Shown: positions 1-64,000 of the stretch, in pieces
How positions within the stretch are numbered: the stretch's first letter is position 1
How the letters are laid out: each line of letters opens with the position of its first letter
Source of the DNA: Deltaproteobacteria bacterium
GTDB lineage: Bacteria; Desulfobacterota; Desulfobulbia; Desulfobulbales; SURF-16
Assembly: GCA_016219175.1 (NCBI GenBank)
Contig: JACRCD010000039.1
Span: forward strand, 186,001 to 250,000
DNA: 64,000 bases
Direction: 5' to 3'
Translations under genes and position numbers: made by a program
The notes under the pieces: model-generated
Seen by the model: the letters and a program-made list of their open reading frames with translations, nothing else
What the model was told of the DNA's origin: nothing
The model's database searches: none

Positions 1-57
1 CAAAGGCGGCAAAGCCGTTGAGGGTTGCTAATTTTTCAGCCTCTTTAAAAAGATAAC

Positions 58-97
58 AAAAAAGACCGTTTGATCCTCGGATGAAACGGTCTTTTTT
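58..97. terminator. Rho-independent terminator
   Basis: A perfect 14-bp stem (AAAAAAGACCGTTT at 58-71 and its complement at 84-97) encloses a 12-nt loop. The A-run on one side and T-run on the other let it work in both directions. It probably ends the transcript entering from the left edge. Confidence 0.85.
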
Positions 98-109
98 ATT
101 TATGACGGG

Positions 110-221
110 ACTGTTAAGGTGTTTCGACTGTAGGCGGACGGCCAGGCGACGCAGCCGCATATCGCAAGTCAATACCTGTTAGCCCTTAAACTTCCGTCTT
201 CAGTCTGATCACCTTAACAGT
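110..221. repeat. 112-bp element with 12-bp terminal inverted repeats
   Basis: ACTGTTAAGGTG (110-121) is repeated as its exact reverse complement at 210-221. The 88 bp between are GC-rich and hold no ORF. The element fills the gap in front of uppP and resembles a small non-coding inserted repeat. A long-range leader hairpin is the alternative. Confidence 0.5.
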
Positions 222-237
222 AACTCATTTACTAACC

Positions 238-1056
238 ATGCTGCCCATGAATTTATTGTATGCCGCTTTTCTGGGAGTCTTACAGGGGGCGACGGAATTT
301 CTGCCGGTCTCAAGTTCCGGGCATCTTGCCCTGGCCGAGGCCTTTTTCCATATCGAAGAAGCCGGCCTCACCTTTGATATTGCCCTGCACCTCGGCACTC
401 TCGCCGCTATCCTGGCTTATTTCCGTAGTGATTTCTGCTGGATGGCGCTGGCTGTTGCCGGCAGGGATACCAGCGGCGAGGCGCGTCAGCGGCGTCTCAT
501 GGCGCTGTATATCGCGCTGGCCACTATCCCGGCGGTGGTTGCCGCCCTTCTTTGGGGGGAGCTGGCCGAAACCCGGTTACGGGGACCGGCCACGGTGGCG
601 GTCAGTCTTTCGGCTGCCGGTTTTTTTCTCTGGCTTGCTGAAAAGAGGGGGACGCATCAACGCGGCTACGGGGCAATCACCGTGAAGGATGCACTCATCA
701 TCGGTCTGGCCCAGGCCCTGGCCCTGATCCCCGGGGTGTCCCGCAGCGGCAGCACCATGACGGCCGGGCTTTTTCTTGGGCTGAACCGTTCAGGGAGCGC
801 CCGGTTTTCATTTCTCCTCTCTGCCCCCATTGTTTTTGGGGCCGGAATTTACAAAATACCGGAAATTGTCCGGCAGGGTCTGGATCAGAACGAGATTTTT
901 TTCTACCTGACGGGATTTCTGTCCGCGGCGGTGTCAGGCTACCTGGTTATCGCCCTGCTTATGAAATTTGTCCGGACAAAATCACTGGCGGTATTTGCCT
1001 ACTATCGGTTTTTTCTGTCGGCGGTGGTTGTCGCGGCGCTGCTGCTTGGTTATTAA
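238..1056 (+). CDS. uppP: Undecaprenyl-diphosphatase UppP (BacA)
   Basis: This integral membrane phosphatase recycles undecaprenyl diphosphate to undecaprenyl phosphate, the lipid carrier for peptidoglycan and other envelope polymers; extra copies give bacitracin resistance. The 272-aa length is normal for the family. The two signature blocks are present: GATEFLPVSSSGHL near residues 18-31, with the catalytic Glu and Ser-rich stretch, and PGVSRSGSTM near 161-170. Hydrophobic helices run through the whole protein. No clear Shine-Dalgarno marks the start. ATG 247 (MNLLYAAF) is as likely as ATG 238. The gene stands alone behind the 110-221 element. Confidence 0.96.
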   Translation: MLPMNLLYAAFLGVLQGATEFLPVSSSGHLALAEAFFHIEEAGLTFDIALHLGTLAAILAYFRSDFCWMALAVAGRDTSGEARQRRLMALYIALATIPAVVAALLWGELAETRLRGPATVAVSLSAAGFFLWLAEKRGTHQRGYGAITVKDALIIGLAQALALIPGVSRSGSTMTAGLFLGLNRSGSARFSFLLSAPIVFGAGIYKIPEIVRQGLDQNEIFFYLTGFLSAAVSGYLVIALLMKFVRTKSLAVFAYYRFFLSAVVVAALLLGY

Positions 1057-1108
1057 CGTGTAAACGCTCAAACGGCTTAAACGCTTTTAAGCAAAGGGTC
1101 CTAAAATA

Positions 1109-1801
1109 GTGAATGCTGCAGATCTGCCTGAAAAGGCCAAGGAAGTCCTGAAAAAGATCAGAAAAAAATATAAGGTCGGTTTTGAACCGTTGCGTATCCG
1201 GGATGTGGAACTGCAGATTCTCCAGGTCACGGATCTTGAACATCTCCTGGCCGGCAAAGACCCGTTTGCCGACGTGTCGAATTTTCCGTTCTGGGTCAAA
1301 TTGTGGGAGGCCTCTCTCCTGCTGGCCGACACCGTGGCGGCCCTGCCAGCCCCAGCGCCGGGGCGGACCCTGCTGGAATTAGGGGCGGGGCTTGGCGCGC
1401 CCGGTCTGGTTGCCGCGGCCAAGGGATACAAGGTCACCTTAAGTGATTATGAGACCCACATCCTTGATTTCCAGAGGGTCAGCGCGGCGGCTAACAGCCT
1501 GACAGACGTTGATTTCCGAATGATCGACTGGAAAAAGCCGCCGGCGCTTCCGCCTTTTGATACGATCATCGGCGCGGAAATCCTTTTCCGGGACGAATTT
1601 TTTCAGCCGCTGCTCGCTCTTTTTCAAAAGTATCTCGCTCCCCAGGGAGAGATTTACCTTGCCCATGACGGACGCCGGAAAAGTCTGCCCAAATTTCTTG
1701 ACCTGGCTCAAAAAGAGTTTCAGGTTGCGGTCAGCGCCCGGAAGATGAAATCAGCCGAAGGAGAGCTGACCATCATTATTAACCGTTTGCGAAGAAAATG
1801 A
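1109..1801 (+). CDS. Class I SAM-dependent methyltransferase, protein-lysine methyltransferase-like
   Basis: A 230-aa protein beginning at a GTG. A glycine-rich SAM-binding motif I (LLELGAGLGAPGLVAA) lies near residues 89-104, followed by an acidic motif II (TLSDYE) and a post-motif (IIGAEILF) where the family usually has its catalytic-pocket segment. The N-terminus has a charged helix and a PFWVKLWEAS segment, a layout shared with METTL21/ETFB-lysine-methyltransferase-like enzymes. The substrate cannot be read from sequence. It sits 52 nt after uppP and 9 nt before the FmdB-like gene, suggesting cotranscription with the latter. Confidence 0.75.
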   Translation: MNAADLPEKAKEVLKKIRKKYKVGFEPLRIRDVELQILQVTDLEHLLAGKDPFADVSNFPFWVKLWEASLLLADTVAALPAPAPGRTLLELGAGLGAPGLVAAAKGYKVTLSDYETHILDFQRVSAAANSLTDVDFRMIDWKKPPALPPFDTIIGAEILFRDEFFQPLLALFQKYLAPQGEIYLAHDGRRKSLPKFLDLAQKEFQVAVSARKMKSAEGELTIIINRLRRK

Positions 1802-1810
1802 CGGAACGCC

Positions 1811-2125
1811 ATGCCGGTTTACGAGTATGAACATACCGGTCCAGCCTGTGCGCTTGGCCGTCATTTCGAGATCACTCAGTCTCTTGCCAGTGAAAGGCTG
1901 ACGGAATGCCCTGAGTGCGGGCAGCCGGTCAAAAGGCTTATTTCGCTCTGTAGCGTCAGCACCCCGAAAACCAACAGCGATTTAAAGAATCATGGCTTTA
2001 CCAAACTGGTGCGGCGGGATAACGGCGTCTACGAGAATGTGACGGCAACCGGCAAGGAAAGCAAAATCTGGGATGTCCGCAAACCTGAAACCATGCCGGA
2101 TTTAAAGTCCAAGATCAGGGATTGA
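1811..2125 (+). CDS. FmdB-family zinc-ribbon protein
   Basis: A 104-aa protein opening MPVYEYEH, the usual start of the FmdB/CxxC_CxxC putative regulatory family. The second metal-binding pair is intact (CPEC near residues 35-38, then GQPVKRLIS). The first pair is degenerate: only one Cys is present (GPACALGRHFE) where the family has CxxCG. A full four-Cys zinc site is therefore doubtful. The role of the family is not well defined. It lies 9 nt downstream of the methyltransferase, so the two are probably one transcription unit. Confidence 0.75.
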   Translation: MPVYEYEHTGPACALGRHFEITQSLASERLTECPECGQPVKRLISLCSVSTPKTNSDLKNHGFTKLVRRDNGVYENVTATGKESKIWDVRKPETMPDLKSKIRD

Positions 2126-2190
2126 TGGCAACCGGTTTGCGCTTGCGTCACGGCTGACTTCAGTCTCCACCCTTAACACCTGAGCTGGTA

Positions 2191-3000
2191 ATGAATTTCA
2201 ACGAATTGGACTGGAACAAGCTCTGGCAGGAAGCCTGCCGGCGCAAAAGCTGGAAAAAAAAGGGGAAAAAAGAGTGGGACAACCGGGCCGCGGGGTTTGC
2301 CAAAAGAAATAGTGACTCAGACTATGCCGGAAAATTTTTACGGCTGATGAAACCCAAGCCCCACTGGCGGGTGCTGGATATCGGCTGCGGGCCGGGCACC
2401 CTGGCCCTTCCCCTGGCGGGACAGGTACAATCCGTGACCGCCATCGATTTTTCCACGGCCATGCTGGATGAGCTGAAAAAAAGGGCTGCCCAACAGAAGA
2501 TCACCAATATCACCGCTATCCAGGCCTCCTGGACCGATGACTGGCGGGCCTTGTCCATCCCGCTCCATGAAGCGGTCATCAGCTCCCGCTCCCTCTCTGT
2601 TTTTGACCTGAAAAGCGCCCTGGAAAAAATGAACGACTGGGCCAGCGAAAAAATTTGTATTGCCGACAGGGTGGGCAGCGGCCCTTTTGATCCCGATCTT
2701 TTTGCTGCTGTCGGCCGCCCTTTTGCGCCGGGGCCTGATTTTATTTTCACCGTGAATCTCTTGTATCAGATGGGGATTTACCCGCGAATCGACTATATTG
2801 AACTGGAACAGACCAAACGATTTTCCACCAGGGAAGAGGCTCTTGACAGCTGCCGCTGGATGTTTGATGAGCTCAGCCCCTCCGAGGAAGAGAGACTCGG
2901 GGACTATGTCGATGAGCGGTTGGTGCTTGATGAAACCGGGGCCTGGCGTCTTTGCCGGCGTACTCCGGTGAAATGGGCTTTTCTGTCCTGGGAAAAATAG
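2191..3000 (+). CDS. Class I SAM-dependent methyltransferase
   Basis: A 269-aa cytosolic methyltransferase. The Methyltransf_25/11 fold is clear: motif I VLDIGCGPGTLALPLA near residues 60-75, the acidic VTAIDFS strand near 82-88, and further beta-strand signatures. A lysine-rich N-terminus (KSWKKKGKKEW) is unusual and may contact RNA or another polyanion. The C-terminus ends in a basic, hydrophobic segment. It does not look like a ubiquinone or tRNA methyltransferase with a definable substrate. The 3' end abuts a fragment of a dispersed repeat that fills the gap to mnmG. Confidence 0.75.
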   Translation: MNFNELDWNKLWQEACRRKSWKKKGKKEWDNRAAGFAKRNSDSDYAGKFLRLMKPKPHWRVLDIGCGPGTLALPLAGQVQSVTAIDFSTAMLDELKKRAAQQKITNITAIQASWTDDWRALSIPLHEAVISSRSLSVFDLKSALEKMNDWASEKICIADRVGSGPFDPDLFAAVGRPFAPGPDFIFTVNLLYQMGIYPRIDYIELEQTKRFSTREEALDSCRWMFDELSPSEEERLGDYVDERLVLDETGAWRLCRRTPVKWAFLSWEK

Positions 3001-3040
3001 CCATCTTGGCTTTTTCGCCGACTTTTTACGGGTCTATCAA
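3000..3040 (+). repeat. Degenerate end fragment of the dispersed 165-bp inverted-repeat element
   Basis: About 41 bp (GCCATC...GACTTTTTACG...ATCAA) match the right end of the element at 28235-28399 with roughly six differences. The fragment runs from the stop codon of the preceding gene to 2 nt before the mnmG start, so it supplies the mnmG leader. Confidence 0.6.
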
Positions 3041-3042
3041 CA

Positions 3043-4908
3043 ATGAACGACTATGATGTTATTGTCATCGGCGCCGGGCATGCGGGGTGTGAAGCCGCGC
3101 TGGCCGCGGCCCGCATGGGCTGCCGCACGGCGGTTATCACCATTAACGCCGATACCATCGGCGCCATGTCGTGCAATCCCGCCATCGGCGGACTGGCCAA
3201 GGGGCATCTGGTCAAGGAGATTGACGCCATGGGCGGGGAGATGGCGAAAAACATAGACGCCACCGGTATCCAGTTTCGCCGGCTCAATACCAGCAAGGGG
3301 CCGGCGGTCTGGTCGTCCCGGGCCCAGGCCGATAGGCTGCTCTACCGGCTGCGCATGAAGTCGGTGCTGGAAAACCAGAAAAACCTCGATATCAGACAGG
3401 CCTTTGCCGACCGTCTGCTGGTGGAAAACGGCTGCATCACGGGCGTGGTCACTTCGCTTGAGGAGACCCTGCGCTGCCGGGCGGTGGTCATTGTCACCGG
3501 CACCTTTTTAAACGGACTCATCCACATCGGCCTGAAATCCTTTCCAGCCGGACGCCAGGGCGACGCGCCCTCCCTATCCTTGGCCAAAAACCTGAAGGAA
3601 CTGGGGTTCACGATGGGCCGCATGAAAACCGGCACCACGCCCCGGCTGGACGGCACCACCATCAATTACGAGGGGCTGGAGCCGCAGTACAGCGACGACC
3701 CCCCCAATTTTTTCTCCTATTCGACCAAGGGCGTCCCCAAGCTTGAGCAGCGGCCGTGTTTTATTACCTACACCAACGAAAAGAGCCACGAGATCATCCG
3801 GGCGGGCACTGATCGCTCCCCCATGTACACCGGCATCATTGAGGGGGTTGGCGCCCGCTACTGCCCCTCCATTGAAGACAAGGTCATGCGCTTTCCCGAA
3901 AAGACGCGGCACCAGATATTTTTGGAACCCGAGGGGCTTGACACGGTGGAGGTCTATCCCAACGGCGTGCCGACCAGTCTGCCGGTTGACGTGCAGGCCG
4001 CCATGCTGCACAGCATCAAGGGACTGGAAAACGTCAAGATCATCCGGCCCGGCTATGCCATAGAGTATGACTATGTCGATCCCCTGGAGCTGCACCCCTC
4101 CCTGGAAACCAAGCGGGTGGCCGGGCTCTTTCTGGCCGGCCAGATCAACGGCACCTCCGGCTATGAGGAGGCCGCGGCCCAAGGGCTCATGGCCGGGATC
4201 AATGCCGTGCAATACTGCAGGGGCGAAGAGCCGGTGATTCTTGACCGCTCCCAGGCCTATATCGGGGTGCTCATCGACGATCTCGTCACCCGCGGCACCA
4301 AGGAGCCGTACCGGCTTTTTACCTCCCGGGCCGAGTACCGGCTGCTGCTGCGGGAGGACAACGCCGATCTCAGGTTGCGGGAAACCGGCCGGAGGCTTGG
4401 CCTGGTGGATGACGCCACCTATGCGGATTTCCGCCGCAAACGCGACGCCATCGCTAACGCCTTCAACTGGCTGAACAGCACCCAGGTCAAACCGGCCGAG
4501 GGGGTGAACCAGCGCCTCGTCGCCGCCGGTCAGGCTCCCTTGAAACAGATGGTTTCCCTGGCCACGCTGCTGCGCAGGCCTGATCTGACCATTGACGATC
4601 TGGGTCCGCTCACCGGCCTGGAGATCCAGGTTGACCGGGCGATCAAGGTTGAAGTGCAGATGCAGGTCAAATATGAGGGCTATATCAAACGGCAGCAGGA
4701 ACAGGTGGATCGTTTCAAGAAGCTTGAGAATATCAATCTGCCGGAAAATATGGTGTACAGCGGACTGCCCGGGCTTTCCCATGAGGTGGTGGAAAAATTG
4801 AACAGGATCCAGCCCCGTTCGCTGGGTCAGGCATCCCGTATTTCCGGCATAACCCCTGCGGCTATTTCGGTGCTGCAGGTCTGTCTGAAAAAAGAGGGGT
4901 TGCTGTAA
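3043..4908 (+). CDS. mnmG: tRNA uridine-5-carboxymethylaminomethyl modification enzyme MnmG (GidA)
   Basis: FAD-dependent partner of MnmE; together they install the carboxymethylaminomethyl (or aminomethyl) group on C5 of wobble uridine 34 in several tRNAs. The 621-aa length is normal. The N-terminal FAD dinucleotide-binding motif ([15 protein letters not shown], residues 7-21) and the GidA signature [20 protein letters not shown] near 45-64 are intact, as are [10 protein letters not shown] and [19 protein letters not shown]. The helical C-terminal MnmE/tRNA-binding region is complete. The start at 3043 follows directly on a repeat fragment, with no convincing ribosome-binding site. mnmE is not in this window. 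Confidence 0.97.
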
Positions 4909-4927
4909 GGGGAAGCGACCCTTTATT

Positions 4928-4984
4928 TCGACATTTTTGGCGAGGCAGGCGGGAAATGTCGAGGGTTTTGACCAGGGTCTGGTC
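4928..4984 (+). promoter_or_regulatory. Candidate activator-binding dyads upstream of a sigma-54 promoter
   Basis: Two inverted repeats: TCGACATTT (4928-4936) with AAATGTCGA (4954-4962), and GACCAG-ggt-CTGGTC (4970-4984). They lie about 60-115 bp upstream of the -24/-12 element, where enhancer-type activators usually bind. The response regulator of the same operon is the natural candidate to bind them. Confidence 0.5.
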
Positions 4985-5042
4985 GTGCCTCGGTAGGGTA
5001 ACATTGTAAAATAACAGGTCAAATAAGATGGCACTATGGGGA

Positions 5043-5058
5043 TGGCGCAAAAGTTGCT
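5043..5058 (+). promoter_or_regulatory. Sigma-54 (-24/-12) promoter
   Basis: TGGCGCAAAAGTTGCT matches the consensus TGGCACG-N4-TTGCW with correct spacing between the GG (5044-5045) and GC (5056-5057) dinucleotides. Transcription should start near 5069, 20 nt before the ATG at 5090, which has AAGGAG at 5079-5084. The operon itself encodes a sigma-54 activator, so it is probably autoregulated. Confidence 0.75.
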
Positions 5059-5089
5059 AGTATGATTTGGTAGAGATCAAGGAGCCCAC

Positions 5090-5527
5090 ATGGTTATGCG
5101 TTTTATTCTGCCGTTTTTGCTTTTCATCCTGCTTTTTCCCCTGCCGCTGCGCGCCGAGTATTTTCTGCGGGGCAGGGTTATCGCTGTTGAGCGGGAAAAA
5201 GGGGAAATCACCCTTGCGGCAATTGACTGTGACCAGTGCCTGCATGATGCGCCCGGTGCAGCAAAAGCAAAACCGGAAAACAGCATGCCGCCGGAAAAGG
5301 AAAATGTTTTTGTTATCTCCACCGACTTCATTCCGACCTGTGTGGCGCCTGATGTCATTATCCAGGTCTGGGGCGAATTGAGCGGGGCAGGGGAAAACCG
5401 GATGCAGGCGCGGCGCGTAACCGGGCCAAACTGGCAGCACGGCCAGGACTCCACGGGGGTGCGCTCGCGGCTGAGAAAGCGCTGTTTCATCAAGCCAAAC
5501 AGCGGGGCAGGCCCCGGTGAGCCATGA
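5090..5527 (+). CDS. Small secreted protein of a two-component operon
   Basis: 145 aa with a strong signal peptide (MVMRFILPFLLFILLFPLPLRA, cleavage expected after residue 22). The mature part starts with a short beta-rich segment (YFLRGRVIAVEREKGEITL) and carries a CDQC pair plus further cysteines in PTC and KRC, possible metal or disulfide sites. No family was recognised. It is first in the operon, directly behind the sigma-54 promoter, and its stop overlaps the start of the sensor kinase by 4 nt. By analogy with the periplasmic component of Zra-type systems it could modulate the sensor; that is inference from position only. Confidence 0.7.
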   Translation: MVMRFILPFLLFILLFPLPLRAEYFLRGRVIAVEREKGEITLAAIDCDQCLHDAPGAAKAKPENSMPPEKENVFVISTDFIPTCVAPDVIIQVWGELSGAGENRMQARRVTGPNWQHGQDSTGVRSRLRKRCFIKPNSGAGPGEP

Positions 5528-7074
5528 TGGGGCAGACGCCTGACCAAATCATGTCAAGCAGCCGTCCCCGGTCCGACCATACTTCTCTCGGGCCGTCCTG
5601 GAAAATCAACCTGCTGGTGATCGGCGGTCTGATTCTTGTCATTCTTGCCTATTCTCTCTGGCAGATCGGGCAGCTGCGCGGAAATTTCCAGAATTATTCC
5701 CGTGAGCACTCCCGGGTGGTGAGCAGCGTCATTGAACAGAACACCCGCACGGCCCGTCTGGCGGAAAACGCCCTGCAGCAAACCATCAAGACCTTTCTGG
5801 TCAATATGGCCAGATTCATTGATTATCTTGACTCCGTGGAACCGTTTTCCGCCGAGGAGCTGCAGGCCTTTGCCGGCGAGACAGGGCTTCAGCTCATCAG
5901 GATCCAGCACATCAACAACGATCAAAGCCCCATCAGCAGCGACAACTCCCATCTTCCTCCCCAGCCGTGCCGGCAGAGCGAAACCATACTCAACTATTTT
6001 CCCGAGCAGAAACTGTACGTGATGTCCTGGCCCCGGCAGGAGAAAGGCTGCATCATGCTGGGTTTTTCCGCCGCCCATATCGAGGAGCTGCATCAGCAGC
6101 TGCGCATGCCGGCCCTGCTCAAGGCCCTTTCCGCCCTGCCGGGCATCAAATACGTCACCGCGGACGATGTCAGTGAAAATGACGCCCAGTCAAGCCAGAT
6201 CATCGAACACCGCATCAGTGCGGGCGAGACCATGCTGCGGGTTGGCTTTGATGCCAGCCAGTATTCCATGCGGGTCCGCCAGATCTGGCGCAATGTCCTG
6301 ATCTTCTCCCTGATTCTCGCCTGTCTGGGGGTCTTTTTTTCCTGGTTGCTGTACCGCTATCAGACAACGTATCTGCATAAAATCACCGAGTTTGAACGGA
6401 AACTGGCCAGGGAACGGGAGGATGCCGCCCTAGGCCGGGCCACGGCCACCATCACCCATGAGATACGCAATCCGCTCAACGCCATCAGCATGGGGCTGCA
6501 ACGCATCGAGCTGGAGGCGGACGAGCTGAGCCCGGAGCACAGGGAACTGGCGGCCAGCATGCGCCAGGCGGTAAAGCGCACCAATGCGATTGTCGGGGAT
6601 CTGCTGCGCTACAGCAGACCGATTACCGCCAATCGCGGGGAAGTCAATCTCACCGGACTGATCAACGACATCCTCCTTCTCTATAAGGCGCAGTGCGAGG
6701 AAAAAAAGATCCGGGTCAGCCACGACAGCACTCTGACCCGTCCCGTGGCGGGGGACGGAGAGCTGCTGGGCCAGCTCTTTGAAAATGTCATAAAAAACGC
6801 GGTGGAGGCCCAGCCGGACGGGGGCTATATTACGGTCAGCAGCGAGCCCGCAGACGGTTCGGCGCGAATAACCATTGAAAATTCCATGTCGCCGGAAGGA
6901 GTTGGCGATCTCGCCCAGCTGCTGGAGCCCTACTTTACCACCAAGACCAGGGGGACGGGTCTTGGCCTGCCCATTGCCGGCCGCATCGCCCAGAGCCACG
7001 GCGGCGCCCTTGAACTGGCAAGCCCCGGCGGCAATGTTTTCCGGGTGGTGATCATCTTGCCGCTTACTACTTGA
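5524..7074 (+). CDS. Membrane sensor histidine kinase, NtrB/ZraS type
   Basis: A 516-aa sensor. A first membrane helix lies near residues 28-46 (INLLVIGGLILVILAYSLW), then a periplasmic sensing region of about 200 residues, a second helix near 258-280 (NVLIFSLILACLGVFFSWLL), a short coiled linker, and the HisKA box with ITHEIRNPLNA, where the His is the phosphorylation site. The ATPase domain shows the N box (ENVIKNAVEA) and the G box (GTGLGLPIAGRIA); the F box reads YFTTKT. It is coupled to the preceding gene and followed after 1 nt by its response regulator. The architecture fits ZraS/AtoS-like sensors paired with sigma-54 activators. The stimulus cannot be read. Confidence 0.9.
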   Translation: MMGQTPDQIMSSSRPRSDHTSLGPSWKINLLVIGGLILVILAYSLWQIGQLRGNFQNYSREHSRVVSSVIEQNTRTARLAENALQQTIKTFLVNMARFIDYLDSVEPFSAEELQAFAGETGLQLIRIQHINNDQSPISSDNSHLPPQPCRQSETILNYFPEQKLYVMSWPRQEKGCIMLGFSAAHIEELHQQLRMPALLKALSALPGIKYVTADDVSENDAQSSQIIEHRISAGETMLRVGFDASQYSMRVRQIWRNVLIFSLILACLGVFFSWLLYRYQTTYLHKITEFERKLAREREDAALGRATATITHEIRNPLNAISMGLQRIELEADELSPEHRELAASMRQAVKRTNAIVGDLLRYSRPITANRGEVNLTGLINDILLLYKAQCEEKKIRVSHDSTLTRPVAGDGELLGQLFENVIKNAVEAQPDGGYITVSSEPADGSARITIENSMSPEGVGDLAQLLEPYFTTKTRGTGLGLPIAGRIAQSHGGALELASPGGNVFRVVIILPLTT

Positions 7075-7075
7075 A

Positions 7076-8422
7076 ATGATGGACGAAACCATGAAGATCC
7101 TTGTTGTTGACGATGAGCAGTTGCAGCGGGAGACCCTGAAAGGCTTTCTGGAAAAAAAGGGTTACCAGGTTTACAGCGCCGCCGGCGGTGGCGAGGCCTT
7201 GCGCATTTTCAGCGCCTATCCCATCCAGCTGGCCCTGCTTGATCATAAAATGCCGGACATGAATGGCGATGAGCTGCTGGCCAGGATGAAGGAGATCAAT
7301 CCCTTCGTGCGCGCCATCATGATAACCGCTTATGGGGCGGTGGAAACCGCCGTGCGGGTCATGCGGCTTGGCGCGGATGATTTTCTGGAAAAACCGGTTG
7401 ATCTGCTCGAACTGCTCGGCAAGATCGAAAACATCGAGCAGCAGCTTGCGGTGGCGGAAGATGTGGCCGCCGTTGCCGAAACAATAGACAGCAGCAAAGA
7501 ACTGCCGTTGCAGGTCATCGGCGATAGTCCGGCCATGGATAAACTGCTGTCCGTCGCGCAGCGTGTCGCCCAGACGCCCTGGACGGTGCTGATCAGGGGC
7601 GAAACCGGCACCGGCAAGGAACTCATTGCCCACCTCATCCATCTTCTCAGTCCGCGCAGCCAGGCCCCGTTTATTGTGGTCAACTGCGCGGCCATTCCGG
7701 AAAATCTGTTTGAGTCGGAATTGTTCGGCCATGAAAAAGGATCCTTTACCGGCGCCTCGGGCAAAAGGAAAGGCCGCTTCGAGCTGGCCCAGTCGGGCAG
7801 CCTGTTTCTCGACGAAATCGGCGAACTTCCCTTGAATCTGCAGGCCAAGCTGCTCAGGGCCCTGCAGGAAAGAGTGATCAGCAGGGTGGGGAGCGAGGCG
7901 GATATCGAAGTGGATGTGCGGGTTCTGGCCGCCACCAATAGAGACCTCAAGCAACTCGTGGCGGAAGGGAAATTCAGGGAGGATCTTTATTACCGGCTGA
8001 ATGTCCTGGAGATTGAGATCCCTCCCCTGCGCAACCGCAAGGAGGATATTCCGCAACTGGTTGATTTCTTCCTGGCGCGTTACAGTTTGCGGCCGGTGCG
8101 CTTTGATCCGGAAGCCCTGGCCACCCTGGTCAAATACCCGTTTCCCGGCAATGTCCGCGAGCTGGAGCATGTCATCCAGCGCACGGTGACCATGGCCCGC
8201 GGCCCGGTGGTGCGCATGGTGGACCTGCCTGCGGAAATGCGCTTTCACAAGGCAAGCGAGCAGGGCAATCTCGCCGACCGGCTTGACTCGATGGAGCGGG
8301 AAATGATCCTGGCCGCCCTGGAAAAACACGACTGGGTGCAAACCAAGGCGGCGGAATCACTGGGCATCAGCGAAAGGGTGCTGCGCTACAAAATGGCAAA
8401 GCACGCGATCAAGAAGAATTGA
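7076..8422 (+). CDS. Sigma-54-dependent response regulator, NtrC/ZraR type
   Basis: A 448-aa three-domain regulator. The receiver has the acidic pair in VVDDEQ, the phospho-acceptor Asp in LLDHKMPDMNG and the conserved Lys in LEKPVD. The AAA+ domain has Walker A GETGTGKE, Walker B LFLDEIGE and the sigma-54-contacting loop as GSFTGA instead of the usual GAFTGA. Position 2 of that loop is Ser, a tolerated variant in the family. A Fis-type helix-turn-helix ends the protein (TKAAESLGISERVLRYKM). It is transcribed with the sensor and probably binds the dyads at 4928-4984. Start could be 7076, 7079 or 7091. Confidence 0.93.
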   Translation: MMDETMKILVVDDEQLQRETLKGFLEKKGYQVYSAAGGGEALRIFSAYPIQLALLDHKMPDMNGDELLARMKEINPFVRAIMITAYGAVETAVRVMRLGADDFLEKPVDLLELLGKIENIEQQLAVAEDVAAVAETIDSSKELPLQVIGDSPAMDKLLSVAQRVAQTPWTVLIRGETGTGKELIAHLIHLLSPRSQAPFIVVNCAAIPENLFESELFGHEKGSFTGASGKRKGRFELAQSGSLFLDEIGELPLNLQAKLLRALQERVISRVGSEADIEVDVRVLAATNRDLKQLVAEGKFREDLYYRLNVLEIEIPPLRNRKEDIPQLVDFFLARYSLRPVRFDPEALATLVKYPFPGNVRELEHVIQRTVTMARGPVVRMVDLPAEMRFHKASEQGNLADRLDSMEREMILAALEKHDWVQTKAAESLGISERVLRYKMAKHAIKKN

Positions 8423-8667
8423 CGGGCGGCAATCGCTCCGGATCGGACCCGAGACTCCCACGGCATAACTACCGGATTCCGGCTGAAAACATGCCGGAAT
8501 GACGACCGGCAATCACGGGAGAAATTGTCGATTGCCATCCCCTCCGCCATCCCATCCCGGCAAGGCGTATTACTGCTGCCCTGTGCAAAGCTTTGTCATG
8601 TCCCGTACAAATCAGTCGGAACCCTCCTGTCATTGGCAAGGCGCCGCGGAAAAAAATATTTATCCGC

Positions 8668-8699
8668 TTGACTTAATTTGAACAAGCGCATAAATTAAG
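8668..8699 (+). promoter_or_regulatory. Promoter and operator of the TetR gene
   Basis: TTGACT (8668-8673) and TAAATT (8691-8696), 17 nt apart, form a sigma-70 promoter 37-40 nt before the TetR ATG. Two dyads overlap it: CGCTTG/CAAGCG (8665-8670, 8683-8688) and CTTAATTT/AAATTAAG (8672-8679, 8692-8699). Autorepression is the likely reading. The rest of 8423-8735 holds no credible gene. Confidence 0.6.
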
Positions 8700-8735
8700 C
8701 CGCATGATCAACATCAACCTCCGGATTTCCATGCC

Positions 8736-9377
8736 ATGGCGACATACGAAACGAGTGCAAAAACCAAGGAAGCCTTAATCAATGCGGCGGGCGAGCTGGC
8801 GGCGGAGAAGGGCTTCGCTTCCGTTTCCACCCGGGCCATTGCCCTGCGGGCGGGCGAAAATGTCGGCAGCATCCACTATCACTTCGGCAGCAAGGAAAAA
8901 CTCTTCGAGGGTGTGGTGCGGACGGTGGTGCAGATATGGAAGGATAACCCGATCAGTGATCTGATCAGCCGCTATGACCCGGCCGGTCCGGAAGGACAGG
9001 CCCGGGCCATCCGGGCCATTGTCCAGCGCAATATCACCCTGCTCTTCGGCCGTAAAGCGCCCCGCTGGCATTGCCGGGTCATTTTCCAGGTCATGCAGAA
9101 CAAGGGGCCGCTGCGGGACATCTTTCAGACGGAAATCATCACCCCCTCGCATGGGGCCATCACGGCCCTGTTTCAGCGCATTAGCCCGGCCATCAGCGAC
9201 CGGGAGGCCTTTCTCCGTATCCTGATCATGAATACCCCGGTTTTTTTCCATGCCGACAACATGGGCTTCATTCTGGATTCACTGCACGAGGAGCGCTACA
9301 GCGACGATTATCTGCGGAAGATGGAAGACCTCATCGTGCTCCAGACCCAGCTGCTTTTGGGGTTGCCGCCCTGCTGA
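8736..9377 (+). CDS. TetR/AcrR-family repressor with CecR-like C-terminal domain
   Basis: 213 aa. The N-terminal helix-turn-helix is standard: residues 10-60 contain ALINAAGELAAEKGFASVS, then the recognition region ENVGSIHYHFGSKEKL. The C-terminal part (HCRVIFQVMQNKGPLRDIF) resembles the CecR/CerR C-terminal domain of TetR proteins that control efflux genes. It is followed after 128 nt by the RND membrane-fusion gene on the same strand, so it most likely represses the pump operon and itself. The inducer is unknown. Confidence 0.85.
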   Translation: MATYETSAKTKEALINAAGELAAEKGFASVSTRAIALRAGENVGSIHYHFGSKEKLFEGVVRTVVQIWKDNPISDLISRYDPAGPEGQARAIRAIVQRNITLLFGRKAPRWHCRVIFQVMQNKGPLRDIFQTEIITPSHGAITALFQRISPAISDREAFLRILIMNTPVFFHADNMGFILDSLHEERYSDDYLRKMEDLIVLQTQLLLGLPPC

Positions 9378-9505
9378 GGGGCAGGAAACAACGGGAGATG
9401 GGGGGAAGAGAGTGGAATTGACAATTCTTAACGGTACGCCACCCCGCGGCAAGATATACTGGCATCGGTTATTTTAGCATCATCTTATTTGAGGCATAGC
9501 AAATC

Positions 9506-10690
9506 ATGGAAACTTTTGACAAAATCAAACCGATCTTCTTGGCAGGCGTTCTGTCCGCCATACTTGCCCTGGCCGGCTGCGGCCAACAATCCTCCGGCAA
9601 GGGGCCGCCGGCGCCTGGCGGGCCCCCCGAGGTCGGGGTGGTGGTCGTGACCCCTGAAGCCGTTACTTTAACCACGGAGCTCTCCGGCCGCACCGCCCCC
9701 CGTCTGATTGCCGAGGTGCGGCCCCAGGTGGGGGGCATCATCCAGCAGCGGCTGTTCACCGAGGGTTCCGACGTGCAGGCCGGGCAGCTGCTCTATCAGA
9801 TCGACCCCGCCCTCTACCGGAGTGAACTTGCCGGCGCCAAGGCCGCCCTGGCCAGGGCCGAGGCCAATGTTGCGCCGGTCCGGCTCAGGGAGGAACGGTA
9901 TGCGGAGCTGGTAAAAATCAATGCGGTGAGCCGGCAGGATTTTGACGATACCCAGGCGGCGCTCAAGCAGGCCGAGGCGGAGATTGAAGCAGCCAGGGCC
10001 GCCCTGGAGACCGCCCGCATCAATCTGGATTACACCAGCGTCAAGGCGCCGATCTCCGGCCGTATCGGCCGCTCGTCGGTGACCACCGGCGCCCTGGTCA
10101 CCGCCAGTCAGGCAGAGCCCCTGGCCGCCATCCAGCAGCTCGATGCCATGTACGTGGATGTCACCCAGTCGACCGCCGAATTGCTGCGCCTGAAACGGAA
10201 CCTGGCCAGCGGCCTGCTGCAGGATGGCGGGGATGCCCAGACCAGGGTCACGCTGCTGCTGGAGGACAACACCCCTTATCCCCTGGACGGGGTGCTGAAA
10301 TTCTCCGAGGTTACCGTTGACCAGGGCACCGGCTCCGTCACCCTGCGCGCCGTCTTCCCCAACCCGCGGCACCTCTTGCTGCCGGGCATGTTCGTCCGCG
10401 CCATCGTCACGGAGGGCATGAGCAGCCAGGCGATTCTGGTGCCGCAGCGGGGGGTCACCCGCAACCCGGCCGGCAACGCCATGGTCATGGTGGTGGGGGC
10501 CGAAGAGAAGGTGGAACCGCGGGTCATCAAGGTCGTCCAAACCGTCGGCGACAGCTGGTTGGTAAGCGAAGGCTTGCAGGCCGGGGACCGGGTCATTCTG
10601 GAGGGGATTCAGCGAGCCCGGCCCGGCACGGTTGTCAAGGCGGTGCCCTTCGGCGCCAAGCCGGAAGCAGCTCCCGCTGCGGCAAAATAG
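9506..10690 (+). CDS. RND efflux membrane-fusion lipoprotein, AcrA/MexA type
   Basis: Periplasmic adaptor linking the inner-membrane RND pump to an outer-membrane channel. 394 aa. The N-terminus is a lipoprotein signal with lipobox LAGC (Cys near residue 25), followed by a Gly/Pro-rich linker. The family landmarks are present in order: the lipoyl half-motif (AEVRPQVGGIIQQRLFTEGSDVQAGQLLYQID, in two parts), an Ala/Glu-rich coiled-coil hairpin near 100-165, the second lipoyl half (YTSVKAPISGRIGRS), the beta-barrel and the membrane-proximal domain. The pump gene follows after about 265 bp that contain an inserted inverted-repeat element, so the operon may be interrupted but is probably still one unit. 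Confidence 0.93.
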   Translation: METFDKIKPIFLAGVLSAILALAGCGQQSSGKGPPAPGGPPEVGVVVVTPEAVTLTTELSGRTAPRLIAEVRPQVGGIIQQRLFTEGSDVQAGQLLYQIDPALYRSELAGAKAALARAEANVAPVRLREERYAELVKINAVSRQDFDDTQAALKQAEAEIEAARAALETARINLDYTSVKAPISGRIGRSSVTTGALVTASQAEPLAAIQQLDAMYVDVTQSTAELLRLKRNLASGLLQDGGDAQTRVTLLLEDNTPYPLDGVLKFSEVTVDQGTGSVTLRAVFPNPRHLLLPGMFVRAIVTEGMSSQAILVPQRGVTRNPAGNAMVMVVGAEEKVEPRVIKVVQTVGDSWLVSEGLQAGDRVILEGIQRARPGTVVKAVPFGAKPEAAPAAAK

Positions 10691-10731
10691 GTGGATAGGG
10701 GTTTAGTCTGTAGGGGGTTAAGTATTTAGGT

Positions 10732-10918
10732 ACAGACTAAAAGACTAAACACCTGAAAGACGAGGCTCTTGCAAAATAAGCAAAAGAGTGGTTCCTGTCA
10801 TTTCGACCGAAGGGGGAAATCTAATAAAATCTAGCAATTAAAGATTCCTCACTGCGTTCGGAATGACACACAAGTTCATTTTGCAAGAGCCTCAGACTAC
10901 AGACTAATAGACTAAACA
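10732..10918. repeat. 20-bp near-perfect direct repeats flanking an inverted-repeat element
   Basis: ACAGACTAAAAGACTAAACA (10732-10751) recurs at 10899-10918 with one mismatch, on either side of the element at 10762-10893. An inverted partial copy (GTTTAGTCTGTAG) lies at 10701-10713. These CAGACTAAA units may be older tandem repeats or a long target duplication. Confidence 0.6.
10762..10893. repeat. MITE-like element, copy 1 (GAGGCTCTTGCAAAAT ends)
   Basis: A 132-bp non-coding unit bounded by perfect 16-bp inverted repeats GAGGCTCTTGCAAAAT (10762-10777) and its complement (10878-10893). Inner arms (TGTCATTTCG and GGAATGACA) also pair, so RNA across it would fold into a long hairpin. A relative with the same ends lies at 17027-17188. 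Confidence 0.75.
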
Positions 10919-10956
10919 GCTAAACAGCTTATGTATGCTCCTGAAGGAGAAGTCTC

Positions 10957-13900
10957 ATGCCCCGTTTTTTCATAAATCGCCCTATTTTTGCCTGGGTAAT
11001 CGCCATCATGGTCATGCTGGCCGGTTTGCTGGCGATCAAGACCCTGCCGGTCTCCCAATATCCGCCCATCGCCCCGCCGCAGATCACCATCAACGCCATG
11101 TATCCCGGCGCCTCGGCCCAGACCGTGCAGGATACCGTCACCCAGGTCATCGAACAGAAGTTGAACGGCATCGACAACCTGATCTACATGTCCTCCGCCA
11201 GCGACTCTTCCGGCGCCGTGGCCATCAATCTGACCTTCAAGGCCGGCACCGACCCGAACATCGCCCAGGTGCAGGTGCAGAACAAGCTGCAGCTCGCCAC
11301 CCCGCTCCTGCCGCAGGTCGTGCAGCGCCAAGGCATCTCGGTGGTCAAGTCCACCAGAAACTTCCTGCTCATCATCGGCCTCGTGTCGGAAGACGGCTCC
11401 ATGGACCGCAACGGCCTGACCGATTACATGGTTTCCAACCTCCAGGACATCATCAGCCGGGTGGAAGGGGTGGGTGAACTGCAGCTCTTCGGCTTTCAGA
11501 ACGCCATGCGCATCTGGCTGAACCCAGCCAAGCTGAACAACTTTCACCTGACCACGAGTGATGTCATCGCGGCCGTGCAGGCGCAGAACGCCCAGGTTTC
11601 GGCCGGCCAGTTCGGCGGGACCCCGGCGGCGAAGGGGCAGCAGCTCAACGCCACCATCACGGCCCGCAGTCTGCTTCAGACCCCGGAGCAGTTCGACGCC
11701 ATCATCCTGCGCACCAACAGCGACGGTTCCACGGTGAGGCTCAAGGATGTGGCCGAAAGCAAAATCGGCACGGAAAACTATGACATGCAGTCCTTCTACA
11801 AGGGACAGCCGGTGGGCGGCATGGCCATCCGGCTGGCCGCCGGGGCCAACGCCCTGGACACGGGGGAGCGGGTCAAGGCCAAGATGGAGGAGCTGTCGAA
11901 ATACTTTCCGCCCGGCATGAAGGCGGTCTATCCCTACGACACCACCCCGTTCGTTAAGATCTCCATTGAAGAGGTGGTGCACACCCTGATCGAGGCGGTG
12001 GCCCTGGTTTTTATCATCATGTTCCTGTTTCTGCAGAACTTCCGGGCCACCCTGATTCCCACCATCGCCGTGCCGGTGGTGCTGCTGGGCACCATGGGCG
12101 TGCTATCGGCGGCCGGTTTTTCCATTAATACGCTCACCATGTTCGCCCTGGTCATTGTCATCGGCCTGCTGGTGGACGACGCCATCGTCGTGGTGGAGAA
12201 CGTGGAGCGGATCATGAGCGAGGAGGGGTTATCCCCCCATGACGCCACCATCAAGTCCATGGGCCAGATCACCAGCGCCCTGTGGGGCATCGCCACCGTG
12301 CTGACCGCGGTCTTCCTGCCCATGGCCTTCTTCGGTGGCTCCACCGGTGTTATCTACCGCCAGTTTTCCATCACCATCATCTCCGCCATGGTCCTGTCGG
12401 TGCTGGTGGCGATGATCCTGACCCCGGCGCTGTGCGCCACCCTGCTCAAACCCGTGGCAAAGGGGCATGAGGCCTGCGAATCCGGCTGGTATTGTCCTTT
12501 CTTCCGCTGGTTCAACAGGGTCTTTGACCGGGGCAGGAACATCTACGAACGAATCGTCGGCCGCTCCTTCGGTAAACCGGTGCGCTACCTGGTGGTCTAC
12601 ACCGCCATTGTCGCCGCCATGGTCTTCTTTTTCCTGCGTCTGCCCACCGCCTTCCTGCCGGATGAGGACCAGGGCTTCATCATCTGCCAGATTCAGCTGC
12701 CGGCCGGAGCCACCCAGGAGCGCACCATCCAGGTGATCCGGCAGATCGAGCACCATTTTCTGGAGAAGGAAAAAGAGGCGGTGGGCGCCATCATCACGGT
12801 CGCCGGTTTTTCCTTTGCCGGCCGTGGCCAGAACATGGGACTGGCGTTTGTCAAGCTCAAGGACTGGAAGCTGCGCAAGACCCCTGATCTCAAGGCGCCG
12901 GCCGTGGCGGGACGGGCCATGAAGGCCTTTTCGCAAATTCGTGATGGCATGGCCTTTGCCTTCTCCCCACCGGCGGTGGTGGAGCTGGGACAGGCCAACG
13001 GTTTTGACCTCCAATTACAGGACCGGGGCGGTTTGGGGCATGGAAAGCTGATGGAGGCCCGCAACCAGCTGCTGGGCATGGCCATGAAAAATCCGAAGCT
13101 GATCGCGGTGCGCCCCAACGGTCAGGATGACTCCCCGCAGTTCAAGCTGGATATCGATGATGTGCGGGCCGGGGCCCTGGGCATTACCCTGGCTGACATC
13201 AACAATGTTCTCTCCACCGCCTGGGGCAGCACCTACGTCAACGATTTCATCGAAAACGGCAGGGTCAAGAAGGTCTACCTCCAGGCCGACCCCAAGTACC
13301 GGATGTTGCCCGAGGATATCAACTCCTGGCATGTCAGCAACAAAAGCGGCCAGATGGTGCCGTTTTCAGCCTTTGCCAACGCCCATTGGCAGTATGGTTC
13401 GCCCCGGCTGGAGCGCTATAACGGCATTCCGTCGGTGGAAATCATGGGGCAGGCGGCGCCGGGGGTGAGTACCGGCGAGGCGATGGCTGAAATGGAAAAG
13501 ATGGCGGCCCAGCTGCCGGCGGGAATCGGCTTTGAGTGGACCGGCCTTTCCTACGAGGAAAAACAGGCGGGAAAACAGGCCCCGGCCCTCTATGCCATCT
13601 CGCTGCTGGTGGTTTTCCTCTCCGTGGCGGCCCTCTACGAGAGCTGGACCATACCCTTTGTCAATCTGCTCATGCTGCCGCTGGGCCTGGTGGGCGCGGT
13701 TACGGCGGTGACCCTGCGGGTGCTGCCCAACGACGTCTATCTGCAGATCGGTCTGCTGACCACGGTGGGGCTTTCCACCAAGAACGCCATCCTGATCATC
13801 CAATTCATCAAGGAACAGATGCATCAGGGCCATGAGTTGGTCGAGGCCACCCTGATGGCGGTGAAGATCCGGCTGCGGCCGGTCATCATGACCTCGCTGG

Positions 13901-14115
13901 CCTTTTTCTTCGGCACCCTGCCGTTGGCCCTGACCCGTGGAGCAGGGGCCGCGGCCCAGAACGCCATCGGCACGGCGGTCACCGGTGGGCTGCTGTCGGC
14001 CACCTTTATCGACCTGCTCTTTATTCCCTTTTTCTTTGTGTTGGTTTCCCGCCTGTTTGCCAGAAAACGGTATCCGGCGCCAGCAGTCAGCACCACTACT
14101 CCGGGGGGGCATTGA
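10957..14115 (+). CDS. RND multidrug efflux permease, AcrB/MexB (HAE1) family
   Basis: Proton-driven inner-membrane pump, 1052 aa, the normal HAE1 length. The N-terminus ([17 protein letters not shown]) is the first membrane helix; two large periplasmic loops follow helices 1 and 7. The proton-relay residues are present: [13 protein letters not shown] in helix 4 with the Asp pair, and [13 protein letters not shown] in helix 10 with the essential Lys. It forms the trimeric core of a tripartite pump with the upstream fusion protein and one or both downstream outer-membrane factors. The gene ends 1 nt before the first outer-membrane-factor ATG. Confidence 0.96.
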
Positions 14116-14116
14116 G

Positions 14117-15541
14117 ATGAACAAAATGTCAAAAAAACTATGCCTGTGCTTGGGTACAGTTCTTTGCCTGAGCGGCTGCGCGAACCTGGCCCCGCTTTAC
14201 AGCCGGCCTGACGCGCCCGTGCCGGATGCCTGGCCGGAAGGCCCGGCTTTGCAGGAGGACGTGGCCCAAACCGGCAAAATTGCCGCCGGCATTGGTTGGC
14301 AGGAGTTCTTTCTTGATCCGCGTTTGCAACAGGTGATTGGCCTGGCCCTGGAGAACAATCGCGACCTGCGGGTGGCAACGCTCAACATCGAGCGGACCCA
14401 GGCCCAGTACCGGATCAGCCGCGCCGAACTGTTGCCCCGGGTGGACGCCACCGCCGACCACAGCAGCCAGCGCCAGCCGGAGGACCTCACCAGCAACGGC
14501 CAGGGCGAAACAAGCCATCAATACCGGGTCGGCCTCGGCGTCAGCAGCTATGAACTTGACCTGTTCGGCCGGGTGCGGAACCTGCGGGACCAGGCCCTGG
14601 AGCAGTATCTGGCCACTGAGCAGACCCGGCGCGCCGTGCGGATCAGCCTGGTCGCCGAGGTGGCCGTGAGTTATCTGAACCTGGCCGCTGACCGCGAGCG
14701 GCTGCAGCTGGCCCGGCAGACCCTGGAAACCCAGCAGGCCAGCTTCCGGTTGATCCAGCGCCGCTTTGAGCTTGGGGCCTCGTCCGAGCTCGACCTGCGA
14801 CAGGCGCAAACCAGGCTGGATGCGGCGCGGGTAGATATCGCCCGCTATACCACCCTGGTGGCCCAGGATGAAAATGTCCTCAACCTGCTGTCCGGCGCTC
14901 CGATTCCTGATGAATTGTTGCCGCAAATCTTGACCGAGGCTCCCGGCCCCGTGCAGGATATCAGACCCGGCCTGGACTCCGGGGTGCTGCTTGACCGCCC
15001 CGATGTGCTGGGGGCCGAGTACCAGCTCCGGGGAGCCAATGCCAACATCGGCGCGGCCCGGGCCGCCTTTTTCCCGCGCATCACCCTGACCGGCTCCGTC
15101 GGTTTGGCCAGCGACGAGCTGGCCGGGCTCTTTAACTCCGGCTCGGGGGCCTGGGTTTTTGCGCCAAAGTTCACCGTGCCGATCTTTGACGCCGGCCGCA
15201 ACCAGGCCAATCTGCGGGTAGCGGAGGTAGACCGTGATCTCGCCGTGGCCCGCTACGAGAAGACCATCCAGACCGCCTTCCGGGAAGTAGCCGACGCCCT
15301 GGCCCAGCGCACCACTATTGACGGGCAGCTCGCCGCGCAACAGTCGCTCACCGGGGCCACCGAAGCCAGTTACCGCCTCTCCCAGGCCCGTTATGAAAAA
15401 GGGATCGACAGCTACCTCATTGTCCTTGATTCCCAGCGGGCGCTTTACGGCGCACAGCTGGAGCTGATAGGTACCCGTTTGATCCGGCTGCTGAACCTGG
15501 TAACCTTGTATAAAGTGCTGGGAGGCGGAGCCGCCGGATGA
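14117..15541 (+). CDS. RND outer-membrane factor lipoprotein 1 (OprM/NodT type)
   Basis: Outer-membrane channel of the pump, about 474 aa. ATG 14117 lies 1 nt after the pump stop; ATG 14126 (MSKKLCL) is an equally good start. The lipobox is LSGC (LCLSGCANLAP). Two OEP repeats follow, each with the Ala-rich coiled-coil arms of TolC-like proteins and the typical SYELDLFGRVRN and VPIFDAGRNQANL segments. Its stop overlaps the start of a second outer-membrane factor, which is unusual because pumps normally have one channel gene. Confidence 0.93.
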   Translation: MNKMSKKLCLCLGTVLCLSGCANLAPLYSRPDAPVPDAWPEGPALQEDVAQTGKIAAGIGWQEFFLDPRLQQVIGLALENNRDLRVATLNIERTQAQYRISRAELLPRVDATADHSSQRQPEDLTSNGQGETSHQYRVGLGVSSYELDLFGRVRNLRDQALEQYLATEQTRRAVRISLVAEVAVSYLNLAADRERLQLARQTLETQQASFRLIQRRFELGASSELDLRQAQTRLDAARVDIARYTTLVAQDENVLNLLSGAPIPDELLPQILTEAPGPVQDIRPGLDSGVLLDRPDVLGAEYQLRGANANIGAARAAFFPRITLTGSVGLASDELAGLFNSGSGAWVFAPKFTVPIFDAGRNQANLRVAEVDRDLAVARYEKTIQTAFREVADALAQRTTIDGQLAAQQSLTGATEASYRLSQARYEKGIDSYLIVLDSQRALYGAQLELIGTRLIRLLNLVTLYKVLGGGAAG

Positions 15542-16995
15542 TGATCTCAACAAGAAGCAAGTTGTTCAGCAGGACTAGGGCCGCCGCACTGGTCGGGGCG
15601 GTGCTTGCCGGCCTGGGCGGCTGCGCCGCTGTCGGCCCTGATTACGCTCCGCCGGCGGGCAGCGTCCCTGTTGCCTGGCACACGGAGTTGCGCGAGGGGT
15701 TGGCCGCCGAGGCCCTGGCCCCGGAGCTGCTGGCCCGCTGGTGGACGACCTTCAATGATCCGCTTCTTGCAGATCTGATCGAGCAGGCGGTCAATAATAA
15801 TCTTGATCTGCGGCAGGCCACAGCCAGGGTGCGCGAGGCCAGGGGGCGCCGGGGCATCAGCCGGGCCGGACAGTTCCCCGTGGTCGATGCCTCCGGCTCG
15901 GCCGGCACGAGCAAGAGCAGCGGCAATGCGGAAAGCAGGGATTTCTTCTCCCTGGGCTTTGATGCCGGCTGGGAAATCGATCTCTTCGGCGGGGTGCACC
16001 GCTCAGTGGAGGCCGCCGAGGCGGAGCTGGCCGCAAGCAAAGAGGACCTGCGGGACGTGCTGGTGTCGCTGACCGCGGAGGTGGCGCTGAATTATCTGGA
16101 TACCCGGACCCTGCAGGCTCGGCTTACCGTGGCCGAGGCTAACCTGGAAATCCAGCAGCAGACCTATGAGCTCATCGAATTGCGTTCTCGGGCGGGGCTA
16201 AGCGATGAGCTGGCCCTGCAGCAGGCCCGCGCCAATCTGGAAAACACCCGGGCGCAGATTCCCGCCCTGCGCGGCAGCCTGGAAGAGGTTAAGAACGGGT
16301 TGGCTGTGCTGACCGGCAGGGCCCCCGGCGGCGTGCACGAATTGCTGGCGGAAATCAGGCCTCTTCCTGTCCTTCCGCCCACCGTGGCGGCCGGCATCCC
16401 GGCCGAAACCCTGCGGCAGAGGCCGGACATCCGCCGGGCGGAACGGAGTCTCGCGGCCCAGACCGCCCGTATCGGCGTGGCCGCCGCGGATCTCTATCCC
16501 AAACTGCGGCTGGCCGGCTCCATCGGCTTGGAATCCCTCAAAGCGTCTGACCTGCTCAACTCCGCCAGCGAGACCTGGAGCATCGGGCCTTCTGTTTCCT
16601 GGAACATTTTCGACGCAGGCGCCATCCGGCAAAATATTGAGGTGCAGTCGGCCCTCCAGGAGCAGGCCCTGCTGGCCTATGAAGCCGCCGTGCTGGGCGG
16701 ACTGCGGGAGGTGGAAAACGGACTCTCCGCCTATGTTGAGGAGCAGCTGCGCCGGCAGCGGTTGCTGGCCGCGGCGGACGCGGCCCGGCAGGCCGAGTCC
16801 CTGGCGGAAAACCAGTACCAGGCCGGTCTGGTTGATTTTACCACCGTGCTGGACGCCCAACGCTCACTGCTCTCCCTGGAGGACCAGCTTTCCATAAGCG
16901 ACGGCGCGGTCACCGCCAACCTGGTCCGGCTGTATAAGGCCCTGGGCGGCGGCTGGGAGGGAATTGCGGATTTCGGATCGCGGATTGCGGATTAG
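15538..16995 (+). CDS. Outer-membrane factor lipoprotein 2 (OprM/NodT type)
   Basis: 485 aa. Starts in an ATGATG that overlaps the stop of the previous gene by 4 nt. Lipobox GLGGC, then VGPDYAPP, the standard start of mature NodT-family lipoproteins. Both OEP halves are present (WEIDLFGGVHRSVE and WNIFDAGAIRQNI). The last residues (EGIADFGSRIAD) come from a short GCGGATT-type repeat, so the native end was probably ALGGGW. It sits between the RND pump and a MacAB-type exporter and could serve the latter, which would explain two channel genes in a row. Confidence 0.92.
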   Translation: MMISTRSKLFSRTRAAALVGAVLAGLGGCAAVGPDYAPPAGSVPVAWHTELREGLAAEALAPELLARWWTTFNDPLLADLIEQAVNNNLDLRQATARVREARGRRGISRAGQFPVVDASGSAGTSKSSGNAESRDFFSLGFDAGWEIDLFGGVHRSVEAAEAELAASKEDLRDVLVSLTAEVALNYLDTRTLQARLTVAEANLEIQQQTYELIELRSRAGLSDELALQQARANLENTRAQIPALRGSLEEVKNGLAVLTGRAPGGVHELLAEIRPLPVLPPTVAAGIPAETLRQRPDIRRAERSLAAQTARIGVAAADLYPKLRLAGSIGLESLKASDLLNSASETWSIGPSVSWNIFDAGAIRQNIEVQSALQEQALLAYEAAVLGGLREVENGLSAYVEEQLRRQRLLAAADAARQAESLAENQYQAGLVDFTTVLDAQRSLLSLEDQLSISDGAVTANLVRLYKALGGGWEGIADFGSRIAD

Positions 16996-17026
16996 TGTCC
17001 GTGATGAAAATAAACTTTTTACGAAT

Positions 17027-17188
17027 GAGCCTCTTGCAAAATGACGACAATGATGTTTCGTCATTCCGGGCAAGCGCAGCGCGACCCGGAATCCATTGCG
17101 CTTTCTTGATTCCGGCTGGAGTTTATCCTTGCGGAAGCGAGGGCCGGAATGACGAGGACGATTACATTGTTCATTTTGTAAGAGGCTC
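17027..17188. repeat. MITE-like element, copy 2 (GAGCCTCTTGCAAAATGA ends)
   Basis: 162 bp with 18-bp terminal inverted repeats (17027-17044 and 17171-17188, 17 of 18 matching). The outer ends match copy 1 at 10762-10893 but the interior differs. Internal arms TCGTCATTCCGG and CCGGAATGACGA add further pairing. It fills the gap between the second outer-membrane factor and the MacA-like gene. Confidence 0.75.
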
Positions 17189-17215
17189 GAATTCATCAAC
17201 TTACAGGTACGGATC

Positions 17216-18511
17216 ATGAGCAACGCAGAGATGAACCCGAGCGCCGAGAAAAAGAAAGCAGCCCCCCTGAAGCCTTCCTCCGGCCGGCGCCGCTACGGAA
17301 AGTGGCTTGTTCCGGTGGTGCTGCTGGTGCTGATCCTGGCCCTTGGCAGATGGTTTTTACTGACCAGCAACAATACGAAAATTCAATACAGGACCGCCGA
17401 AGCGCAACGGGGCGATCTCACCGTCACCGTCACCGCCACCGGTAATCTGGAGCCGACCAACCAGGTGGAGGTGGGTTCCGAGGTGTCCGGTACCATCGCC
17501 ACCGTACCGGTGGATTACAACGACTTTGTCAAGGCTGGCCAGGTTTTGGCCCGGCTGGACACCACCAAGTTGGAGGCCCAGGCCAGACAGTCGCAGGCGG
17601 CGGTGGAGTCGGCCCAGGCCAATTTGCTGCAGGCCCAGGCCAGTGTCCTGGAAGCCGGTAATGAGATGGAGCGGCTGGTCCGTGTCCGCCAGTTGAGCAA
17701 TGGCAAGGTGCCTGCCGCCCAAGAGCTCGATGCGGCCGAGGCAACGCTCAAGCGCGCCAAGGCGGATGAGGCCATGGGCCGGGCGCAGATCGCCGAGGCC
17801 GAGGCGAAGCTCCGGGTGGACCAGACCAATCTGGAAAAGGCCACCATCGTCTCGCCCATCAACGGCGTTGTGCTTAAACGCAGCGTGGAGCCGGGCCAGA
17901 CCGTGGCCGCCTCATTGCAGGCCCCGGTTCTTTTTACCCTGGCCGAGGATCTGGCCAAGATGGAGCTGCAGGTGGATGTGGACGAGGCGGACGTCGGGCA
18001 GGTGCGGGAGGGACAGCAGGCCAGCTTTACGGTTGATGCCTATCCGGACCGGATCTTTCCGGCCCGGATTACCCAGGTGCGTTACGGCGCCCAGACAGCC
18101 GCAGGGGTGGTGACCTATCTCACCGTGCTCAACGTGGACAACTCCGACCTTTCCCTGCGGCCCGGCATGACCGCCACGGCGGATATTGTTGTCAAGCAGA
18201 TGCAGAATGTGCTACTGGCCCCGAGCGCGGCCCTGCGTTTCGCCCCGCCGCAGCAGGAGGCAAAGGCTGCTGGCACGGAGGGGGGCAGTCTGCTCGGCAA
18301 GCTTTTCCCCCGGCCTTCCCACACCAAGCCGAAAAAAGGCGAGGAGAGCGGCGACCGGAAAAAGCAGCGGGTCTGGACCCTGCGCGCGGGCCAGCCGGAG
18401 GCGGTTTTCGTGACCATCGGCGCCACCAGCGGCATCATGACCGAGGTGGTGAGCGGGGAGGTGTCACCCGGTATGCCGCTCATCATCGAAGCGGTCAGCA
18501 AAGAGAAATAG
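17216..18511 (+). CDS. MacA/HlyD-type periplasmic adaptor
   Basis: 431 aa. A basic N-terminus is followed by one membrane helix near residues 26-46 (LVPVVLLVLILALGRWFLL); there is no lipobox. Then come the lipoyl half (EVGSEVSGTIATVPVDYNDF), a coiled-coil hairpin near 110-200, the second lipoyl half (TIVSPINGVVLKRSVEPGQ) and barrel domains. A Lys/Pro-rich insertion near 350-385 is unusual and not part of the usual fold. The gene is 2 nt upstream of the ABC ATPase, so this is the adaptor of a MacAB-like exporter of peptides, macrolides or lipids. Confidence 0.9.
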   Translation: MSNAEMNPSAEKKKAAPLKPSSGRRRYGKWLVPVVLLVLILALGRWFLLTSNNTKIQYRTAEAQRGDLTVTVTATGNLEPTNQVEVGSEVSGTIATVPVDYNDFVKAGQVLARLDTTKLEAQARQSQAAVESAQANLLQAQASVLEAGNEMERLVRVRQLSNGKVPAAQELDAAEATLKRAKADEAMGRAQIAEAEAKLRVDQTNLEKATIVSPINGVVLKRSVEPGQTVAASLQAPVLFTLAEDLAKMELQVDVDEADVGQVREGQQASFTVDAYPDRIFPARITQVRYGAQTAAGVVTYLTVLNVDNSDLSLRPGMTATADIVVKQMQNVLLAPSAALRFAPPQQEAKAAGTEGGSLLGKLFPRPSHTKPKKGEESGDRKKQRVWTLRAGQPEAVFVTIGATSGIMTEVVSGEVSPGMPLIIEAVSKEK

Positions 18512-18513
18512 CC

Positions 18514-19236
18514 ATGGCGGACTCGGCGAAAACAGGGCAAAAGCCCCTGGTTGAACTGCAGGGTGTAAGTAAAATCTACGGCAGCGGCACGGCTGCCATG
18601 CAGGCCCTGCGCGGGGTTGACCTGCGCATTGACGAGGGCGAGTTCGTGGCGGTCATGGGGCCGAGCGGCTCCGGCAAATCGACCTGCATGAACATCCTCG
18701 GTTGTCTGGACACACCCAGCGAGGGCAGATATCTGTTCAGAAATGTCGAGGTGGGTTCGCTGACCCGAAACGAGCGAGCCCTGCTGCGCCGGCATCATCT
18801 CGGCTTTGTCTTTCAGGGCTTTAACCTGCTGAACCGCACCTCGGCCCTGGAAAATGTCGAGCTGCCGCTCATCTACCGGGGCATCAAGGGACCGGAACGC
18901 CACAGCCGGGCCAGCCGCGCCCTGGCCGCCGTAGGTCTTTCCGGCTGGGAGCATCACACGCCGGGCGAGCTTTCCGGTGGCCAGCAGCAGCGGGTGGCCA
19001 TTGCCCGGGCCATTGTCACCGAACCGGACGTGCTGCTGGCCGATGAACCGACCGGCAACCTGGACACGGCTCGCAGTCTGGAGATCATGGAACTCTTGAC
19101 CTCGTTTAACCGCAACCAGGGCATCACCATCATCATGGTCACCCATGAGCAGGACATGGCCCGTTTCGCCAGGCGCGTGGTGCATTTCCGGGACGGTCTG
19201 GTTGCCGAGGACCAGATAAACGGGGAGGCGCGCTGA
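18514..19236 (+). CDS. ABC transporter ATPase, MacB/LolD type
   Basis: 240 aa. Complete nucleotide-binding set: Walker A GPSGSGKST near residues 49-57, Q-loop FVFQGFNLL, signature LSGGQQQRVAIARA, Walker B and D-loop LLADEPTGNLD, and the switch His in VTHEQD. In MacB the ATPase and permease are one chain; here they are separate genes with the stop and start overlapping by 1 nt. It energises the neighbouring mechanotransmission-type permease. Confidence 0.95.
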   Translation: MADSAKTGQKPLVELQGVSKIYGSGTAAMQALRGVDLRIDEGEFVAVMGPSGSGKSTCMNILGCLDTPSEGRYLFRNVEVGSLTRNERALLRRHHLGFVFQGFNLLNRTSALENVELPLIYRGIKGPERHSRASRALAAVGLSGWEHHTPGELSGGQQQRVAIARAIVTEPDVLLADEPTGNLDTARSLEIMELLTSFNRNQGITIIMVTHEQDMARFARRVVHFRDGLVAEDQINGEAR

Positions 19237-20441
19237 TGCTGGCAAACACCCTGCTGCTCGCCCTGCGGGAAATCCGGCGCAACGTCCTGCGCTCCTTTCT
19301 GACCATCCTGGGTATTGTCATCGGCGTGGCCGCGGTTATCATCATGGTCACCATCGGCAGCGGGGCCACGGCCCAGGTCACCGAACAGATCGCCAGCCTG
19401 GGCAGCAACTTGCTCATGGTGCGGGTCGGCCAGCACATGGGGCCGGGGCAGACCGCCGCCGCACCCCCTTTTGATCTGGATGACGCCCAGGCCATTCTCC
19501 GGGATATTCCCTACATTGCCGCGGTTGCCCCCTCTTCCTCCCAGAGACTGACAGCGGTCTACGGCAACGCCAACTGGTCCACCACGGCCAACGGCATTGA
19601 CAACGAATTCTTTACGGTGCGCAACTGGACGGTCAAATCGGGCCGGCAGTTTCTGGAGACCGAACTGCGGGCCGGCAAGGCGCTGTGTGTTATCGGGGCC
19701 ACGGTGGCCAAGGAGCTGTTCGGCGACCAGGACCCCATCGGCAGCAGTATCCGGCTGGGCAATTTCTCCTGCCAGGTCATCGGCGTGCTGGAGGCCAAGG
19801 GCCAGTCCACCTTCGGCTCCGATCAGGATGATCTGGTTCTGGTGCCGCTGCGTACCTTTCAGCGGCGGATCGCCGGCAATCAGGATATCAGCCTGATTCA
19901 GGTGTCGGTGGCCGAGGGCAGATCAACGGACAAGGCCAAGAGCGATATCGAGGAGCTGCTGCGCACCCGGCGGCACATCACCGGCACGGAAAACGATAAT
20001 TTCCAGGTGCGGGACATGAAGGAAATCACCAGGATGCTCACCGGCACCACCCAGATCCTCACCACCTTGCTGGGGGCGGTGGCTGCGGTCAGCCTGCTGG
20101 TGGGCGGCATCGGCATCATGAACATCATGCTGGTGTCGGTGACGGAACGCACCAGGGAGATCGGCATAAGGCTTGCCATCGGCGCACTCGAACGGGAGGT
20201 GCTGCTGCAGTTTCTGGTGGAGGCGGTGGTGCTTTCCTCCTTCGGCGGCGTTATCGGCATCCTGCTTGCCGTTACAGGTTCATTGGGCCTGGCCCGGCTG
20301 CTCAAGATCCCCTTTATCTTCAACCCCGGCATCATGGTCATCGCCTTTCTCTTTTCCGCCGCAGTGGGCATCATCTTCGGCTTCTTTCCGGCCAAAAAGG
20401 CGGCCCGGCTTGACCCCATCGACGCTTTGAGGCATGAGTAA
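19236..20441 (+). CDS. ABC transporter permease, MacB/FtsX type
   Basis: 401 aa with the four-helix MacB topology. Helix 1 near residues 20-45 (TILGIVIGVAAVIIMVTIG), a large MacB periplasmic core domain, then three C-terminal helices beginning with VGGIGIMNIMLVSVTERTRE and IGIRLAIGA, the conserved cytoplasmic coupling segment. With the upstream adaptor, ATPase and possibly the second outer-membrane factor it makes a complete tripartite exporter. The gene ends about 90 bp before the outer end of the integron cassette array. Confidence 0.94.
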   Translation: MLANTLLLALREIRRNVLRSFLTILGIVIGVAAVIIMVTIGSGATAQVTEQIASLGSNLLMVRVGQHMGPGQTAAAPPFDLDDAQAILRDIPYIAAVAPSSSQRLTAVYGNANWSTTANGIDNEFFTVRNWTVKSGRQFLETELRAGKALCVIGATVAKELFGDQDPIGSSIRLGNFSCQVIGVLEAKGQSTFGSDQDDLVLVPLRTFQRRIAGNQDISLIQVSVAEGRSTDKAKSDIEELLRTRRHITGTENDNFQVRDMKEITRMLTGTTQILTTLLGAVAAVSLLVGGIGIMNIMLVSVTERTREIGIRLAIGALEREVLLQFLVEAVVLSSFGGVIGILLAVTGSLGLARLLKIPFIFNPGIMVIAFLFSAAVGIIFGFFPAKKAARLDPIDALRHE

Positions 20442-20533
20442 GGTTGTTGCATTGCGGAAGGGGTTGACAGTAGTAATATAAAGCCTTGAACTGTTTGGGA
20501 TATTCAGATATTTGATGTGGCAATCTTAATGTA

Positions 20534-20587
20534 CGTTGCTAATCAGCCGCGCGGCTTTTTGCGTCGGCTGAATTAGCCTTGTTGGAC
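20534..20587 (-). other. attC recombination site of the large integron cassette (distal end)
   Basis: Read on the minus strand: 1L box GTCCAAC (20587-20581), arm GCTAATTCAGCCGACGC (20577-20561), short loop, and opposing arm GCGCGGCTGATTAGC (20552-20538). The 1L-side arm has two extra unpaired bases (a T and an A), the extrahelical-base pattern of attC sites. GTCCAAC is the exact complement of the GTTGGAC that begins this cassette at 25764. The 3' box reads G|TACATT, not a good GTTRRRY, as can happen at the end of an array. The last codons of the upstream gene lie inside the site. Confidence 0.8.
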
Positions 20588-23289
20588 GCTTGATGATCAT
20601 AACCTATCTGCGCATTATTATGATTTTTTATTTTGTGTTTGAATGCAGTGCTTTCAAGCGCATGAAAAACAAAGGAGAGACTATTTTTAGCAGCTTGAAT
20701 CTGGAAATCGTCCTTTTTTCCGAACCCCCAGTCACAGATACCTTTTGCCAGAATCCAAGGCGTCTTTGTGGCTGCACAAGCCTTATAGACCGCGCGGCCT
20801 TCCATCTCACCACCGATGGCTTTTGGAAAATTGACTTTAAGCTGTTCAACATACGTCTTCGAATTAACTAGCTTCTCTCCTGTAAGCAATAGACCAGAGT
20901 GGACTTTAGGATGTGGATCTTCGCTTATTGTTTTCCTCCAAGGAAGCGAGCATGTCTCAAAGTGGTTAACAAGAAAACGTTCGGCCTCAGGAGTGTTGGG
21001 GTCAAGTTTCTCCCCTTGTTCAGTTATTTTTGAACGTTCATAGAGCCCCAATCGTGCAGATACTAGTATATCGCCCATCAGCTGTTCACCATATTTAAGA
21101 CCAAACGCAATCCCAGGCATAATCACAGCGTATGGCAGTCGATTGTCAGCATTTAATTTATCAAGAACAGTTCCTACAACGACAGAGGCGCCGTTTGCCG
21201 TTTCATCGCCCTGTTGACACTTTACAGCCCAGACAGGAAAGGGGGAACTGCCGAGAAACATACATGAGTTTCCAGCATATTCGAATGTCCAGTCCGTATT
21301 AGAAATGCCACAGTATTCTTGAAGGACATCAAGCTCGGTTTGAGTTGCCACCACCAAGAGAACTGCGGGATAGGCAGGCAACATACCATCTGTTGGTAGA
21401 TTTCCTTCTGGAACGCGATTCTGAATTTCAGGAATAGTAGGCTTCTTTTCATCTCGTACTACTAACTCCACATATGCCTTAGATTCAGCAGTCTTATCTT
21501 CGAGATACTCACTGAACAACACGTCCGAAAGTGTCCAGAGATAGTTTACCGAGCTGTTAGCGATTGGTTTCTTGGCGCACAGGAGAAGCCCAATAGGGTG
21601 TTCTGATACGTCGGCCAATCCATGGCGAAATGCTATCAGATAAACAGCTTTTACAGAAAACCGACGACTCAGGAGAACAAGTGCAAACAAAAATCGTATC
21701 CGATCCATATCTGTATCTAAAAGAGGAAGGATGCTGTGCTCTCGTGCCTTACGGATAAGGTCAGAAAATGGCTTCTCGTGAATTCTTTCAATAATATGTC
21801 CATGAGCCTCAGGGGAGACTAAGTTCATATTTTCATCCGCTTCATCGTGCGGTACTTCCCGTAATGCTATAAGGTCAGAATCAGAGACAATAAATCGCTG
21901 CACATAGGGAAATACTTGGTGAGATCGATCTCGGTTAGCATCAGTATGGCCGGGGGTGTCGCCTAGGATAATTTCAACGGGATTGTGAGTCTCAGCACGG
22001 GAGGCAAGCATGTGCCAGATGGCGTCCGCGCAACTCTCGTTCAAGTCACTTTGTGAAGATACGCATCTGTATCCCAATGAATCGCCACATTGATTGTTGT
22101 CAACGAATGGTGCTGTAGCATAAGCCAAGATGATATTTGAGCTAATACTGCCTAACCCTACAAGAGGTCTATCAGTATTCCCCCCAGTGTTCATTCGGTC
22201 CCATGTGCAGGAGAAAATCCTCTGCCAGAGGTCATCGACGTCTAGGTCAAGTTGGGCCTTTCGTAAATGTCGCCGCCCTATTGTGTCCCGGAGAACAGCC
22301 ATAAGCACGTCCTTAGAATCGACGGTGCTCTTGGTTTGACGCGCCCTTTCAAGAACTGTCGCGGTGAGGTGGGTATCAATATTCCACACTTGTGATGTAT
22401 CGATACCGTTGATGCGCATCCGATTAAAAAGTACATTTGCGATGTGCTCATAAGCAGTCCGCCCTTCATCATCACGAAATAGACGCATGTTTGTAAAGGC
22501 TCGCGGACGAATTACTTTTTCCACGATGCCGGTGAGCGTTACATGCTCTGTCCACGACTCAGAGAGTCCTTCATGCTTGATTTTCCAACCGAGGGCGCGA
22601 AACATTTGATGTACCCTGCGATCCACAACCAAAGTACCGAAGCGGGAACGAGCAGGCAACAGCGCTCCTGACGCCGAAGCCATGTGTAACTGTTCACGCC
22701 TTAACTCATGATACCAAGTCCAAAGTTGTTTCCCTCTCGAAGATCCAATCTTACTTAGATCCCCATCAATGGCATCATAGAGATCGGATTTTTCCTCGAA
22801 CAATATAAGGAGCCCCTGATTGCACAGTACTCGCTCAATGGCATACAGCGCGACCCGCCAGTCAAAGATCACATGAAATATCCAGTGAGCAATTGCCACA
22901 TCATACGAGTCTGGCGCAATATGTAGATCTCTAACATCGCGCGTATCTGCAGTAATTTCAACATAGCTACTACTAAATGACGAAAGCTTACGGCGAAGCA
23001 CTCCAAGCATTGCTTCTGACTTGTCAACGCAGTGAATATATAAACGAGGAGCCCCGGTGATTTGTTGTGCGACTTTGTCGTACGCTTGGGCAAAGGGAAT
23101 TGTAAGTCTGCCTGTTCCTGCACCAGCATCAAGAACTTTAACTGTATCTTGTCCCTCGAATGCGGACGCAATATGATTGCTCAAATTCTGCAGAACTTTT
23201 GAGTTTGCCCCTTTGCTGAAAGGACGTGTCTCGTCATAGATAGAGGCAATGTCTTCCCTAAACTCAATACAATTCTCGCTCCTGCTCAT
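20539..23289 (-). CDS. Methyltransferase-nucleosidase fusion protein (MTase + MTAN/PNP-like domain)
   Basis: 916 aa, fourth gene of a cassette-borne operon, start overlapping the permease stop by 4 nt. Residues about 30-200 are a class I SAM methyltransferase: motif I VLDAGAGTGRL at 52-62, motif II Asp in CVDKSE. Residues about 200-640 match nothing I recognise. Residues 642-876 have the layout of the MTA/SAH nucleosidase-phosphorylase superfamily: VVATQTELD, PGIAFGL, GDILVSA, TGEKL, GGEMEG (826-831) and KGICDWG with the likely catalytic Asp853. That C-terminal type resembles the phosphorylase-like domains found in NLR and anti-phage proteins. The last 17 or so residues are encoded by attC. 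Functions to weigh: methylation with in-place SAH cleavage, or a nucleotide-depleting effector. Confidence 0.8.
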   Translation of the reverse strand: MSRSENCIEFREDIASIYDETRPFSKGANSKVLQNLSNHIASAFEGQDTVKVLDAGAGTGRLTIPFAQAYDKVAQQITGAPRLYIHCVDKSEAMLGVLRRKLSSFSSSYVEITADTRDVRDLHIAPDSYDVAIAHWIFHVIFDWRVALYAIERVLCNQGLLILFEEKSDLYDAIDGDLSKIGSSRGKQLWTWYHELRREQLHMASASGALLPARSRFGTLVVDRRVHQMFRALGWKIKHEGLSESWTEHVTLTGIVEKVIRPRAFTNMRLFRDDEGRTAYEHIANVLFNRMRINGIDTSQVWNIDTHLTATVLERARQTKSTVDSKDVLMAVLRDTIGRRHLRKAQLDLDVDDLWQRIFSCTWDRMNTGGNTDRPLVGLGSISSNIILAYATAPFVDNNQCGDSLGYRCVSSQSDLNESCADAIWHMLASRAETHNPVEIILGDTPGHTDANRDRSHQVFPYVQRFIVSDSDLIALREVPHDEADENMNLVSPEAHGHIIERIHEKPFSDLIRKAREHSILPLLDTDMDRIRFLFALVLLSRRFSVKAVYLIAFRHGLADVSEHPIGLLLCAKKPIANSSVNYLWTLSDVLFSEYLEDKTAESKAYVELVVRDEKKPTIPEIQNRVPEGNLPTDGMLPAYPAVLLVVATQTELDVLQEYCGISNTDWTFEYAGNSCMFLGSSPFPVWAVKCQQGDETANGASVVVGTVLDKLNADNRLPYAVIMPGIAFGLKYGEQLMGDILVSARLGLYERSKITEQGEKLDPNTPEAERFLVNHFETCSLPWRKTISEDPHPKVHSGLLLTGEKLVNSKTYVEQLKVNFPKAIGGEMEGRAVYKACAATKTPWILAKGICDWGFGKKDDFQIQAAKNSLSFVFHALESTAFKHKIKNHNNAQIGYDHQASNKANSADAKSRAAD

Positions 23290-24056
23290 TTTCCACTCCA
23301 GTGTAGCGCTAAAATTTCAATTTTCGATCCAACAAGGGATGCGATGTAGCCAAGTAAGCCGACAACCAAAACTGCGGCATACATCTTCGCGGTATCGAAT
23401 ACGGCCAAAGAGTCCATAATGATCTTGCCGATCCCAGCTTCCGTTGCGATTAGCATATCTGCGGCTACCGCAACGATAAGGGCAATCGGTATCCCCGCCT
23501 TGAGGGCGATGATCATATGTGACAATGCCGCCGGTAATTGGAAGTAGAGCAACCGTTGAACTGCTGTTGCACGCCAAGCAGTTGCAAGCCGTAGGTGAGC
23601 TGCGCTTGTGGATCGAATCGCGGTTCCTGATGTTGCCATCATGAGGACAACAACGACCAGCGCACAGGCCGTGAGACGGGATGAAACACCGACACCCATA
23701 AATAAACTCACCAAGGGAATCAGCACAACGGAAGGAAGTGCGCGAATAAACTCGACCCAAGGCTCGGCGGCAGCCCAAACGAACCGATTGAGACCAAGAG
23801 CAACACCAAGAAACGCACCGAAAAGGCTACCTATGAACACCCCAGCCAGCCATGTCCATACCGTGCCGCTCAGATCGTGCCAAAAATGTTGCGAACCAAG
23901 CATCGCAAATAGTTCCCTTCCAACGTCACTTGGCCAAGGTAACAAGACCGTCGATACTAGACCGGCATGAAGTATAGAAGCCCATAATAGAAGAACTGCC
24001 GCGAAGCCTACTGCTATGCACAGGAGTTTCTGAACATGGCCGATACGGTTATACAT
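23286..24056 (-). CDS. ABC importer permease, SsuC/TauC/ThiX type
   Basis: 256 aa, about six membrane helices (first near residues 8-30). The BPD_transp_1 fold is shown by the EAA-type cytoplasmic loop around residues 160-185 (AWRATAVQRLLYFQLPAALSH) and by EFIRALPSVVLIPL, characteristic of the nitrate/sulfonate/taurine/thiamine-precursor importer family. It overlaps the ATPase stop by 8 nt and the fusion gene start by 4 nt, so all are translationally coupled. The substrate cannot be inferred. Confidence 0.88.
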   Translation of the reverse strand: MYNRIGHVQKLLCIAVGFAAVLLLWASILHAGLVSTVLLPWPSDVGRELFAMLGSQHFWHDLSGTVWTWLAGVFIGSLFGAFLGVALGLNRFVWAAAEPWVEFIRALPSVVLIPLVSLFMGVGVSSRLTACALVVVVLMMATSGTAIRSTSAAHLRLATAWRATAVQRLLYFQLPAALSHMIIALKAGIPIALIVAVAADMLIATEAGIGKIIMDSLAVFDTAKMYAAVLVVGLLGYIASLVGSKIEILALHWSGK

Positions 24057-24702
24057 GGGACATCAACTCCTCGGCATCTGAATTTGAAATATCGTGAACG
24101 GCACCGCCTTTTATCGCGACAAACCGATTAAACGGAAGAACAAGATCAGTGATGTCGTGGCTGATAAAAAACGTGATGGTTTTTTCGTTTGTCATTGGTA
24201 TCACGTCGCGCGCCACATGCTTGAAAGAGCTATGCAGTGAAGCCGTAACTTCGTCAAAAAGCCGTATTGATGCTGGGGTGCAAATGGTGCGGATGAAGTT
24301 TATCGCTTGCTTCTCGCCTCCACTTAGGCGGTACGGAAAATCATCTGCCCGATGCAATATACCGAATCGGTCCAGAAGAGATCGAGCTTTGGATTCCTGG
24401 CTCTCTACTGACGACCCAAGACTGCTAGGCAATAGGATGTTGGAGATGATCGACAACCAAGGTAGCAAGCTGCCGTGGGGTTCTTGTACGGCATACGCGA
24501 CGGGCTGGTTGGGCGCGATGCCCTTAACCATACCGGTAGCACACACTCTTACACCTGCGATCAGGTCGAGAAAAGATGTTTTACCGCTTCCGTTGGGGCC
24601 AACCACAAGAACAAAATCCCCCTGTTCGAAGGAGACGTTCACACGGAGTGTATACTCTCCATGAAGATCCAGGTTGATAGCAACATCTTCAAAGCTAATC
24701 AT
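24049..24702 (-). CDS. ABC importer ATPase, SsuB/TauB type, with atypical D-loop
   Basis: 217 aa, shorter than the usual 240-260. Walker A GPNGSGKT, Q-loop VQEPHGSLLPW, signature YRLSGGEKQAINFIR and switch His in ISHDITD are present. Walker B keeps the catalytic pair (IRLFDEV) but the usual DEP is DEV and the D-loop, normally SALD, is ASLH. This may slow or alter ATP hydrolysis. It overlaps the substrate-binding-protein stop by 4 nt and lies second in the cassette operon. Confidence 0.88.
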   Translation of the reverse strand: MISFEDVAINLDLHGEYTLRVNVSFEQGDFVLVVGPNGSGKTSFLDLIAGVRVCATGMVKGIAPNQPVAYAVQEPHGSLLPWLSIISNILLPSSLGSSVESQESKARSLLDRFGILHRADDFPYRLSGGEKQAINFIRTICTPASIRLFDEVTASLHSSFKHVARDVIPMTNEKTITFFISHDITDLVLPFNRFVAIKGGAVHDISNSDAEELMSHV

Positions 24703-25679
24703 GGGGTTCCATAGGTGCTTGGAGGAAAAAACCCTTTCAAACCAATCGGCTGATCAAGCAGTCCGGCATTCACAAGTGCGCCGACAGTTGCTTCGATGCC
24801 CGCCAAGTCGACGGTTTCAATAGAAGTAGGAAAGTAGTACCCCCCCATTTGGTTTGCGATACCTTGATCCAGTCCTAAGCGTTTCGCGAGGATCTTATGT
24901 GCTGCGTTTGGATCACGGTTGATTTCCTTAATTGCCTCATCAATGGCATACATTAATTTGGCGAACGATGCTTTCTTGTCCCGCCAATTTTGCGTCAACA
25001 CAGCCCCAGACCCACTCCAATAAGGCGTTCCTATGTACTTGGCGCGAGGGTTCGCCTCCAGCAGTCTGTAATCGCCAGAAGCAACCGCTACAGCAAGTGC
25101 AGGCTGATCCATAATCGCTGCGTCCGCCTGACCGTCCGAGATAGCCTTCAAAGCGGTTTCCCGAGCGGCAACTTTGATTTCCGGCCATTCCTCTTTGGGT
25201 ATCCCCGCCGAAGACAGGATGGTTTGGATATTCATCTTTGTGTAGGGGTTTATTGACATCAACACCTTGCCACGGAGGTCGTTAAGTCCGGAGGCCCTGG
25301 AATCTTTCGAAACAATAAAACCATAGACAGTTGGTCCGTTCGCAACTTCGGCCCCTGGAAACACGGCGTAGAGGAGGCCAGGGTTCTTTCCCATAACCCC
25401 AAAGAGAACGGGAAAAGAAGTTGGACTTAGAATGTCCACTCGCTTGGATATTAGAGCAGGCATATGATCGCCGGGGGGGACCTCGACGAGTTGAACAGAG
25501 ATTCCTGCATGAGCGAATAGTCCAAGCTCATCCGCCACATAGATGGGGAGTGAGCTTTCATGTTTGAGCACGCCGACCTTCAATTCAGGTGGTGGACTCT
25601 CTGATTGGTTGGGTCGCAGAAAAATGACAGTCACCAATATAAGTAATACAACAGCTCCACTAATCCATAATCTTTTCAC
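24699..25679 (-). CDS. Substrate-binding protein, SsuA/ThiY/NMT1 type
   Basis: 326 aa, first gene of the cassette operon. GTG start with a strong ribosome-binding site (GGAGGAG, complement of 25685-25691). The N-terminus is a hydrophobic anchor or uncleaved signal (residues 5-22) without a lipobox Cys. The two-lobe fold is indicated by ELKVGVLKHESSLPIYVADELGLF, LISKRVDIL and a typical C-terminal helix bundle. Homologues bind sulfonates, taurine, nitrate or pyrimidine precursors. Its gene neighbour is an enzyme fusion, so the imported molecule may be that enzyme's substrate or a modulator; this is inference. Confidence 0.85.
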   Translation of the reverse strand: MKRLWISGAVVLLILVTVIFLRPNQSESPPPELKVGVLKHESSLPIYVADELGLFAHAGISVQLVEVPPGDHMPALISKRVDILSPTSFPVLFGVMGKNPGLLYAVFPGAEVANGPTVYGFIVSKDSRASGLNDLRGKVLMSINPYTKMNIQTILSSAGIPKEEWPEIKVAARETALKAISDGQADAAIMDQPALAVAVASGDYRLLEANPRAKYIGTPYWSGSGAVLTQNWRDKKASFAKLMYAIDEAIKEINRDPNAAHKILAKRLGLDQGIANQMGGYYFPTSIETVDLAGIEATVGALVNAGLLDQPIGLKGFFPPSTYGTP

Positions 25680-25727
25680 TCTTGCTCCTCCAGCTATTGG
25701 TGAAATGTGGCGTGTGTTTTTGAATCA

Positions 25728-25746
25728 AGAACAGCACTCATGTTCT
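25728..25746 (-). promoter_or_regulatory. Operator-like dyad upstream of the cassette operon
   Basis: AGAACA-gcactca-TGTTCT is a perfect 6-bp inverted repeat with a 7-nt spacer, about 50 bp before the GTG start at 25679. No clear -35/-10 pair was found beside it, so the operon may depend on an upstream integron promoter. Confidence 0.4.
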
Positions 25747-25757
25747 GTTTATTTATC

Positions 25758-25876
25758 GTCCAACGACACGGTTAACCTGCCGCGAGGCTTTTGAGGACGG
25801 CAGAAGTAATTAAACAAGTAATCGGCAACAACATTGAACGTCCGTGCTCGCGGTCACGGTTGAACCGATGGTTATG
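25758..25876 (-). other. attC recombination site between the two integron cassettes
   Basis: Read on the minus strand: 1L box GCATAAC (25876-25870), long arm at 25867-25847, variable region, opposing arm CTCGCGGCAGGTTAACCG (25786-25769), and crossover box G|TTGGAC (25764-25758). The arms pair over 18 bp, with three extra bases (C, G, A) only on the 1L side, a hallmark of attC. The 1L box is the exact complement of GTTATGC at the start of the adjoining cassette (26402-26396). Confidence 0.85.
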
Positions 25877-25893
25877 CAATATAATCCGTATTG

Positions 25894-26370
25894 TCAATTG
25901 TCGATATATCCTGTTCCGTTACATTTTGAGCAGGTCTCATAAACATATGGATCGGAACACTGCGAGCAACCAGGACAACATATGTCTGACCCTAATCCAC
26001 CACATCCATGTTCAGTATAGTAACCACGATTTATAATACTTCCTCCTATTCCATCACATTGCCTGCAAGCCCCACATTTACTACATTTTGTTTGCGACCA
26101 CTCGTGTCTCTTTTCACTATCTATGACTTTACCACAATGCTTACATTTTCGTTCTAATAAACAGCTTTTTGAATTTACATATTGCCATTCGCCAAGTTCG
26201 TGTCTAATTGATTTTAATCCACAAAATTTACTTCTACTAATGCGATAATAATTTTTAATTTTGCAAAACCATTCATGAAAAAAAATTCCCACATCAATAA
26301 GGAATATAGCTAAATAAAATAAAGCTGATAAGCCTAGCAATGTAATAAAAATTAGAAAAGAAATATCCAT
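25894..26370 (-). CDS. Membrane-anchored cysteine-rich zinc-ribbon protein (integron cassette gene)
   Basis: Using ATG 26370 gives 158 aa; the frame stays open upstream to 26442, but the cassette boundary lies at about 26402 and an AAAGG ribosome-binding site precedes 26370. Residues 1-35 are one or two membrane helices (ISFLIFITLLGLSALFYLA). The rest is Cys-rich: CKHCGK, CSKCGACRQCDGIGG, CCPGCSQC and CSKCNGTGYI, the last resembling DnaJ-type CxxCxGxG zinc fingers. No family was assigned. Its base composition is visibly AT-rich compared with the neighbouring core genes, as expected for a cassette. Confidence 0.75.
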   Translation of the reverse strand: MDISFLIFITLLGLSALFYLAIFLIDVGIFFHEWFCKIKNYYRISRSKFCGLKSIRHELGEWQYVNSKSCLLERKCKHCGKVIDSEKRHEWSQTKCSKCGACRQCDGIGGSIINRGYYTEHGCGGLGSDICCPGCSQCSDPYVYETCSKCNGTGYIDN

Positions 26371-26395
26371 GCAAGATACCTTTTTCTTGTTTAGT

Positions 26396-26492
26396 GCATA
26401 ACAAGTTATTAGCTGGACGGAATTCGTCCTATCAATAGCCATATTTGTGGTATTAGCGATAAAGCAAAATGCATACCAATATTTTAAGTCGA
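26396..26492 (-). other. Candidate attI site next to the integrase 3' end
   Basis: The roughly 90 bp between the restored integrase stop (26493) and the first cassette boundary. The crossover box G|TTATGC (26402-26396, minus strand) begins the first cassette. A short palindrome GGACGAATTCCGTCC lies just upstream of it. No second attC-like arm is present, which favours a simple attI site over another attC. Confidence 0.6.
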
Positions 26493-27943
26493 CTAAAAAT
26501 CCAGTGGGCTTTTTGCTTCTTTCACTGTCTTACTTGGTACACAGTGAGTATAAATCATCGTCGTTCTCACATCGGTATGGCCAAGCATTGTCTGGATTGT
26601 ACGAATATCATAGTTGGCCTGTAAAAGATGGGCGTAGCATAGCTGTGTCGAAAAGTATGCGATTTAACTCGTTTGGTTAATTTGGCTCGTCTTACGGCTT
26701 GTTTCAGAGCAAGTTGGACATGCGATTCGTGTAAATGATGCCGTCTGCGCTCTTTTGTGCCGGGTATCGGCGGCAGATCTTTCTGTGGAAAAAACCATTG
26801 CCAAATAAATTCCTTGGCAGCAAGAGGATACTTCTTTTCGAGAGAGTCGATGAGGAATGTTCCCGTATAACTTGCTGCAAGGTCTTTGTCATGAAGTTTG
26901 CTGACAAAATCCAGCTGGGTCTTAATTTTGGGAATAAGTTTTTGCGGGAGAGTAACAGCCCGATCCTTATCGCCTTTGCCGTGTACCGTAAGAATTCCAT
27001 CATCGAGGTTAAAATTTTGCACTCGAAGGCTGACACACTCAAAGAGGCGAAGGCCACATCCATAGAGCAGGCTTATGACAATATCGAAGGGATATTCGAA
27101 ATGTTGCAAAATCGAATCAATTTCATGGCGGGAAAGAACGACAGGAATATACTTTGACTTTTTGGCACGGGGTATATCGCGTTGATCGCCGAAGTCTTTT
27201 TTAAGGACATGCCTGAAAAGGAATAGCAATGCATTGAATGCCTGATTTTGGGTTGAGGAGGCAACACGGCATTGAACAGCTAAATAAGTGAGGTATTCCT
27301 TTACATCTAAGGATGAAAGCTCATCCGGTTGTTTATCATTCAGATAGCGCTGAAATTTGCGTCCCCAATCGGCGTATGTTTTTAGTGTTTTTCTGGAGTA
27401 ATGCCTGATCTTGATCTCTGCGACAAGTTTCTCAATTGCTTGGTCCCATGCAACCGATTTCGTTTTTTCCAGACATCGCCATTCGTTATATCGTTTACCA
27501 CCTGGCGTGCCATAAGATGATGGAAATGGTTCTATAGTGGCTGCTGACTGCATGACTGGGTGGCGAGTACTTGCAACAATAGCGATATTGTTATCGTGTT
27601 GCTTGATTTGCCGACTCCCAGGAGAGGCAGGTGACGGCGGATTCACTTCATCGGACCCTGGAAGTGGAGGAATTTTCAGCTTTTGTGATTCAAAATATAG
27701 AGAAATCGCATGAGCAGCCTGACTACATTGCTGCTCGGTTTGCTTTTTAGATTTCAGCTTTTCAATGAATAAGCGAACCTGCTCGGATTTAGCTTCAGGA
27801 GGGTGATATTTTCCAGAAAAATCAAAAAAATATCGAAGCCATTTCCTATAATGAACATGTGTGGCTTTATTGGCCACTCGTTTTATTAAGACTTCGTTGA
27901 ATTGGGCTAACACATTCCCTGGAATCGGCAGCATGTCCTTCAA
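26493..27943 (-). pseudogene. intI: Integron integrase IntI-like, frameshifted
   Basis: Tyrosine recombinase of the integron type, about 483 aa if the frame is restored. It has an extra N-terminal region (1-150), a core-binding domain (about 160-250) and a catalytic domain: Arg299 in YGCGLRLFE, GKGDKDR and HTFRHSYAT at 429-437. The IntI-specific insertion is clear (EFIWQWFFP then RRRHHLHESHVQLALKQAVRR). Near 26631 the frame is lost: the ORF runs into unrelated residues and stops at 26567. The true end, [14 protein letters not shown] with the catalytic Tyr, is in another frame to 26493. A 1-nt loss or 2-nt gain would explain it. Its 3' end faces the cassettes, a reverse arrangement known from some chromosomal integrons. 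Confidence 0.85.
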
Positions 27944-28234
27944 GTAATCGACATTGAGAGGGGGGGGAGGGAGTAAGATCTTCTCTTTTCAAATCCGCTC
28001 TACATCTCAGTGAATTACGGTAGCTGTTTCCAGCTGATATTGCAAGATTTTCTTCATCCGTCTGTGGATATTTTGACAGGTATCCTGTAACCTTGGGTTA
28101 ATAGTTATTATCTTCCTGGAGAAAATCCCTGTTATGCTAATTCCTGCGTGTAACCCCTCCATCTGGAGGGGAATTGAGAAAAGATAGAGAAGGATTGCTT
28201 TTGGCAAGATCAATGTCTTTCCAAAACACTAATG

Positions 28235-28399
28235 TTGATGGCGTCGTAAAAAATTCGATCTACTGCGTTGTAGCGTATTTTTGTTCGTTCGGCATACTAC
28301 ATGTATAGCCTCACTCTCAAAAATACACTACGCCTTGTATATCGAATTTTGTTACTTAGCCATCCGGGCTTTGTCGCCGACTTTTTACGAGTTCATCAA
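28235..28399 (+). repeat. Dispersed 165-bp inverted-repeat element, full copy A
   Basis: Ends TTGATGGCGTCGTAAAAA (28235-28252) and TTTTTACGAGTTCATCAA (28382-28399) form 18-bp terminal inverted repeats with three mismatches. The interior (GTTGTAGCG... to ...CTACGCC) is also near-palindromic. No ORF. A second full copy lies in opposite orientation at 57580-57743 and fragments at 32675-32730 and 3000-3040. The flanks 27944-28234 and 28400-28531 hold no gene I can support. Confidence 0.85.
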
Positions 28400-28531
28400 T
28401 GTTGAGATGTTTCCTGATCAGGACGCTCTGAACTGAGTACTTTTTTTGCTTCGTAAAATTCCATGCGCACTTTCAGAATATTGTGGAAGATGGAAAGCAA
28501 GGGGCCGCATCTCCCGAAATTTGCTTTAATA

Positions 28532-28879
28532 CTAAACATCTTCGCTAACAATCGCCCTGACTCTTGCCAACGCGTCGCTAATTACATGTTGAGGGGCTTT
28601 TTCGGCAAACTGAACCCCTCTTTCTATAAAATCGATCATTTTCACTTGTTGACATAACACAACGCCTTGGACCTTCTTGCCATTAAGGGGAACCTCAAAA
28701 CCATGGCCTCTAACCCTGCTTGTAATCGGTGCAACCAAAGCCAGCATAATTTTTTTATTGAAAGGACTTGGAGAAAGTACAAGAGCAGGCCTCTTACCCA
28801 ATTGCTCATGCCCGGCCGCAGGATCAAAATTTGTCCATACAACATCGCCACGTTCTGGTATATACTTTTTCTTAACCAT
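28532..28879 (-). CDS. mazF: MazF/PemK-type mRNA interferase toxin
   Basis: 115 aa. Typical opening of the family: IPERGDVVWTNFDPAAGHEQLGKRPALVLS, split here into the RGDVVW and KRPALVLS signatures, then PITSRV and VVLCQQVKMIDF. MazF toxins cut mRNA at short sequence motifs when the antitoxin is lost. The gene overlaps the antitoxin by 1 nt, the usual order of antitoxin first. It lies beside the integron and could stabilise the accessory region. Confidence 0.9.
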   Translation of the reverse strand: MVKKKYIPERGDVVWTNFDPAAGHEQLGKRPALVLSPSPFNKKIMLALVAPITSRVRGHGFEVPLNGKKVQGVVLCQQVKMIDFIERGVQFAEKAPQHVISDALARVRAIVSEDV

Positions 28880-29139
28880 TACCAGGTTTCCCTACCAACA
28901 GGGTCAGTGTTCAGCCATTCTTGATCCTCTTTGGAGAGTTTCATTGAGCTCGGATTACACTGTCCAAGCAGTTCTTCGAGTTTATATTCCTTTTTTTTCG
29001 CAATTGGCGTGATAATGATTTTTCCGTTAACGGCCTCAACATCAACTTCTTGGTCAAGACGAAGGTCGACGGATTCAACGACGGCTTTCGGGATCCTCGT
29101 TGCCAAACTGTTACCCCATTTTTTAATTGTCATGAGCAT
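28879..29139 (-). CDS. mazE: MazE-type antitoxin (AbrB-like DNA-binding)
   Basis: 86 aa. The N-terminal swapped-hairpin domain is clear: TIKKWGNSLATRIPKAVVES, then LRLDQEVDVEAVNGKIIITP. The acidic C-terminus (EELLGQCNPSSMKLSKEDQEWLN) should wrap the toxin. ATG 29139 has GAGGTG 4 nt upstream; ATG 29133 is the alternative at better spacing. It likely represses its own promoter through the GTTTAAAC sites just upstream. Confidence 0.88.
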   Translation of the reverse strand: MLMTIKKWGNSLATRIPKAVVESVDLRLDQEVDVEAVNGKIIITPIAKKKEYKLEELLGQCNPSSMKLSKEDQEWLNTDPVGRETW

Positions 29140-29158
29140 AATTCACCTCTAATTTAAA

Positions 29159-29222
29159 GTTTAAACATTGTCTACACTTTAAATGTAACACCTTAAAAAC
29201 AATATTTCAACATTGTTTAAAC
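29159..29222 (-). promoter_or_regulatory. Candidate mazEF operators
   Basis: Two copies of the palindrome GTTTAAAC (29159-29166 and 29215-29222), each adjoining a CATTGT/ACATTGT hexamer, flank an AT-rich segment directly upstream of mazE. Their spacing (56 bp, about five helical turns) suits cooperative binding of antitoxin dimers. Confidence 0.5.
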
Positions 29223-29584
29223 ATTTTAACGTGAACGGACTTGTGAACCCATTTTTTTTTGGGGGGGGGTAAACTTCCAAAAGGTGCAGAGACAGCCAGA
29301 AAGGACAGGCAAGAACAATCAAGCAATTAAACGGCAGTTTGCCTGGTTACCGGCAATCGAGTTTCGATAGCAATCTGACCACTTTGAAGACAAAAATTTT
29401 GCAATAGTGATCCCATTGCCTCAAATTGAGATATTTCCATCGGCAATACTAATCGTTTCAGCAAAATCAAAACTTAACATTCTTCTTGACCATGTGGATG
29501 CCCGAACCGCAGGAATCTCTATTAACCAGTAAGCTAAATACGGACATTATGCGTGCTCTAACTCATGGTCTGTCCCGATTACTT
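29223..29584. other. Intergenic gap with a T9-G10 tract
   Basis: About 360 bp between mazE and the Fic gene. A homopolymer junction (a run of T followed by about ten G) lies near 29251-29270. The rest is AT-rich with no supported gene. A similar G-rich tract occurs near 27960-27972. Confidence 0.4.
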
Positions 29585-30727
29585 TTATTGCTTTCTTGTC
29601 ACCCCATCACCAGATTGCTCCAGTTCTTCTGCCGTGATCAGGCGGTAACTTGTACTTCGTCCCCCGCCCGGATTTTGAATCAGAATGTTGCGGGCGACGA
29701 GTTCCCGCATATCCCTAAGTGCGGTGTCGGAGGAGCATTTACCACACTTGGCATATTTCGATGTGGTCATGTGCCCCCTAAAATTGTCGAGCATGCGATT
29801 AATAATAAGGCGCTGTCGTTCATTCACCGGATCAGGATTAATCCGGTTCCACAGTTCCGCCTTAAAGAGAACCGGGGACAGTGTATCTTCAGCATTAACA
29901 ACAGCGCGCGAAAAGCAATTTAAAAACCAGGACAGCCAAGATGTAATATTGACACTGTTTTTTTGCTGTCTCTCAAGCTGTGTGTAATATGCTTTGCGTT
30001 CCTGCTCAATTTGTCTGGACATGGAATAGAAGCGACTGGACGTCCCATCTGCCCTTGCCAGAGCCATATCCGCAATTGCACGCGCAATCCGCCCATTGCC
30101 GTCTTCAAATGGGTGAATAGTGACAAACCATAAATGGGCAATAGCCGCTTTAAGCACAGGGTCAAGCTTCAGGTCAGTTTCAAACCATGAGAGAAACTTC
30201 GTCATTTGCGCATTAATCCTGGATGCTTCCGGCGCCTCATAATGCACCGTTTCATGCCCTATTGGACCAGACACAACCTGCATCGGGCCTGCTTCTGCCG
30301 GTCGCCAAGCACCAACGGTAATGCGGTGCATACCGCTTCGACCTGTCGGAAACAAAGCTGCATGCCAGTCGAACAGGCGTTCCGCGGTCAAAGCCTGGTC
30401 GAAGTTTTGTGTCGCATCCAGCATCATCTCAACAATGCCTTCAACATCGCGACCAACGGGCTTGTCGTTTTGTAGAGGAATACCTAATCTTCGAGCAATG
30501 GAAGATCGGACTTCATCAGTATCAAGTCTTTCGCCCTCTATGGCCGACGAGTTCACAACATCAGTTGTGAGGATATTCAGGCTGGCCTCCTGCCGGATCG
30601 GGAAACCTAACGCCTCCATCTTACCCAGTAAGCGTCCCTGCCGGTGACGAGCCTCGGCGAGCAATGACGCCAGGGCTTTATCGTCCCAGATGAAATTTGG
30701 CCAGTCTTTCTTTTCATAAATCCACAT
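29585..30727 (-). CDS. Fic-family protein (AMPylase/NMPylase), class II
   Basis: 380 aa. The active-site motif HPFEDGNGRIAR is complete at 205-216, so the protein should be catalytically competent to transfer AMP (or another NMP) to a protein side chain. An N-terminal inhibitory helix motif (S/T)xxxE(G/N) reads SSAIEGE at 60-66, marking class II Fic proteins that self-inhibit. The N-terminal 50 residues resemble the DUF4172-type extension. A C-terminal winged-helix-like segment (about 310-375, CSSDTALRDMRELVARNIL) may bind DNA. The target is unknown. A perfect 12-bp inverted repeat lies in the promoter. Confidence 0.9.
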   Translation of the reverse strand: MWIYEKKDWPNFIWDDKALASLLAEARHRQGRLLGKMEALGFPIRQEASLNILTTDVVNSSAIEGERLDTDEVRSSIARRLGIPLQNDKPVGRDVEGIVEMMLDATQNFDQALTAERLFDWHAALFPTGRSGMHRITVGAWRPAEAGPMQVVSGPIGHETVHYEAPEASRINAQMTKFLSWFETDLKLDPVLKAAIAHLWFVTIHPFEDGNGRIARAIADMALARADGTSSRFYSMSRQIEQERKAYYTQLERQQKNSVNITSWLSWFLNCFSRAVVNAEDTLSPVLFKAELWNRINPDPVNERQRLIINRMLDNFRGHMTTSKYAKCGKCSSDTALRDMRELVARNILIQNPGGGRSTSYRLITAEELEQSGDGVTRKQ

Positions 30728-30740
30728 GCATAATCTCCGT

Positions 30741-30800
30741 ATGATATGCGGTGATTATAGCGAGTATTTGCCGCAATGGCTATGCAAAACCGCATATCAT
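30741..30800 (-). promoter_or_regulatory. Inverted-repeat operator upstream of the Fic gene
   Basis: ATGATATGCGGT (30741-30752) and its exact complement ACCGCATATCAT (30789-30800), 36 bp apart, with the first arm 14 nt before the ATG at 30727. The winged-helix-like C-terminus of the Fic protein may bind it for autoregulation. Confidence 0.6.
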
Positions 30801-31441
30801 GCGGTGAATAGCAGCCTTAACCGCCACAAATGCTCTCCATTCCGGAGAACAAGGGGACGTTTTTGACTTTTTGCTAATTTCTTCCGATCGAGCGGGGAAA
30901 TCCAGTCTCGTTTACCATCCTCTGGCAGCGCTTTATGGCGCAATGGTTGATGCCACACCATATGTTTATTTATCTGATGATCCCACGAAGGCGGCTGACA
31001 TCAATGCCTCATAATCTCTGTTCCCATAAAAGATGTTGAGAATTATGACAGTCTGTTTTTCGTCATCCACTGTGGAAAGCGGACAACCGCGGGCGGAAAA
31101 GTTGACCGTCGGCGGCCCGTCTCATTCCCCTGTTGTTCTGTTATGTCAAATCGGGCTCTGCATCTCGTTGTTTGCGCAATTTCCTTTCTTATTGAAAATT
31201 TCCCGTACTTCCGGTACGGTACCGTATTCTCGGAACTTCACCTTTTGGTTTGATTTTTTTGGCGATTCTCCCTCTTTTTACCGGTCAATCTTCCAAGTAA
31301 CTTATTGAGCATGCAACCACGACGTCGTTCCTGGCAAGCAAGGCACGACATGGAATCTATTGGTTTTTCCGGGTTCCCGCTGTGGTTTAACCGTGTGCTC
31401 TGTGTTGAAAATGGATTTTTAAGGAGTTGTAAAAGAAAAAT
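30801..31441. other. Intergenic region before the carboxypeptidase gene
   Basis: About 640 bp of mixed composition. A segment near 30850 (AAGGGGACGTTTTTGACTTT) resembles ends of degraded insertion sequences; that is a weak impression. No ORF here has convincing coding character. AAGGAG at 31421-31426 serves the gene at 31442. Confidence 0.35.
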
Positions 31442-32575
31442 ATGAAACGTCTTACCCTTTGTGTACTTCTTTTAGTTTTGCTGCCGTCCGTTGCCATGGC
31501 TGCCCGTACTCCCTTAAAGGTTCTCTCCAAGGATCCTTTTGTTTCAGCCCTGGTGGTCGATGCCGAGAGCGGCAAAACCCTGTTTGAAGAAAACGCTGAT
31601 GCCCAGATCTATCCGGCCAGCGTGCTGAAGCTGATGAATCTCTATGTCATCCTTGACCGTGTCGAGCAGGGGGCGCTGAAACTGGACGAGATGGTGCAGG
31701 TGACTCCAGAGGCCGCCAAAACCGGGGGGTCCCAGGTTTATCTTGATCCCAAGGAACAATTTCCGGTGGAAGAACTCCTTTACGCCTTGATGGTGCAGTC
31801 CGCCAACGATGCCGCGGTTGCCCTGGCTACCCATATCGCCGGTTCCAAGGAGGGGTTCATCGCCCTGATGAATCAGAAGGCGCAGGAATTGGGGATGAAT
31901 AATTCCCATTTTAACTCCGTGCATGGTCTGCCGCCCTCCGAAGGACAACAGCCGGATGTCACCACGGCCCGTGATCTCGCCATTCTCTGCCGCGAGCTGG
32001 CGAAACGTCCCGAAGCCCTGAAGTACACCTCCACCCAGACCAGGGGCTTTCGCGACGATAAATTCATCATGCACAACCACAACAAACTGCTGACCCGGGT
32101 TCCCGGTTGTGACGGTTTCAAAACCGGCTATTACGAGGCGGCCGGCTTTTCCATCGCCGCCACGGCCAAGAAAGGCGGGGTGCGGATTATCACCCTGGTC
32201 ATGGGCAGCAAGGACCGCAAGGTGCGCGATGCCAAGGCCGCGGAATTACTGGCCAAGGGCTTCAGCCTCGTACCGCCTCAACCGGAGGTGGCAACAGCAA
32301 AGCCCGCAGCTCCGCCGCCGCTGCGGACGGCAACTGTTGCGGGCGCCGACACCTCGGCCCCGCCTGCTTCGGAAGCTAAAACAGAACCGGCAACAGATGC
32401 GCAACAGGGATCAATGATGACTCCCGCAGTCAAGGAAAGTGACAGCGGCTGGGGCAAAATGTTTATCGGGGTGGGAATCGGATTTCTTCTCTGCCTCGGC
32501 TTTTTTGTCGTAAGCGGGATTCTGAAGAAAAACCGTACCAGTCGCGCCTGTTCCAAACACAAAAACAACGACTGA
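31442..32575 (+). CDS. D-alanyl-D-alanine carboxypeptidase (PBP5/6, peptidase S11)
   Basis: Trims the terminal D-Ala of peptidoglycan pentapeptides in the periplasm. 377 aa. Signal peptide to about residue 21 (VLLPSVAMAA). All three active-site boxes are present: SxxK as ASVLK (Ser60, Lys63), SxN at 120-122 and KTG at 227-229. The usual PBP5 C-terminal beta domain and amphipathic helix are missing; instead there is a Pro/Ala/Thr-rich linker (about 280-330), a membrane helix (about 343-362) and a basic tail. It is therefore anchored by a real transmembrane segment. Confidence 0.93.
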   Translation: MKRLTLCVLLLVLLPSVAMAARTPLKVLSKDPFVSALVVDAESGKTLFEENADAQIYPASVLKLMNLYVILDRVEQGALKLDEMVQVTPEAAKTGGSQVYLDPKEQFPVEELLYALMVQSANDAAVALATHIAGSKEGFIALMNQKAQELGMNNSHFNSVHGLPPSEGQQPDVTTARDLAILCRELAKRPEALKYTSTQTRGFRDDKFIMHNHNKLLTRVPGCDGFKTGYYEAAGFSIAATAKKGGVRIITLVMGSKDRKVRDAKAAELLAKGFSLVPPQPEVATAKPAAPPPLRTATVAGADTSAPPASEAKTEPATDAQQGSMMTPAVKESDSGWGKMFIGVGIGFLLCLGFFVVSGILKKNRTSRACSKHKNND

Positions 32576-32674
32576 TCATCGCTGGTTGCGCTTGCGAGAC
32601 CCTGACCTTTTCGAGGGCGGGGTCGATAGCCGGAGTCTCATTCGGAGGCATCAGCGGGGTAAGTGCGGCAGATC

Positions 32675-32730
32675 AAATTTTGCTACGTAGCCATCCGGGC
32701 TTTGTCGCCGACTTTTTACGAGTTCATCAA
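32675..32730 (+). repeat. Fragment of the dispersed 165-bp element
   Basis: 56 bp match the right third of the copy at 28235-28399 (AGCCATCCGGGCTTTGTCGC through GTTCATCAA) almost exactly; the left part is absent. The surrounding 32576-32822 has no gene. Confidence 0.75.
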
Positions 32731-32822
32731 ATTTTAAATCACGGTAAGCAGAAAACAGGCATCCTCGAACCAGGAAAGAAAGTCTGACCCTGCTGATTTG
32801 GGGCCGCGCTGGGTGGGGGTGT

Positions 32823-35800
32823 TCAGCGTGACTCCGTGGCCATTATCTTTTTTCTGCCGTCCAGCACCTTGCGGACAATTGCGGCCAGCTCTTTGCGCAC
32901 GACCGGTTTCAAGATAAAGGCGTTGATGCCGGCCTCTTTGATTTCTGTCTCGGAAAAACCCGTATTGTACCCCGTGCAGAGAAGAATGGGGAGATCCGGT
33001 CTGATTTTGCGGATCTCCCGCGCCAGATCCAACCCCGTCATGCGCGGCATGGTATAATCAGTGATAACCAGATCAACCTCTTCCGCATGCTGCCGGAAAT
33101 AGCCGAGCGCCTCCCGGCTGTCTGTTTTGCCGGCCACTTTGTAGCCGAGTAATTGCAGCATCTGCTCGGCAATGTCGACGATAAATTCCTCGTCATCAAC
33201 GAAAATGATATGTTCAGTCCCGCCGGGTATCTTTTCGTCTTCTTTCTTCTCCCGGTCTTTCCGGCCGGCATGCACCGGCAGATAAACCATGAAGGAGCTG
33301 CCCTTGCCCGGTTCGCTGTGCACGGTAACGGCCCCCCCGAGGTTGCGCACGATTCCGTGCACCACGGAGAGTCCCATGCCTGTTCCTTCCCCCTCTCCCT
33401 TGGTGGTGAAGAAAGGATCAAATATCCTCTCTTTGACCTCGGGCGTCATGCCATGGCCGGTATCGCTCACTGTCAACCTCACAAACTGGCCTGGCTTGAT
33501 TTCCGGGTGGATCCGGGCGAAATCCTGATCAAGCTCAACCGAAATGAGGGAGATGTCAAGTTCCCCCCCGGCCTTGCGCATGGCATGGCCGGCATTGGTG
33601 CAAAGATTCATGACAAGCTGATGAAGGCTGGTCGGATCGGCCAGCACGGACTCGTCGGACAGAAAATTGGACCGTATGGAGATGGTTGTCGGCAGGGAGG
33701 CCTCAAGCAGCTTGATGGTCTCCTTGGCAATAATCTTCAGTTGAATGGGTTGCGGCTTGATGGCCGTCTGCCGGCTGAAGGTGAGAATCTGTTTCACGAG
33801 ATCCCTGGCCCGTCCGGCCGCCTCGAGTATCTTGCCGAGGCATTTGTAGGCATTTTCGGTTTCCGGGATTTGCAGCTTGGCAATCTCGGTAAAACCGAAA
33901 ATGGCTGAAAGAATATTATTGAAATCGTGGGCAATGCCGCCTGCCAATGTGCCGATTGCCTCCATTTTCTGGCTCTGCCTGAACATCTTTTCAACCTTGA
34001 TCTGCTCGGTTACGTCACGTTTGACAAAGACATAGCCCATATAATTGCCAGTGGGGTCGAAAATAGGAGAAACCGTGGCATCGGCCTCAATGGCTATGTC
34101 ATCCTTTCTTCTGGTGGTGACCCTGCCCCTCCATACCTCGCCGGCCCGGATCGTGGCCCACATCTCTTTGTCGGCTTGATCCTCCTGGTGATACTGTAAG
34201 GATGAGTAGAGCATGCCGATGGCCTCGGCCCGCAAATAGCCGGTAATTTTCTCAAAAGCCGGGTTGGCGTATTCAATGACGCCTTCGTTATCGGTGATGA
34301 CGATCTCCTCGGCGGTCTGTTCCAGGGCCGAGGCCTGACGGGTCAGCTGTTTTTCCGTGCGGATGCGGTCGCTGATATCCCTGACAATAGCCTGAATAAA
34401 GGTTTTATCCGCCAAGTCAACGGCGCTGAGGCTCACCTCCACCTCAAAAAGGGCGCCGCCACACCGTTGATGGGTCCAGCGGAAAAACTGGGGCTTGCCG
34501 GCCAGCGCCCGCCTGTTGTTTTCACGTACCTTTTCTTCGGAATTACTGCCATCAGGCTGGATGGGTGGGGAAAAACGGCCAGGGCTTTGGCCGAGCATTT
34601 GTTCCCGGCCGCAGGCAAACATCTTCAGGGCTTGTTGGTTGCAGTCGATGAAAAGATCATTTTGGACAATCATGATGGCATCACTGGCAGAGTCAAACAG
34701 GGCGCGATACCGGCTTTCATTTTCCGCCAGCGCAGCCATGACCCGGTTTCGTTCAGCCACCATGCGGTTTACCGATTCAGCCAGCATCTGAAATTCAATA
34801 AAGTCCAGGGACCTGCTGTCAAGTTCCGTTGTTTCGAGCGCGGCTCTGTGAAAGAAGGAGTTGAGGGTGGCGAAATTGTTTTTTGTTTTCCTGCTGATGG
34901 TGCGGGCGATTAAAAAAGAGGCGACAAGCAGACAGGCAAACAGAATGAAGGTTACGGCAATATTTTCCCGCAGGCGAATAACCATGGCTTCTTTTTCCAT
35001 GGCCAGGGATTTCTCGATGTCATCGAGGTATTCTCCGGCGCACACGTACCATTGCCATTCGTCGACGCCCATGACATAGCTGGTTTTCAAGGCCTCCCTG
35101 GAACCCAGGATTTTCGGGGCCAGGTAATAAATATAACCGCCGTCCGCCCTGGCCAGATCAATCAACTGCTGAACTACCCGCTCCGTGCCGGGGTCATGGC
35201 TGGAAAGCAGCTGTTCCCCCTTGCCGGGACCCGCCAGGCCGAAACCGTCCCACTGGCCGGCGAATATATGGCCTTCCCGGCCAAAACGGATCTGTTCGAT
35301 GCGGTCAAGCACCTCCTGTTTGATGTCCGCTTCCATGTCGTCATAATATTCCCCGGTGCCGATGAACCAGTCAAAGGGGGCAAAATATTTAATATAGGAA
35401 ATCTTCCGGAAATCTTTATCCGGTATCAGGGGTTTGCCCCACCTGTAAGCATAAAAACCTTCGCCCTGCCGCCGGATAAGCTCAATCATATCCTTAAAAA
35501 CATAGGCGCCGTTCGCATCCTGGAGCTCCAGCAGATTTTTGCCCTCAAGCTCCGGCTTGTCGGGGAAGAGCTGGTCAACACCCGCCAGCGACATGGCAAA
35601 ATAATAGCCCCGCCCCTTATTGAAACGTAAAGCGCGCATTGCTTCACGCACCATGGCCTGTATCTCGTCCAGGCTTTTTTCGGCCTTATTGGTTGCATGG
35701 ATATGTGTGGCAAGGGCATGGACCTCCAGGACATGGGATTTGATGCTCTCCCGCACGCGCCCCTCTGTCTGGGACTTTTTGAAACGGATGTGATCAACGA

Positions 35801-35993
35801 CAATCTCGACCTGTTGTTTCAGTTCAGCCTTGCGGGCATTGAGCTGCACAGCCCGCATTTGCTCAGCCTGCCTGTTGAAAGAGGAATATTCGTGAAAAAC
35901 CCATAGTGTGCCGAGAAGTCCGATGGAAATGACGACCAGGAGACTCATATTGAGGAAAAGGGTGCGGGAAAAGCTCTTGGAAATTGACTTCAT
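32823..35993 (-). CDS. Hybrid sensor histidine kinase (double Cache-like, PAS-PAS, HisKA, HATPase, receiver)
   Basis: 1056 aa. Order: membrane helix near 12-32; periplasmic Cache region to about 345, with two related segments (GRGYYFAMSLAG... YFAPFDWFIGTGEYYDD and YIYYLAPK... EWQWYVCAGEYLDDIEKS); second helix about 350-372; two PAS domains (about 435-555 and 560-680); HisKA with GGIAHDFNNILSAI; an ATPase with N box MNLCTNAGHAM and GTGMGLSVVHGI; and a C-terminal receiver with phospho-acceptor Asp in VITDYTMP (about 979). No separate output protein is adjacent, so a partner encoded elsewhere is likely. The Cache pair suggests sensing of a small extracellular ligand. Confidence 0.92.
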   Translation of the reverse strand: MKSISKSFSRTLFLNMSLLVVISIGLLGTLWVFHEYSSFNRQAEQMRAVQLNARKAELKQQVEIVVDHIRFKKSQTEGRVRESIKSHVLEVHALATHIHATNKAEKSLDEIQAMVREAMRALRFNKGRGYYFAMSLAGVDQLFPDKPELEGKNLLELQDANGAYVFKDMIELIRRQGEGFYAYRWGKPLIPDKDFRKISYIKYFAPFDWFIGTGEYYDDMEADIKQEVLDRIEQIRFGREGHIFAGQWDGFGLAGPGKGEQLLSSHDPGTERVVQQLIDLARADGGYIYYLAPKILGSREALKTSYVMGVDEWQWYVCAGEYLDDIEKSLAMEKEAMVIRLRENIAVTFILFACLLVASFLIARTISRKTKNNFATLNSFFHRAALETTELDSRSLDFIEFQMLAESVNRMVAERNRVMAALAENESRYRALFDSASDAIMIVQNDLFIDCNQQALKMFACGREQMLGQSPGRFSPPIQPDGSNSEEKVRENNRRALAGKPQFFRWTHQRCGGALFEVEVSLSAVDLADKTFIQAIVRDISDRIRTEKQLTRQASALEQTAEEIVITDNEGVIEYANPAFEKITGYLRAEAIGMLYSSLQYHQEDQADKEMWATIRAGEVWRGRVTTRRKDDIAIEADATVSPIFDPTGNYMGYVFVKRDVTEQIKVEKMFRQSQKMEAIGTLAGGIAHDFNNILSAIFGFTEIAKLQIPETENAYKCLGKILEAAGRARDLVKQILTFSRQTAIKPQPIQLKIIAKETIKLLEASLPTTISIRSNFLSDESVLADPTSLHQLVMNLCTNAGHAMRKAGGELDISLISVELDQDFARIHPEIKPGQFVRLTVSDTGHGMTPEVKERIFDPFFTTKGEGEGTGMGLSVVHGIVRNLGGAVTVHSEPGKGSSFMVYLPVHAGRKDREKKEDEKIPGGTEHIIFVDDEEFIVDIAEQMLQLLGYKVAGKTDSREALGYFRQHAEEVDLVITDYTMPRMTGLDLAREIRKIRPDLPILLCTGYNTGFSETEIKEAGINAFILKPVVRKELAAIVRKVLDGRKKIMATESR

Positions 35994-36258
35994 AAGGGAA
36001 GCTCATTGCCATTTGCCGTGCTTTCAGGGTTGAAGAAAGGTTTTCACCTTCCGTTATATAATGGGGCAAAGATGCATGTCAATGGCAGACTCGATGGCGG
36101 CGGGCAGACCGGGAACTCAAGAAGAGGGCTTATGCCAATTCTAAATTATTGGTATAATTTTGCCCCCGTCAGGCGAGGATTGAACTGAATCGGCGGCGGG
36201 GCGCGGCTTCTTTGAGGCGGTTGCGGCGCTGGGAGGGTTGAAGGGAAGACCCTGAGGA

Positions 36259-37767
36259 TCAGGGGATGCAGTCCGTCCGCCCCATTTCCTGGGCAAAAAC
36301 GGCAAGGGTGGTGAGATTGCCGGCGGTGGCGACTGCGGATAAATCATGGCCATCCATATCTCCGTCACGATCCATATCCCCGGCACACAGATTAACATCA
36401 GGCATAAGAGAAAGGGCCTGGCGAACTTGCATGAATCCAGCGCCGTAATCATTGTCGGACCCCGGCAGACCCTGATCCCAGGCGGATTGTTGCAAGGCGC
36501 TTTCAAGCTCGGTAACCGTTGCCCCGGGAGAGGCGGAGAGCAGCAGCGCCATTGCGCCGCTGACATGGGGAGATGCAAAGGAGGTGCCCGTTACCGTGGT
36601 GTACGGATTGGGGTTTGGTATGCCGGAAAGAGTGGTCAGATCAGCCGTGCGGACACTGGCCCCGGGCGCGGCAATGTCAGGGAAAACGGCATTGTCGCAG
36701 GATGAAGGGCCTCTGCTGCTGAAAAAAGCGATGGTATCTGTTGAATCCGTGGCGCCCACGGCGAATGATTCGGGATAATTTGCCGGACTGATGCTGGTGT
36801 AAGGGGAGGGGCCGTTGTTGCCCGCGGAAAACACCACGGCAATCTCCGCCGCCTTGAGGGTTTGGATGTCCGGCTGGAACTCAAGCAAGCATTCATCGGG
36901 ATTCGTGGTAAATCCCCAGGAATTGTTGACGATATCCGGCGCGTCATCGCTAAGGGGATTGTTGTCCGGGTCAAGCAGCCATTGATAGCCCAGGTGGATA
37001 ACGCTCAGAGGGGCCTTGTCCTGATCATTAAATATCTTCACGGCGATCCATTGGGCGCCGGGGGCCACGCCGATGGCGGTACCGCCGGCGTCGCCGCCGA
37101 CCAGCAAGCCCATTACCTGGGTGCCGTGTCCAGTCGCATCATAAGGGAGGAGGTGTTCGCCGTTGGGATCATACCAGCTGTTGGCTCCTCCGCGCCAACG
37201 CTCTTGCAGATCGGCATGATTGACATCCACCCCCGTGTCCATGGAGGCCAGCACCACCCCCTGGCCGGTGAAGCCGAGAGCCCAGAGTTCCGGGGCGCCG
37301 ATGGCGTCAATGTTCCATTCCGGCAGGGATGTGACGTTGGTCTGTTCAGGAACCAGGGAAATGACCTCATCGACTCTGATGGATTCAACCGCCGGATGGG
37401 CCGCGAGTTTTTTGATGAGGGATGCTTTGGCGGAAAGGGAAATGGCATTGGTCAGCCAAAGGGATCGCACCCGTGTTGCCTGGTCCGCTGCCGCCATTTC
37501 CAGCACGCCTTTTTGGCTGACGGCCGCCTTTTTTTGCAGGGCCGTGATCAGCTGGCTGCGGCGCAGCCCCTTGGGGAGATTGCTGAAAGACGCGGGATTA
37601 ACGCGGTCACGCAGGTTGACAATGACCGGGGTCTCCTCATCCGGACCAAGAGCAGCGATGGTGTCCCGCAGGGCAGGACTGATAACCGCCGGCCAGGCCG
37701 GCTGCCCCGCGGCCAAGGAAAGCAGCAGGGCGGCCGCACTTATGCGCAATACTTTTTTTATGAACAT
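36259..37767 (-). CDS. Secreted subtilisin-like serine protease (S8) with dockerin-like tail
   Basis: 502 aa. Signal peptide to about residue 27. A short I9-like propeptide region precedes the catalytic domain. The triad is intact: Asp177 in ASMDTGVDVNHADL, His214 in GHGTQVMG and Ser396 in GTSFASPHVSGAMALL; the oxyanion Asn is Asn317 in SAGNNGP. The end (CAGDMDRDGDMDGHDLSAVA) is a Ca-binding, dockerin-like repeat of the kind found on three other proteins upstream. It is last in the minus-strand secreted-protein locus and may process or be docked with those proteins. Confidence 0.92.
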   Translation of the reverse strand: MFIKKVLRISAAALLLSLAAGQPAWPAVISPALRDTIAALGPDEETPVIVNLRDRVNPASFSNLPKGLRRSQLITALQKKAAVSQKGVLEMAAADQATRVRSLWLTNAISLSAKASLIKKLAAHPAVESIRVDEVISLVPEQTNVTSLPEWNIDAIGAPELWALGFTGQGVVLASMDTGVDVNHADLQERWRGGANSWYDPNGEHLLPYDATGHGTQVMGLLVGGDAGGTAIGVAPGAQWIAVKIFNDQDKAPLSVIHLGYQWLLDPDNNPLSDDAPDIVNNSWGFTTNPDECLLEFQPDIQTLKAAEIAVVFSAGNNGPSPYTSISPANYPESFAVGATDSTDTIAFFSSRGPSSCDNAVFPDIAAPGASVRTADLTTLSGIPNPNPYTTVTGTSFASPHVSGAMALLLSASPGATVTELESALQQSAWDQGLPGSDNDYGAGFMQVRQALSLMPDVNLCAGDMDRDGDMDGHDLSAVATAGNLTTLAVFAQEMGRTDCIP

Positions 37768-37856
37768 TTCCGGGTCTTCCTCGCGGCGGGCCTATAATAC
37801 TTTAAGAAGGCCGGCATACCTAAGCCGGCAGAACATGGCGGCAAGGGTTTGCCGCC

Positions 37857-38345
37857 CTACTCAACAACCAGATTCTCCGCCCGGAAGTCTCCCATGACAA
37901 CCGTCACCTTGCTGCCCGCCTTGACATGGGAGCCGGAATTGGCAAAAAGGCAGAAATAAATTTTGCCGGCCTGGGGCTCGCCCGTGGTCTGCCTTAAGGC
38001 GCCGATTTTTGGGGTAGTCGGCACGGCAAGTTTTACTCCACTGGCCTGATCTTCCAGGTAAATCTTTAATTTGTGGTCAGAGGTGATCTTGACAGCCTTT
38101 ATGGGGTCAGTAACGCGATAGCGGAAATCCAGCATGGCGCCCTCGGCCGAGAGGCGGAGCGTTTCCGGGCGGATGCCCCATTGCTCCTCAAGACCCGCAT
38201 AGGCGTCTGAGGCCCTGGTTTCTTGCGGTGGCGGACTCTGGCCATGGGGCGCACAGCCTTGCAGACCGTGCACCACCCCCGGCAAACAGACCAGAAAAAA
38301 GAGGAGCAGGTATTTCCGTTGGTAAGCGCTACAATTAAATTTCAT
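37857..38345 (-). CDS. Small hypothetical lipoprotein
   Basis: 162 aa. N-terminal signal with a hydrophobic core (LLLFFLVCLPGVVHGL) and a plausible lipobox LQGC; mature part Pro-rich then beta-strand rich (AMLDFRYRVTDPIKAVKI, KIYLEDQASGVKLAV, GSKVTVVMGDF). No family recognised. It lies 89 bp upstream of the protease and 100 bp downstream of the third oxidase-like gene, so it probably belongs to the same unit. A role as outer-membrane anchor or assembly factor is speculative. Confidence 0.65.
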   Translation of the reverse strand: MKFNCSAYQRKYLLLFFLVCLPGVVHGLQGCAPHGQSPPPQETRASDAYAGLEEQWGIRPETLRLSAEGAMLDFRYRVTDPIKAVKITSDHKLKIYLEDQASGVKLAVPTTPKIGALRQTTGEPQAGKIYFCLFANSGSHVKAGSKVTVVMGDFRAENLVVE

Positions 38346-38445
38346 GCCATTTTACAATTAAATTTGGATATTCAAGCCCGTTTGCATTCAAGCCGGCAAA
38401 GGCGCCTGCTCGAATGCAAACTGGTCCATGGTCCTTTTTTTAACA

Positions 38446-39642
38446 TCATGGGGTAAGACAGTTTGTTTTCCCCCAATCAGCCAGCAGCAGTGAATAGTCC
38501 GCAGCATTAACAAAGCCGTCATTATTAATATCACCGTTGCAGGGGCTGGCGCTACTGCAATTTGTCTTGCCCCAGTCAGCCAGCAGCAGGGAAAAGTCGG
38601 TCACATTCACATTGCCGCTGTTATTTAAGTCGCCATTGCAGCCATTGACAAAGAACTGGGTCTGCATGCCGCCGTTGCCTGTCGCTGCGCCGTTGGTTAA
38701 ATCAAGCATGCGGTCATAGATGCTGTATTTCCCCTTTGGAGGAGCAACCACCGCATCCAGGGTTTTACCGGCGCTAAGCAAGACGGAATACTGTTCACGC
38801 GCATAGGGGTAGAGATTGCCGTCTTCGGCCACAATGCTCATGTTCGGTCCGACCAGAACTGGGACATGATCCTTGAGCGCGGCGCTGAGAAAGCGGATGA
38901 GCAGCGTTTCCCCCGGTTTCGGTTTGTGGTCGACAACAGGGGTTGCGGCAGGATAGGGAGCACCGTTAATAAGAAAATAGCTGGGCTGGTAATCGATGGT
39001 GCTCGGATAGGCTGCCGTCCCATACGTGCCGCCCGTCACGGCGGCATGGAGAGCGGGATCGATTTCGCTGTAGAACAGAACCATCTCATTAACATAGGGC
39101 ACGCCCGGGTAAGCTGAGCCGGCGGACGTATCCTGGATGGCTGCGCCATAGAGACCCATCTGCACCTGCACGGCCGGATGGGTGCCGCTCTGGTAAATAT
39201 AGGTGCCCGGTCTGAGATTGTTCCAGGTGTATGTCCCGGTCGCGCCGGGGGCTGTTTCAAAGGTAAAGGAGCGCACCCTTTCCCGTCCCGTCCCGTCGAT
39301 AAACTTCACCGGCGTCATTGATGTTGTCTGACCGGGGATGACAAGGGACACCTCCTCGGCCAGATCGTTGCGCAGGTGAATGTTTAAAACAGGGTCAGTG
39401 GGCGCCACGGTGATCATCGGTCCGGGGACCGTCGCTGTTTCCCCTCCGTCAGTGGCGAGGTTGCCATCCGCGTCCGCGGCAAACCCCCACATGGTTATCT
39501 GCGCCCCATCCGGCATGGGTTTAATGAACGGCTTGGCGACAAGATAGACATCCGCTGCCTGGCAGGTAGCGCTGGCGGCAAAGAAGCCCAATAACCCGAA
39601 TACAATACTTTTAAGGCCTATCGGCTGTTGATATTTTTTCAT
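38446..39642 (-). CDS. Multicopper-oxidase-like protein C, copper ligands lost, two dockerin-like repeats
   Basis: Start at 39642 (MKKYQQ) gives 398 aa and avoids overlap with the upstream gene; the frame stays open to 39690. Signal peptide to about residue 29. Two cupredoxin-like halves align with the neighbouring oxidases (PGPMITVAPTDPVLNIHLRN, GTYIYQSGTHPAVQVQMGLYG), but His and Cys ligands are replaced, for example YQSGTH where the family has YHCHxxxxxH. It is probably a non-enzymatic relative. The C-terminus has two Ca-binding dockerin-like repeats (CNGDLNNSGNVNVTDFSLLL, then CNGDINNDGFVNAADYSLLL), each closed by GKTNC. Confidence 0.8.
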   Translation of the reverse strand: MKKYQQPIGLKSIVFGLLGFFAASATCQAADVYLVAKPFIKPMPDGAQITMWGFAADADGNLATDGGETATVPGPMITVAPTDPVLNIHLRNDLAEEVSLVIPGQTTSMTPVKFIDGTGRERVRSFTFETAPGATGTYTWNNLRPGTYIYQSGTHPAVQVQMGLYGAAIQDTSAGSAYPGVPYVNEMVLFYSEIDPALHAAVTGGTYGTAAYPSTIDYQPSYFLINGAPYPAATPVVDHKPKPGETLLIRFLSAALKDHVPVLVGPNMSIVAEDGNLYPYAREQYSVLLSAGKTLDAVVAPPKGKYSIYDRMLDLTNGAATGNGGMQTQFFVNGCNGDLNNSGNVNVTDFSLLLADWGKTNCSSASPCNGDINNDGFVNAADYSLLLADWGKTNCLTP

Positions 39643-39658
39643 TAGGAGTACCCCCGAC

Positions 39659-40963
39659 CTATGGAATAATAACATTGGGCGGTTCAACAACCATCATGGT
39701 CATCATGCCGCCGGGAAAGATATTGAAGTTTGTCAGTTCCCTTTCTGTATGGGAATGCCACATGAAAAAATAGCCGCCGTTCATATTCAGGCCGCCTTCA
39801 CCGGGCGGAAGCTGTGCGGAATTGCCCATATAGGGACTGCCCGACCAAAAGCCGCCGAAGACCAGGTCCTGTTTTTCCGGCAGAAGCACCGGGAACTGCT
39901 TGTTGTGATCAGCACAGTACTCATGGGTCACATCATCGAAGCCGTCGCCGCTGTTGTCAACACAGTCGTGCTCGTAGCCGACGCCGGCGCCGTAGATATC
40001 CCAGCCCAAATCCTTACCGGTCCAGGTGAAGATAGCATCAACCGTCTCTTCCGGCTCATTCTGGATCGTGAATTCAGAGGCTGCCAGATCCGGAGTTACG
40101 CCGTCGGTGGACAGCAGTCTGCCGTCTTTGGCGATAATGGTTGCATTGTTGCCGTGGACATGGAACGGGTGGATCTCCCGGCCGGCGGCAACAACGTGCA
40201 GAAGCAGTTTCTTGCCGGGATTGGTGCGGGGCAGACAGTTATATGGCTGATGAGGCAGCCAGGGGGCATAGGCAGGACCCATGGTATCAGGGGCCATGCG
40301 GCCGTTGATCAGCCACAGGGCGGACACGCGTTTGCTGTTGTCTATCTGATTGGCCATGCCGAACTCGACCATGTCATGCACATTGGGATCGATGTCGGAA
40401 AGGACAAAGAGGTATTCGTGATCAAAGGCGGTGTCGCCTGTCCCGTATGCTGTTTTATTGGCGGGACTGTAGCCGGCCGGCCTGACAATAATCACGCCCG
40501 CCAGTCCCATTTCGATTTGCAGCTCCGGCCTGGTGCCGCTGTGATAGGTGTAAGTGCCGGGCTGGCTGGCGGTGAAGGTGTAGGTCACCGTGTCCGTTGC
40601 CGAGGTGGACTCCCGGGTCAGCAGTCCCTGACTGCCGCCGCTTGCCGTTACGCTGTGGCCCGGAAAGAGGATGGAAACCGGGTTGCCGGCCGGAAGTTCA
40701 TTGGTCAGATTAATGGTGATCACATCACCCTGGTTGACAATAAGTGTGGGGCCGGGATACTGCATCAGCCCATTGCCGTTGGCATAGCCCCACATCAAGA
40801 TGCTGCCGCCGTCAGGAGAGCTGATATGACCTTCTCTGACCGCGAAATTAAAGTTAGTGCCGGTGACGCCGTTCACAACGGCCTGGGCCTGACCCCCGAA
40901 CAACATCAGGAGCATGAACACCACCGGAATCAGAATTCCTTGTTTTCCGTTCATTCTATTCAT
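39659..40963 (-). CDS. Multicopper-oxidase-like protein B (partial copper site)
   Basis: 434 aa. AAGGAGAG lies 7 nt before the ATG. Signal peptide to about residue 28 (LFGGQAQA). Cupredoxin fold with PGPTLIVNQGDVITINLTNE. The HxxHxH box is intact (HPFHVHG, 265-271). The C-terminal box, normally HCHxxxH...M, reads WHSHTERELTN (402-412): the type 1 Cys is Ser and the first-half ligands are also degenerate (YHSGTRPELQIEMG). A canonical four-copper centre is therefore unlikely in this chain alone. It lies 11 nt downstream of oxidase A, so the two may assemble together. Confidence 0.85.
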   Translation of the reverse strand: MNRMNGKQGILIPVVFMLLMLFGGQAQAVVNGVTGTNFNFAVREGHISSPDGGSILMWGYANGNGLMQYPGPTLIVNQGDVITINLTNELPAGNPVSILFPGHSVTASGGSQGLLTRESTSATDTVTYTFTASQPGTYTYHSGTRPELQIEMGLAGVIIVRPAGYSPANKTAYGTGDTAFDHEYLFVLSDIDPNVHDMVEFGMANQIDNSKRVSALWLINGRMAPDTMGPAYAPWLPHQPYNCLPRTNPGKKLLLHVVAAGREIHPFHVHGNNATIIAKDGRLLSTDGVTPDLAASEFTIQNEPEETVDAIFTWTGKDLGWDIYGAGVGYEHDCVDNSGDGFDDVTHEYCADHNKQFPVLLPEKQDLVFGGFWSGSPYMGNSAQLPPGEGGLNMNGGYFFMWHSHTERELTNFNIFPGGMMTMMVVEPPNVIIP

Positions 40964-40974
40964 GGAGTCTCTCC

Positions 40975-42246
40975 TTAATTGGTGATCAGGATCTCGGTCA
41001 TCATGCCGCCGAAATCTTCTGTGTTATTGGTAAGGTAGTTAAGATTGGTCGTGTAGAAAAAATAGGTGCCCGGTTCAATGCCCGCGGTGTCGAGGATGAC
41101 ATCAACGGACTCGCCGCCCCCCAGGGTCACCGAACTGGTCTTGTAATAAAGATTCTGGCCAAGCAGCGGGCCATTGCCGTCAGGGTCGGCGCCCCGCAGC
41201 AATCTCGCGTCCTTGCCCACCACCTGCATGGGAATACTCGGACTTGCCATGGTATAAAACCGGGTCACATTCAGATTGGAGATGCGCAGAAGAACTTTTT
41301 CTCCGGCAACGGCCTCAATCAGGGTACTGACCGGCTGGGAAACCTTGCCGTTGTTTTTCACCGGAGCCGGCAGAGGGTCCGGGTTAACCGTATCAGGATA
41401 TCCCCGGCCGTTCAGCATGGCGTATTTGTCCTTCATGGCGGCAAAGGGCAGAGGCTGCACCGACTCGCTGGCGTCATGGAAGGCGGGGTCAAAGGAGCCG
41501 ATCTGAATAGGATATTCCTTGTCAACATAGGTGGAGCCATCCCCGTCATTCAAGGCATACTTGTAGCCGGTATGGTGGATGAAGCCGTTTAGGTCGGTGT
41601 TGTCCGGCAGCCTGTTCTGGGCCGGCTGTACGTACAGATTGCCGAGCATGCCCATCTGCATGTGTTCCGCCGCCTCCACATGGCAGTGGTACATGTGTGT
41701 TCCGGGCTCGGCCAGCTGGTAATAATAGGTCAAGGTCGAGCCCATGACGATGGCTACGGCTGAATCCGGCAGGCCGTCAAAAACAGGCGCCGCATTGGGA
41801 AAGCCGTGAAAGTGCACGCTGTGCGCGTCAAAAAGGTCCGGACGCAGCATCATACCTACGTTGGTCAGGCTCAGATAAAAATTGTCTCCTTCCCGTAAAA
41901 TAATGGAAGGAGCCGGGAAATTTGCAGCGAATATGCCGGTTTCAAGGACTTGATTGTCGGGCAGACCCGTGACATTGGCGAAGCCGAATATGTAAGTTTC
42001 CTTGCCGTCCGCCATGGTAACAAAACCGTCACCGCCGGTCAGATGCATGCACACCTGGCTGGGGGTAAGGGGATTGCTGATCTCATCGTCGGTGGCGCGC
42101 AGCATGCCGTCGCCATTTGTATCGCTGTCCGCCGCAGGATCAAAGCCTGGACATTGGAATGACACAGCCCCGAGAGCGGCCGTGACTCCTGCCTGCAGCA
42201 AAAAGACAGCGAGAAGTGGCGCAAGGTAGTATCTCTTTGTTTTCAT
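40975..42246 (-). CDS. Multicopper-oxidase-like protein A with intact HxHG and HCH boxes
   Basis: 423 aa. Signal peptide to about residue 26. An EF-hand-like Ca loop (DTNGDGMLRATDDE, about 42-55) follows. The first copper box SVHFHGF is at 143-149, and the second, HMYHCHVEAAEHMQMGM at 184-200, has Cys188, flanking His, His195 and Met ligands of a type 1 copper site. The C-terminal half is cupredoxin-like but lacks the HPxHxH box, which is present in protein B. Proteins A and B thus have complementary ligand sets. Likely periplasmic or extracellular. Confidence 0.87.
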   Translation of the reverse strand: MKTKRYYLAPLLAVFLLQAGVTAALGAVSFQCPGFDPAADSDTNGDGMLRATDDEISNPLTPSQVCMHLTGGDGFVTMADGKETYIFGFANVTGLPDNQVLETGIFAANFPAPSIILREGDNFYLSLTNVGMMLRPDLFDAHSVHFHGFPNAAPVFDGLPDSAVAIVMGSTLTYYYQLAEPGTHMYHCHVEAAEHMQMGMLGNLYVQPAQNRLPDNTDLNGFIHHTGYKYALNDGDGSTYVDKEYPIQIGSFDPAFHDASESVQPLPFAAMKDKYAMLNGRGYPDTVNPDPLPAPVKNNGKVSQPVSTLIEAVAGEKVLLRISNLNVTRFYTMASPSIPMQVVGKDARLLRGADPDGNGPLLGQNLYYKTSSVTLGGGESVDVILDTAGIEPGTYFFYTTNLNYLTNNTEDFGGMMTEILITN

Positions 42247-42330
42247 TTTATTACTCCCTTCACTTCTTGTGTTCGTGAGTGATTGGAGTCATCCGCCGGT
42301 CGTTGCCGGAGGATGACTCCTGGATTTAAG

Positions 42331-45300
42331 TTAATTTAAGCAGTCAGTCCGGCCAAAGTCACCCATGAGAATGGCGTAATCCTGGACGTTGACCCGACCG
42401 TCGCCATTAAGGTCCGCGCTGCAGGGTGATGCCGCGCTGCAGTCGGTGCGCCCCCATTGGGACAACAGAATTGAAAAATCAGTGACATTAACCACTCCAT
42501 TATTGTTGATGTCACCCCGGCAGGAATTCTGCGGAGCCGTGCCTGACTCCAATTCGTCCGCGCCGATATCCGGACCGTTGCCGAGAGGCCTGTTATCATC
42601 GTCGAAATCCTTGACCAGCTCGGCAAATCCGTTGATTGCCGCAGCGTTGCCGCCATCAACGGCCGGGGAACCGGCCCCGATGTGGTAGTTGCCGAAAAGC
42701 ACGCCGGTAACGGGATTCCACAGGGTGAGCGGGCCGAACCGGACATCAATGAAGTTGCCGCCTTCATCAAGCGCCGGAGCGGCTTGAATGCCGGTGGTGA
42801 CTTCAGGCAGAACCAGCCAGCCGCGGTCGCCGTTGACATACTCGCTGACGAAAAGCGGATCCGCCGCGATGTTGCTGGCATCATAGGGAGTCGGGTCCGT
42901 CAGCACGGAAAACAACGGATTCAAGGTGGCGGCGCTGCCGAGCACGGCCAGGTCGTTATAGACCGGAGCCTCGCCAACCCCTATATTCGGCACCAGTCCG
43001 GTACCGAGGAGCCAGTAAAAGGAGCGGTTGTGCCAGATGATGTTGTTGACCAGCGCCGGATTTGAAAAATCAGATCCGGTGATCGCGGCAAGCGCCGGGC
43101 TGTGCAGCCGTGAAACAAGGCCTGCCGGCTGCGGGTTGGACTGAGACGGAATGCCGGGAGTAAAGGCCTCTCCCGCCGTGCCCGTACTGTCGTTGTTGGC
43201 GATGGTGTTATGAATAATGTTGACGTTGGCCGCGTCCTGCATGGAGATGCCGCCGCCGGCCAGGCCCGCCCCATTATTTGTGATCATGTTGTTGAACAGA
43301 TTCACCAGATACCACTGGGCGAGATTACCGGGCGCGGCTTCAATATCCTGGCCGTTGGTCCGGCTCAGGCGGATGCCGCCGCCGTCTCCGGCGCCGGCCA
43401 GGTTGCCCTGGATGGTGTTTGAGACGACCTGCACGGACCCGCTGCCGGGGCTCAGCAGTGAACCGCCGGGGACCGGAGCGGAACCAGCGATCAGCAAACC
43501 GCCGCCATTAACGGTCTGTCCCTGGTTGAATGACTGATTGAAGATAATCATGTTGTCGGCGATAATACCGTTATTGCTCAAACCAACATGGGCCAGACCC
43601 GCCCCTTCACCCAGGGTGAAGTTGCCGCAGATGAAGTTGGCGGAGACAGAGTAGCCGTCTGAACCGGTGGCAAGGGTAATGCCGCCGCCGGCGTTGCCGT
43701 CGCTGATACCCGCGTTTCGGGTAATCTGGTTGTTGTGGATGTTCAGGAAATCATTCAGGCTGTCCACATAATCCGTATCGGTGGTCAGGGTTTGATGTCC
43801 TGCGCGGATACCGCCGCCGAAGACGCCCTGGTTGCCGAAAATGTTATTGTTGCTGATTTCAAGATACTGGGCGCGGCCGTTCACCATGATGGCCCCCCCG
43901 TTGTCGGCGCCGGTAATGGTGAAACCGTCGATGCGGGCGCCGGGGTTCTGGGCGAATTCATTATTCCTGCCAAGCACCAGAACGCCTGCTCCTTCTTCAG
44001 CAAAAAGCGTGGCCGGTTCGATGCCGGTAAAGCCGACAGCCTGTCCGGGCAGGAGATAAGTCGGATCGCCGCCCATCGCGGGATCAACCAGATTCTGCAG
44101 CAGAGCCCGCCAGGCCACCAGGGCCTCGGAAGGATCTCTGACGGCGTTGATCGCCGTGGAGCCGGGACCCCAGCCCTGCAGCTTCACGGGTTTCCACATG
44201 ATAACCGACTCCTGATAAGTGCCGGGAGGGACCAGGATGAGGCTACCGGGCGCGGCGTTGTCAACCGCGGCCTGGATTGAGCCGCCTTGGGGCACATGAA
44301 CAGGAGGCAGCGCTTCGTTAACAGACAGCGTCACCCCGGTAAGGGTCGATTTGTTATTGTCGCTTCTGGTCACCACCAGCTCGCCCGTGACGGTGCCTGA
44401 GGCAACCCGGCCGACGATGATATCGGGCGACCAGGCGTCAATGAGCAGTTCGGTGCCGCCGATGGTCACTTTTCCGGAACCGCCGAAACCATAATCCCTG
44501 GTAATGGTGGTTTGGCTGGCCGGATCTGCGGGGTTGTACGCGGGATTGGGCACTACCGCCGCGGCCCCCTCGGAGAGAATGGTGATGGAGTTGGTGCCGT
44601 TGGCCACAGGAACATACGGACCGCCGTTAGGACCGCTCACCGAGTAGATTTTCGGAGTGCCGTCGCCGAACTCGCAGTCAAGACTGTCCTGGCCAGGGCC
44701 GGCAAAGGCGGCAACCGGCACCACCGGGGTGTCCAGGTAGGTGGTTGTTCCCGCCATGAAGTCAAACGTGTAACAGAACTGGCTGTATTTACGGTTGAAG
44801 AAAGGATCAATCATCGTCTGGCCCGGATGGGCCGGATCAGGGACTGGGCCCGGGCTGTTCATGCACAGGGTGTACATGCCGGGAGACATGCCGCTGGGGT
44901 TGGGTATATTGGTGGTAAATGTTGAGGGTACCAGCATATTATAGGTACCCCACTCGTCGGAGTACACCCGGTTGATTTCCTTGCCGGTCCAGTCCCGGAT
45001 GGAAATGGGCAGGAAGGGGGGGGCGTATTTTTCGCCGAACATGATGGCGTTCGGGTCGAATTCATTGCTGATGTCATCAAGAATAAAGCCGACGGCATGG
45101 CCGGCAATGGGCACTTCTGTATACATGAAGAAGTCCACCGCCGCGTTTTTGCCGTTATTCAGGGCTATCTGTTTCTTGTCGCAGAGCTTAAGCGTCTGGC
45201 CGGCCAGGGGCGCGGGCACGCCGGGGAAGAGGGACAGCTCCGCCGGAACGACGTATGCGTCGCCCACGCAGACAGGCGGCAGCAGCAGCGGCGACGGAAC

Positions 45301-47637
45301 ATACTCTTCGCCGAAGTCCACGGCCTTGTCCTGGGATTTATAAATTTCATAGCCATTGGGGGCTACGGCCTGCACGATATACATGGCTTCGGGTAGACCC
45401 GGCACCTCGGCGTTGCCTGAGTTGATACCGCCAGGGATGTAGGAGGTGAAGGCATAGCCGCCGTCAAACACGGCGGGGCGGACCTGGTTCCAGTTCCTCA
45501 TGCCGTCGTAGCACTTGGCGTTCATGTAAAAGGTGTCAAGCGGATCGCCGGGGCAGCCGTCAGGCTTGCTGTCATCCCAGCTGTCGGTGTTGGCTGTCTG
45601 GATGGCGTCGGCTCGGTTGAGTATGCCGTCATTATTGACATCATCAACGATACCGTCGGCGCCGTTAAAAATGCCGTTGCTGTTCCAGTCAACGTCCTCC
45701 ACTCCGGGGAAATTACCAATCGGAGGGTGGTCATGGTCGCCATCGGCGTAAAGGTTGACCTCGACGCGGGGGATGCCCGGCTGCCAAGGCTCTGGTGCCG
45801 CCTGTTCCGGGTCGTCTTCCGCCCGGGTGGTATCGTAGAAGACAATACCGGAAATGCCGCCGTTTTCACCGGGGCTATAAGCTTTTTTACCCCATTCGAT
45901 GACATTGGTCTGGCCCAGGAAGGCCTGGAAGCCCTGAAGCAGCACCGGCCCCGTTTCCGTGCGGAAGGGCAGGGGGGTTGTTGCCTGGGCGCCGGTTCGC
46001 GGGTCGATCAGGGGCGCGCCGGTGGACAGGTCGTTGACCGGCTGCAGCTGTGGGTTCAACACACCGTCAAAGCTCCACGGGTCATTGATATCAACGGCCC
46101 CGCCAGCATCGGTAATCATGGTGGCGCCGGTCGCCTTGAACCGTCCGAAGTCGACCTCGGCCACCAGCCAGTTGAAAAAGGGGAAAACCTCGTCATAGGG
46201 GGCGTTGCCCTCCATGTCCGTGGGGAATGACTGATAAACGGAACCATCGCGCCAGCGGATGTTGGTCGGCACCTCGGTGAGACCCACCTCGTCGCCTGCC
46301 GTCAAATCGTCGCAGGTTGCGGTAACGCAGTCGCGGAAGCCGTTTTCGTTGGCGTCATAAAAGACATGCTGCTCCAGTCTGGCAAACCACTGAAAGACAG
46401 GGACCGGTCCGAGATCGCAGTTGGCAAGGGCATTGCAGCTGCCGTCCGCGTTGACGGTCACATTGTAAAAGGCAAAGATCAGGTCCAGGTTGTCGTCCCA
46501 GACGGCCAGCTGGTAATTGCCCGGCGGCACATCAGGGATGGTGAAGGAGCCGTCCGCGTTTGTGGCCTGGGCAAAAACACCCGTGCCGATACCGGCGGCC
46601 ATGTCGTTTAGACCAACCCAGGCGGTGGTGTGGGCGATGGGCGCGCCGTTAAAAAAGAACTGCTGGGTCGTATCGGATGTGCGGGCCAGATGATTATTGA
46701 TGATTTGCCCGCTGATGCTGGGTCCCGCGCCAGGATCGGAGACGGTGTTCATCGGCTGGATAAAACCGATGGCGACATGGGGCCCAGGCGTGCCGAATTC
46801 CCGGAAAAATCCCGGTTCATTGGCCTTGGGCCAGGCATCAATGATCTTGGTGCCCTCAATGGTGGCGGTCTGCACCCAGTTCTGCCCCGCCGGCGGCACG
46901 GCCTGTATGCCGTATTTGCCCGGGGCGAGATACTTGATGGCCGCAAAGCCGTTGGCGTCGGTCAGAATAACGCCGTTGCCCATGACGAGCATGTTGCCGG
47001 CCGCGTCATAGGTGGTGCCCAGGGGATTGCCGTACACATCATAACTCTGCTGGCCGGCGGAAATGCCATAGCGGCCGCCGCCGTCCTCCAGCACGATGGT
47101 AAATCCAGCCAGACCCGGCTCCTCGGGGCTATCCCAGGCGTTGTTGATGGGCTGGTTGTCGTGATAAACCTGGATGGTTATCTGGGCCGTGGGCAGGGGT
47201 TGCTCTGTTACAATAACAGTCACTTCGGTCTGGCCCGGTTTCACGGACGCGGCGCCAAGGGAATAACCGATGGGCCTGGCCGGGCTTTTCTGGTCGGGCA
47301 GCACGGTGACGAAATAGCGCTTCTGGGTGTCGGCCACGGCGATATTGGCGCTTGACCCCGGTGAGGCGCCTTTATCCACCACCGGCATATAGCTTGCGTG
47401 AAAATTGACGGCAAGGTTTTCCGGGTTGTTTACCCCGGGGGTAACGGCATAGGTGGCGTCCTCTTCGACAAGCCAGCGGAACCCGCTCACCGCGACGCCG
47501 TTACTGTCAACCACATTGACGGTAAAGGCCCGGGCATCCATACCCGTAAAACTCGCGCATAGGAATGTCAGAAAAGAAAAGAACGCCGGCGCCCAGGAGC
47601 GGGCCCTGTTCTTTTGTAAATACGGATGTCTATTCAT
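42331..47637 (-). CDS. Giant secreted beta-sandwich/beta-helix protein with dockerin-like repeats
   Basis: 1768 aa from ATG 47637, chosen because GGAGG (47646-47650) lies 8 nt upstream; the frame stays open to 47685. Signal peptide to about residue 37. Residues about 170-900 contain prealbumin/SdrD-like beta modules (TDANGFAAIKYLAPGKYGIQ, DGSFTIPDVPPGNYQLAV, GISGIVFYDTTRAED). An IPT-like module is near 1015-1130. A right-handed parallel beta-helix follows, from GGSIQAAVDNAAPGSLILVP to about 1650, closed by a DFDDDNRPLGNGPDIGADE segment. Residues 1706-1768 are two dockerin-like repeats (CRGDINNNGVVNVTDFSILL and CSADLNGDGRVNVQDYAILM). It is probably a surface scaffold or adhesin for the oxidases. 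Confidence 0.85.
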   Translation of the reverse strand: MNRHPYLQKNRARSWAPAFFSFLTFLCASFTGMDARAFTVNVVDSNGVAVSGFRWLVEEDATYAVTPGVNNPENLAVNFHASYMPVVDKGASPGSSANIAVADTQKRYFVTVLPDQKSPARPIGYSLGAASVKPGQTEVTVIVTEQPLPTAQITIQVYHDNQPINNAWDSPEEPGLAGFTIVLEDGGGRYGISAGQQSYDVYGNPLGTTYDAAGNMLVMGNGVILTDANGFAAIKYLAPGKYGIQAVPPAGQNWVQTATIEGTKIIDAWPKANEPGFFREFGTPGPHVAIGFIQPMNTVSDPGAGPSISGQIINNHLARTSDTTQQFFFNGAPIAHTTAWVGLNDMAAGIGTGVFAQATNADGSFTIPDVPPGNYQLAVWDDNLDLIFAFYNVTVNADGSCNALANCDLGPVPVFQWFARLEQHVFYDANENGFRDCVTATCDDLTAGDEVGLTEVPTNIRWRDGSVYQSFPTDMEGNAPYDEVFPFFNWLVAEVDFGRFKATGATMITDAGGAVDINDPWSFDGVLNPQLQPVNDLSTGAPLIDPRTGAQATTPLPFRTETGPVLLQGFQAFLGQTNVIEWGKKAYSPGENGGISGIVFYDTTRAEDDPEQAAPEPWQPGIPRVEVNLYADGDHDHPPIGNFPGVEDVDWNSNGIFNGADGIVDDVNNDGILNRADAIQTANTDSWDDSKPDGCPGDPLDTFYMNAKCYDGMRNWNQVRPAVFDGGYAFTSYIPGGINSGNAEVPGLPEAMYIVQAVAPNGYEIYKSQDKAVDFGEEYVPSPLLLPPVCVGDAYVVPAELSLFPGVPAPLAGQTLKLCDKKQIALNNGKNAAVDFFMYTEVPIAGHAVGFILDDISNEFDPNAIMFGEKYAPPFLPISIRDWTGKEINRVYSDEWGTYNMLVPSTFTTNIPNPSGMSPGMYTLCMNSPGPVPDPAHPGQTMIDPFFNRKYSQFCYTFDFMAGTTTYLDTPVVPVAAFAGPGQDSLDCEFGDGTPKIYSVSGPNGGPYVPVANGTNSITILSEGAAAVVPNPAYNPADPASQTTITRDYGFGGSGKVTIGGTELLIDAWSPDIIVGRVASGTVTGELVVTRSDNNKSTLTGVTLSVNEALPPVHVPQGGSIQAAVDNAAPGSLILVPPGTYQESVIMWKPVKLQGWGPGSTAINAVRDPSEALVAWRALLQNLVDPAMGGDPTYLLPGQAVGFTGIEPATLFAEEGAGVLVLGRNNEFAQNPGARIDGFTITGADNGGAIMVNGRAQYLEISNNNIFGNQGVFGGGIRAGHQTLTTDTDYVDSLNDFLNIHNNQITRNAGISDGNAGGGITLATGSDGYSVSANFICGNFTLGEGAGLAHVGLSNNGIIADNMIIFNQSFNQGQTVNGGGLLIAGSAPVPGGSLLSPGSGSVQVVSNTIQGNLAGAGDGGGIRLSRTNGQDIEAAPGNLAQWYLVNLFNNMITNNGAGLAGGGISMQDAANVNIIHNTIANNDSTGTAGEAFTPGIPSQSNPQPAGLVSRLHSPALAAITGSDFSNPALVNNIIWHNRSFYWLLGTGLVPNIGVGEAPVYNDLAVLGSAATLNPLFSVLTDPTPYDASNIAADPLFVSEYVNGDRGWLVLPEVTTGIQAAPALDEGGNFIDVRFGPLTLWNPVTGVLFGNYHIGAGSPAVDGGNAAAINGFAELVKDFDDDNRPLGNGPDIGADELESGTAPQNSCRGDINNNGVVNVTDFSILLSQWGRTDCSAASPCSADLNGDGRVNVQDYAILMGDFGRTDCLN

Positions 47638-47677
47638 GAATCTATCCTCCCTTGTTGGCGGGCTGAAAGCTGGAAAG

Positions 47678-47717
47678 CGGCTCAAGCACCCAAATATGAG
47701 TTTGTATGCTTGAGCCG
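47678..47717 (-). terminator. Intercistronic hairpin
   Basis: CGGCTCAAGCA (47678-47688) and its exact complement (47707-47717) enclose an 18-nt loop. It lies between the cohesin-like gene and the giant gene. No U-run follows on the minus strand, so partial termination or a processing or stability element is more likely than a full stop. Confidence 0.5.
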
Positions 47718-47780
47718 TTTTCAGGCAGGGTTTTCAGGCAGGCGCCTTGTTTCTCTGCTCAGAAAGCTTTTGTGCAATCC

Positions 47781-48422
47781 TTATCCGCGTGCTTCCCGGC
47801 GTTTTTTGCGTAATCCGGCGATACCGGCCAGACCCGCGCCAAGCAGCCAAACGGTTCCGGGCAGGGGAACAGCTGCCGTCACCTGGGCGTCCTGGAAGGT
47901 GGTCAAGCCATCAAAATCAAAGCCGTCAAAGGCTCCAAAATCGGTGTCAAGGGGATTCAGATCAGCCAGGTCCAAGATAAAAGAACCGGCCCCGAGGTTT
48001 GTGAAGCTTATCGAAGCAAGCTTCAGCGGCGGGGTGGTTGCCAGGCCTCCCGGGTTCATAAAATCGAAATTGAGCGCGCCAAGCGAGACATTGCCCGGCG
48101 CCACGTTATTGGCAGTGGGGATATTCCACGGGGGAGCGATGGCGGCGGAATTAGCGGTGGCCAGCAGTGAATCAAAGCTGACGTTTAAGCCATAGCCGAG
48201 TAAACCGCCGTGAGCCCCGCCCAGCATGTCGACAAAATCGCTGGCATAGATGTCGGCGGTGAAAAGAGAGCCGGGAGTGATGTTCAATGTCGTATCCGCC
48301 AGGGTGTCGCCGTTAAAGTCAAAATAGACAGAAGGCGCGGCCGAGGCGGGCGCTGCCTGAATCAGCGGGGCAGAGACCAGTAGAAACAATGACGCGCTAA
48401 GTAAGGTGAGTTTTTTTTTCAT
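47781..48422 (-). CDS. Cohesin-like secreted protein with PEP-CTERM-like sorting tail
   Basis: 213 aa. Signal peptide to about residue 23 (VSAPLIQAAPA). The body resembles a cohesin-type beta-sandwich: DTTLNITPGSLFTADIYASD, then LLGYGLNVSFDSLLATAN, then LASISFTNLGAGSFILDLAD. The C-terminus is PLPGTVWLLGAGLAGIAGL followed by RKKRR, a PEP-CTERM-like membrane tail recognised by exosortase. Proteins encoded downstream carry dockerin-like repeats, the partners of cohesins. It overlaps the preceding small ORF by 26 nt and is the first large gene behind the riboswitch. Confidence 0.7.
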   Translation of the reverse strand: MKKKLTLLSASLFLLVSAPLIQAAPASAAPSVYFDFNGDTLADTTLNITPGSLFTADIYASDFVDMLGGAHGGLLGYGLNVSFDSLLATANSAAIAPPWNIPTANNVAPGNVSLGALNFDFMNPGGLATTPPLKLASISFTNLGAGSFILDLADLNPLDTDFGAFDGFDFDGLTTFQDAQVTAAVPLPGTVWLLGAGLAGIAGLRKKRREARG

Positions 48423-48657
48423 GATAGTTCTCCTTTTTCATTTTTCCTTTTTCTTTATTTTGCCGGCGATGCCCATCCGGCTCATTCCACAGTTTTTTGG
48501 CCGTCAGGCGCAGTTTGCACGCGTTGTCCAGAACGGTGCCGTAAAATATGAGACTCTTTTCATCGTCGGTAGTCAGGGCATATCGCCCGGAAAGCGTGAC
48601 CAGCAATTCGGAAAGGTTGATTAACTGCCGTATGTTGTGGTCGCGGATATTTTCCAC
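48397..48657 (-). CDS. Small hypothetical protein behind the riboswitch
   Basis: 86 aa, GTG start with AAGGGAG about 11 nt upstream. Mostly helical and charged: IRQLINLSELLVTLSGRYAL, then DDEKSLIFYGTVLDNACKLR, ending in a Lys-rich tail that overlaps the cohesin-like gene by 26 nt. No signal peptide and no known family. It is the first ORF of the transcript from the sigma-54 promoter at 48824 and may act as a translational lead or as a small cytosolic regulator. Confidence 0.55.
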   Translation of the reverse strand: MENIRDHNIRQLINLSELLVTLSGRYALTTDDEKSLIFYGTVLDNACKLRLTAKKLWNEPDGHRRQNKEKGKMKKENYHEKKTHLT

Positions 48658-48678
48658 TGTAAATTTTCTCCCTTGCTT

Positions 48679-48785
48679 AAAAAAAAAGCCGGGTTGCCTG
48701 TTTTTGCAACCCGGCTGTCTCGTTATCCAGGAGACCCGCGGCTTTCCGTCCTCACCTCGCGATGAGTTTGGCGCATTTCTGCTAC
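48679..48785 (-). ncRNA. GEMM-like cyclic-dinucleotide riboswitch with terminator
   Basis: On the minus strand the leader matches the GEMM-I layout: CCAAAC, hairpin CTCATC-GCGA-GGTGAG with a GNRA loop, GGACGGAAAGCC, hairpin GGGTCTC...GAGAC, and AGCCGGGTTGC. That last segment can instead pair with GCAACCCGGC followed by nine U (stem 48688-48697/48706-48715), a Rho-independent terminator. Ligand binding should hold the segment in the aptamer and allow read-through, an ON switch. The base equivalent to ligand-contacting G20 reads C or G depending on alignment, so c-di-GMP versus cGAMP cannot be decided. Confidence 0.75.
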
Positions 48786-48808
48786 GTTGTGACGTTGCGA
48801 ATAGTTAC

Positions 48809-48824
48809 TGCAATGGTTGTGCCG
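48809..48824 (-). promoter_or_regulatory. Sigma-54 (-24/-12) promoter of the secreted-protein locus
   Basis: Minus-strand CGGCACAACCATTGCA fits TGGCACG-N4-TTGCW with correct spacing (GG 48823-48822, GC 48811-48810). The start site would fall near 48798, just before the riboswitch aptamer. The sigma-54 activator encoded at 49319-50713 lies directly upstream. Confidence 0.75.
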
Positions 48825-48927
48825 TTAACGTTTTGTCGTTAATTTTTTCTATAACTTGCTGAAATTATAGATATTTATGCTGAGGAAATTTTGCCGGACA
48901 GGCGGGAATTGTATCGCGGACAGGAAG

Positions 48928-49097
48928 TGAGACAGCAGCTGGAGAAGAAATATCCAAGGAGAGCAAGACTAAATGGGAAGACAAACCGTTTAATATAATA
49001 CGTCTTCAGTCCGTGTCCGGAAACTGTCTCATAAAATGATCGCTTATTGTCTCAGAAGGAAATATTTGAGACAGTGAGAATGCGAGACAATGAGACA
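48928..49097 (-). promoter_or_regulatory. Cluster of TGAGACA/TGTCTCA heptamers, candidate enhancer
   Basis: TGAGACA or its complement occurs at 48928-48934, 49025-49031, 49048-49054, 49067-49073 and 49091-49097, plus GAGACA at 49084-49089. The 49048/49067 pair forms an inverted repeat with a 12-nt spacer. They lie 100-270 bp upstream of the -24/-12 promoter at 48824. The rest of 48825-49318 is AT-rich with no gene. Confidence 0.65.
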
Positions 49098-49318
49098 AGA
49101 TGGCAAATATCAATAAAAACGGGAGGATATGGAAAATGGTGTTTGGGGGTGGTTGAAAAAATATCAGGGAAAATGGGGAGAATGGGAGAAAAGGACAAAA
49201 AAGAAAATCCGGATTGGCAGGATTCAATCTCTTGGTCGTCCTGGCTGGCTGGACAAATTTTTGTGCCGGCGCGCCAAGTGTTTGTTGCCGCCAGCTCTTT
49301 ATTTCAGGGGATCCGGGT

Positions 49319-50713
49319 TTAGCCGGCCAGTTTTTTACTGAAGAAACGGTACAGGGTGGCCCGGCCGACACCGAGCATCTTGGCTGCTTCGCTTTTGTTG
49401 CCGCCGGTTTTTTCAAGGGCGGCCCGGACGGCGGCCATGTCGAGTTTGGGCGTGGCCTCTCTGGGGGTCATTATTCCGGCAAGCGTATCCGCGGCAGGGT
49501 TTGCATAACCTTGTAAATATTGAGGGAAATGGTGGGGCTCGATGATATCGGTTTTGCATTTCATCAGGGCAAACTGGATGGTGTTTTGCAGCTCCCTGAT
49601 GTTTCCCGGCCAGGTGTGCAATTTCAAAAGGCTCACGGATTGGGGGCATAGGGTTTTTCTAGTCTCGCCCCGATTGTTTGCCGATTCCGCCAGAAAATGA
49701 TTGGCCAGAAGAATAACATCATCGCCGCGCTCACGTAAATTCGAGATATTGATGGGCACGACGCAGAGCCGGTAATAAAGATCAAGCCGGAAAAGGCCGG
49801 TTGTGATTTCATCCTCCAGTTTTTTGTTCGTCGCGCTGAGGAGCCGCGCATCCACTTTAATGGTGGAGGTGCCGCCGATTCTTTCAAATGTCCCCTCCTG
49901 CAGAACCCTGAGAAGCTTCACCTGGACCGAAAGATCAAGTTCCCCGATTTCATCCAGGAAGATAGTGCCTCCGTCAGCCAGTTCGAATCTGCCTTTTTTG
50001 GTATACAGGGCGCCGGTAAAGGCCCCTTTTTCGTGGCCGAAAAGTTCACTCTCCAGAAGGGTATGGGGAAGGGCGCCGCAGTTTACCGCGATAAAAGGCA
50101 TGCTGTTGCGTGGGCCGGCATCGTGGATGGCGCGGGCAACCAGCTCCTTGCCCGTGCCGCTGGCCCCCTGGATTAAAACAGGCAGGTCGACCCGCGAGGC
50201 CTCGTAGATAAGGCCGTAAAGTTCTTTGACGGATTGATGTTCGCCGATGATCCTCTGGGAAAACAGCCTGTTTTCCGGCTGGCAGACCTCCTCAAGTTGC
50301 GAGATGTTGTTGATGATGACAATGGCATAGCGTTTTCCCAGGAAAGAAAAGGGGCTGGCGCTGATATGCAGCTTGACGTTCCGTGATTTGCCGTCGAAAA
50401 CAAGCTGGAAATTGCCCTGGGCCTGATTCTTTCGATTGAGCTGAAGCGCATCGGCCGCGGCCCGGCGGGTCACGCAGGTGTTGCAGTAAACCGTTGACCC
50501 GCAACCGTTGGGGGATCTGATCGCATTGATGCAGTTGAGTATGTCGCCGCCGCACTTGCCGACGGCCTCATCGTTTTTTACGCCGATAATTTTTTCAATG
50601 ACATTGTTTATCTGCCGGATGCGCAGGTCTGCATCCAGGACAAGCACCCCGCAGGGAATTTCATTGAGAAGGGTTTTGATGAAGCTGCTGTTTTGAAGTT
50701 CATCCTGGATCAA
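49319..50713 (-). CDS. Sigma-54-dependent transcriptional activator with Cys-rich PAS domain
   Basis: 464 aa. Residues about 10-135 form a PAS domain interrupted by a cysteine cluster: Cys54, 61, 71, 77 and 80 (ending VYCNTC), suited to an Fe-S cluster, heme, metal or redox switch. The AAA+ domain has GASGTGKE, GAFTGA and IFLDEIGELD. A Fis-type helix-turn-helix ends the protein (NKSEAAKMLGVGRATLYRF). There is no receiver domain, so the PAS is the likely signal input. It sits between two -24/-12 promoters, one for the downstream secreted locus and one for the divergent 12-heme cytochrome, and is the obvious candidate activator for both. Confidence 0.93.
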   Translation of the reverse strand: MIQDELQNSSFIKTLLNEIPCGVLVLDADLRIRQINNVIEKIIGVKNDEAVGKCGGDILNCINAIRSPNGCGSTVYCNTCVTRRAAADALQLNRKNQAQGNFQLVFDGKSRNVKLHISASPFSFLGKRYAIVIINNISQLEEVCQPENRLFSQRIIGEHQSVKELYGLIYEASRVDLPVLIQGASGTGKELVARAIHDAGPRNSMPFIAVNCGALPHTLLESELFGHEKGAFTGALYTKKGRFELADGGTIFLDEIGELDLSVQVKLLRVLQEGTFERIGGTSTIKVDARLLSATNKKLEDEITTGLFRLDLYYRLCVVPINISNLRERGDDVILLANHFLAESANNRGETRKTLCPQSVSLLKLHTWPGNIRELQNTIQFALMKCKTDIIEPHHFPQYLQGYANPAADTLAGIMTPREATPKLDMAAVRAALEKTGGNKSEAAKMLGVGRATLYRFFSKKLAG

Positions 50714-50774
50714 TTGCTCTCCTGTGCGAAACGGAAGTTGGATTTTACCGGTCTGGGGCGGGCCTCTGGTCTTT

Positions 50775-50823
50775 TTGCATAGGGGTTACAAATTCTTTTA
50801 AATTGTAAGTGAATCTTATGCAA
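50775..50823. promoter_or_regulatory. Nested inverted repeat, candidate activator-binding site
   Basis: TTGCATA (50775-50781) pairs with TATGCAA (50817-50823), and inside it TTACAA (50786-50791) with TTGTAA (50803-50808). It lies between the activator gene and the cytochrome promoter, about 370-415 bp upstream of the latter. The heptamer found near 49 kb is absent here. Confidence 0.45.
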
Positions 50824-51191
50824 GATTTATCCCTCCGCCCGGCCTGGTGATAAATTTTTTTAAGCTCATGTCGGAACGCGCCAGGCGGTAACAGGACTTT
50901 TGGTCACGTTCATCCTCATTTGGCGCGGCCGTACAAATTTTTTTATAGCGTATGTAAAATACTACACTGTGTTACGCAGCAGTAATTATTCCTGAAAACC
51001 CTCTGGTTTCAAGGCAAGATGCCGCTTTGCGGTGCGGTATATTGTCGCACCTCGGAAGCTTGCGTCGCGAAAAAGCGACACAAGCAGGCAGAATTTCTGT
51101 TTGGCGAGGCGCTGGGCCGGTAAAAAATATATCATTAAATAACAGATAGTTAGGATGAAAAAATCATTATAAAAAGTACGATATGGGAAAC

Positions 51192-51207
51192 GGGCACGTT
51201 GTTTGCT
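51192..51207 (+). promoter_or_regulatory. Sigma-54 (-24/-12) promoter of the 12-heme cytochrome
   Basis: GGGCACGTTGTTTGCT fits TGGCACG-N4-TTGCW with one mismatch and correct GG-GC spacing (51193-51194, 51205-51206). A start near 51218 leaves a leader of about 190 nt before the ATG at 51412. The 50824-51191 stretch holds no supported gene. Confidence 0.7.
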
Positions 51208-51411
51208 CTATGCCACACCGTAACCATACTTGTGCGGGAAGCAACTTCTCATGGAAGAAAATTTGCATGCGAGGCAATTCACTCAAGGGAGGGGCGATAA
51301 AGAAAAAATTTAGATTCTACGCCGGAGCCGCTAGGTCAAGCTCTGGATACGCAGGTGTTTGTGTTGAAAATGGCTCTTTGGGGCCGCATAATCATAAAAC
51401 AGGAGTGATTC

Positions 51412-53430
51412 ATGAAAAAAATTATTTTTACCGCAGCAATTTTTGCTTTGCTCTCAGGCACCGGCTCAGCCGCCACCCGGGGTATTGACATGTCCGCCAA
51501 TCCGGACCCGGCGCTGGCCGGCAACTCCGTGCGGCTGACCTGCACCGGTACCGGTGATTGGCGGAGCCCTCTGCGGTCGGCGCGGATCACCATCCGGGAT
51601 GCGGCGGACACCCAGTTGGTAACAGGGCAGAATATGCAGATTGACGGCTTGACCGCCACCTATGATTACACCGTGCCGGCCGATGAAATGACTGGGCAAT
51701 GGGATTTCAAGTGTGATCTTGCCGACAGAAGGAACAAGGCGAACAAAACATCCCCATTCACCGTCGCCGCAGTCCCCACCGGGGGCGGCTCGGGCGGTTC
51801 GGGCGGAATCGCGGCCCATCAGGCCATTACCTCCTATAATGGGCCGGCAACCTGTATCGCCTGTCATGAAGCCGAGGCTCAGGACATGCTGAACAGTCTG
51901 CACATGCAGTGGTCCGGACCCACCCCGGATGTGACCAACAGCACCGGCGATGACGGCAAGGGCGTGGGCGGCATCAATACCTTCTGCACCTATGCCGTAT
52001 CCTCCAAGGGCGCCTGTTACACCTGTCATATCAGGGCTGACGGCAATGCCCCCCATCCGCCCAGCGTCAATGACGTTGACTGTCTCATGTGCCATAATGA
52101 TATGTACCAGCGGACTTTTGTCCCGGATCCCGATCCGAATAATGCCGAGACCGTGGTCAATGTCAAAGGCGAAACAAAAACCTACGTCTTCGGTCTGGTT
52201 GACGCGGACGGCGATTACACCACCGTGCCTGACTATGCCAAGATGCCGTCGGGCACCACCATGGTCGGCCTGGCCCGCACCGTGCATCTGCCGACCAGGC
52301 AGTCCTGCCTGCGCTGTCATGCCAAGGCTGGCGGCGGTGACTGGACCAAGCGGGGGGACATGGGCGCCAACAGCGCCGCGCCGACAGTCACCCAGGACGT
52401 GCACATGTCAGCCGATGCGGGGGGCGCTGACCTGACCTGCTCGGCCTGCCATGCCGCATCCAGCCATAAGATCGGCGGCCGCGGCATTGATCTGCGCCAG
52501 ACCGAGGCCCCGGCCCCGAAATGCAGTGACTGCCACACCGCCGCGCCCCACGCCAACGCCACCTTGAACCGGCATGCCGCGGGCCAGGTGTCCTGCCAGG
52601 TTTGCCATATCCGTCATTTCGGCAAGGGCGGGGCCACCGAGATGTCCCGCGACTGGTTGACTCCGGTCTGGAATCCGGCCTTCTGTTCCGGCCAGGGCGG
52701 CTTTGTCGGCGAAGAGGTGAAGCTTGCCAATGTCAAGCCGGACTATACCTGGTTTGACGGCACCTCCGAGGTGTACAGCGTGGGCCAGACGATTCAGCCC
52801 GATGCCCAGGGCGTCTATTCCATGGCCAGCGCAAACGGCGAACCCTTTGACGGCAAATCGAAAATCGTGCCGATTAAACGTCACTCCTCCGTCATGCCGC
52901 TGCATGAGAGCGGCAAGATCGTGCCGCCGGCCATCATGTGGATGTTCATGACCGGTGATTTCGACCAGGCCGTGCGGAAAGGCATGGAGGATCAGGGCAT
53001 GACCGGCGGTTATCAGATGGTTGATGTTGACGCGGAACTGCTGATCACCCACGGCGTTGAGCCTAAGTCCATGGCCCCGGCCTGCACCGAGTGCCATGAC
53101 TACTCGGGCGAGACCCCGGATGGCGCCGGCATGGTGCCTTTCACCGAACTCGGCTATCATACCTGGCCGGCCAAGGTCAAGGACTGCACCCTGTGCCATG
53201 ACAAAAAAACCTTGTCCTGGCAGGGCATCCACCAGGAACACGCCAAGGACGGCGAGGGTAGCGGCATTCTCACCTGTGCGAGCTGCCACACCACCGAGCC
53301 CACCGGCCTGGTCAAGCCGAAAAGCGATCTGTGCAACGACTGCCATGGTTCGAAAACCTGGAGCAGCAACAGCCTGCATAAAAAACACCTTAGCAGGGGC
53401 TATGAATGTGTGAAATGTCATAAGTTCTAA
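51412..53430 (+). CDS. Dodecaheme c-type cytochrome with N-terminal Ig-like domain
   Basis: 672 aa with 12 CxxCH heme sites, in order CIACH, CYTCH, CLMCH, CLRCH, CSACH, CSDCH, CQVCH, CTECH, CTLCH, CASCH, CNDCH, CVKCH. Signal peptide to about residue 21 (LSGTGSAA); no lipobox. Residues about 22-115 look like an Ig-type beta domain, joined by a GGGSGGSGG linker to the heme part. CAGGAG precedes the ATG. It probably carries electrons in the periplasm or at the cell surface. It is divergent from the Cys-PAS sigma-54 activator and has its own sigma-54 promoter, so both are probably tuned to redox conditions. Confidence 0.95.
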   Translation: MKKIIFTAAIFALLSGTGSAATRGIDMSANPDPALAGNSVRLTCTGTGDWRSPLRSARITIRDAADTQLVTGQNMQIDGLTATYDYTVPADEMTGQWDFKCDLADRRNKANKTSPFTVAAVPTGGGSGGSGGIAAHQAITSYNGPATCIACHEAEAQDMLNSLHMQWSGPTPDVTNSTGDDGKGVGGINTFCTYAVSSKGACYTCHIRADGNAPHPPSVNDVDCLMCHNDMYQRTFVPDPDPNNAETVVNVKGETKTYVFGLVDADGDYTTVPDYAKMPSGTTMVGLARTVHLPTRQSCLRCHAKAGGGDWTKRGDMGANSAAPTVTQDVHMSADAGGADLTCSACHAASSHKIGGRGIDLRQTEAPAPKCSDCHTAAPHANATLNRHAAGQVSCQVCHIRHFGKGGATEMSRDWLTPVWNPAFCSGQGGFVGEEVKLANVKPDYTWFDGTSEVYSVGQTIQPDAQGVYSMASANGEPFDGKSKIVPIKRHSSVMPLHESGKIVPPAIMWMFMTGDFDQAVRKGMEDQGMTGGYQMVDVDAELLITHGVEPKSMAPACTECHDYSGETPDGAGMVPFTELGYHTWPAKVKDCTLCHDKKTLSWQGIHQEHAKDGEGSGILTCASCHTTEPTGLVKPKSDLCNDCHGSKTWSSNSLHKKHLSRGYECVKCHKF

Positions 53431-53455
53431 GCAGCTGCTGTAAAGGGAGTAAAGC

Positions 53456-53488
53456 AAAAGGGGCGTCCGGAATTCCGGCGTCCCTTTT
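53456..53488 (+). terminator. Rho-independent terminator of the cytochrome gene
   Basis: AAAAGGGGCG-t-CCGG-aatt-CCGG-CG-t-CCCTTTT forms a near-perfect hairpin 26 nt after the stop codon, ending in a short T-run. Confidence 0.8.
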
Positions 53489-53648
53489 GTTGTTTCTGGG
53501 CTATCCCTGTGCGGCTTAAATTGATAGCCTCCGGCACAAGCACTTGGGCAGCCAGCTGTAAATTCATATTGACAATTACCTGGGAAACATGTCAACTGCT
53601 TGCATTTTACTCATTGCCTGTCCGGCTTTACTTTTTTGAGAATACAAT

Positions 53649-53984
53649 ATGGCAAATCCATGTCTTGACTGCGGCGCCTGTTGCGCCTTTTTCCGCGCTT
53701 CCTTTTACTGGGCTGAATCCGATCAGGCGACCGTGGGAGGCGTCCCGGTGGAATTGACGGAAAAATTGACTGATTTCCGTCTTGTCATGAAAGGGACCAA
53801 TTGTCCATCTCCGCGTTGCATATCCTTGATGGGATTGATAGGAGAAAGAGTTCATTGCAACATCTACGAAAAGAGGGCCTCGATCTGCAGGGATTTTCAG
53901 CCGGCCTGGCTGAATGGCGAGCCAAACGAACGGTGCGACAGGGCGCGTGCCCAATGGGGTCTCCCCGCTCTGCTGCCGGAATAA
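53649..53984 (+). CDS. YkgJ-family cysteine-cluster protein
   Basis: 111 aa. The N-terminal [11 protein letters not shown] is the characteristic CxxCxxCC of the YkgJ/UPF0153 group (proposed Zn or Fe binding); further Cys residues follow in [19 protein letters not shown] and RC, the usual eight-Cys arrangement. Soluble, no signal peptide. The family has no settled function. It stands alone between the cytochrome terminator and a small exported protein gene on the same strand. Confidence 0.88.
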
Positions 53985-54109
53985 TGAAACAGCAGGCTCT
54001 CCGGAGTATCCGGGGTTGCAGCCTGGCCTGTAATGGCGGGCATATTCGTAATCTGGCCGGCGTAAGCCAGGTGCCATGGCGGTTTTTTAAGAGAAACAGG
54101 AGAAAAAAG

Positions 54110-54490
54110 ATGAAAAAAATCAGTTTGCTTTACCTGGCGTTGCTGCTCATTCCGTCAGTTGCTCAACCTGTCGCGGCTGAGGAGCAGTTGACCTGGGTGG
54201 TTCTTGAAAATTTGCCGGATGGACGCAGTTACAACTATTCGCCGAATTCGCTCAAAACAATCGAAGGAGGCATAAAAGAGGTTTACGACGGGGTTGTGGG
54301 TAGCCATGCCAAGGATGTCCGGCAACTGCGCGTTGACTGCACCCTGAAAAAATGGGCGATCGGCGAGACAAAATCCTGGCGAAATGAGAAGCCTGTTGAC
54401 TCCCCGAACCTTGGGAAAGACGGCTGGGTCTGGCATCCCGTTGAAGGGAATTTGAATGCGGATCTTGTTGGAATTGTCTGCGGAAAGTGA
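54110..54490 (+). CDS. Small exported protein resembling surface-adhesin E
   Basis: 126 aa from ATG 54110, with CAGGAG just upstream; the frame stays open to 53801, but that part overlaps the YkgJ gene and has no coding character. Signal peptide to about residue 23 (SVAQPVAA). The mature part has the pattern of the adhesin-E-like family: WVVLENLPDGRSYNYSPNSL, then VRQLRVDCTLKKWAIGETKSW, and WHPVEGNLNADLVGIVCGK, with two Cys likely forming a disulfide. Function in this organism is unknown. Confidence 0.75.
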   Translation: MKKISLLYLALLLIPSVAQPVAAEEQLTWVVLENLPDGRSYNYSPNSLKTIEGGIKEVYDGVVGSHAKDVRQLRVDCTLKKWAIGETKSWRNEKPVDSPNLGKDGWVWHPVEGNLNADLVGIVCGK

Positions 54491-54503
54491 CCCATCAGGT
54501 TGA

Positions 54504-54540
54504 TTCTGCCGGCCCGGGAGAACCCGGGGCCGGCAGAGAA
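54504..54540 (+). terminator. GC-rich hairpin terminator
   Basis: TTCTGCCGGCCCGGG (54504-54518) pairs with the complementary arm to 54540 across an AGAA loop, with two bulged G. It lies 14 nt after the stop at 54490 and is followed by a weak T-rich stretch. Confidence 0.65.
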
Positions 54541-54708
54541 TTTCCCTCTGCGTAACCAGCTTTTTTGTTTTGTCTTCATAGCCCCGTTTTTTTGGCCGGT
54601 ATTTTTTCATGCGCCTGATAAGCAGGGGTGTCGCTTAGCCCTGTCTCTGCCGTCATCCAGGCGCCGTTCCCAGGCCGGCGTTCCGTTTTCTGTCATGCCA
54701 GTCAGTGA

Positions 54709-54754
54709 TTGACAAGGGAATTGCCCGGTATTATATATGAAAATATGCTCATAT
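54709..54754 (+). promoter_or_regulatory. Promoter with ArsR/SmtB-type operator
   Basis: TTGACA (54709-54714) and TATATA (54732-54737), 17 nt apart, make a strong sigma-70 promoter. The dyad ATATGA-N8-TCATAT (54735-54754) overlaps the -10 and start site, as expected for repression by the metal-sensing regulator encoded next. Confidence 0.7.
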
Positions 54755-54776
54755 GTTTATTTGTTCAGGGATGCTA

Positions 54777-55133
54777 ATGGAAAAATACGATGATCGTTGC
54801 CAATGCCGCATCATTCATGAAGATAGGGTTGGGGGTGCGCGCCGCAAGGCGCTCAGGGCGGATGAAATTGAGGGCCTCTCTCAGTTTTTCAAGGCCTTTG
54901 CCGACCCAACGCGATTGAGGATTATCAGGGCGCTGGAAGAGGAGGAAATGTGTGTCTGCGATCTGGCGGCATTCCTTGAAGTTTCCGAGTCCGCTGTCAG
55001 TCATCAGCTCCGGCTGCTGCGCCAGCTCAAGCTGGTTGTAAACCGGCGGCAGGGGCAGGTTCTCTATTACAGGCTGGCTGATGATCATGTGAGCAGGGTT
55101 GCCGAACTGGCCTTAGAACATATCCGGGAGTGA
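54777..55133 (+). CDS. ArsR/SmtB-family metal-sensing repressor, CadC-like
   Basis: 118 aa from ATG 54777, preceded by CAGGG; ATGs at 54753 and 54771 are in frame. Winged helix with recognition segment LEVSESAVSHQLRLLRQLKL. The alpha-3 site MCVCDLA has the two Cys of the ELCVCDL metal box, and the N-terminus has CQC, so a CadC-type Cys4 site for soft metals (Cd, Pb, Zn or Cu) is likely. The stop overlaps the permease start by 4 nt, giving a classic regulator-exporter operon with a dyad over the promoter. Confidence 0.92.
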   Translation: MEKYDDRCQCRIIHEDRVGGARRKALRADEIEGLSQFFKAFADPTRLRIIRALEEEEMCVCDLAAFLEVSESAVSHQLRLLRQLKLVVNRRQGQVLYYRLADDHVSRVAELALEHIRE

Positions 55134-56347
55134 TTATGATGCAAACAATATCATTTATATGGGAAGTTATTCAAGAGTCGTGGCATCTGCTTATGGATGC
55201 CTCGGTGTTTATCCTTTTCGGGCTTGTGGTGGGAGGGCTGCTCAAGATGTTTCTTTCCCCGGCCTATGTGGCCCATCATCTCGGCAGAGGCCGGTTTATG
55301 CCCGTGCTGAAGGCCGCGCTGTTTGGCATCCCCATACCCCTCTGTTCCTGCGGAGTTCTGCCGGCTGCCGCCTCTTTAAAGAAACAGGGCGCTAATAACG
55401 GCGCCACCACGGCCTTTTTGATCTCCACCCCCGAATCAGGGATAGACTCCATTTCCATCACCTATGCATTGCTTGATCCCATCATGACCGTGGTCCGGCC
55501 CCTGGCTGCTTTTGCCACCGCCCTGGTGGCTGGTTTCAGTGAAAACATAATAAATCCTCCAGCACGGCCGGCCGGTCCCATTGCCCCTGTGGTGGGCGAT
55601 CAGAATGATGATTGCTGCAGCGGTGACGTTTGTCTTTCTGAAGAGAGTGTCAGTCAGCAAACATTCATGGCTAAAATCATTGCCGCCCTGAGGTATGCAA
55701 AGGATGAATTATGGTCTGATCTGGCGGGGTGGTTTTTTATTGGCCTGCTTGCGGCCGGAGTTATCACGGTGCTGGTGCCGGATGAGTTGATAGGCCGCTA
55801 TCTGGGAGGCGGTCTGCCCGCCATGCTGCTCATGCTTCTTGTCGGCATCCCGCTCTATATCTGCGCCTCGGCTTCCACCCCCATTGCCGCGGCGATGATC
55901 CTGAAAGGAGTAAGTCCCGGAGCGGCCCTTGTTTTTCTGCTGGTGGGGCCGGCCACCAATATGACCTCCATATCGGTTGTGCTGGGGCTGCTGGGCAAGC
56001 GGGCCACGGCTCTCTATCTGTTGTCAATTGCCGTGGTCAGCGTGGTCTGCGGCTTGCTGGTCGATCAGCTTTACCTTCATCTGGGCATTTCCGCGCGCGC
56101 CGTCGTTGGTCAATCGTCGGAGATAGTGCCTGCCGCGGTACGGGTAGCAGGCGCCATCCTGGTGCTCATGCTCTCCGTCAAGCCCCTGGTCGGGGCCGCC
56201 CGGCGTATTCTGGGTAAAACAAAGAAAAACGAGGAATGCTGTTGTGGGGATCGCTGTTACACCATGCCTTCCCCTTTATCACTCTCCGAGCAGGCGCTGG
56301 CTGGGATCCCGGTGGATGAGGAGCGGCCGCCAAGAAAGAAACCATGA
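55130..56347 (+). CDS. Metal efflux permease, SO_0444 (DUF318) family
   Basis: 405 aa, about eight membrane helices. The family hallmark is present: GIPIPLCSCGVLPAAASLKKQGA with the CSCG motif near residues 67-70, and a repeat of this half later (GIPLYICASASTPIAAAMI). A Cys-rich cytoplasmic insertion (DDCCSGDVC, about 160-168) and a Cys-rich tail (EECCCGDRC) may bind metal. Members are linked with copper/zinc export; the arsenical permease ArsP is a relative. Coupled to the CadC-like regulator, it most likely exports the metal that regulator senses. Confidence 0.88.
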   Translation: MIMMQTISFIWEVIQESWHLLMDASVFILFGLVVGGLLKMFLSPAYVAHHLGRGRFMPVLKAALFGIPIPLCSCGVLPAAASLKKQGANNGATTAFLISTPESGIDSISITYALLDPIMTVVRPLAAFATALVAGFSENIINPPARPAGPIAPVVGDQNDDCCSGDVCLSEESVSQQTFMAKIIAALRYAKDELWSDLAGWFFIGLLAAGVITVLVPDELIGRYLGGGLPAMLLMLLVGIPLYICASASTPIAAAMILKGVSPGAALVFLLVGPATNMTSISVVLGLLGKRATALYLLSIAVVSVVCGLLVDQLYLHLGISARAVVGQSSEIVPAAVRVAGAILVLMLSVKPLVGAARRILGKTKKNEECCCGDRCYTMPSPLSLSEQALAGIPVDEERPPRKKP

Positions 56348-56392
56348 CCGGCGGGATTGCCGGCCATGATTTCCCAGGGAGTAAAAAATCTG

Positions 56393-57502
56393 TTATTTTT
56401 TGGCGTTGGCCGAGATGACAGCCACGACACGGCGGTTTTCCTGGCGCCCCTGCTCAGTCTTGTTTGAAGCGATGGGCCGGGAAAAGCCATACCCTTTCGT
56501 TATCAGACGAGTTGAGTCAATGTTGAATTTTTTCACCAGGTATTTTTTGACACTCTTTGCCCTTCGCAACGAAAGCCGTTCATTGTACGCTTCGGAGCCA
56601 AAGTTGTCGGTGTGTCCTTCAAGCACGGCGGTTGTTTGAGGATTTTCCTTCATGTAGGCGGCAAATTCGTCAAGCTCATCCTGTTCACGTGGGAGCACCT
56701 CGTCCTTGTCAAAATCAAACAGCACCTTCAGATTAATGGTTACGGTTTTATCTTTTTCAGGGACCTGTATTGGCGCGGGCTTTGCGGCAACGGGTTCCTT
56801 CTCAAAAAACACCTGTTCCACAAAATCCGCCATACCTTCGCTGGTAGCAAGATTTCTTTCCGTGGTGGCGAAACCGCATTGGCCCGCGGCTGCTATTTCT
56901 TCGAGCACTTTTTTCCCCTCAGCGCTGCTGCCGATCAGTATCGTGTAGATGCAAATTTTGTCGCCAAATGCTTTTTTCAGATTTTCGGCAGGAGGAACTG
57001 GGGATTTCCCGTCGGTGCCCAAACCGTCACTGACTATGATTACGGCAATATTTCCCTTGCTGTTCTGTAGATCATCCGCGCTCTGGTAAAGCGGCTTGGC
57101 CAAGGGGGTGAGCCCGCCTACGGTCACGGCTTTGATGGCTGCGGCAAGGTCGGCGGTATTATGCTGGGATATGCCGTATACCAGCCTGCTGTCCTCGGAA
57201 TTTCCTTCTCCGGTCGGCCCGAAGACGCGCAAACCCGCCATGAGCTTCATGGGGGGCAACGTACCATTCATATGGAGCACAACGTTTTTGGCCCGGATAT
57301 ATTTTTGCTGTCCCGCTTCCAAGTCATACATGGATGACGAGGCGTCCAGGATGATCAAGGCATTGTCAACCTTTTGCCTGTACCCGTGTCCCAGCTTTCC
57401 TGAAAGATCAGAAGCGGTAAACGGCAGTTCCGCAGCCTGCTTGGCGCAGCCGGCTAGAAAACCGGCCAGAACGAAAATCCATAATGATTTCCATATATTC
57501 AT
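56393..57502 (-). CDS. VWA-OmpA outer-membrane lipoprotein
   Basis: 369 aa. Lipoprotein signal with lipobox LAGC (FVLAGFLAGCAKQ). Residues about 45-230 form a von Willebrand A domain with MIDAS motif LDASSSM and the later VSDGLGTDG. A linker (EPVAAKPAPIQVPEKDK) leads to the C-terminal OmpA peptidoglycan-binding domain: VLFDFDKDEVLP, LEGHTDNFGSEAYNERLSLRRA, TKGYGFSRPIASN and GRQENRRV. It probably ties the outer membrane to peptidoglycan while presenting the VWA domain to a partner. Convergent with the permease gene; a short hairpin lies between them. Confidence 0.92.
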   Translation of the reverse strand: MNIWKSLWIFVLAGFLAGCAKQAAELPFTASDLSGKLGHGYRQKVDNALIILDASSSMYDLEAGQQKYIRAKNVVLHMNGTLPPMKLMAGLRVFGPTGEGNSEDSRLVYGISQHNTADLAAAIKAVTVGGLTPLAKPLYQSADDLQNSKGNIAVIIVSDGLGTDGKSPVPPAENLKKAFGDKICIYTILIGSSAEGKKVLEEIAAAGQCGFATTERNLATSEGMADFVEQVFFEKEPVAAKPAPIQVPEKDKTVTINLKVLFDFDKDEVLPREQDELDEFAAYMKENPQTTAVLEGHTDNFGSEAYNERLSLRRAKSVKKYLVKKFNIDSTRLITKGYGFSRPIASNKTEQGRQENRRVVAVISANAKK

Positions 57503-57579
57503 TTATTTAAATTTCCTCCGGGATTTTGTTTTTTAACTTCAGTGGTAAAGCAGCTGATCATTTGATTTTTTTTCATTTG

Positions 57580-57743
57580 TTGATGAACTCGTAAAAAGTC
57601 GGCGACAAAGCCCGGATGGCTAAGTAACAAAATTCGATATACAAGGCGTAGTGTATTTTTGAGAGTAAGGCTATACATGTGGTATGCCGAACGAACAAAA
57701 ATGCGCTACAACGCAGTAGATCGGATTTTTTACGACGCCATCA
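57580..57743 (-). repeat. Dispersed 165-bp inverted-repeat element, full copy B
   Basis: Reverse complement of the element at 28235-28399 with few differences: ends TTGATGAACTCGTAAAAA (57580-57597) and TTTTTACGACGCCATCA (57727-57743). No ORF. Lies between the VWA-OmpA gene and msrB. Confidence 0.88.
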
Positions 57744-57888
57744 TTTGTTTGCTGGCGATGCGCATCCCGTGGGTCAACGGAATGTTTAAACCCTCCTTGT
57801 CATAAGTGTTGGTATTTTAAGTGTTTTATAATTGATAAAAATTATTGAATAATTTTGCCATTAGTATAATAGCGGCAAGGGGTGTGTC

Positions 57889-57923
57889 AAGAAAAAGAAA
57901 CAGGCAGCATGAAGCATGCTGCC
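57889..57923 (-). terminator. Rho-independent terminator of msrB
   Basis: GGCAGCATG (57903-57911) pairs with CATGCTGCC (57915-57923) over a 3-nt loop; on the minus strand it is followed by a T-rich run. It lies about 55 nt after the msrB stop. Confidence 0.8.
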
Positions 57924-57978
57924 TTGAAAATCCGGGGCAGAGGAAGTGACGGCCGTGACTTGGGCGAGTCCGGCTATT

Positions 57979-58506
57979 TCAAGGGGCATCCTTGAAAAGC
58001 GGGAGATAGCGGCCATAGCCTTCCTTTTCCAGCTGGTCCACACCAATGAAACGGAGGGCTGCCGAGTTCATGCAGAAACGTTTGCCGGTGGGGGGAGGTC
58101 CGTCATCAAACACATGCCCCAGATGGGAGTTGCCGTAACGGCTGCGCACCTCCGTGCGAGTCGTGAAAAGGCTGAAATCCTTATGCAGGACAATGTTGCC
58201 GGCTTCGAGCGGGGCCGTGAAACTTGGCCACCCCGTGCCGGAATCAAATTTGTCCAGGGAGCTGAAAAGAGGTTCCCCCGAGACAATATCAACATAAATT
58301 CCCGCTTTTTTATTGTCCCAGTAATCATTGCGGAAAGGGGGCTCCGTCCCGTCATTCTGGGTCACCTTATATTGCAGGGGGGTAAGTTTTGCTTTTATTT
58401 GCTCCTTTGTCATGGACGTCGATTCCCAAGGTTCCGCGGCCATGGACACACCTGTCACGCCGAGAGAAAAAACAATGAAAAAAGGTAAAATATAATTTCT
58501 GATCAT
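57979..58506 (-). CDS. msrB: Peptide-methionine (R)-S-oxide reductase MsrB, exported
   Basis: Repairs methionine-R-sulfoxide in proteins, here outside the cytoplasm. 175 aa with a signal peptide to about residue 23 ([12 protein letters not shown]). Family blocks are complete: [39 protein letters not shown] and [11 protein letters not shown], where the Cys is catalytic. The CxxC zinc pairs found in many MsrB proteins are absent. An exported oxidation-repair enzyme suits a cell with extracellular redox proteins. Confidence 0.94.
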
Positions 58507-58555
58507 ACCTACCTGCCTTTATGTTTTGCTGTTTTTGGTTTTCAACTAAACCCTT

Positions 58556-58648
58556 GCCGTAAAATAACCGTTACATTGCCAGGCAATGACCGTCATAAGG
58601 GGCCGTAAAGAAAGGGTTAGCAAGGTAATGGTTATTTCGTAACGGCCC
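58556..58648. repeat. Imperfect long inverted repeat in a divergent promoter region
   Basis: CCGTAAAATAACCGTTAC near 58556-58573 is mirrored imperfectly by GGTAATGGTTATTTCGTAACGG near 58625-58646. It lies between msrB and the TM2 gene and may be an operator or a small degraded element. Confidence 0.4.
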
Positions 58649-58718
58649 CCAAAAAGAGATATCCTTTATTAATATTGAGTGGTAAAGTCCTGTAAATGTT
58701 CAGCCGGGAGGCAAAGTT

Positions 58719-59129
58719 ATGGCTCTGCAAAGCGACACTCACAGTAAAACAATCGGCTATATTCTCTGGATATTCGGCTTTACCGGTTCGCATCGATTTT
58801 ATTATGGAAAACCCATTTCCGGAACCCTGTACTTCTGTACCCTCGGATTGCTTGGTATTGGCTGGCTGATTGACCTGTTTCTTATTCCCGCCATGGACAG
58901 GCAGGCTGATCTGCGCTTTAGGGAGGGGAAAATCGATTACACGGTTGCCTGGATTCTGCTCACCTTTTTAGGCCTGTTGGGCATCCACAGAATGTATATG
59001 GGGAAATGGGTCACCGGTCTGGTCTTCTTTTTCACCGGCGCTTTGTTCGGAGCCGGCCTGATATACGATTTCTGGACTATTAATGATCAGATAAGTTTTC
59101 TCAACCTGCGGCACGAAGCCTCCTCGTAG
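58719..59129 (+). CDS. Tandem TM2-domain membrane protein
   Basis: 136 aa, four membrane helices in two TM2-like repeats. First: GYILWIFGFTGSHRFYYGK with LGLLGIGWLIDLFLIP. Second: LLTFLGLLGIHRMYMGK with FGAGLIYDFWTINDQ. The G(A/L)HRFYxGK and D-aromatic motifs define TM2 proteins. Function is unknown. It lies 32 nt before the MFS gene, so the two may be cotranscribed. Confidence 0.88.
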   Translation: MALQSDTHSKTIGYILWIFGFTGSHRFYYGKPISGTLYFCTLGLLGIGWLIDLFLIPAMDRQADLRFREGKIDYTVAWILLTFLGLLGIHRMYMGKWVTGLVFFFTGALFGAGLIYDFWTINDQISFLNLRHEASS

Positions 59130-59161
59130 CGAAGTGTCGTTTCCCTCCCGGCCGTTTTTCC

Positions 59162-60394
59162 ATGAAAGATCATAAAGAGAAAAAAACGCACGCCATCCAT
59201 TACGGCTGGTTCGTTGTGGCGGCGGGCACCCTCTGCATCTGCGCCGGCCTCGGCTTCGGGCGCTTTGCCCTCGGCATGCTGCTGCCGGCCATGGGCGGCT
59301 CGCTTGGCCTTTCTTATTCCCAGATGGGCCTTATCAGCACGGCGAATTTTGTGGGATATCTGTTGGCCGTGCTGCTCTGCGGCAAGGTGTCGGCCCGGTT
59401 CGGCACAAGAAGATTGATTACCGCGGCCCTGGTGCTGGCCGGCGGATCCATGCTTTGTATCGGGGTGAGCCGGCAGCTTTTTTTTATCATCATGCTTTAC
59501 ATGCTGACCGGGGTGGGCAGCGGCATGTCCAATGTTCCCATGATGGCCCTCGTTTCAGCCTGGTTTTCAAGCCGCTGGCGGGGACGGGCAGCGGGGTTTG
59601 TCGTCATCGGCAGCGGCTTTGCCATCATTGTCTCCGGGAAAATGGTCCCCTGGCTGAACGGCCCTGACGGGTCAGGGTGGCGGACCAGCTGGCTCATACT
59701 TGGCGCCATGGTCACGGCCGCCGCCGTGATCTGTTATCTCGTCCTGCGGGACAGGCCCCAGGACCTGGGTTTGCAGCCGGTGGGCAGCTCCGTTTCCCCG
59801 GGTATTTCCGACAGGCAGATCTTTGAGACGAAAAAGGGACTGCCACGCATCATCTATCACTGCGCCGCCATTTATTTTCTTTTCGGATTCACCTACGTGA
59901 TCTATGCGACCTTTATTGTCACATCCCTGGTGCAGGAAAGGGGATTTTCCGAAGCGGCGGCAGGAAATTTCTGGTCATGGGTGGGCTTGCTGAGCCTTTT
60001 CTCCGGGCCTGTTTTTGGGGTGCTATCAGACAAACTTGGCCGCAAGGCGGCGCTGGTCATGGTTTTCTGTATTCAATCGCTCGCCTACCTGCTCATCGCC
60101 GTAAATCTGCCCGGCGTCTTTTTGTATCTCTCTATCGGCTGCTACGGGATTGTGGCCTGGAGCATCCCGTCAATCATGGCAGCCCTGGTTGGCGATTATG
60201 TGGGAGCGCACCGGGCTGTTTCCGTTTTTGGCTTTATCACCTTTGTCTTTGGCCTGGGCCAGATTGCCGGCCCCTATCTGGCTGGTGTTCTAGCGGAAAC
60301 AACAGGAAGTTTCTCCAGCAGTTTTTTTCTCGCCTCGTTTCTGGCTGTGCTGGCGGCCATTCTCTCCGCCGTCCTGCCGCAACGAAATTCTTGA
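59162..60394 (+). CDS. MFS transporter, YbfB/YjiJ-like
   Basis: 410 aa, 12 predicted helices. The opening HYGWFVVAAGTLCICAGLGFGRFALG and MGGSLGLSYSQMGLISTANF are typical of YbfB/YjiJ-type and oxalate/formate-like facilitators. The MFS signature between helices 2 and 3 reads CGKVSARFGTRRLI, and its counterpart in the second half is GVLSDKLGRKAAL. The substrate is not predictable. Convergent with the hexaheme cytochrome gene downstream. Confidence 0.85.
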   Translation: MKDHKEKKTHAIHYGWFVVAAGTLCICAGLGFGRFALGMLLPAMGGSLGLSYSQMGLISTANFVGYLLAVLLCGKVSARFGTRRLITAALVLAGGSMLCIGVSRQLFFIIMLYMLTGVGSGMSNVPMMALVSAWFSSRWRGRAAGFVVIGSGFAIIVSGKMVPWLNGPDGSGWRTSWLILGAMVTAAAVICYLVLRDRPQDLGLQPVGSSVSPGISDRQIFETKKGLPRIIYHCAAIYFLFGFTYVIYATFIVTSLVQERGFSEAAAGNFWSWVGLLSLFSGPVFGVLSDKLGRKAALVMVFCIQSLAYLLIAVNLPGVFLYLSIGCYGIVAWSIPSIMAALVGDYVGAHRAVSVFGFITFVFGLGQIAGPYLAGVLAETTGSFSSSFFLASFLAVLAAILSAVLPQRNS

Positions 60395-60430
60395 AGTCAA
60401 GGGGGCAAGGGAGAGGGGGCGGCAGGACAC

Positions 60431-60458
60431 CCGAGCAGGCGTTTGCCTGCCCGCTCGG
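60431..60458. terminator. Hairpin between convergent genes
   Basis: CCGAGCAGGC (60431-60440) pairs imperfectly with GCCTGC...TCGG ending at 60458. It sits in the 65-bp gap between the convergent MFS and cytochrome stops and overlaps none of the coding sequence. No U-run is evident. Confidence 0.4.
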
Positions 60459-60459
60459 A

Positions 60460-61386
60460 TTACAGTCTGTTTTTCTGGTCGGGGTGACAGCGATTGCAGC
60501 CGTTCATGGGGAAAGCAACCGTCATGTGACAGGTGCCGCAATACATGCCATACAGGTTTTTTTCCTTGTCAAAGGCAACCGTGCCCATCTTGGCCAGGGT
60601 GAAAATATCAGGATGGCAGTTGGCGCAGTCCAGCCACAGGATATGCGATTCATGGGGAAAAACCACCAGGGTTCTTGGCGAGCGCGTTGTCCAGCGTATT
60701 GGTTTTTCCAGATGCTTCGGCAGCGGCATGGATTGCTCCGCCCCTTCTTCGCTGATGGAATTACTGGGTGAAATTGCCCCATTTTTTATGGCCTCCACCC
60801 AGTTGACGCCATCGCCATACTCCTGCTGGGGCAGATTCCGGCCGCCCAGCATGGCATCTTTCTTGGCCTGGTAATGCCCTTGCTTGTCAATCTTGATGTG
60901 GCAGAGGTTGCAGGAGTAGTTGACGGAAAAGGCCAGTTTTCCGTTGTGGCAGGCGCCGCAGAAGCGTCCAGCCAGGTAGTCCTCTCTGGTAATGCCCGTG
61001 CCGCCTTTTTTCATGCTGAATTCAAGATCGATGTGGCAGACTCGGCAGGTGAAACGGCTGCGGTGGATTCTATGGGAAAAAACCACGGGGTCCACACGGT
61101 GGTTGACGCTCCGCTCGCGCATGATAATATCCCCGTATTGTTCGGCGGGGCCGGTATAAAGGGCCATGTCAAGGAGATGATCCAGCTCCGCGCGGGGCAG
61201 GGACTTTGTCGTGTACTTCTTGTGAAAGATGGGACTTCCCGGATCCTCAAGCTCTTTTCTGGCCAGAAAGTTGTCAAAGTTATTCCCGCAGCCTGAGAGG
61301 ATGAGGGCTGTCAGGGCCGCCAGCCAGGGCGCAAGCGGCGGATGCTTTTCCCTGGCCGGGCGGAGATGTGCTTTAATGAAATTCAT
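60460..61386 (-). CDS. Hexaheme c-type cytochrome lipoprotein
   Basis: 308 aa. N-terminal signal with lipobox LSGC (ALILSGCGNN), so probably an outer-membrane lipoprotein. Six CxxCH sites: CRVCH, CGACH, CNLCH, CANCH, CGTCH, CNRCH. They form two triplets with matching spacing and upstream FSHRIH / FPHESH histidines, suggesting a duplicated c7-like triheme domain. It is 15 nt downstream of a paralogue with the same six-heme layout but a cleavable signal, so the pair may pass electrons from periplasm to outer membrane. Confidence 0.93.
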   Translation of the reverse strand: MNFIKAHLRPAREKHPPLAPWLAALTALILSGCGNNFDNFLARKELEDPGSPIFHKKYTTKSLPRAELDHLLDMALYTGPAEQYGDIIMRERSVNHRVDPVVFSHRIHRSRFTCRVCHIDLEFSMKKGGTGITREDYLAGRFCGACHNGKLAFSVNYSCNLCHIKIDKQGHYQAKKDAMLGGRNLPQQEYGDGVNWVEAIKNGAISPSNSISEEGAEQSMPLPKHLEKPIRWTTRSPRTLVVFPHESHILWLDCANCHPDIFTLAKMGTVAFDKEKNLYGMYCGTCHMTVAFPMNGCNRCHPDQKNRL

Positions 61387-61401
61387 GCGATTGGCGGCCG
61401 A

Positions 61402-62184
61402 TCAGGGACTGGCAACCGGTTTTGAATGGCAGCGCGTGCAGTCATTCAGGGCAAAGGCAATCGTCCCATGACAGCGGCCGCAGAATTTTCCTTCCGTGAT
61501 CTCCCTCATGGACATTTTCGTCTTGCCGGTTTCCAGGGCGAATGTGTCAGGATGGCACATGCCGCAACCGTTCCAAACCACATGTTTTGAATGGGAGAAG
61601 ATGATCTCCGGCAAACCGGGGAGGGCCGGCGAGCGGGGTTCGTCGCGGCTGTTGACCATCATGTCGTTTTTCCTGAGGCTGATCCCCTGCAGAAAGTCCT
61701 TCGGGGTGATGACGCCGTCCACCTCTGCCTTCATCCAGTCAATCTTATTACCATAGGTAGCGCCCGGCATGGTTTCTTTCAGTTTCTGGAACTCTCTTTT
61801 GGCCTGCTGTTCCAATTCCGCCTCATGCTGTTTGTCTTTTGGATGGCATTTGGTGCAGGTCTCAAGGGCAAAGGCCTCTTTGCCGTTATGGCAGGCTCCG
61901 CAGTACATGCCGTTGCGATTGTCCTCTTCCATTACCCCCGTGCCGTTGGCCAGCTGGGAAAACTCAAGATCAACATGACAGAGGCGGCAGGTGTATTTGC
62001 CGCGGTGGGACCAGTGCCTGAAGGTGACCGGCAGGGCGGTCTTGGCATTCTGGGGCTGACTCATGAGCACATTGCCATATTCATGGCTTTTCACGGCTGC
62101 GCCGGCCATGCCTGTAATCCACAGGGAAAGCACTATCCCCAAAGCCGCTCCCGTTTGAAACGATGTTCTTCTCACTCTTTTCAT
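61402..62184 (-). CDS. Hexaheme c-type cytochrome, periplasmic
   Basis: 260 aa from ATG 62184, chosen for GAGGAG shortly upstream; the frame stays open to 62220. Basic N-terminus, then a signal helix ending near WITGMAGAA; no lipobox. Six CxxCH sites: CRLCH, CGACH, CTKCH, CGMCH, CGRCH, CTRCH, in two triplets with FRHWSH and FSHSKH as likely distal ligands. A charged linker (about 105-150) separates the triplets. It is paralogous to the lipoprotein gene that follows and is first in this two-gene unit. Confidence 0.93.
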   Translation of the reverse strand: MKRVRRTSFQTGAALGIVLSLWITGMAGAAVKSHEYGNVLMSQPQNAKTALPVTFRHWSHRGKYTCRLCHVDLEFSQLANGTGVMEEDNRNGMYCGACHNGKEAFALETCTKCHPKDKQHEAELEQQAKREFQKLKETMPGATYGNKIDWMKAEVDGVITPKDFLQGISLRKNDMMVNSRDEPRSPALPGLPEIIFSHSKHVVWNGCGMCHPDTFALETGKTKMSMREITEGKFCGRCHGTIAFALNDCTRCHSKPVASP

Positions 62185-62466
62185 TCGTTTTCTCCTCTGC
62201 CGGCTTACCGCCGGGAACAAGTATCACAGCGCCTTTTATTGTTTTAGGCTGATATGCGGAGCAGGTCAAGGAAAAGATTTGTCAAAATAGGTATAATTAC
62301 TCGCCATACGGAGTGGTATCATTTTTGCCGCGGCATAGTTTTCTTTCGTCATATTTTGAGTTGTTGCGCTGAAAAGAAAAAAAAGCTTTTCTTTTCTTCC
62401 AGGGCATGTTAATAGCATTGTCAAGCTGAGCAGTGACTGTTTGTAGTTTGCAATACAAAAAAAGTT

Positions 62467-62508
62467 AACCGCACAATCCTCGACGAGCTGAGGCAGTGCG
62501 GTTTTTTT
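62467..62508 (+). terminator. Rho-independent terminator
   Basis: AACCGCAC (62467-62474) pairs with GTGCGGTT (62496-62503), with an inner CCTC/GAGG stem, followed by T7. It lies 150 bp upstream of the helicase gene with no gene before it on this strand, so it may be a leader attenuator. The 62185-62466 stretch holds no supported gene. Confidence 0.75.
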
Positions 62509-62577
62509 GTTTCAGGGCTCAAATTTCGTACTTATGTCACGCATCTGTTAAGATATAAGGCAAATTTGCAGCAATGT

Positions 62578-62604
62578 GCCCCGCATCCCGCGGGGCTTTT
62601 TTTT
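62578..62604 (+). terminator. Second leader terminator upstream of the DEAD-box gene
   Basis: GCCCCGC (62578-62584) and GCGGGGC (62590-62596) enclose a 5-nt loop, followed by eight T. It is about 55 nt before the helicase start. Two terminators in series suggest attenuation of the helicase transcript. Confidence 0.75.
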
Positions 62605-62658
62605 ATGCAGTGCCGGAAACCCCTCTTGCCCTGCCTCACCTATTACATGAAGAACAAT

Positions 62659-64000
62659 ATGACTACATTTAACGAAATAGGCATCCAGGAAAATATTCTC
62701 AAAGGAATTAACGAGTTGGGTTACACGGCGCCCACCGCTGTTCAGGAACAGATCATTCCCATCGTGTTAAACAGGCAGGCTGATGTGGTTGGTTTGGCTC
62801 AGACCGGGACAGGCAAGACGGCGGCCTTTGGTATTCCTCTTATTCAGCTCACTGAAACCCGGCTGAAGCAAACCCAGTCCCTGGTTTTATGTCCCACCAG
62901 GGAACTCTGTGTTCAGGTGGCAAGGGATCTTGGCGATATCGCCAGATATGTATCAGGATTAAGTGTTGTCGCCGTTTACGGCGGGGCCAGTATCGAGGGA
63001 CAGATCAGGGCCTTGCGCGGCGGAGCCCAGATAATCGTGGCAACCCCTGGCCGGCTGCATGACCTGATCCGGCGGCATGTCGTGGATATTTCAGCTATTC
63101 GCCTGGTTGTGCTGGACGAGGCTGATGAAATGCTGCAGATGGGTTTCCAGGATGAACTGAATGCCATCCTGGCCAATACCCCGGCGGATAAAAATACCCT
63201 GCTGTTTTCCGCTACCATGCCAAAAGGCGTGGCGGCAATTGCCAGCAAATACATGAAAGATCCGGTTGAAATCACCATCGGTCAGCGCAATGCCGGATCG
63301 GAAAACGTCCGTCATGTCTACTACATGGTGCAGGCTCGGGACAGATTCATGGCGCTGCGGCGGATCGTTGACAGCAATCCGGATATCTATGCCATAGTAT
63401 TTTGCCGGACTCGCCAGGAAACCAACGAGGTTGCCGAGCAGCTGATCCAGAGCGGATACGGCGCCGACGCCCTGCATGGAGATCTTTCGCAGGGCCAGCG
63501 CGACCATGTTATGAATAAATTCCGCAACAAAAGCCTACAGTTGCTGGTTGCCACCGATGTGGCGGCCCGCGGGCTGGATGTGTCTGATTTAACGCATGTC
63601 ATTAACTATAACCTGCCTGATGAGATAGCGGGTTACACCCACCGCAGCGGGCGGACCGGACGGGCGGGTAAATCGGGAATTTCGATTGCCATAATCCACA
63701 TGCGGGAAAAATATAAAATCAGGGAAATTGAAAAAATTCTCAAAAGGACCTTCGAAGCGGGACGCATCCCCTCCGGGCATGAAATTTGCCAAAGTCAGCT
63801 GCTCAGGCTGGCCAGCACCGTAAAAAATGTCGCTGTCGCCCATGAGCAGCTTAATCCGTTTTTCCCCGCCATATCGGAGCAATTGGCCTCTCTGGACCGG
63901 GAAGAGCTGATTAAACGGTTTTTTTCCATTGAGTTCAACCGTTTCCTGGAAGTTTATCGCAACGCCCCGGAATTAAATGTCCCGGAAAGGGAGAAAGTGC
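62659..64000 (+). CDS. DEAD-box ATP-dependent RNA helicase (partial, runs off the window)
   Basis: At least 447 aa and open at the window end. ATG 62659 (MTTFNEIG) is the usual family start; ATG 62647 is also in frame. Helicase motifs in order: Q motif with PTAVQEQIIP, motif I AQTGTGKT, Ia PTRELC, Ib TPGRL, II VLDEADEML, III SATMP, IV/V region VATDVAARGLDV and VI HRSGRTGRAG. It resembles the CsdA/DeaD and RhlE groups that remodel RNA in ribosome assembly and cold adaptation; the C-terminal part that would separate these is missing. Confidence 0.95.
   Translation, partial: MTTFNEIGIQENILKGINELGYTAPTAVQEQIIPIVLNRQADVVGLAQTGTGKTAAFGIPLIQLTETRLKQTQSLVLCPTRELCVQVARDLGDIARYVSGLSVVAVYGGASIEGQIRALRGGAQIIVATPGRLHDLIRRHVVDISAIRLVVLDEADEMLQMGFQDELNAILANTPADKNTLLFSATMPKGVAAIASKYMKDPVEITIGQRNAGSENVRHVYYMVQARDRFMALRRIVDSNPDIYAIVFCRTRQETNEVAEQLIQSGYGADALHGDLSQGQRDHVMNKFRNKSLQLLVATDVAARGLDVSDLTHVINYNLPDEIAGYTHRSGRTGRAGKSGISIAIIHMREKYKIREIEKILKRTFEAGRIPSGHEICQSQLLRLASTVKNVAVAHEQLNPFFPAISEQLASLDREELIKRFFSIEFNRFLEVYRNAPELNVPEREKV

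Follow-up and report, generated by a model that had tools for sequence, protein, structure and literature searches.

A sigma-54 promoter and a predicted c-di-GMP-I riboswitch arranged in series before genes for surface proteins

We identified a locus on the minus strand of the window (the whole 64-kb stretch of DNA that was analysed) in which enhancer-type repeats, a sigma-54 promoter and a c-di-GMP-I riboswitch precede a surface-protein operon, and which quite probably acts as a serial two-input AND gate responding to an activator and to c-di-GMP. A signal would be received by the PAS domain of a sigma-54 activator encoded next to the promoter (49319-50713), which would thereby be switched on, bind the TGTCTC/GAGACA sites with which it is presumably paired, and allow sigma-54 polymerase to open at -24/-12. 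The nascent RNA would start with the c-di-GMP-I aptamer. When c-di-GMP is absent, the 3' strand of the aptamer would join a terminator and transcription would end about 120 nt out; when c-di-GMP is bound, the aptamer would retain this strand and polymerase would continue into the operon, reading through the genes for a small protein, a PEP-CTERM protein, a 1784-aa dockerin protein, multicopper oxidases and a subtilase. As the activator would permit initiation and c-di-GMP would permit read-through, full expression would need both. As this arrangement is found again in related bacteria, real two-signal control appears likely. The AND gate of the original prediction is thus plausible from the sigma-54 promoter, the enhancer sites, the GEMM-I aptamer and the ON-type terminator, and gains weight from conservation in two further genera. 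The comparison covered 22 genomes of the family, in which the genome of the window (G000) and the genomes G010 and G016 belong to three different genera.

The GEMM-like aptamer that had been noticed in the sequence was recovered in a covariance search, in which the c-di-GMP-I (GEMM-I) model RF01051 matched 48782-48702 (-) with 59 bits (gathering score 35, E 5.6e-9) as the only Rfam match in the 64-kb window. Its first hairpin has a GCGA tetraloop, a C-G closing pair and a GGAAAGCC junction. An intrinsic terminator at 48716-48680 (-) consists of an 11-bp stem (48716-48687) followed by 8 or 9 T, and the aptamer's 3' strand serves as its 5' arm, in G010 as well. The sharing of this strand by aptamer and terminator, also part of the original prediction, is evident from bases 48714-48708, which are used by both folds with different partners, so that the two forms are mutually exclusive. 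Following the usual layout of such elements, this would be an ON-type switch, in which the bound ligand would prevent the strand from joining the terminator. From the start of the aptamer to the T run, the leader folds with -40.8 kcal/mol in the terminator form, which is the minimum, compared to -29.6 kcal/mol with the Rfam aptamer pairs enforced, a difference calculated at equilibrium, whereas the folding takes place during transcription. Read-through in the ligand-free state may be large.

The expected ligand is c-di-GMP, because a G (48772, by alignment to RF01051) occupies the equivalent of Vc2 position 20, as it does in G010; position 20 guides selectivity but is not an absolute determinant. 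The equivalents of A47 and C92 are retained as well. The c-di-GMP-I-GGC variant (RF03167) was rejected: it scored 57.5 bits, below its cut-off of 59, and the window aptamer is not of this type because it keeps A, not G, at position 47. It is unlikely that the aptamer instead answers 3',3'-cGAMP, as GEMM-Ib switches do, and that the operon serves extracellular electron transfer. The first hairpin would suit such a reading, as its C-G closing pair and GGAAAGCC junction are those of the Geobacter cGAMP switch. In addition, cGAMP switches of Geobacter control surface electron-transfer genes (PMC6456294). They are, however, marked by A at position 20 (PMC6456294; PMC9262584), and a Geobacter GEMM-Ib switch loses its selectivity for cGAMP in favour of c-di-GMP upon A20G exchange (PMC6456294). 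Position 11 of the model is taken as the equivalent of G20 in Vc2, since G11 of Cd1 equals G20 of Vc2 (PMC9262584). The GEMM-Ib reading is disfavoured by the G found at 48772, and none of the 19 sigma-54-driven aptamers of the family described below precedes a multihaem cytochrome, a contrast that alone is not significant.

The promoter CGGCACAACCATTGCA at 48824-48809 (-) reads CGGCAC-N5-TTGCA with GG-N10-GC exact, in agreement with the -24/-12 promoter of exact spacing that had been proposed. With 15.8 of 19.3 bits it is the top-scoring sigma-54 site of the window on both strands, by an approximate matrix with weights set after the known consensus, and about 0.0003 sites as good would be expected by chance per 62-bp search space (first-order Markov). 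Sigma-54 itself (rpoN) is encoded in the G000 genome. From the position of the promoter, transcription is predicted to start at about 48798 (-), some 12 nt past the -12 GC, in line with the original prediction. That the operon is driven from a standard sigma-70 promoter ahead of the aptamer, with the -24/-12 match incidental and the c-di-GMP switch as sole regulation, seems improbable to us. A TATAAT hexamer is present at 48869-48864 (-), but it was rejected as a promoter, as it has no adequate -35 and is not conserved in G010, and the 1 kb scanned holds one sigma-70-like site (49019-48992) against 1.3 expected. Although a good -24/-12 site is lacking at 87 of the family's 106 c-di-GMP-I aptamers, the one described here is the best of 64 kb, is correctly placed and is accompanied by enhancers and an adjoining activator gene.

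The six TGAGACA-type repeats that had been reported upstream of the sigma-54 promoter are present as five exact TGAGACA in either orientation (48928, 49025, 49048, 49067 and 49091) and one CGAGACA (49084), together six TGTCTC/GAGACA sites. The main cluster at 49025-49097 (-) holds five of these (49091, 49084, 49067, 49048 and 49025) and lies 207-274 bp upstream of -24; the sixth, TGTCTCA, is found at 48928-48934 (-), about 110 bp upstream of -24. In 64 kb there are only seven copies of the exact heptamer, and the occurrence of five within 170 bp has a Poisson probability of about 3e-12. The sigma-54 activator (EBP) gene at 49319-50713 (-) matches PF00158 (227 bits), PF02954 (41 bits) and PAS_4 (25 bits). 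The encoded protein is composed of a PAS domain with a Cys-rich segment, an AAA+ domain with GAFTGA and a Fis-type HTH, and no receiver domain was found among its Pfam domains. PrsR was rejected as identity of this activator, given a TIGR02915 score of 314 bits against a cut-off of 502.6 and the absent receiver domain; no protein of the genome exceeds this cut-off, and the PEP-CTERM promoter motif 1 of Haft et al. (TTTACA end; defined in PMC1569441) is absent at the locus. The Cys-rich PAS segment (CGGDILNC..GCGSTVYCNTC) also occurs in G010 and is not obvious in the G016 activator. It may be a metal, Fe-S or haem cofactor site and the signal input.

The genes listed next all follow the switch in the minus orientation, separated by about 100 bp at most. 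The first encodes an 86-aa small protein with a GTG start (48397-48657), which matches no Pfam or NCBIfam family and has 69% identity over 55 aa in G010. It is followed by a 213-aa PEP-CTERM surface protein (47781-48422; PF07589 24.7 bits, cut-off 20.7; 47% identity in G010), so that the small protein is the better conserved of the two. The next genes encode a 1784-aa surface protein with C-terminal dockerin (42331-47685; PF00404 37 bits; 76% identity), two multicopper oxidases with PF07732/PF07731 (40975-42246, 76% identity, and 39659-40963, 75% identity) and a multicopper oxidase with dockerin (38446-39690; PF00404, PF00394; 64% identity). A 162-aa protein for which no family was found (37857-38345; 60% identity) is a probable operon member and an S8 subtilase (36259-37767; PF00082 182 bits; 61% identity) the probable last gene, both being syntenic in G010. 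This extent and end of the operon are predicted; a scan of the stretch gave 15 terminator candidates against 14.0 in shuffles, which is no excess.

An exosortase is encoded in the genome (TIGR02602 125 bits, cut-off 105.6). The PEP-CTERM protein shares one operon (38446-48422) with two dockerin proteins, namely the 1784-aa protein and a multicopper oxidase, and for this reason a cohesin was sought in it; none was detected by Pfam at E up to 10 or by PDB sequence search. The structure model of the PEP-CTERM protein has a mean pLDDT of 35. It is possible that the PEP-CTERM and dockerin proteins form a surface complex. The fit to oxidase and cytochrome genes that had been taken to point to electron transfer is not supported: the octahaem cytochrome gene (51412-53430, +) lies beyond the activator gene, divergent from it and not downstream of this switch, and the oxidases are multicopper oxidases with dockerin-bearing partners. 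A sigma-54-like site, GGGCACGTTGTTTGCT at 51192-51207 (+), with 14.6 bits, is located 220 bp before the octahaem cytochrome gene, and neither TGAGACA repeats nor a riboswitch were found at this site.

The locus is syntenic in G010, with 65% identity for the activator next to the values given above for the small protein (69% over 55 aa), the PEP-CTERM protein, the 1784-aa protein and the oxidases (64-76%). The DNA between the activator gene and the small gene is mostly diverged in G010, with the enhancer sites, aptamer, G20 and terminator kept. Four TGTCTC/GAGACA sites lie 233-265 bp upstream of -24, compared to 207-274 bp in the window. The G010 promoter has a perfect -24 and a weak -12 (GA for GC; 11.1 bits), which counts against the two-input gate. 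Contig C73 of G016 carries three units in a row, each made up of enhancer sites (4, 4 and 2 TGTCTC/GAGACA sites), a -24/-12 element (17.2, 12.2 and 14.9 bits), a c-di-GMP-I aptamer and an exported-protein gene. By sequence reading at least two of the three proteins have a PEP-CTERM-type tail (VPVPGAVWLLG..., VPIPGAVWLLG...). The Pfam PEP-CTERM model matches none of the three. It is very improbable that promoter and enhancers make a short terminated leader acting as a small RNA while the operon is expressed mainly from elsewhere, for even though the terminated form is the more stable state, the small gene and the PEP-CTERM gene lie directly downstream and are syntenic in G010, and in G016 a PEP-CTERM-type gene directly follows each of the three units.

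Genome-wide, clusters of three sites were found six times in G016, at one locus each in G000 and G010, in both of which the pattern is confined to this locus, and once each in G001, G017 and G020. A -24/-12 element (11-17 bits; 12-17 bits and 74-139 bp on for the six clusters of G016) lies downstream of every cluster in G000, G010 and G016, whereas the clusters in G001, G017 and G020, genomes with no activator relative, have no such promoter (best 1.3-6.4 bits). At E < 1e-90, a threshold fixed before the three-genome distribution was seen, activator relatives occur only in G000, G010 and G016 among the 22 family genomes. Because activator relatives and sigma-54-linked clusters occur in the same three genomes, the comparison ties activator, enhancer sites and promoters together across them, and binding of these sites by the activator is predicted. 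Counting against the two-input gate, the G016 activator has 43% identity over AAA+/HTH only and its gene is located elsewhere in the genome. At four further G016 genes, enhancer and promoter occur without an aptamer core, and therefore the riboswitch is not obligatory in the regulon. At one of these (G016 C3, L210:2144-3526), a TGTCTC/GAGACA cluster and a 15-bit -24/-12 element are followed by a receiver-PAS-GGDEF gene and then by a ShlB-type two-partner secretion gene. With its SGDEF motif, the receiver-PAS-GGDEF protein is possibly a diguanylate cyclase.

To cover the family, the 22 genomes were scanned for -24/-12 elements ending at most 60 nt before one of the 106 c-di-GMP-I aptamers over cut-off. 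Elements of at least 10 bits were found for 19 of the 106 at the true spacing, whereas six wrong spacings gave 0-3 and the opposite strand gave none; 1-6 further true-spacing sites in other upstream windows are perhaps due to tandem aptamers. A phylum sample of 247 genomes gave 21 pattern matches at the true spacing, with the aptamer confirmed by cmscan in 15 of 20 tested, and 8 in the +1-spacing control, none of which has an aptamer hairpin by inspection. In a public genome collection the exact pattern was matched 58 times; 51 matches are genuine aptamers by cmscan, and the remaining seven (L038, L056, L063, L066, L070, L079, L090) were dropped as they have no aptamer. The public matches span Desulfobacterota-type bacteria, Rokubacteria, Acidobacteria, Gemmatimonadota and Myxococcota, and also Spirochaetes, Ignavibacteria, Armatimonadetes, Dadabacteria and one gammaproteobacterium.

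Within the family, PEP-CTERM-like/fn3 surface genes follow 14 of the 19 sigma-54-driven aptamers and 5 of 82 others (Fisher p 2e-9, uncorrected for relatedness, gene classes being assigned by regular expression). For multihaem cytochromes the corresponding counts are 0 of 19 and 13 of 82 (p 0.12, not significant). Pfam counts in the wider set point the same way, with fn3, Big_9/cadherin, PEP-CTERM and pilin families after aptamers with a sigma-54 site and multihaem families after those without. As sigma-54-driven aptamers precede surface genes and not multihaem cytochromes, this argues against the electron-transfer reading, and the link to extracellular electron transfer in the original prediction is not borne out by either the G at position 20 or the gene counts. 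G000 contains two more c-di-GMP-I aptamers: L003 (C12:73261-73337), with a weaker -24/-12 element (13.2 bits), lies before a GGDEF-HD-GYP type gene, and L002, without a sigma-54 site, lies before a multihaem cytochrome.

It is possible, and tentatively put forward here, that a sigma-54 promoter directly before a c-di-GMP riboswitch is a recurrent, functionally distinct design for extracellular matrix and surface proteins, and that one and the same activator is able to switch on a diguanylate cyclase as well, as at G016 C3, giving a coherent feed-forward loop. One regulator would then start the transcripts and raise the messenger that lets these transcripts continue.

Both halves of the arrangement are known separately. 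The aptamer has the same fold, key residues and terminator using the aptamer 3' strand as known c-di-GMP-I switches with a transcription terminator (RF01051; architecture e.g. of G. metallireducens pilM); unlike these, it is preceded by an enhancer-dependent sigma-54 promoter, and unlike the cGAMP-type pilM switch, it has G at position 20. It resembles the Geobacter cGAMP (GEMM-Ib) switches before cytochrome and pilus genes (PMC6456294) in being a related aptamer class, in related bacteria, with a presumed ON logic, and differs in having G instead of A, PEP-CTERM and multicopper oxidase genes downstream, and the sigma-54 promoter. PEP-CTERM genes under control of sigma-54/PrsR have been described (Haft et al., 2006, PMC1569441) and pepA is RpoN-dependent (PMC9850573); motif 1 of the PrsK/PrsR regulon ends in TTTACA and lies 32-92 nt upstream of -24/-12 (PMC1569441). 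The present locus likewise places a PEP-CTERM gene behind a -24/-12 element and enhancer, bound there by an AAA+ activator and here only predicted to be bound. In contrast to the PrsR system, its activator is without receiver domain and below the PrsR cut-off, and its enhancer motif is another one, located further away and combined with a riboswitch gate. No paper in the literature searched (open-licence papers) was found to describe a transcript governed in series by sigma-54 activation and a c-di-GMP riboswitch, and within this literature the combination appears to be a new variant made from known parts.

As a simple search rule, a -24/-12 element at most 60 nt before a c-di-GMP-I aptamer would predict a whole set of genes; here it picked out PEP-CTERM and fn3 surface genes, and it separates two groups of GEMM-I targets within one family. 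The AND-gate and feed-forward ideas are thereby directly testable. If the two-signal gate is real, it would explain how surface proteins that are costly to make are restricted, in some environmental bacteria, to cells in which a specific cue coincides with high c-di-GMP.
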